Source of the DNA: a virus
Reading direction: 5' to 3' (one strand)
IMG/VR virus record: IMGVR_UViG_3300035701_000341
Span: 1-21,554 of that record
Length of the DNA: 21,554 nt
Shown: positions 1-21,554 of the stretch, piece after piece
Position numbering within the stretch: the stretch's first letter is position 1
Layout: every line of letters begins with the position of its first letter
Position numbers and translations under genes: made by a program
The notes under the pieces: model-generated
The model's database searches: none
What the model was told of the DNA's origin: nothing
What the model saw: the letters and a program-made list of their open reading frames with translations, nothing else

Positions 1-2
1 AC

Positions 3-1214
3 GAAGGATACCGTTGCATAGGTATAGAATTGGAAAAAACTTTCGTGGATTTAACAACGAAGAATATTGCCCTTCACGCCAGGAAGCTGGCGGCCCTGGG
101 CTGCCCGCAGCCGGTGATAATCCAGGGGGATTCTCGGAACTTATCGGCTCTACTGCAGGAGGCGGACTTGATTGTGTCGTCGCCGCCATTTATGGAAACC
201 GGCACAGGCGCAGATAAGGAAAGTCATAATCGGCAAGTCATAACGAGTGGCATTCCAACACATCGGAAAGGCGTGGCCATAGGTTCTACTGATTATGGCA
301 CTTTTCCCGGTCAGTTAGGAGCTATGAAGCCGGGTAGCGTGGACGCAATCCTATCGTCGCCGCCATACGCACAGACCTTGAAGGGCGACGGCACGCAGGC
401 CGAGACTGCCGCCGAGTCCAGAGCCAAGAGAATCACCGAGGGCGGGTCGTTAGGCCAGAGCCAGCGGACGCAGGGCTACGGCAGCAAGGGCAATCTCGGC
501 AACCTCAAGCCCGGCGATGTCTCGGCGATTATATCAAGCCCGCCGTATGAAGGAAGCCTATCATCTGGACAATGCGGTATTGATTTATCAAAAGCCGCCG
601 ATCCGAAAGATAGACGAAAACGCAACGACCATTCAAACGTATGCGTTGAACAACGCTACTCTCGAACGAAAGACAATCTCGGCAACTCTCAAGGGCCGAC
701 ATTCTGGGAAACCGCCCGCGATATAGTGGCGCAGTGCCTCCAGATACTCCGCCCCGGCGGATACGCAATCTGGGTAGTCAAAGACTTCGTCCGTGCAAAA
801 AAGCGTGTGGACTTCACCGGCGACTGGCGAAAACTCTGCGAAGCCGTAGGCTTCCAAACCCTCCACGAACATCACGCCATGCTATACAAAGAAGACCGCT
901 TCATCGCCTTCTGGGGCGAGGAGATCATCGACCGTACTAATCGCAACAGTTTCTTCCGAACCCTGACCAACAACAAAGCCGGTTGGGCCGCCTACTGGGA
1001 AATCGTCCCCGAAGATGAACGACAAGAATGGCTTGCCACAGCAAAAGAGCAACTACCCCCCGGCAAACGCCAGCACATCATTCTCGGCAAGGCCCAAGAA
1101 CTCGCCTTCAAAGATACCGCCGAACGCATCGAATCCTGGAACGACCACGTCCGCATTGATTTTGAAGTTGTACTCTGCACGAGGAAACCTATCGGAGCAC
1201 TGGCTCGGCTGTGA
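3..1214 (+). CDS. DNA methyltransferase (N4/N6 type), 5' end outside window, with three SSPP(F/Y) motifs
   Basis: Likely a SAM-dependent DNA amino-methyltransferase that modifies phage or host DNA. The frame is open to the window edge. The first visible residues, GYRCIGIELE, look like the segment just after the AdoMet-binding motif I, so the gene starts upstream and the TTG at 30 is not the true start. About 403 residues are visible. Numbering from that TTG, GDSRN lies at 33-37, and the catalytic motif IV appears three times: SSPPF (50-54), SSPPY (109-113) and SSPPY (169-173), spaced about 60 residues. A phrase like G-N-L-G-x-x-K-P-G precedes copies two and three, with a degenerate fourth copy near 216. 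LRPGGYAIWVVKDF (240-253) fits the conserved strand after motif IV, and FEVVLCTRKP is a normal end for this family. The order motif I then motif IV is seen in several MTase classes. Target sequence and methylated base cannot be read. Confidence 0.85.
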   Translation, partial: EGYRCIGIELEKTFVDLTTKNIALHARKLAALGCPQPVIIQGDSRNLSALLQEADLIVSSPPFMETGTGADKESHNRQVITSGIPTHRKGVAIGSTDYGTFPGQLGAMKPGSVDAILSSPPYAQTLKGDGTQAETAAESRAKRITEGGSLGQSQRTQGYGSKGNLGNLKPGDVSAIISSPPYEGSLSSGQCGIDLSKAADPKDRRKRNDHSNVCVEQRYSRTKDNLGNSQGPTFWETARDIVAQCLQILRPGGYAIWVVKDFVRAKKRVDFTGDWRKLCEAVGFQTLHEHHAMLYKEDRFIAFWGEEIIDRTNRNSFFRTLTNNKAGWAAYWEIVPEDERQEWLATAKEQLPPGKRQHIILGKAQELAFKDTAERIESWNDHVRIDFEVVLCTRKPIGALARL

Positions 1215-1278
1215 GATAAATCCAGAGTACGTCCAGATAGCTGAGAAAAGACTCGCAAACAAAGAGGCAATGTTCTGA
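1197..1278 (+). pseudogene. Remnant C-terminus of a second DNA methyltransferase
   Basis: In a different frame from the upstream gene, this stretch encodes EHWLGCEINPEYVQIAEKRL followed by ANKEAMF and a stop at 1276-1278. That is the classic 3' end of a DNA methyltransferase whose AdoMet-binding region is C-terminal. No catalytic motif lies upstream in this frame. The preceding gene already has its own normal ending (FEVVLCTRKP), then reads a few unrelated residues before stopping inside this fragment. I infer a deletion or recombination that fused the 3' end of a different methyltransferase gene here. A programmed or sequencing frameshift is less likely, because the two frames would then give a duplicated AdoMet-site region. 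Confidence 0.6.
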
Positions 1279-1279
1279 A
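1240..1279 (+). repeat. Direct repeat copy 1 (methyltransferase 3' tail)
   Basis: This 40-base segment matches 1454-1493 at 33 of 40 positions by eye. Both copies end a reading frame with nearly the same peptide, (I/L)AE(K/N)R(L/I)ANKE(A/G)MF, and a TGA stop. They flank the 52-aa ORF at 1291-1449. Confidence 0.75.
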
Positions 1280-1290
1280 AGGAGAACAAA

Positions 1291-1449
1291 ATGGAACGAG
1301 AACAATATCAGCAAATTAGAGACAACGCATTACGGGAACGAGAAGAAGTGAAAAACCTTTTATGGAAAGAGGCATTGTTGAGACTGGCTGTGGCCGCCGA
1401 TGAATTGGATGCTATGGAAGCACGAACCATAGACAAGGACAAAAAATAA
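1291..1449 (+). CDS. 52-aa charged helical protein of unknown function
   Basis: This short ORF begins ATG-GAA-CGA-GAA and ends TAA at 1447-1449. A strong Shine-Dalgarno (AAAGGAG, 1278-1284) sits 6 bases upstream and overlaps the TGA of the methyltransferase remnant. The product (MEREQYQQIRDNALRERE...) is Glu/Arg/Leu-rich and predicted all-helical, with no Cys, signal peptide or membrane segment. The middle (WKEALLRLAVAADELDAME) could form an amphipathic helix for dimerisation or partner binding. Codon use and the ribosome site argue that it is real. Its place among methyltransferase pieces at the end of the rightward unit suggests an accessory phage protein. I do not recognise the family. Confidence 0.65.
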   Translation: MEREQYQQIRDNALREREEVKNLLWKEALLRLAVAADELDAMEARTIDKDKK

Positions 1450-1453
1450 CTTG

Positions 1454-1493
1454 GCCGAGAACAGAATCGCAAATAAAGAGGGGATGTTTTGAA
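1454..1493 (+). repeat. Direct repeat copy 2 (methyltransferase 3' tail remnant)
   Basis: Second copy of the 40-base repeat at 1240-1279. In frame from 1451 it reads LAENRIANKEGMF then TGA (1490-1492), a diverged version of IAEKRLANKEAMF in copy 1. Upstream of it lies only the 52-aa ORF, with no methyltransferase body, so this is a non-coding relic of another methyltransferase 3' end or of a duplication. Confidence 0.65.
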
Positions 1494-1495
1494 GC

Positions 1496-1538
1496 AGAGA
1501 TGACAAAAGAACCGGGCGCAGCCACGCACCGCGCCCGG
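1496..1538 (-). terminator. Rho-independent terminator ending the leftward late operon
   Basis: An 8-bp perfect GC-only stem (CCGGGCGC at 1512-1519 pairing with GCGCCCGG at 1531-1538) with an 11-base loop lies about 35 bases past the last - strand stop codon at 1573. Read on the - strand, the stem is followed by TTCTTTTG, a U-rich tail. On the + strand the following bases (GCCCATCAGG) have no T-run, so it should work mainly for leftward transcription. Confidence 0.65.
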
Positions 1539-1572
1539 CCCATCAGGAGAGTAACACACTGTCATCAACAAA

Positions 1573-1815
1573 TCAGAAGAATGTCGCGGCCCACGCCCAA
1601 GTCGCATGAATTACTTTTAACCCGACCGCGCTGACAATAAAGATGACGGTAGCGAACATTCTTTTATGGGCCTTCTTCAGTGTTCGGACATCATCGAGCA
1701 ATCCCGGATCGCCATTTGCTCCTTTGATAAGGTCGATAGTTATCTGTTGCTGAGTATCGATTTTATCGAATCGCTTGCTGCAAATCATCTCGTACATCTT
1801 TTCTTCGTCGGGCAT
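1573..1815 (-). CDS. Small membrane protein, holin candidate
   Basis: This 80-aa protein has a charged N-terminal half (MPDEEKMYEMICSKRFDKID...), then a short linker (GANGDPGLLDDVRTLKKAHK, about 33-52) and one hydrophobic segment (about 54-79, MFATVIFIVSAVGLKVIHAT and onward) ending at the C-terminus. The layout, soluble or helical part followed by a single membrane span, resembles small phage membrane proteins of the XhlA/holin-like kind. Position as the last gene of the late operon also fits lysis. No endolysin is visible in the window, so the holin role is unproven; a virion or superinfection protein is possible. The start is supported by AAGGAG just upstream of the ATG. A terminator follows at about 1500-1538. 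Confidence 0.6.
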   Translation of the reverse strand: MPDEEKMYEMICSKRFDKIDTQQQITIDLIKGANGDPGLLDDVRTLKKAHKRMFATVIFIVSAVGLKVIHATWAWAATFF

Positions 1816-1835
1816 CTCTTCTCCTTACGCATCAG

Positions 1836-2225
1836 TTACGCATCATAGAGGAATCCGAACAGGAACACTTTGCCTGCGACAGCGTTGCCGCCAATTGAGA
1901 CGTTGAATTGAACGATTATGCCGGCGGCATAGACCTTGTTGGTGGCCGGGGTCGCAGAGGGTACGGGTTTCATCAACATAATATCGTTCGCGGCGTCGAG
2001 ATTGTCCCCGTTGGTCGAGCCGACAAAATCAGTCAGAGCTGTGCTCCGCCCGATACTACAGACCAAAGCGGCCCCCACGTCGGCGGCGCACCGCAACCAT
2101 GCCTCAGTCGGCACAAAGACCTTCCCGACAGGGACAGTGTAAAGTGTGGTTGCTGTGGCGGAGGATAGGTCCGTGATAGTTGTCGCGGACACGAGTGCAA
2201 TTGCCTTTTCTCTTAAACTTGCCAT
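1836..2225 (-). CDS. Small beta-rich putative virion protein
   Basis: This 129-aa protein has alternating hydrophobic/polar strands, many Ala/Val/Thr/Gly residues, no signal peptide and no membrane helix. Visible segments include TTLYTVPVGKVFVPTEAWLR (about 26-45), which resembles beta-sandwich proteins found in phage virions, and a C-terminal strand KVFLFGFLYDA. It begins 11 bases after the tail-fibre stop and has AGGAG upstream of its ATG, so it is co-transcribed with the tail genes. A head- or tail-decoration role is plausible from location and composition only. I do not recognise a family. Confidence 0.6.
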   Translation of the reverse strand: MASLREKAIALVSATTITDLSSATATTLYTVPVGKVFVPTEAWLRCAADVGAALVCSIGRSTALTDFVGSTNGDNLDAANDIMLMKPVPSATPATNKVYAAGIIVQFNVSIGGNAVAGKVFLFGFLYDA

Positions 2226-2236
2226 CTTAACTCCTT

Positions 2237-3058
2237 TTAGACGTATGTTACTATTTCGTCATCATACATCACTACTTCATTGTCGTAACCGACAACTTCG
2301 GTGATTTTCACAACTTCCGTATCGGCGGGGCATCCCATCGAGGCCCTTGCCGTCGCCCCCGATTCCGCAACCCAGGCAGCCCCGTTCCCCACGATGAAAT
2401 TATTGTCGGTCTTGGCCAGGGCACCGATAACGGTCAGGTCGGCGTCGTAGGCTTGAACATTCGTGCCTATAGTCAGGCCAAGCGTAGTTCGGGCCGCGGC
2501 AGCGGTGGCGTCGCCAAGCAAGGTCGCCGCCCACGTTGTAATCGTTGCGGTAGTGGGAGCGACACTGCCTACGACCGTAGGCTCTCCGGCGGCGTCGAAT
2601 TTAAGGTATTGGCCCGCCCGCGCAACGGAGTCCGGCAATTCCATATCGAGGGACGGGGAATCAGTGTTCGGCGCCCGCAGGCAGCGAGTCACGGCATCGG
2701 CGTTATCAACCGCGACCTTGCAGTTCTTATCTAAGGCGTCTTCGACATTCTCGGCGCTAAAGGACCCGCCCGCTTCAAGGTCCAGCGCCTGAGTCTTGGG
2801 GGTGCCCCTGATAACGTGAACCTCAGACGTGGCCGCCAATGCAGCGACGAGTGTTACCCTGCCTCCAAGGTCGCCGTTGATAGCCACGGTGTAATTCGTT
2901 GTTTCAGTCAGTGGGGACGATTCCACGCCGGTCAGGGTCACGCGGGTAATCACGGTCAATTCGCTGCTCTCGGCGATGGGGAAAGAGAACGGTATCTGCT
3001 GGCCGGCCACCGCGCTTCCAACTGCGCTGGTTCTACAAGTCTGATTTGCAACTGTCAT
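2237..3058 (-). CDS. Tail-fibre N-terminal anchor protein (T7 gp17-like N-terminus), short
   Basis: The first ~115 residues match the pattern of podoviral tail-fibre anchors that attach the fibre to the tail: IPFSFPIAESSELTVI (about 22-37), NYTVAINGDLGGRVTL (about 56-71), VIRGTPKTQ, and a DLEAGGSFSAENVEDALDK block near 95-113. The later part contains phrases frequent in phage fibre shafts and tips (AYDADLTVIGALAKTDNNFI, GNGAAWVAESGATARASMG). At 273 aa it is about half the length of T7 gp17 (553 aa) and no receptor-binding or enzymatic tip is evident. The C-terminus ends in an odd Tyr/Asp/Glu/Val repeat (YDNEVVMYDDEIVTYV). A strong AGAGGTGA ribosome site overlaps the stop of the preceding gene. 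It may be an adaptor for another fibre protein. Confidence 0.75.
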   Translation of the reverse strand: MTVANQTCRTSAVGSAVAGQQIPFSFPIAESSELTVITRVTLTGVESSPLTETTNYTVAINGDLGGRVTLVAALAATSEVHVIRGTPKTQALDLEAGGSFSAENVEDALDKNCKVAVDNADAVTRCLRAPNTDSPSLDMELPDSVARAGQYLKFDAAGEPTVVGSVAPTTATITTWAATLLGDATAAAARTTLGLTIGTNVQAYDADLTVIGALAKTDNNFIVGNGAAWVAESGATARASMGCPADTEVVKITEVVGYDNEVVMYDDEIVTYV

Positions 3059-3068
3059 AAATCACCTC

Positions 3069-6000
3069 TTAAAAGTAAAAGGCCGATGTTGGTTTCTTCT
3101 TTTGGGTTTTGCGCATCTGCGCAAGGATTTGACTTACCTGTATAGTTCCAGGTAATCCCAGCCCTGTTCCTGTCGTCAAGACCATAAACTCAAGAGCGTG
3201 CAGAATCTTTTTGTCTGGGTCCTTCGTCTTCTTGAGCGTGTTCAGTTTATCAATAATTTGCTGTGCTACCGCGATAGTCGGTACGGGCATTGACCCGTAT
3301 TGTATAGCGCCGACGCCTTGCGAAATGAATGGAACATTCTGAAGTCCGTTCACCACTACCTCCTCAACGAATGTTTCCGACCAGTCTTCGGTATCTTCGC
3401 CCGTGAACATGGCGACAATTTCTTTAGAGAGGCGTCGGAGTCCCATTTCGGCGAATCCGGCCATAGCAAGCCAGAAGAACATATTGGCCATTTGTGCATA
3501 GTTTTTCGTTTTGATTCCGTTTCGCAGAAAATCATGTCTGATTAACGACGAGCGGTTCAACATAAAGGACTGGAATTGAAGAAGTAGTCGGTCAATGCTC
3601 TTGTTGCCGGTAATCGTCCCTCGCGTAAAAGCTGGCGGCAAGTCCTTGAAAAACGCAGACGATTGTGTGCGCCGCAAAATGAGTTGGGCGTAGTCAATCG
3701 CGTCTTGGTTCGGTGTGCCGAAGTCTATTTCAAGTCCATGTTCCGCCAAATACTTTTTGTACGCACCGATAGTTATTGAACCAGCCGTGAGGCCATCAAT
3801 CTTTGTGAGTGCCCAGAACCCGGCCTTTTCCACCTTCTCAAGCGTACTGGCTCCGAAATCCAAGAGTTCAATGTCTCCGCCGAGTCGGTCTCGAATCTCC
3901 GGGAAATTAACCGAGAGGAACTCCCGCCATTGTCGGTTCGTCGCTATATCGAAGGCCCCCTCGAAGGCATAATGACCGATCATCGCCGCGCCGTCCAGTA
4001 GTGGTGTGGCGTTTACAAGTGCCGAAGACAACTTGAATCCGATTGTGGCTGCGCCTATATGTTTGCGCCAGACATCCAGAATCGGAATCGTCTTATTCCC
4101 TTGCGCCCGACCCTTGCGGGCCATCAAATCTATCCATGATCGGACTTCCTCTTGCCCAATGTCGCCGACCGCCTGCCGGTATTCTTCTGTTGCTGCAATT
4201 TCACCGAGTCGTTTTATGTCCGCCCCCATTTCAATCAAGTAGGCGGCGTTGTCTATATGCTGAAGAAATACCTCCATTGCGTTGATCTTGATTTTCTGTT
4301 TGCCGCCTGTGCGTGCGATTGTGAATTTGCGTTGCACGTTCTTTCGTAGTCCTTGCGGATATTCGATAAGCTGGTCGGTGAACATTTCTCTGGTTTCGTA
4401 GTCACTCATTGCCTCGAAGTCCGTCAGGAACGGCATATAGGCCCGAACTCTTTCGAGGGGAAGGTTATAGACGTTGTGCATCACGTCCTCAATGTCCTCC
4501 GTCAAGGAGTCGATTCCGTCCCGTATGGTTTCGTACAACTCCATTTCTTCCGGCGTCAGTTGCACTTGGTCTATTTGTTCCTGGGCATAACCAGTATCGA
4601 GCAATTTCTGATTTCCGTTTTCCTGCTCTCTCGCCCCGTGAACGCCGATCCTTTCAAAGTTGCCGTCATCAAGTCCCAATTCATCGGCCAAATGAATCAC
4701 GTCGGCGGCAGTATCGTCCAGTAGGTCTAAGTATCTCGACCATCCTCGGTCTATGGTTTTTTTGAAGATTTCAAAGTTCGCGCCTTTGTAGTCTTTCGTT
4801 CCGTCCAGAAGGTCGAAAAACACATCCATAGGAGTAACCGCCCGACCCTTTGCCGCCGCCCAATTCAATGACTGACTCAATGCGTTTTTGGCTCGGTCTT
4901 CGTAGTTGAGTTTGTCGCCTATCTCCTCCGGCCTTATCAACGTCCTATCATCTATTTTGACGGACTCCGCCTTAATTCTCGATATATCGCGCTTTTTGCC
5001 CTTCTCGTACTGTGAAACTTCAAGTGTCCTACGCAACTTGCCGAGCTTTTTCAGATTGTCTATACTTCGAGCAATGGCCTCAAGTTCCTCAATTGTATAG
5101 TCATTCAAAGGTTTCTTGCTCAGTTGTTCGACCAACCTTGTCGGCATGTCGGCGGTCTTCGACGGATTCCTCGCAAGGAAATCACGCTGGCTCTCTCGCT
5201 TTCTTAGGGTTGTCTTTGAGCGGAAAGAGGGGTCAATCGTATTTTTGATCGCCTCGATAGCCTCTCGATAGAGAATATCGACGGTCTTAGGCACTCTGCG
5301 TTTTATTGCACCGACGGCCTTTTTCATTCGCGCTTTGGCCCTGGCTTTTGCCCGTATGTCGGCCCGCAGTTCCTTGCGCCCGCCGGCGTAGGCCATCTTT
5401 GCGAATCGAGCGCCGCGCTTCAGGACGGCGGAGAGAACTTCGCCTACCGTCATCTTGGATTCATCTGTGGTGTGTATTGCCTCATACATCCGCTCCCGGA
5501 CATTTTCGATTGTGCGGACTTCATATTCTGTGCCGGGGACGATAAAGAATGGTCTTGGAACAGTTTCAAGCCCAAGCGTCTTGCGCAGGGCCTTAATATC
5601 ACCCCAGTCGGCGTTCGCCCACGCCATGTCGTTTCGGGTCTTGATTTTGTTCTCATCAAGGCGCCGCAAAAGGTCTGTTTCGAGCCAGTTCAGATATTCT
5701 TCGGCCTCACCTTTGGTCATTTCGATTTCGGTGCGGTTTGTGGGCCATCCCTTTTCTTTGAATCCCTCGATGTCTTTCGTTGTCCAGTCCATCGCGTCGG
5801 CGATTCTCGCCTTCATTCCAGGGGTAACATTGCCGATATAGAGTTTCGGTTTGACTATTTCCGCAGCCTCGACTTCAAGTTTTGCCTCGGCAACTTTTGC
5901 CTCTTCGCGCGTCTCAAGTTCTTCTGGCATCGTTGGGGCGGGCTGTTCTTCAAACTCTCTAAGGGGGGCATCTATTCGCTTCCGCTCGGTTTGTAGCTTC

Positions 6001-7634
6001 TGCATCCTTTCTGTTGCGTCGGCATAATCTGTCACAAGATTTCGTATTGTTTCTTGCTGGTTTTCGGGAAGCGTTTCTATGTCTATCAACTCGCCGACAG
6101 CCTTTGGCGACAAATCTGTTATGTCGTTTGGATTCAGTCCGGTAATTTCTACTAACTCTGGCACTAATTTGGACCTAATGTTCTCTCTGTAATCCTCAAC
6201 CTCAACGTATCTCTCTATTAAGTCATCCCTGATTGCTTTATCTATTATTTCCCCTCCCATCCCCTTCTTCGCAGCCGGGGCGGAAGGGGCGGCAGTCTCG
6301 CCCCCTATGGGACCTGCGGCCTGGGGGGTAGGAACGGTAGGCTCGGCGGGTTTTGAAGGCTCCTGCGCGGGAATAACCGCTTCTTCGGGGGGCTTCTGGG
6401 CAACGCCAGTGGGCTTCTCCGTGGTCTCTGGATAAACGTCGGCCAGTATATCCGCCCTCGTCTGGTCAATTACAGAGACCATCTCGTTTCTTGCCTGTTC
6501 ATCCGGCATTGCTCGAACAGAAGCCTCTATCTTGTCCAAGCGAATCAGTTGCTCCTCTTTGGACACAGTAGGACCCGTCTTTTGAACCATATACCCGAAT
6601 CCACTGAACCCTCCAGCCATTGCAAGTTCCATAATTCCGCCCGCCCCCATAGCGGAGCGAACATTCTCAGACCACGCCTGAGAACGGTCGGTAAAGACCC
6701 AGCGCCAGAAATTGCGATTGAACTCCTGAGAACCTTCCTCTGCCGTGCCTCGGAAGAACGTCTTTGTTGCTTCCCAAACAACTTCTGGGACACCCTTACT
6801 AACTATCTGGCGGGCGTTCTTGAAAAGGCCGAGTTTCCTGCCTAATGTCCACTCCTCAATTATCGCTTCACCAATTCCCGACAACGTCGCTTGGGCAAAA
6901 GCGGGCAGAACTTCCGTCCCATCCTTTCTGGCATCCGCATAAACTTCACCCGAAATTGGCAATGCCATAGCCGCTATAGCAAGAGGAGTTCCCCCGACTA
7001 ATGTTCCAAGTACGCCCTCCATCATCAAAGGGGCCGACTCCAACAAACCTTGAACGAGAAACTTCGGGTTCGCGACGTATGCTTTCAAAGTTTCTACGTA
7101 ACCGAGTCCAGACTGAACTTGCGGCGCTTCCTCTGGATGTTCTTCGTAGTATCCTTGAACGCCGACCAACATCATATCCGACCACTCAAGTAACTGGTCG
7201 GCATTTTCGTTTGCCCATTTATAGACCGAGGGCAAGAATCTCTCTACGAACATCGGGCGTTTCACCCACCTTCGTTTCCTTGCCTCGCCTTCTTTGAATA
7301 GTTCGGCGGCCATCTTGCCCTGGCCTGCCAAAGTCTTGACCATCCCCACGCCCATACGACGGACACCATCAATCAAAGTATCTTCCCAGGTTTTGACTTC
7401 TTGTTGAGACGCCTGAATCTTTCTGGCGGCATTGTCGGAAAGTTCCGTTCCAAAAAGAGCCGTATTGATTGTGGGCTCTAAATCGTAGGCGGTATCGGGC
7501 GGCATGTCCAATAATTGAGAATAGTAGATACTGTTCCCTATCCGGTCTTTGTCGTCCCTAAACTCCGTCACCCCCAAATCCGTTGTCACTTCGTGAGATG
7601 CCGGCCTACCATATTTTAGTGCGATGTTTGCCAT
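3069..7634 (-). CDS. Giant internal virion / DNA-ejection protein (T7 gp16 position), polyvalent-like
   Basis: This 1521-aa protein sits where T7 encodes gp16, the large ejected core protein that spans the host envelope during DNA entry. Sequence similarity to gp16 itself is not obvious. Visible regions: a hydrophobic helical stretch (about 195-231, GLLESAPLMMEGVLGTLVGG and onward), a Pro/Ala/Glu linker (about 398-458), coiled-coil-like charged helices (about 530-600), a highly basic Ala/Arg/Lys segment (about 750-781), and a C-terminal third with TIGFKLSSALVNATPLLDGA (about 1196-1215), RTQSSAFFKDLPPAFTRG (about 1320) and a hydrophobic MANMFFWLAMAGFAEMGLRR (about 1380). The C-terminal third recalls large polyvalent-protein domains of phages. 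No lysozyme or transglycosylase motif is evident. I choose the ATG at 7634, which overlaps the previous gene's TGA (TGATG), over the TTG at 7637. Confidence 0.75.
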   Translation of the reverse strand: MANIALKYGRPASHEVTTDLGVTEFRDDKDRIGNSIYYSQLLDMPPDTAYDLEPTINTALFGTELSDNAARKIQASQQEVKTWEDTLIDGVRRMGVGMVKTLAGQGKMAAELFKEGEARKRRWVKRPMFVERFLPSVYKWANENADQLLEWSDMMLVGVQGYYEEHPEEAPQVQSGLGYVETLKAYVANPKFLVQGLLESAPLMMEGVLGTLVGGTPLAIAAMALPISGEVYADARKDGTEVLPAFAQATLSGIGEAIIEEWTLGRKLGLFKNARQIVSKGVPEVVWEATKTFFRGTAEEGSQEFNRNFWRWVFTDRSQAWSENVRSAMGAGGIMELAMAGGFSGFGYMVQKTGPTVSKEEQLIRLDKIEASVRAMPDEQARNEMVSVIDQTRADILADVYPETTEKPTGVAQKPPEEAVIPAQEPSKPAEPTVPTPQAAGPIGGETAAPSAPAAKKGMGGEIIDKAIRDDLIERYVEVEDYRENIRSKLVPELVEITGLNPNDITDLSPKAVGELIDIETLPENQQETIRNLVTDYADATERMQKLQTERKRIDAPLREFEEQPAPTMPEELETREEAKVAEAKLEVEAAEIVKPKLYIGNVTPGMKARIADAMDWTTKDIEGFKEKGWPTNRTEIEMTKGEAEEYLNWLETDLLRRLDENKIKTRNDMAWANADWGDIKALRKTLGLETVPRPFFIVPGTEYEVRTIENVRERMYEAIHTTDESKMTVGEVLSAVLKRGARFAKMAYAGGRKELRADIRAKARAKARMKKAVGAIKRRVPKTVDILYREAIEAIKNTIDPSFRSKTTLRKRESQRDFLARNPSKTADMPTRLVEQLSKKPLNDYTIEELEAIARSIDNLKKLGKLRRTLEVSQYEKGKKRDISRIKAESVKIDDRTLIRPEEIGDKLNYEDRAKNALSQSLNWAAAKGRAVTPMDVFFDLLDGTKDYKGANFEIFKKTIDRGWSRYLDLLDDTAADVIHLADELGLDDGNFERIGVHGAREQENGNQKLLDTGYAQEQIDQVQLTPEEMELYETIRDGIDSLTEDIEDVMHNVYNLPLERVRAYMPFLTDFEAMSDYETREMFTDQLIEYPQGLRKNVQRKFTIARTGGKQKIKINAMEVFLQHIDNAAYLIEMGADIKRLGEIAATEEYRQAVGDIGQEEVRSWIDLMARKGRAQGNKTIPILDVWRKHIGAATIGFKLSSALVNATPLLDGAAMIGHYAFEGAFDIATNRQWREFLSVNFPEIRDRLGGDIELLDFGASTLEKVEKAGFWALTKIDGLTAGSITIGAYKKYLAEHGLEIDFGTPNQDAIDYAQLILRRTQSSAFFKDLPPAFTRGTITGNKSIDRLLLQFQSFMLNRSSLIRHDFLRNGIKTKNYAQMANMFFWLAMAGFAEMGLRRLSKEIVAMFTGEDTEDWSETFVEEVVVNGLQNVPFISQGVGAIQYGSMPVPTIAVAQQIIDKLNTLKKTKDPDKKILHALEFMVLTTGTGLGLPGTIQVSQILAQMRKTQKKKPTSAFYF

Positions 7635-9202
7635 CAAAATCTTTCGTAGAGTCGCCCTCTATACATATAGATTGTGCCTTTGGGCAATGATTGCATTTCC
7701 TCTGCTTTAGTAACGTAAACAACCTTGCCTTTGACGTTCTGAGAGATAGACAAGTCTTCAGTAATCGCATCAATGTCTTCGGCGCTCTGACCTTTGTGAG
7801 CATACCTCGGCGAACCAAGTGGCATGCCCGTTTCAAAAACGGCACCGAAGAATCGTCTTATGTATCCCTTCGATTGTTCCTCCTTCGGTCCCTTGAGAAT
7901 CGCTTCGATGCGCTCGTCCATAGTTTTTGGATCGTCCCAATAATTCTTGAGCACCGTTTCTATCTCAAAGTATTTCTGAACATATTCGGCGCGCTTCTTT
8001 GGGTGAGGAGCGCCTGTCTTTGGATCAAAGTATAAGTTGTCCAGACCGCCAAAATACTGTTTAGCGATTGGATGACTTGCCCGGTATCCCCTACTCGTTT
8101 TGCTTCTTGCCGCCAAGATAGTTACAAGGTGTTGTTCGTCTGGAAGACTAAACGCCGGCGCTCCGTTTGGGCCAGAGAGGTATTCATCGTGTATCTCCTT
8201 GAGAGTTACCGGGTCGCCCCTTTGCAACTTCAATAAGAGGTTACTCAGTTTTTCGTAGTCCTGTGTTACGGCGAACGGATTCTCGCCCTTCTCTTCCCAT
8301 ATCTGTCGCGCAGCAAGGAATGTTTGCATCAGTTTTGTTCTTTGCTTTTCACTGATTCCTTGTGTATTTAAGAGATCGGCCTGGAACTGTTGGACGCCGA
8401 TGTTCTTATCCGCCGCCTGTCTAAATACATCGTTGTAGATACTTTGTGTACTCTCTTGTTCAGCCCGCTCATTGTCCGCTATCTGGGCAATGGCGCGTTG
8501 TCGCAGGTCAACTGTATCGCCCGGAACGAGATATTTGGACCCTTGTATGGTGTCACCCTTAATGATTTTCAAGAACCCTTCCGGGTTGTTCATCGCCATT
8601 CTCTCGTAAAATGTTCGCTCCGCGTTGTGCCGAACCTTCAGGAGGTCGGGGGCCAATACTTTCTCATTCATTCCCTCAACTGTTCCGATTCCACTCCTGC
8701 CTAAACTCTCGAACGCGCTGATGTTGCCGGTTCGTTCCGCTTCGGCCATCCGGTCATAATATGTGCCCCACCATTTATCATCTATCCGTTGTTTTGTCTT
8801 CGTGGCGACGTAGTTCTCTATTTCCGGTTTCGCCACTTCAAGATATAAACCGAACTTTCTTGCCGCCAGTCCGTTCTTGAGATGAAGAGACTCTGGAATG
8901 TTCTCCATCTCATCCAAAGTCCGGGTCATCTCCTCCTGATAGGTATCTTCATCAGGATTTGCTTCGATCCGCGCTTGGAGTTCGTTTTGCTTCCTGCGCA
9001 ATTCCGCCGTAGCCTCTGAGTATTGCTGGTCGGCCTGCACCTGCCACATCTGGCCGCCGACCTGGAACATCGCCTCGCCCATCCTGCCTATCGCCGCCGC
9101 CATTTGGCCGGCGCCGGTATCGAAGTTCACCCGACCTGTAACATTGGGCCCCACGCCCGGCAACGTCTTTTCTGTTCGGTATATCGGAAATCGTCCAGCC
9201 AT
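7634..9202 (-). CDS. Internal virion protein (T7 gp15 position)
   Basis: This 522-aa protein is mainly alpha-helical and charged, between the gp14-like and gp16-like genes, the slot of T7 gp15 (ejectosome tube). The N-terminus (MAGRFPIYRTEKTLPGVGPN) is followed by a Gly/Ala/Met helix (about 28-58, TGAGQMAAAIGRMGEAMFQV and onward) and long helices with coiled-coil character (about 60-100). The C-terminus is a small beta-like segment (GKVVYVTKAEEMQSLPKGTI, then MYRGRLYERF) that could be a folded terminal knob. No catalytic motif is seen. It starts one base after the previous stop, with GGCGGTGA upstream, and its TGA overlaps the next start. The assignment rests mostly on synteny, size and helix content. 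Confidence 0.7.
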   Translation of the reverse strand: MAGRFPIYRTEKTLPGVGPNVTGRVNFDTGAGQMAAAIGRMGEAMFQVGGQMWQVQADQQYSEATAELRRKQNELQARIEANPDEDTYQEEMTRTLDEMENIPESLHLKNGLAARKFGLYLEVAKPEIENYVATKTKQRIDDKWWGTYYDRMAEAERTGNISAFESLGRSGIGTVEGMNEKVLAPDLLKVRHNAERTFYERMAMNNPEGFLKIIKGDTIQGSKYLVPGDTVDLRQRAIAQIADNERAEQESTQSIYNDVFRQAADKNIGVQQFQADLLNTQGISEKQRTKLMQTFLAARQIWEEKGENPFAVTQDYEKLSNLLLKLQRGDPVTLKEIHDEYLSGPNGAPAFSLPDEQHLVTILAARSKTSRGYRASHPIAKQYFGGLDNLYFDPKTGAPHPKKRAEYVQKYFEIETVLKNYWDDPKTMDERIEAILKGPKEEQSKGYIRRFFGAVFETGMPLGSPRYAHKGQSAEDIDAITEDLSISQNVKGKVVYVTKAEEMQSLPKGTIYMYRGRLYERF

Positions 9203-9203
9203 T

Positions 9204-9740
9204 TTATATCACCGCCTTTTCGTATTTCATCGTTCCGAATCCCCCCAACAATGTGGCTCCAGCGCTCGTATAGGCGGTCGGCATCGCATATCCAGCCCGC
9301 GTCTTGGCTAATTGTCGTTCCATCCCGTAGGTTGCCCCCTGTGACCGATACTGGCCGGCAAGAACTAAGCCTTCGTACCCGATTAGGGCGTTCTCAAGGG
9401 CCAATTCCGCGCCCTGCTCAGTCTCGATCTGCAAAGGCGCGCCCTCTTCCGCCATCGCCCCCGATGCGCCGATCTTCGCCCGCAACGTCCCCATAACCCT
9501 CTGCCCGAACCTTGCCTGCCTGCGTTGGTCGAATCCAGACTTCAACAGGGCGGCCTTTGCGTTTTGCTCGGACACCTTCTGATTGTAGTCGGCCATCGCA
9601 GCCTCGCCCTTCGCCTGGGCCTCGGCGGCGCGGCCTTGCTGAATCTGACTGGCGCCCTGCAAACCTATGCCGGCGACCATCAATCCCTTTGCCGATACCA
9701 TAGCTTTTCCTGCTGCTGCTAATGCTGGCCAGAGTCCCAT
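9204..9740 (-). CDS. Internal virion protein (T7 gp14-like)
   Basis: This 178-aa protein is Ala/Gly/Gln-rich. A hydrophobic N-terminal segment (about 4-32, WPALAAAGKAMVSAKGLMVA and onward) precedes long helices (QGRAAEAQAKGEAAMADYNQ, about 37-56). Ala-rich N-terminal helix, a run of A-x-A-x-A and Asn/Gln-rich helices is the usual appearance of podovirus gp14-type proteins, which insert in the host outer membrane at the start of DNA ejection. Size (T7 gp14 is 196 aa) and the order nozzle-gp14-gp15-gp16 agree. The ribosome site GGGAGGTAG contains the stop codon (TAG) of the nozzle gene, indicating tight translational linkage. Confidence 0.8.
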   Translation of the reverse strand: MGLWPALAAAGKAMVSAKGLMVAGIGLQGASQIQQGRAAEAQAKGEAAMADYNQKVSEQNAKAALLKSGFDQRRQARFGQRVMGTLRAKIGASGAMAEEGAPLQIETEQGAELALENALIGYEGLVLAGQYRSQGATYGMERQLAKTRAGYAMPTAYTSAGATLLGGFGTMKYEKAVI

Positions 9741-9743
9741 ATA

Positions 9744-12700
9744 CTACCTCCCGGTAATCTCAATTCTCGGAACGATTGCCCGAATCGTACAAGGCGCCGG
9801 TTCGTCCCCGGAAATCACAATACTGTCTTCAACACTAAACCCGCCCTCGTGCACCACGACTTTATCCCCGGTGAACAGTGCGGGTGGTTCCCCGTATGCC
9901 TCGTCTGTTCGCCAGTCTATCTCAAAGAGATTGTTCTCATCGATGCCGTATTTGGCAAGGGAAGTCTCAAAAAAGCTGATAACCACTTCGCTAATCTTCT
10001 TGAGAGAACCTTTGGTTGTCCCGTGCTGAGTGAGAATATCGAACCGCATCGGCTTGAGAACGTATCGGAACGGCAGGCCGATAATGCACTTCGATACAGT
10101 ATTTGGCAGAACGATTTGGCCGTCCGCGACCACCTGCCGGGGGAAAACGGCGCCGTCGCCGAGTATCACCACTTCCTCACCTTCGAGGTGTTCAAGTCCG
10201 AGGAACGTGTCTTCCGGCGCACCGTCGTATGATAGCCCGCAATCAACGAACCAGGCGTCTTCCGGGTCGCCGAAGTTTCTCGGTTGCATTTGTTCGAGCA
10301 TCTGCATCTGCGCCCCATTGATAGTTCGTCCGACAATGAGCCAGATTTCATCTTCGTTTGTACTTGGAATTCTGGCCACACTTTTGACCGTTCCAATAGC
10401 GCCTATACCAGGCGTAGTTCCGCCATCCGCCATTTCCCATATTGTAGTTAAGTTCCATCCTGCGGTTTCAAAGTTGGATTTGGTCATCAACCATCCAGTA
10501 GTTTTCGCAAGAGCGTGATATGGTGTTCTGACATCATCTGAAACATCATTCACTGGCACAGATGTCATTTCGTCCCAATATGATGCAGTAACGACCCAGT
10601 TGGTTGCTGTATAGTTGTATCCCAAGAAGCCGTGAACATCATATATTCCGCCGGTAATCTGGCCGCTAAGACCAGAACCATATTTCGAGTTTGTCTGGGC
10701 ACAATAACAATTCTGAATTTGAAATCCCGGATGCCCCTCCTCATCCCAGGGTTCAAAATTATATACCCCCACAAATCCACCAATCTCGAAAGAGTTGGCT
10801 CCTGTTATAATACTGCTCCAAGTATAACAATTCCGTATAATGTAAGTGGGCAGAGGGTCGCCACTGCTGTAATTGATGTCCAACTCTCCAACAAATCCGC
10901 CAATCCTGTCGGAGTTAGAACTTACACCGGCTATTGTTATGTCCCCGGACGCCCAACAGCGCTCAATCAGTAATGTGCCATTCTCACCTGAGTAAGGGTG
11001 AAAATAGGCAGTTCCCAAAAATCCTCCGATACATCGTTTTGAGCCTGTTGTTGCACTTGTGAATGTAATTGAACTCGTGGTATAACATCGAGTAATTGTA
11101 AGGGGAAAATCGCCGCCATCAGAAACGCCGGCAATAAAACCGCCCGCCGAACCAGCCGGTACAGTAATCGTAGTATTTGAATAACAGTTAATTATTGATG
11201 TGGCAACATCGTATGCGGTCGCATCACCAATAAAACCAGCTCCATCAAAGATTTTGGCTACAGTAGTAACTGTAATTGCGCCTCCTGAATAACAAGATAC
11301 TATTGTTCCGTCGGTAATACTATCTATAAAACCAGAAGAAATCTGTGCTATTGGATGTGAACCTTCGGTAAAATTTACCGCCGCATAACAACTGTGAATC
11401 GTAACCGGATAACCCGGTGCGCCACTAAGATAATATATTAAACCCGCACTGCACCCAGCAGTAATCGTCCCTCCATCCGCATAGCAATCAACAATATTAA
11501 TAACACCATTTTCCGCTCCCATGCATGCTATTAAAGAAGCGGAATGTCCGCCGCCCCAAGTCTCGGTCGATGTTATGTTGCAATTATGAGTTGAACATCG
11601 CCATACATTCACATTGCCAAGTTTTGAGGCGTGTTGATTCACAGACCCACCAAACAGACACGCATTAAACCCTTCAGTTCCAGTTACACTACAATCCGTA
11701 AATGATATATCTGAGAATTTGATGTTCACTTTATGGTCTGCGTAGGCAGCAAGTATCGCGTTGCCCTGTTTACCTGAGACGGAACAACTAACAAAGTTTA
11801 AGTTCCGTACTTCGCAACCAGAACCTATAGTGGTAAACAATCCCCGATTAGAAAGGGTAGGAGCATTTATTGAGAGATTTGAAATCGTATAACCATTGCC
11901 TTCGACAACGCCACTGAAATTGGCAATCGGAGTCCAAGTAACACCCACAAGGTCTATGTCCGCGCCGATACTATAATGACCTGCCCCCGCCATCGCTTGC
12001 AACCCAACTGCGGTAGTAACACTTGTGGCGGCAACGAGAGCGGTGTCCGCCGGTTCTGATGGTTTGGATGGTATTTCCGCCTCTGTCAACTCCCGTAAAA
12101 TAGGGTAATGTTTCAGATAATCAACAGACAAATCGACACTGCTCTCAACCACTGGCGATGGTCCAACCAAGTGTCTCGCCCAGGCGACCACATCCTGTTC
12201 TCTCTCGTAGGTCATAGAGAGTAGCGTGCCGTCCGCCCGAACAGCCCACAGAATCGAGTCGGGGTTCTTTTGATGGGCAATGGCCACTATCCCGGTCTCT
12301 GTAATGTGTTCCGCCAGTGCAGTCAAGTCAGGAGCATTGTACTTATCCTTATCGCCCACGTAGGCGACCTCGCGAATCTTCCTCCCAACAGAATCGACAA
12401 AGAGAATAACATCGTTCACCGGCAGCGCTTGGATCGCCTTGCTGCCGTAGGTCGTCTGTTCTTTCATGGAGAAGTTGGTCGGCGTTATCGGTTCATCGTA
12501 GTCGCTCGACCGTATTCGCCATTCGCCCGCACTCGTCCCGATAATCAAAGCCTCGAGCGCCGAAATCCACAGAATCGCGTTGCGATGATCAGAACTCATC
12601 GTCAACCAGAAGGCCGAGTCGTCGATAGTTCCTTCGTCCATATTTTCGTAATCGCCGGTGGCGCTGAACCATACCGTTTGAGGCTGGTGCGGGTTGCCTG

Positions 12701-13772
12701 CGTAAATGCACCTGTCCTCGAAGAACGTCACGGTTGTCGGATAGCCTCGCACAGCCGACCACGACCCCTCCGACCAACGAGTATCGGCGCCGGTAGAAGC
12801 AAAGTTCTTGAGAACCGTCATATTGGCGACCTGACCCGTTACCCCCGTTACCCGGCAGATACCCTCTTGCGTACTGCTGTTGACGGTCAAATCCGCCGCG
12901 AATGTTCCACTCGTAGCAACGGTCACATTGATACGATGCTGGATATTGTCCTCTTCTTCGGTGAACGTAAATTGGACGGCTCGGAACCCATCTTTGGAAG
13001 TGTAGGATCGGCGGACTTCCCAGCTTACGCCGGCGTCTATACTGCGTTCAAGTCGAACAGTTCCCTTCCAACCCTGCTCGATATTCAAGGTGCAATCACC
13101 TTCCGTAAGGATCGCCGCGCCTATAACTCCCGTAGTTGTCCGGGACCCGCTTGTACTGGTAACGGCCCTCGGTTGTACGACGCGAAACAATGCCCCAACG
13201 TGGCCGGCCTGGAATACATTGCCGCCCGCGGCCGTCAAAGTCCCGGACCCGGTCGTGACGCTCGGTGTCAAAGTTATGCCATCACCTACTTCGAGGTCGT
13301 TGCGCTTTTTGAACGGGCCGTTCGTGAACGTAATCGCATCAAGAGAGAAGGAATTGGCACTGACTCTGCTCAGTTTGTACGGGGGATAGTTGGGATGGAC
13401 AATCCAGCAAACGTCGTTGCTCTGCTTGAATTGCAGGGCGGGCAGGTCCCCCACGGCATAGGGGGTATCGACCTTCAATCTCCTGCCGAGCGAATCCAGC
13501 ACCCGCGCCCCATTGTAGTAGAAGTACATGGCATAGTCTTCGAGGAGCAGGATGTAAGCGATACTATTGGAGTAGATAAACGAAACGACCCGGCCTGCCC
13601 CGTTGACGGTATCAATGTACTTCGTCCCCGGGCGCCGCTCCGCACTGCCGTAGATTTTCGGAATCATATTCTCAAGACGACGGCAGCCGGACTTATATTT
13701 GTCCACGTCGGAGCGGGCGTCGATTTGGGGACTTAACTCACCTGCGTTGAATGATATTACCGGATAATTCAT
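9744..13772 (-). CDS. Tail nozzle protein (T7 gp12-like) with large inserted GLUG beta-helix
   Basis: This 1342-aa protein is far above T7 gp12 (794 aa). The N-terminus is diagnostic of podoviral tail-tube-B/nozzle proteins: FNAGELSPQIDARSDVDKYK (8-27), then GCRRLEN and RRPGTKYI (about 45-52). The core includes TVTFFEDRCIYAGNPHQPQT (about 350) and AFWLTMSSDHRNAI (about 388). After AWARHLVG (about 534) the family pattern is interrupted and resumes only at TVKSVARIPSTNEDEIWLIV (about 1125), then GRTINGAQ. Between them is a ~590-residue domain of repeated beta-helix turns with GGF(V/L/I)G and N/S-C-Y motifs, ending in a typical GLUG-protein tail (ASYWDEMTS, FETAGWNLTTIW). The start ATG overlaps the previous TGA (ATGA). 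The protein should form the distal tail tube; the insert probably projects outward as an adhesin-like lobe. Confidence 0.85.
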   Translation of the reverse strand: MNYPVISFNAGELSPQIDARSDVDKYKSGCRRLENMIPKIYGSAERRPGTKYIDTVNGAGRVVSFIYSNSIAYILLLEDYAMYFYYNGARVLDSLGRRLKVDTPYAVGDLPALQFKQSNDVCWIVHPNYPPYKLSRVSANSFSLDAITFTNGPFKKRNDLEVGDGITLTPSVTTGSGTLTAAGGNVFQAGHVGALFRVVQPRAVTSTSGSRTTTGVIGAAILTEGDCTLNIEQGWKGTVRLERSIDAGVSWEVRRSYTSKDGFRAVQFTFTEEEDNIQHRINVTVATSGTFAADLTVNSSTQEGICRVTGVTGQVANMTVLKNFASTGADTRWSEGSWSAVRGYPTTVTFFEDRCIYAGNPHQPQTVWFSATGDYENMDEGTIDDSAFWLTMSSDHRNAILWISALEALIIGTSAGEWRIRSSDYDEPITPTNFSMKEQTTYGSKAIQALPVNDVILFVDSVGRKIREVAYVGDKDKYNAPDLTALAEHITETGIVAIAHQKNPDSILWAVRADGTLLSMTYEREQDVVAWARHLVGPSPVVESSVDLSVDYLKHYPILRELTEAEIPSKPSEPADTALVAATSVTTAVGLQAMAGAGHYSIGADIDLVGVTWTPIANFSGVVEGNGYTISNLSINAPTLSNRGLFTTIGSGCEVRNLNFVSCSVSGKQGNAILAAYADHKVNIKFSDISFTDCSVTGTEGFNACLFGGSVNQHASKLGNVNVWRCSTHNCNITSTETWGGGHSASLIACMGAENGVINIVDCYADGGTITAGCSAGLIYYLSGAPGYPVTIHSCYAAVNFTEGSHPIAQISSGFIDSITDGTIVSCYSGGAITVTTVAKIFDGAGFIGDATAYDVATSIINCYSNTTITVPAGSAGGFIAGVSDGGDFPLTITRCYTTSSITFTSATTGSKRCIGGFLGTAYFHPYSGENGTLLIERCWASGDITIAGVSSNSDRIGGFVGELDINYSSGDPLPTYIIRNCYTWSSIITGANSFEIGGFVGVYNFEPWDEEGHPGFQIQNCYCAQTNSKYGSGLSGQITGGIYDVHGFLGYNYTATNWVVTASYWDEMTSVPVNDVSDDVRTPYHALAKTTGWLMTKSNFETAGWNLTTIWEMADGGTTPGIGAIGTVKSVARIPSTNEDEIWLIVGRTINGAQMQMLEQMQPRNFGDPEDAWFVDCGLSYDGAPEDTFLGLEHLEGEEVVILGDGAVFPRQVVADGQIVLPNTVSKCIIGLPFRYVLKPMRFDILTQHGTTKGSLKKISEVVISFFETSLAKYGIDENNLFEIDWRTDEAYGEPPALFTGDKVVVHEGGFSVEDSIVISGDEPAPCTIRAIVPRIEITGR
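10395..12170 (-). other. GLUG-type beta-helix domain inserted in the nozzle gene
   Basis: Within the nozzle protein, about residues 535-1125 consist of at least eight turns of roughly 40-55 residues. They share a glycine-hydrophobic phrase (AGFIGDATAY, GGFIAGVSDG, GGFLGTAYF, GGFVGELDI, GGFVGVYNF, HGFLGYNYT) followed by a strand ending in N/S/R-C-Y/W (NCYSN, SCYSG, RCYTT, RCWAS, NCYTW, NCYCA). The start (AGHYSIGADIDLVGVTWTPI, then GNGYTISNLSI) and end (SYWD... GW...W) are standard for bacterial GLUG surface proteins. Hand counts of sampled lines gave about 35% and 43% GC inside the insert, against 70% in one N-terminal nozzle line. This suggests, but does not prove, acquisition from another source. 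Confidence 0.8.
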
Positions 13773-14755
13773 TTGCGTCTCCTCACATAAACGCCGCCCG
13801 TCTCCACGGTTGCCGGAGCAACTCCGAAGGCACCGCGAGTAGCGCCTTGCTGGGCGGTTTCATCATAGACGTTCAACACCTTGTACTGGGCCGACACCAG
13901 GCCCGCCACGGTCGTTTCTAAGGCGTGGACAGCGACCCAAAGAGCGGTGACTTCGAATTCGCAGTCGAAAGCACCCGTGGTCGTTGTGGAAGTCGTTGAG
14001 GAGCTGCTGGAGCTGGTCGAGCCTGTCGTCGTCGTCGAGGTTGTAGAACTACTTGTGGATGCAGTCGTCGATGATGAGCTTGTGGAGGTGCTCGTCGAGG
14101 ATGAACTTGCTGTCGTGGTGCTTGATGATGACGTTGTGGAACTTGAAGCCGTTGAGGTCGTCGTTGAGGACGAGGTGGTGCTCGATGTACTTGATGACGT
14201 TGACGACGACGAACTTGTGGAGGTCGTTGTTGACGACGTGCTTGAACTGCTTCCCCCCGCCGATGTTGTGCTGCTCGTTGAGGAGCTGGTCGAGGACGTA
14301 CTTGACGAACTTGTCGTCGTTGAACTACTCGTAGAGGAGGTTGATGCAGTGCTACTCGTCGTAGAAGTAGTCGAAGAGGTCGAACTTGTGGAACTTGAAG
14401 TTGATGAGGTCGTGCTCGATGTCGTAGAACTTGTCGAGCTGCTTGTGCTTGATGATGTAGAACTGCTTGTCGAGGAAGTGCTGGACGATGTTGAGGTACT
14501 ACTCGTTGTCGAGGAGGTCGAACTGCTGCTCGATGAACTGGTGGATGATGTTGAGGAAGAAGTCGATGAAGATGAACTCGTTGTCGAAGACGAACTACTT
14601 GTACTGGAACTGGAGGAAGATGTCGTTGTGGTCGTTGTGGTCGTTGTGGTCGTTGTGGTGGTACTCTCGACTACAACTAATGGAGCCCCCAAGACCCATT
14701 CATAAAGGGTCTGGGTTTCAACGGGTTGTCCGAGTATCCATTCCTGTTGTGCCAT
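13769..14755 (-). CDS. Mucin-like Ser/Thr-rich virion-associated protein
   Basis: This 328-aa protein has three parts. A short N-terminus carries a tandem motif, EWILGQP and EWVLGAP (about 5-25). Residues about 31-262 are almost only Ser and Thr, beginning with a run of 14 Thr, with rare Ala/Gly breaks. A folded C-terminus of about 65 residues follows (GAFDCEFEVTALWVAVHALE, then TTVAGLVSAQYKVLNVYDET, ending YVRRRK). Such a tract would be extended and is an ideal O-glycosylation stalk, although no site can be proved from sequence. Many different Ser and Thr codons are used, so this is not a pure recent microsatellite and the amino-acid content seems selected. The gene overlaps its neighbours on both sides (TGATG and ATGA), placing it between the beta-helix protein and nozzle genes. 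It is probably a virion appendage or linker. No known family is recognised. Confidence 0.75.
   Translation of the reverse strand: MAQQEWILGQPVETQTLYEWVLGAPLVVVESTTTTTTTTTTTTTTSSSSSSTSSSSSTTSSSSSTSSSTSSTSSSSSSSTSSTTSSTSTSSSTSSTSSSTSSSTSSSTSSTTSSTTSSTSSSTSSTSSTTSTTSSTASTSSTSSSTTTSSSSTSSTSSSTSSTTSAGGSSSSTSSTTTSTSSSSSTSSSTSSTTSSSTTTSTASSSTTSSSSTTTASSSSTSTSTSSSSTTASTSSSTTSTTTTGSTSSSSSSTTSTTTTGAFDCEFEVTALWVAVHALETTVAGLVSAQYKVLNVYDETAQQGATRGAFGVAPATVETGGVYVRRRK
13977..14662 (-). repeat. Low-complexity Ser/Thr-coding tract
   Basis: About 685 bases whose - strand codons are nearly all Ser (TCN, AGY) or Thr (ACN). Imperfect trinucleotide periodicity is strong, but third positions vary, giving no long perfect repeat except the 9-base unit at 14622-14657. 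On the + strand the same bases read as Val/Glu/Leu/Asp-rich nonsense, which explains the long spurious + strand ORF here. Confidence 0.85.
14622..14657 (-). repeat. Four perfect copies of a 9-bp unit within the Thr run
   Basis: GTCGTTGTG on the + strand occurs four times in a row at 14622-14630, 14631-14639, 14640-14648 and 14649-14657. On the coding strand each unit is three Thr codons (together CACAACGAC in another phase). This is a candidate slippage site that could change stalk length in multiples of three residues without a frameshift. Confidence 0.8.
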
Positions 14756-16569
14756 CAGACTGCCACCGGCTTAATATCAACATATACACCGCAATTCACG
14801 GTGTAGAGATTCAGATAGACATTCACATAAACCCACCCATCCCGCTTGGGATAACCAGCGGGTATCGTCATAGTAAAGGCCGTCCACGTCGTATTGTCCG
14901 TCAGAACCTGCGTCGATGCCAACACTGTCCGCGTACAAGCGGCGGCAGCGTCGTAGTAACTGGCCTCTGCGTATAACTGTGCCGCTGTTGGGAAGGTTGA
15001 CCAGCCGTATCCCTTAATGTAAATTGTGATAGTCTTTGCCGCCGCAGCAGTCATCCAAATCTTGAACGGTCCACTTATCATATAATCCGGCGAAAGAACC
15101 AGAGGATTGTTCACGCCGCAGTTAGACGAAGGGGCCATTTTCGCAGAGGTCGTCGCCCCGGCAGGATTGGATACCGTCGCATCCCGGCTTATCGTACCCT
15201 TGCCGGTGGTTATCGTGTGCGCCTGATATACCTGGTCGTCATCTTCGGCGAAAATAAGAGCACCAGTAGCCGCCAAATTACTGCCCGCAAAAATGCAGTT
15301 GCGATGATAAACTAGACTGCCAGACAAAGTGTAGATGTCATACGTATCGTGTGTGGTAGTTTGGCCAAATTGACAATTAACCAAATGAGCAACTCCACCA
15401 CTATTGTAAATACCATAATCTGTCGATACTCCGCCGCCCCCGTTGAAGATACAACTATCAAAAACAGCTGTTCCCGATGCAATACGCCCACTATATTTTA
15501 TGTTGAGCGAGAATGTGCAACCACTGTAGGTAGCTAATGAACTACTGTGATATATACCGGCGGAGGTAGTGGCGTGTGTATTTTCCTGAAAATTACAAGC
15601 GGAAAATACTGTTCCGTATGTAGTATTAACATAAACAACGCCAAAACTATAACTCGATTGTCTAAAATCCAGTCTGTTATACTTCCAAAAGTAATCGTCT
15701 CCTGTGAAAGCGACTTTGAACGCCGTCGCCCCAAAGGAGAGTATCGGTTTTACATCCGAGGTATCACCCCAGGGGTCGTCAGTCGAGGAACAACCTCGAA
15801 TCTCAAGCAACGCCGCAGCCGTGCCGTCCTCATCGTGGTCAATATCTATCCCATCAGAATGATGAGTTTGGTTCGCTCGAACATAGATCAAATCACCCGC
15901 AGTTCTCACTGTATCCGTCGTGTACCGATTCAAGTTTGCGGCGGCGAGAGCGGTAGTTGTCCCGTAATTTGCCTCTGAAATATCACTCCACATCGCCGTT
16001 CCGGTATCGTCAGTCCGAGTCGCCTGCTGAAATAACGGGGTTATCGTGAATGAGTTATCACTGACAATCGAGGCGACTTTGTACCACTGCGTCCCCCAAA
16101 CGGCAGACACAGTTCCAGACCGAACATAATCACCAACTGCAAGTTTCGTAGCATCCCCTCCAGTTCCAGTAACAGACGCTGAAGCATTTGTCCACGTCCA
16201 GATACCGGCAAGGTGGCCCGTATGCCGTTCAAAGTCGAGATAGTAGGTGGTATCGTGAGGCTGTCGCGTTACAAGGGCCTTCTCCCTATATTCCAATTCT
16301 TTGAGCACGCAGGCATATTTGACCTCCAACCTCTTTATCTTCGCCTGCAAAGATATGACGTTGTTGGGGTCTTGGCCACCCGATGCCAGCAACTCCTGAA
16401 TCCGCTTAATCTTTGCAGGATAGAAAGCCCGCAAATCTTCCAGCACTTGGGGATACTTGACGGAAATCTGCTTTGCGCAAATGTCGGTGTTCCACGCGGT
16501 AAAATCCTTTGTCTTGAACTCCGGCGTATCAAACAAACTTATCTCGGAAGCACTTAACTTTATAGCCAT
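14755..16569 (-). CDS. Coiled-coil / beta-helix appendage protein, tailspike-like
   Basis: This 604-aa protein has an N-terminal segment (MAIKLSASEISLFDTPEFKT), then charged helices of coiled-coil character (about 35-98, including QAKIKRLEVKYACVLKELEY). A region with the look of a right-handed parallel beta-helix follows (about 210-450): short strands with recurrent Cys and Asn turns, such as FSACNFQENT, YSGCTFSL, FDSCIFNGGG, LVNCQFGQ and HRNCIFAGS. The last ~140 residues are beta-sandwich-like (FKIWMTAAAAKTITIYIKGY, ending YVDIKPVAV) and could bind carbohydrate. Trimeric coiled-coil plus beta-helix suggests a tailspike or side fibre; no catalytic residues are assigned. The ribosome site AAGGTGATTT overlaps the TAA of the glycosyltransferase. 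Its own TGA overlaps the start of the Ser/Thr-rich gene. Confidence 0.65.
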   Translation of the reverse strand: MAIKLSASEISLFDTPEFKTKDFTAWNTDICAKQISVKYPQVLEDLRAFYPAKIKRIQELLASGGQDPNNVISLQAKIKRLEVKYACVLKELEYREKALVTRQPHDTTYYLDFERHTGHLAGIWTWTNASASVTGTGGDATKLAVGDYVRSGTVSAVWGTQWYKVASIVSDNSFTITPLFQQATRTDDTGTAMWSDISEANYGTTTALAAANLNRYTTDTVRTAGDLIYVRANQTHHSDGIDIDHDEDGTAAALLEIRGCSSTDDPWGDTSDVKPILSFGATAFKVAFTGDDYFWKYNRLDFRQSSYSFGVVYVNTTYGTVFSACNFQENTHATTSAGIYHSSSLATYSGCTFSLNIKYSGRIASGTAVFDSCIFNGGGGVSTDYGIYNSGGVAHLVNCQFGQTTTHDTYDIYTLSGSLVYHRNCIFAGSNLAATGALIFAEDDDQVYQAHTITTGKGTISRDATVSNPAGATTSAKMAPSSNCGVNNPLVLSPDYMISGPFKIWMTAAAAKTITIYIKGYGWSTFPTAAQLYAEASYYDAAAACTRTVLASTQVLTDNTTWTAFTMTIPAGYPKRDGWVYVNVYLNLYTVNCGVYVDIKPVAV

Positions 16570-16578
16570 AAATCACCT

Positions 16579-17670
16579 TTATTTCCAGACGCCGGGATTC
16601 TTCTGCCAATATTCTATGTACTGGGCGAAAGTCATTGTCTGTTTGCTTGCTATGAATTCACGATCCGCCTTGCAGGTCGTTCTGACGTTCTCGGCGACTT
16701 GTTCGATAATCTCCGGTCGGTCTTTCTTCTTGCGAAGGTCGGCCTGTTGACTCAGCGAGTCTTCGCCGCCGACGCAGTAGGCCGCGATGAAGGAATTGCG
16801 CACGTAGTCCGTATGATTCCACGAGTAACCTCTCTTGTCCGCAAAGTGCCAGCACCAGGCGTCGGGGTGAATCCAGTGCGGGTATCCGCAGGTCGATTGC
16901 TTCCAGTTGATGTAGGACTCCCCGCCGCCGTAGATTCCGAGTTCCGGGTTCCAGCCGCCCAACTCCTCAATAGTGGTTCGGGGGCACATCATTCCGCAGG
17001 TGCTCATCACACAGACTTTGTATGGTTGCGTCTTGAAGTGGGGAACGCGCTTCCCATCCGCCCGGACGGTAATATCGTTCTGGTGCGAGCAGAACTGGTA
17101 TCCGAAGAACTTCTCCTGAACCCTATACTCAAGACAGTTGGAGTCCAGCATATAATTGATGTACGCGTGGACGCCGCCAACCTTCTCTTCCGGGGGATTG
17201 CGGAGAAACTCCACCATCTTTCGCACGGAGTCCCTTTTCATAATGCAGTGCGCATCCAAGAAGAACAGGTACTTGCCCGTACTGTTGGCGATCCCGCAGT
17301 TCTTCGCGTTCCAGTGACTCAGTTTATCATCGTAGATGACGTACTTGATTTTCCCCTGCCGGAACAGGTACGTGCCGAGAATCTTGCCGCTGTCCGGCCT
17401 TCGGAAGAAGTTCCGTTGCTCCATCGGGTACGAACGCGGCTTCGCGTAGCACTCAAACTTCTCGTGACTCTCCAAGAAGAAGTTCTTGCCGTGAACCGGG
17501 ACAGCCCTCTGCCCCGCCGTGCAAAGCAGACTATCGTCGCTGCGATTATCGACTGCAATTATCTCGTAATCGCAGAACCCCTCAAGTTCCTCGACCATAC
17601 TCTGAATGGTCAAGGCTACTTGAGCCATCTCGTTGCAGAAGGGGATCACTACGCTGACTTCTTTGCTCAT
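16579..17670 (-). CDS. Family 2 glycosyltransferase, GalNAc-transferase-like
   Basis: This 363-aa GT-A-fold enzyme is expected to move a sugar from a nucleotide-sugar to an acceptor in the cytoplasm. Motifs: VSVVIPFCNE (5-14) and IIAVDNRSDD (37-46) of the GT2 nucleotide-binding fold; NAKNCGIANSTGKYLFFLDA (121-140) followed by H-C, giving a metal-binding D-A-H at 139-141; GGWNPELGIYGGGESYINWK (238-257), then CGYPHWIHPDAWCWHF (261-276). The FLDxHC and GGxxxxxxxYGGGE arrangement recalls polypeptide GalNAc-transferases (FLDSHCE, WGGEN), though overall identity cannot be judged. I place the start at MSKEVSV (17670), because its ATG overlaps the upstream TGA (ATGA) and the fold begins there; the longer frame to 17727 would add 19 unlikely residues. 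It neighbours another GT and a Ser/Thr-rich protein. Confidence 0.82.
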   Translation of the reverse strand: MSKEVSVVIPFCNEMAQVALTIQSMVEELEGFCDYEIIAVDNRSDDSLLCTAGQRAVPVHGKNFFLESHEKFECYAKPRSYPMEQRNFFRRPDSGKILGTYLFRQGKIKYVIYDDKLSHWNAKNCGIANSTGKYLFFLDAHCIMKRDSVRKMVEFLRNPPEEKVGGVHAYINYMLDSNCLEYRVQEKFFGYQFCSHQNDITVRADGKRVPHFKTQPYKVCVMSTCGMMCPRTTIEELGGWNPELGIYGGGESYINWKQSTCGYPHWIHPDAWCWHFADKRGYSWNHTDYVRNSFIAAYCVGGEDSLSQQADLRKKKDRPEIIEQVAENVRTTCKADREFIASKQTMTFAQYIEYWQKNPGVWK

Positions 17671-18317
17671 AGAATCAGTCCTGCTTTTTTGCGTTCCAGA
17701 AATATACGTTTGTCCTCTCCATGCCACTTATCGGCGCGATTGTACGTATCGTCAGGTCCGTACTTCTGCCACTCATGCCTGAACAAGACCATCGGGTAGT
17801 GCTTCAACGCTTTCCGATGAACCAGCACTGCATTATGTTCCCTGTCGGACCATGCGGCATAATGGGGCGGAGTGAGATAACCAAGATTATCATAGAGCAC
17901 CCGCCCTATGATGGGATGGCCGATGCGATTCCTTCTGGTCCGCCCATCGTTGAAGTGGATTGCCCCGTTGAGTTTCGGCCACGATTCCAGGTATGCCGCC
18001 GCCAATATACAGTCGTAAGATTCGCACTGGGGCAAAAGGTCGTCCGCGATAGGCATTATGACATCGAATTGCCTGTCCTCTAATCCGCTGTTGTATGCCT
18101 CGATTTTGTTCTTGTGTGGTTTGTAATAATAGGCGACTTGTTGAAGTCCATTCAAATACAACTGCATGGCCGGATTGTTCATCGACCAGTCATCGTCGTC
18201 CATCGCAACAAGGAAGATGGCTTCGTGGTGGGGCGAGAGCAAGGTCAGCCACAGTTCAAGAGTTCTCTTGAACCAGTCGGGGCGGCCCCTGGTGGGGTAC
18301 TTGAACAAAATCTTCAT
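17667..18317 (-). CDS. Glycosyltransferase-like protein (GT-A fold)
   Basis: This 216-aa protein begins MKILFKYPTRGRPDWFKRTL, typical of phage- and metagenome-encoded GT-A-like proteins. A run of four Asp (40-43, VAMDDDDWS) and a second acidic motif, MPIADDLLPQ (88-97), could bind metal and nucleotide-sugar. GHPIIGRVLYDNLGYLTPPH lies in the middle and WHGEDKRIFLERKK near the C-terminus. It lacks membrane helices. Acceptor and donor are unknown. The start at 18317 is chosen because its ATG overlaps the methyltransferase stop (ATGA) and the conserved fold begins immediately; a start at 18374 would add 19 residues read from within the upstream gene. It likely works with the second glycosyltransferase downstream. 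Confidence 0.7.
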   Translation of the reverse strand: MKILFKYPTRGRPDWFKRTLELWLTLLSPHHEAIFLVAMDDDDWSMNNPAMQLYLNGLQQVAYYYKPHKNKIEAYNSGLEDRQFDVIMPIADDLLPQCESYDCILAAAYLESWPKLNGAIHFNDGRTRRNRIGHPIIGRVLYDNLGYLTPPHYAAWSDREHNAVLVHRKALKHYPMVLFRHEWQKYGPDDTYNRADKWHGEDKRIFLERKKAGLIL

Positions 18318-18748
18318 TCCACCATTTGCCACTTGAAACCGCCCTCCCATTTGAAGTCCACGTTCAATTCGCATCCGGTCAGTCGGCGCTCGATGCCCAA
18401 AGACGGGTTGCGCTTCCTGACGAAGAGCAACCGGCCCCGGTCAACGACTACGAACCAGTTGTGGTCTCGGCGCCCGAACATCAATTCCGCCTGCGGGGTG
18501 GGAAAGGATAGAATACCAGCCTTAGCAATGCGTATGAGTTCCGAGCATGCCAGACCAGGGTCGTTCGTGTGTTCGATAACATGGTGACAACGAGCATAGT
18601 CAAACTCCTTATCTTTGAACGGCATCTTTTCCATCGGGCAGAGTACGAACTTGCCCGGCATCGGAGTCCGTGGTACGAAAATGTCCGTATAGACATCATA
18701 TCCCTTTGCGGGACGTTTGCCGTCCCCTGAACCTATATCAATCTTCAT
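18314..18748 (-). CDS. Small SAM-dependent methyltransferase (class I, Methyltransf_11-like)
   Basis: This 144-aa protein starts directly with a SAM-binding loop: MKIDIGSGDGKRPAKGYDVY (1-20) contains G-x-G motif I and the acidic residue after beta-2. CPMEKMPFKDKEFDYARCHH (37-56), then VIEHTNDP, is the motif II / post-motif region typical of this superfamily. It is shorter than usual (200+ residues), lacking most of the C-terminal strands, but similar short versions occur beside glycosyltransferases in phages. Probable substrate is a sugar or other small molecule linked to the neighbouring GTs; DNA is unlikely because no (D/N/S)PP(Y/F) motif is present. AGGAG precedes the ATG, and the TGA overlaps the following GT start. 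Confidence 0.75.
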   Translation of the reverse strand: MKIDIGSGDGKRPAKGYDVYTDIFVPRTPMPGKFVLCPMEKMPFKDKEFDYARCHHVIEHTNDPGLACSELIRIAKAGILSFPTPQAELMFGRRDHNWFVVVDRGRLLFVRKRNPSLGIERRLTGCELNVDFKWEGGFKWQMVE

Positions 18749-18758
18749 AGTTGCTCTC

Positions 18759-19361
18759 CTATGGGTAGTTACTGGTTCGGGCGTCCAGCCAAGTTTTTAA
18801 GGCATAGCGCCCGATTCGTGTGCCTTCATTTCGGTCCATTGCCCGCACCTGCCTGAGCAGGGGGTACAAATCGTCGTCGATGTCCTTTTTGAGTTTGATG
18901 TCCTGCGAAAGCGGGATGATGAGTTTCTTCGCAAGGGCCAGAACGAACACCTCAAGGAACAGGGGGTCCCATTCATTCACGTCGTCCACCTGTTTGATAT
19001 AGCGCAGGTTCACGGACGAACTGTTCATCATCAGCATCTTGCCTTCCAGTTCGTATGAGTCGAGGGGTCTGCCGTCAACGGTGTCGCTATCGTCAAAGAC
19101 GGAGACGAGTCGCAGGAAGTCGTTGGGAAGATGAAACTGGTAGTCCCATTGGAACGCGGGGGTCACGGTATCGGCGCTCAGGGCGACCCGCGCCTTTGCG
19201 AACCGCCACAAGTGACTTCGCATCAGGGCGTCCCGCGTCTTGTTGTAGAAGAGTCGGCAGTAGATGGCCTCGACCTTTGTATCGGAGGCGTCGTCGAAAT
19301 CATTGATTCTCTTGGAGCCGATCCTTGCAAGTGACATATTGCAGACTTCTGTTGGTCCCAT
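18759..19361 (-). CDS. Tail adaptor / tail tubular protein A (T7 gp11-like)
   Basis: This 200-aa protein (T7 gp11 is 196 aa) should form the dodecameric ring joining portal and tail nozzle. The N-terminus is diagnostic: EVCNMSLARIGSKRINDFDD (5-24), then CRLFYNKTRDALMRSHLWRF (35-54) and AKARVALS, followed by FQWDYQFHLPNDFLRLVSVF (about 70-89). The family pattern is CNxALxRIGxxxI...Y...RD..L..HPW.FA..R. AAGAGGTGA precedes the ATG. It is the first gene after the terminator hairpin at 19380-19412. In T7 gp11 and gp12 are adjacent, whereas here five other genes intervene. Confidence 0.88.
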   Translation of the reverse strand: MGPTEVCNMSLARIGSKRINDFDDASDTKVEAIYCRLFYNKTRDALMRSHLWRFAKARVALSADTVTPAFQWDYQFHLPNDFLRLVSVFDDSDTVDGRPLDSYELEGKMLMMNSSSVNLRYIKQVDDVNEWDPLFLEVFVLALAKKLIIPLSQDIKLKKDIDDDLYPLLRQVRAMDRNEGTRIGRYALKTWLDARTSNYP

Positions 19362-19366
19362 ATTTC

Positions 19367-19412
19367 ACCTCTTAAAAACTGGGGGAGGTCCAGGCAAAAT
19401 AGACCTCCCCCA
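19367..19412 (-). terminator. Strong terminator hairpin between head and tail genes (T7 T-phi position)
   Basis: GGGGGAGGTC (19381-19390) pairs perfectly with GACCTCCCCC (19402-19411), with one more T-A pair outside (19380/19412) and an 11-base loop. On the - strand the stem is followed by AGTTTTTAAG, a U-run suitable for Rho-independent termination. It lies between the second head gene and the gp11-like gene, the same place as T-phi after T7 gene 10. It probably lowers expression of tail genes relative to capsid. Confidence 0.85.
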
Positions 19413-19430
19413 AACGCCTCAACCAAACCC

Positions 19431-20207
19431 TTAATTGAGAGTCAAGTCGATTAGAGCGCATTCAGAGCTCTCTGGCACACGCGCTACCGTGCCCCACTTG
19501 TCTTTCGTGGTGGCGCGAATATCGCAAGTACCGTTCGACGCCCCGACGCCCACTTCCGCTCCCAATGCCAGCGCCGTAGATGAATCGGCGAGAATGGGAG
19601 CGCATCCACCTGTCTGTAGCCAGCAGAAATAACTGATGTCCACAGCAATCAGGGGAACGCCCGTCGCCCGGCCCGTCACACTGGTCGGATAGATAATCAC
19701 TTCTCGATATTTGTTCTTAACGATTGTGATTTCCGACGTGGCGTCCAAAGCCGTGCGGAGAGGACTGTCGAGCAGTAGTGTCAACTGCGTATCGGTCGAT
19801 CCCACCTTTGAAGCGAGAATCTTATAGACATCGCCCATGCCGGTCGCTTTGTTGACCAGCATAAACGCATCTTGAAGATCGTCTTCAGCCAGGGTAATAG
19901 CCGTCGTAATGAGGATCGTGATTTCCCACGCTCCCACACTCTGGGTCTTACCAGTCTGAATTTCATCGACCAATTTTGCATCCAACACCATGGTCTGCGT
20001 CATGAGAGCCTTAGCAAGCGCTACGCCGCCATTTTTGGCGTAGCGGAACTTCCGACCGTCACTCCCGTAGATAAGTGACGTTCCGAGTCGATACTTCTGA
20101 GTGGAGCTTTGTTCATAAATGCCCTGCAAAGGTTCGGACTCGTCGCCCCAGATTATCCTTTTGGGATAAATCGGCTCAGTCAATAGAGAAGGTGATTCTA
20201 AACCCAT
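19431..20207 (-). CDS. Putative head decoration / capsid-associated protein
   Basis: This 258-aa protein directly follows the capsid gene with a 12-base gap and an AAAGGAG ribosome site. The N-terminus (RIIWGDESEPLQGIYEQSST, 17-36) leads into KYRLGTSLIYGSDGRKFRYA (38-57) and KNGGVALAK, a phrase I associate with proteins encoded next to podoviral capsid genes. The rest is beta-rich (TILITTAITLAEDDLQDAFM, IVKNKYREVIIYPTSVTGRA) with a glycine-rich C-terminal region. No enzyme motif is seen. A capsid-decoration or head-stabilising role is inferred from position, and the terminator immediately after it suggests expression at capsid level. Confidence 0.6.
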   Translation of the reverse strand: MGLESPSLLTEPIYPKRIIWGDESEPLQGIYEQSSTQKYRLGTSLIYGSDGRKFRYAKNGGVALAKALMTQTMVLDAKLVDEIQTGKTQSVGAWEITILITTAITLAEDDLQDAFMLVNKATGMGDVYKILASKVGSTDTQLTLLLDSPLRTALDATSEITIVKNKYREVIIYPTSVTGRATGVPLIAVDISYFCWLQTGGCAPILADSSTALALGAEVGVGASNGTCDIRATTKDKWGTVARVPESSECALIDLTLN

Positions 20208-20219
20208 TGTAAATCTCCT

Positions 20220-21140
20220 TTACCAAGCAACCTTATTGAGACATTCATGGACTTTAGCCCCGTCGAGACGCACCGCACCGTTGGTCATTCGGGAATAGAC
20301 CTGAATCATATAACTCACGTCTGCTCGCTCATCGACGCGGTTGAAAATATCTTCCCATTGTGCGAAGATAATCCCATCCTGCGCCCAGGCGAAATCCCGG
20401 TAGGCCGTAGATGTGGCGGCGTCTTTCGTGATGCGATTCGAGATGAACCAGTCGAACCCATGCCAAGTGCTTATTTTGCCTTCAGCCAACACCTTAACGG
20501 TGGCGTAGTCGGAACTTCCGACCTGAGTGAGGGCAAGCAAATCGGCCTGGGTTTTAGGATTGATAGCCCAATGTTTTGGAATATCGGGATCGCAATCTTC
20601 CTGGTTGAAAATCTGCATCATCACAAGCACCTTCTCAAGCGTAATATCCCATACCGTACCGACCGACGCGAGAGTGCCCAGCGTAGTCGCCGTGCCGCCG
20701 CTGTTGATACTGATTGAATCGTCCTTGAACGCAACCGTCGTCGTGCCGTCAACACCGGCAGACGCATTGCCCAGTGCAGCCGCAATGATCCGGTCATCCA
20801 TTTGGCGACCGAGTCCATAAGCCTGCACCATGCCGTAGGCGTTCTGGGGATCAATCATCATCTGGAGCTTGTCCAGGTGGTCCAACGGGGTATTGACGTG
20901 CATTGAAGTCAAACTGACACGCCGCCTTGAGTTGGGTATCTCGTTGATTGGGGTGGCGGGATGCCGAGTCGTAATCTCCTCGGGGTCCACCGTTCCCAAC
21001 CGGTCGAAGTAAGCCTCTGTCGCGCCGGAGACCGTCTCGCGTCGTACCTTTGACGCGAACCGAGACGTTCTCTGCTGACAGAGCATATACAGTTGTGGAC
21101 TGTACTTCTTAGTAAAGGCTACTTCTATCGTGCTATCCAT
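20220..21140 (-). CDS. Major capsid protein
   Basis: This 306-aa protein resembles the phage capsid family typified by 'FxxxYxxQLYMLCQQRxSRF' starts. Here AFTKKYSPQLYMLCQQRTSR (8-27) is followed by ATPINEIPNSRRRVSLTSMH (about 62-81), then DHLDKLQMMIDPQNAYGMVQ (about 87-106) and GRQMDDRIIAAALGNA. The C-terminal half carries HWAINPKTQADLLAL and a final RMTNGAVRLDGAKVHECLNK. An HK97-type fold is assumed from the family. No N-terminal delta-domain longer than a few residues is visible, so scaffolding would be separate. GAGGT (21147-21151) lies upstream of the ATG. Position before the terminator and gp11-like gene matches T7 gene 10. Confidence 0.85.
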   Translation of the reverse strand: MDSTIEVAFTKKYSPQLYMLCQQRTSRFASKVRRETVSGATEAYFDRLGTVDPEEITTRHPATPINEIPNSRRRVSLTSMHVNTPLDHLDKLQMMIDPQNAYGMVQAYGLGRQMDDRIIAAALGNASAGVDGTTTVAFKDDSISINSGGTATTLGTLASVGTVWDITLEKVLVMMQIFNQEDCDPDIPKHWAINPKTQADLLALTQVGSSDYATVKVLAEGKISTWHGFDWFISNRITKDAATSTAYRDFAWAQDGIIFAQWEDIFNRVDERADVSYMIQVYSRMTNGAVRLDGAKVHECLNKVAW

Positions 21141-21183
21141 GATTGTACCTCATGTTTAAGTTGAATTTCCGCGATAGGACTGC

Positions 21184-21196
21184 CTCGACCGTCGAG
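21184..21196. other. Short palindrome in the pre-capsid gap
   Basis: CTCGA-CCG-TCGAG is a 5-bp inverted repeat in the 153-base non-coding gap (21141-21293) upstream of the capsid gene. It lacks a T-run and is probably too small for a terminator. It could be an mRNA 5' structure or chance. I see no convincing sigma-70 promoter or other gene in this gap. Confidence 0.3.
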
Positions 21197-21293
21197 ATCG
21201 TATCTTCATTTTAAGTCTGATGGACTACGGACCTTTCAGCCCCCAGCCGCCTCTGACAGCAGCGACGGACGGGGCATTTCGGCTGCCCGCCGC

Positions 21294-21554
21294 CTATGTC
21301 CCGCGGCGCGCAGGGCGCGTTTCGGGATAGGTCTCTTTTACAAGTCTGTCAATTTCAGCAATAATGCCCTTGTGCCTTGCCGGGTCGGTGTCGTGGAGAA
21401 ACTTGCCCGTTGCCGGATCGACCATCAGGAATCCGGGTGTCGCGCGCAAGGCATCCATCTTCTTTTCGTTTTCTCTCGGAGTTCGCATCGTCAATTCCGC
21501 GATGAGTCCCTTATGCTCGACGAGTTTGGCCCCGGCGTCGGAGACGAACTCGAT
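21294..21554 (-). CDS. C-terminus of an unknown virion-region protein, possibly scaffold; 5' end outside window
   Basis: The frame stays open to the window edge (reading IEFVSDAGAKLVEHKGLIAE before the TTG at 21494), so 86 C-terminal residues of a longer gene are visible. It is helical and charged with a small insert (GFLMVDPATGKFLHDTDPAR). The phrase HKG(L/I)IAE(L/I) occurs twice about 50 residues apart, hinting at an internal repeat. The C-terminus is basic (ETRPARRGT). In T7-like order the gene before the capsid is the scaffolding protein, and a charged helical C-terminus that can touch the capsid floor would fit, but no family motif confirms it. Confidence 0.6.
   Translation of the reverse strand: MEFVSDAGAKLVEHKGLIAELTMRTPRENEKKMDALRATPGFLMVDPATGKFLHDTDPARHKGIIAEIDRLVKETYPETRPARRGT

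Follow-up and report, generated by a model that had tools for sequence, protein, structure and literature searches.

The window analyzed here, a virus record of 21,554 bases (IMGVR_UViG_3300035701_000341), opens within a gene for an amino-methyltransferase in which the SPP[FY] motif, presumably motif IV, occurs three times within repeated modules that we call cassettes. The gene is one of 50 distinct open reading frames (ORFs) with at least two SPP[FYW] motifs, 168 copies in total at a median spacing of 57 residues, and related cassettes appear in different viruses at different positions along the protein. Comparison of these sequences leads us to a reading that we hold with about even confidence, namely, that these are multispecific phage amino-methyltransferases in which one SAM core would be combined with several exchangeable cassettes, each bringing its own motif IV and recognition element. 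The candidate modification is probably N4-cytosine or N6-adenine methylation of DNA, and SPP[YFW] would suggest N4-cytosine.

Layout of the methyltransferase gene

The contig begins inside the ORF, which therefore lacks its 5' end (Table 1), and motif X and motif I are missing from it. Both are present in a full-length relative, L001 (L001:3731-5188; 485 aa, 75% identical to the window ORF), which supplies DVFAGVGTT as motif I and also HPAK. The hallmarks of an amino-methyltransferase are a motif IV of the form [DNS]PP[YFW] and SAM motif I in one protein; the former is represented by SPP[FY], found three times in the window, and the latter is found in L001 and lies beyond the contig edge in the window. 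Head and tail phage proteins are encoded on the minus strand of the window.

A preliminary description of this DNA had reported three SPP[FY] motifs about 60 residues apart, a claim that proved correct and even understated. The spacings are 59 and 60 residues, and a chance origin is rejected, as three SPP[FYW] motifs arose in 0 of 50,000 residue shuffles of the window ORF and at least one in 206. The G-x-L-G phrase described before copies 2 and 3 is equally real (GQLGAMKPG and GNLGNLKPG), scoring above all 1000 shuffles. Copy 1 is without that lead-in, the score having been matched by shuffles in 84% and 38% of trials, and is preceded in the window ORF by the GDSR segment; across the family ORFs, a GDSR-type segment precedes the first copy only. 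In an alignment of the three units, the suspected repetition stood for the lead-ins of copies 2 and 3, which are alike, and did not extend to the variable stretches after the motifs, which are unrelated (score matched by 30%, 91% and 45% of shuffles). The supposed degenerate fourth copy makes better sense as the connector that closes the array and runs into the helix that follows (TFW...). The insert within the C-core is common to L001 and absent from the other five sequences in the first alignment.

Table 1. Features of the methyltransferase gene at the start of the window (nucleotide positions)
Feature	Positions	Strand	Remark
Amino-DNA-methyltransferase ORF, 403 aa	3..1214	+	5' end lost at contig edge
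N-core fragment with GIELE acidic motif (motif II-like), into first beta4-like strand	3..173	+	
GDSR, motif III-like, within N-core fragment	126-137	+	
Cassette 1 (VSSPPF, its SPPF 180-191; variable region 1, 192-293)	174..293	+	comparison with L001
Cassette 2 (lead-in YGTFPGQLGAMKPGSVDAILS, SPPY 357-368, variable region 2, 369-476)	294..476	+	
Cassette 3 (lead-in YGSKGNLGNLKPGDVSAIIS, SPPY 537-548, variable region 3, 549-656)	477..656	+	
Terminal connector YSRTKDNLGNSQGP, into C-core	657..698	+	
C-core (TFW helix, LRPGGYAIWVVKDF, LHEHHAML, SFFR..., RIDFE)	699..1211	+	
Insert of ~57 residues within C-core	978..1148	+	alignment

A family of cassette methyltransferases

The family was collected by scans of IMG/VR viruses and with HMMs of the two core halves. 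Forty-three of the ORFs are intact at both ends, having HPAK and FFRRL-type ends, and these carry two (12 ORFs), three (14), four (9), five (4), six (1) or seven (3) copies; fragments and frame-broken loci (e.g., L033, L069, L090, L092 and L096) are left uncounted. Homologs with one motif, which the preliminary description had named as something that would speak against its claim, were not found among the intact ORFs (0/43 have a single SPP[FYW]). In L086, a lone GFPPF precedes an insert of another kind; this insert has some look of a helix-turn-helix, a reading that we do not adopt, with no Pfam match and a PHROGs match to an unknown family only (0.0015).

All 11 relatives scanned match PF01555 (N6_N4_Mtase) at E ≤ 0.01, the best at E 8e-18. 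L037 scores 34.1 bits, above the cut-off of 26.7 bits, and the truncated window protein alone 18.4 bits, below it. No C5-cytosine family match was obtained for the window or the 11 relatives, the families matched being N6_N4_Mtase and others of amino or generic type. Motif I precedes motif IV in L001 and its relatives, which is not the order of the beta class.

Two pattern scans of genome contigs for cellular homologs with cassettes, a limited search, gave 54 and 45 stretches, of which none was confirmed. For isolate phages, the tblastn queries were the window, L002, L009, L018, L037, L056 and L094; no place covered 80% of a query, and the matches fall mostly in the N-terminal, motif I part. 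A plasmid search gave no match with L002 and one Streptomyces match with L009. Used alone as a query, window unit 2 led to two confirmed loci and the ADGC cassette to 11, and the three ORFs inspected from the loci of the latter (L112, L120 and L121) all belong to the cassette methyltransferase family.

One of these shows an unusual arrangement. L120 (L120:1745-3724) has four copies between its cores, three standard SPP[FY] and one SPPH, and three further SPPY cassettes, one of them of the L018.u4/L021.u1 kind, continue in the same frame past a complete C-core; a frame break lies near the N-terminus, which sits in another frame.

Cassette structure and shuffling

Each cassette consists of a lead-in (YGxTxGQLGxMxxGxxDA), a beta4-like strand ending in V-S/T, SPP[FYW], a variable region with a median length of 35 residues and a YGxTxGQLG connector. 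Of 129 connectors located after the first motif in the 50 ORFs, 34 are terminal and 2 stand before in-frame inserts, while SPP comes next in all others. With only 2 internal ones among the 129 connectors lacking SPP, an array of dead copies around one live motif is not supported. The two, in L078 and L080, lack SPP because of the in-frame inserts. That of L078 (L078:2041-4047) is an HNH_3 endonuclease domain within the cassette array, at residues ~244-285 (Pfam E 1e-14); that of L080 (L080:1825-4023), ~80 residues long, comes after cassette 2, interrupts the array and has no match of its own among the Pfam matches listed.

To compare the variable regions, we matched all against all at E < 1e-4, with three residue-shuffled controls. 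This yielded 102 pairs between proteins, none within proteins and none in any of the shuffled controls. After removal of cassettes shorter than 12 residues (168 to 166), clustering placed 79 cassettes in 24 families, the set relied on here (looser settings gave 27), and left 87 of 166 as singletons. The preliminary description had proposed either a duplication serving target recognition or activity of one copy only. Of the former, the link to recognition remains the best-supported idea, and simple tandem duplication was not seen: the matches sit in other viruses and at other positions, and the sole within-protein pair even at E < 0.01 is L040.u2/u3 (E 0.002). The absence of within-protein pairs is suggestive only, since 1.8 would be expected by random placement (P = 0.17).

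Related cassettes usually sit at different positions. Fifteen of the 24 families have members in first as well as non-first slots, and 21 are represented in more than one slot class. A looser definition gave 113 pairs in complete proteins; the index differs in 60 of these whichever end it is counted from, a matching neighbor accompanies just 6, and in 71 the two cassettes resemble each other more closely than the cores do (the core comparison was reduced from 50 to 44 ORFs by leaving out the window, whose 5' end is lost, and five ORFs without HPAK). Examples of cassettes at shifted positions are L001.u1 = L016.u2, L018.u4 = L021.u1 and L018.u5 = L023.u1, and one cassette is found in three proteins (L013.u3 = L023.u4 = L028.u1). 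L018 and L025 have two cassettes in common (u5/u2 and u6/u3). Around the copies, lead-in and connector are kept at the protein level, with 29-43% DNA identity (ungapped) among the lead-ins of the window.

The closest comparison is that of the window with L001, in which DNA identity reaches 91% in the N-core, 85% in the C-core and 80% in variable region 2. Identity breaks at SSPPF/Y and at the connector YG, and falls to 31% (aa) and 41% (nt) for variable region 1 and to 36% and 46% for variable region 3, each against the same slot of L001. Variable region 3 retains weak protein similarity to its L001 counterpart (E 7e-4), so that region 1 is the plain case of replacement, while for region 3 the choice lies between replacement long ago and fast divergence. 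Variable region 2 of the window is common to L001.u2 and L005.u2, with 89% identity over 36 residues in L005, and unit 2 as a whole is 83% identical to that of L005 in protein and 74% in DNA.

State of the later copies and predicted structure

At positions -6, -4, -3 and -2 before SPP, the hydrophobic fractions are 0.87, 0.85, 0.89 and 1.0 in non-first copies (n = 118) and 0.94, 0.76, 0.92 and 1.0 in first copies (n = 50), with a background of 0.38; judged by this pattern, non-first copies keep the motif and the putative buried strand of the first. For the shared variable regions, pN/pS is 0.38 in first-first, 0.28 in first-other and 0.36 in other-other pairs, values biased low because the pairs were found by protein similarity, with a ratio no worse in later slots. 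With pS at 0.74-0.80 and pN below pS in 102 of 102 pairs, the estimates indicate that cassettes shared between viruses are conserved as protein in every slot class.

Structure prediction, to which the preliminary description had looked for the copy that reaches the SAM pocket, singled out one copy, and profile matches chose another. AlphaFold models of L001 (three copies; mean pLDDT 72.6) and L043 (two copies; 79.7), computed as monomers, have a confident class I methyltransferase core in which the first SPPF ends a strand (129-134 or 122-127). Only this first copy is docked; the later ones are disordered, with pLDDT mostly below 50. With HMMs of known type II methyltransferases, by contrast, it is the last copy that is aligned as motif IV, together with the C-core (window 162-297, L043 158-273 and L018 522-626). 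The models are evidence against simultaneous stable docking of the copies, and they are compatible with use of the first copy only, with alternate docking or with shallow alignment depth.

We consider it unlikely that the first, docked copy alone is catalytic, with later ones acting as accessory DNA-binding or tethering modules in which SPP[FYW] is kept for structure. Such a division of labor would agree with both AlphaFold models and with the restriction of the motif III-like GDSR segment to the first copy, but it sits poorly with later copies that retain SPP[FYW] along with the hydrophobic pattern of the strand, with the 15 cassette families found in first and later slots alike and with the profile matches to the last copy in three proteins.

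Use of a single copy at a time, with the others kept in frame as a reservoir from which recombination would refill the working slot, strikes us as quite improbable. Cassettes do change slots, L120 has its three extra cassettes beyond the C-core, and against L001 the core of the window protein is close, with strong differences in two of its three variable regions. However, the shared cassettes are conserved as protein and synonymous change in them is nearly saturated, so most of the sharing is old; the low DNA identity of the window lead-ins leaves little homology for recombination within the gene, and no recombinase is seen among the recurrent neighbors listed.

Very little credence can be given to action in trans, in which spare beta4/SPPY strands of an oligomer would complete the active sites of neighboring subunits: the complete members have a minimum of two SPP[FYW] and never one, and later copies keep the buried-strand pattern, but the models, being of monomers, lend this no structural support. 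A Trm11-like RNA methyltransferase carrying a repeat-bearing insert is the least probable of these readings. The nearest solved folds are Trm14, Trm11 and TrmN (Z ~19-20 over ~175 residues, a fold common among class I methyltransferases), which leaves an RNA substrate some small probability. Against it, all scanned members match the PF01555 DNA methylase, the THUMP domain that Trm11-type enzymes carry is absent from their Pfam matches, and the first matches of the family profile to PDB sequences are DNA modification methylases, via the motif X-I half. DNA modification methylases have another motif order, and beta-class enzymes the opposite one, so that a sequential fold search may miss them or, we infer, rank them low.

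Proposed mechanism

In the multispecific enzyme that we favor, the string of exchangeable cassettes would sit at motif IV of a single SAM-binding core. Outside the cassettes, the conserved core is short (median lengths of 106 residues between HPAK and SPP1 and of 112 for the part that runs from the FW helix to the end), with no separate recognition domain of the usual size, which makes the variable loop beside the catalytic motif the natural site of target choice. The variable region of each cassette would then be a target-recognition element, and the copies may take turns at the one SAM site or act across subunits. A more specific version, to which we give somewhat less than even confidence, is that the catalytic strand and motif have themselves been multiplied and shuffled, so that a single SAM-binding half-domain serves as many as seven cassettes of beta4 strand, SPPY and recognition loop, docking one after another, each for methylation of a different sequence and drawn from a pool traded among phages.

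If each cassette confers one specificity, phages could add a methylation target for ~57 codons rather than for a whole gene, and an array of two to seven cassettes from a common pool, in varied order, looks like compact marking of multiple sequences by one enzyme. Such an enzyme may protect phage DNA against several host restriction systems, with gain, loss and exchange of cassettes allowing phages to follow those systems. Were this true, the cassette pool would amount to a natural catalog of parts from which programmable amino-methyltransferases could be built. A structural question arises as well, that of how one active site is shared among several copies of the same core beta-strand.

Comparison with known systems

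Multispecific C5 enzymes have a single catalytic motif, which lies outside their recognition domains. The C5 methyltransferases of Bacillus phages (SPR, phi3T, rho11 and H2) combine one catalytic core with tandem target-recognition domains and several specificities (PMC8936443). The present proteins resemble them in being phage methyltransferases with one core and several tandem modules, which here would likewise confer multispecificity, and they differ in being amino-methyltransferases with the catalytic motif repeated in every module. We file the cassette methyltransferase as a candidate variant of the multispecific phage methyltransferases.

A second parallel is domain movement (DOMO) in Type I and Type IIG specificity genes, described as the movement of repeat-flanked recognition domains between positions within and between genes, with possible changes in their number (PMC3077401). 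The cassettes are similar in that the same variable module occurs at different positions, 21 of 24 families being in more than one slot class, and in that modules are flanked by repeats, the lead-in and YGxTxGQLG, conserved as protein. DOMO genes have one or two, rarely three, recognition domains, whereas here two to seven modules, each with motif IV, occur in phages. Tandem recognition domains in phage C5 enzymes and movement of recognition domains between positions are thus already known. In the literature searched, the coverage of which is incomplete, we found no account of amino-methyltransferases with motif IV inside a repeated, shuffled module.

The statement in the preliminary description that normal enzymes have one motif agrees with ordinary phage methyltransferases, which carry a single SPPY block. 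In the N6/N4 enzymes of Gordonia phage Petra (gp69) and Rhodococcus phage Mbo4, a block of the form GSxxxIVTSPPY-loop-YGxxGQxGLE is like one cassette; the lead-in and closing connector resemble this single block, LESGSVNCIVTSPPYFGLRDYGEPGQYGLE, and the cassette-like stretch GSVNCIVTSPPYFGLRDYGEPGQYGLE occurs once per ordinary enzyme. These proteins belong to the same broad amino-methyltransferase group; in them, a single SPPY is separated from the YG by a loop of five residues, and motif I lies at the C-terminal end, Petra gp69 showing the beta motif order (motif IV ... motif I). A Streptomyces sp. BHT-5-2 plasmid protein (L101:3944-4942) shares the family order of elements, from HPAK through motif I, GDAR and SPPY to a YGHDRANL connector, but it is more distant, with a single SPPY, a loop of ~24 residues and no cassette array.

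Neighboring genes and other features of the window

The only neighbor standing out is a DUF5131 (gp37/gp68-like) gene, which in 7 of 50 loci lies no more than ~1.5 kb from the methyltransferase (L001:1697-2437, L007, L021, L022, L025, L046 and L062); in L001, it matches PF07505 (3e-71). The recurrent neighbors of the 50 loci revealed no partner nuclease.

In the window, the stretch 1159-1278 (+), HWLGCEINPEYVQIAEKRLANKEAMF, overlaps the 3' end of the methyltransferase ORF in frame +1 relative to it. Its similarity to phrog_67 (E 0.0036) suggests what is left of the C-terminus of another methyltransferase, one of the beta class. The stretch was not found at such strength in other loci, which makes a recombination junction near the end of the gene likely.

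Further along the window, a 1522-aa protein without a Pfam match is encoded at 3069-7637 (-). Among the tail genes lies a 328-aa protein made up largely of Ser/Thr runs (13769-14755, -), and near it are a family 2 glycosyltransferase and a small methyltransferase (16579-17727, -, and 18314-18748, -). It is conceivable that the product with the Ser/Thr runs is a glycosylated virion protein.
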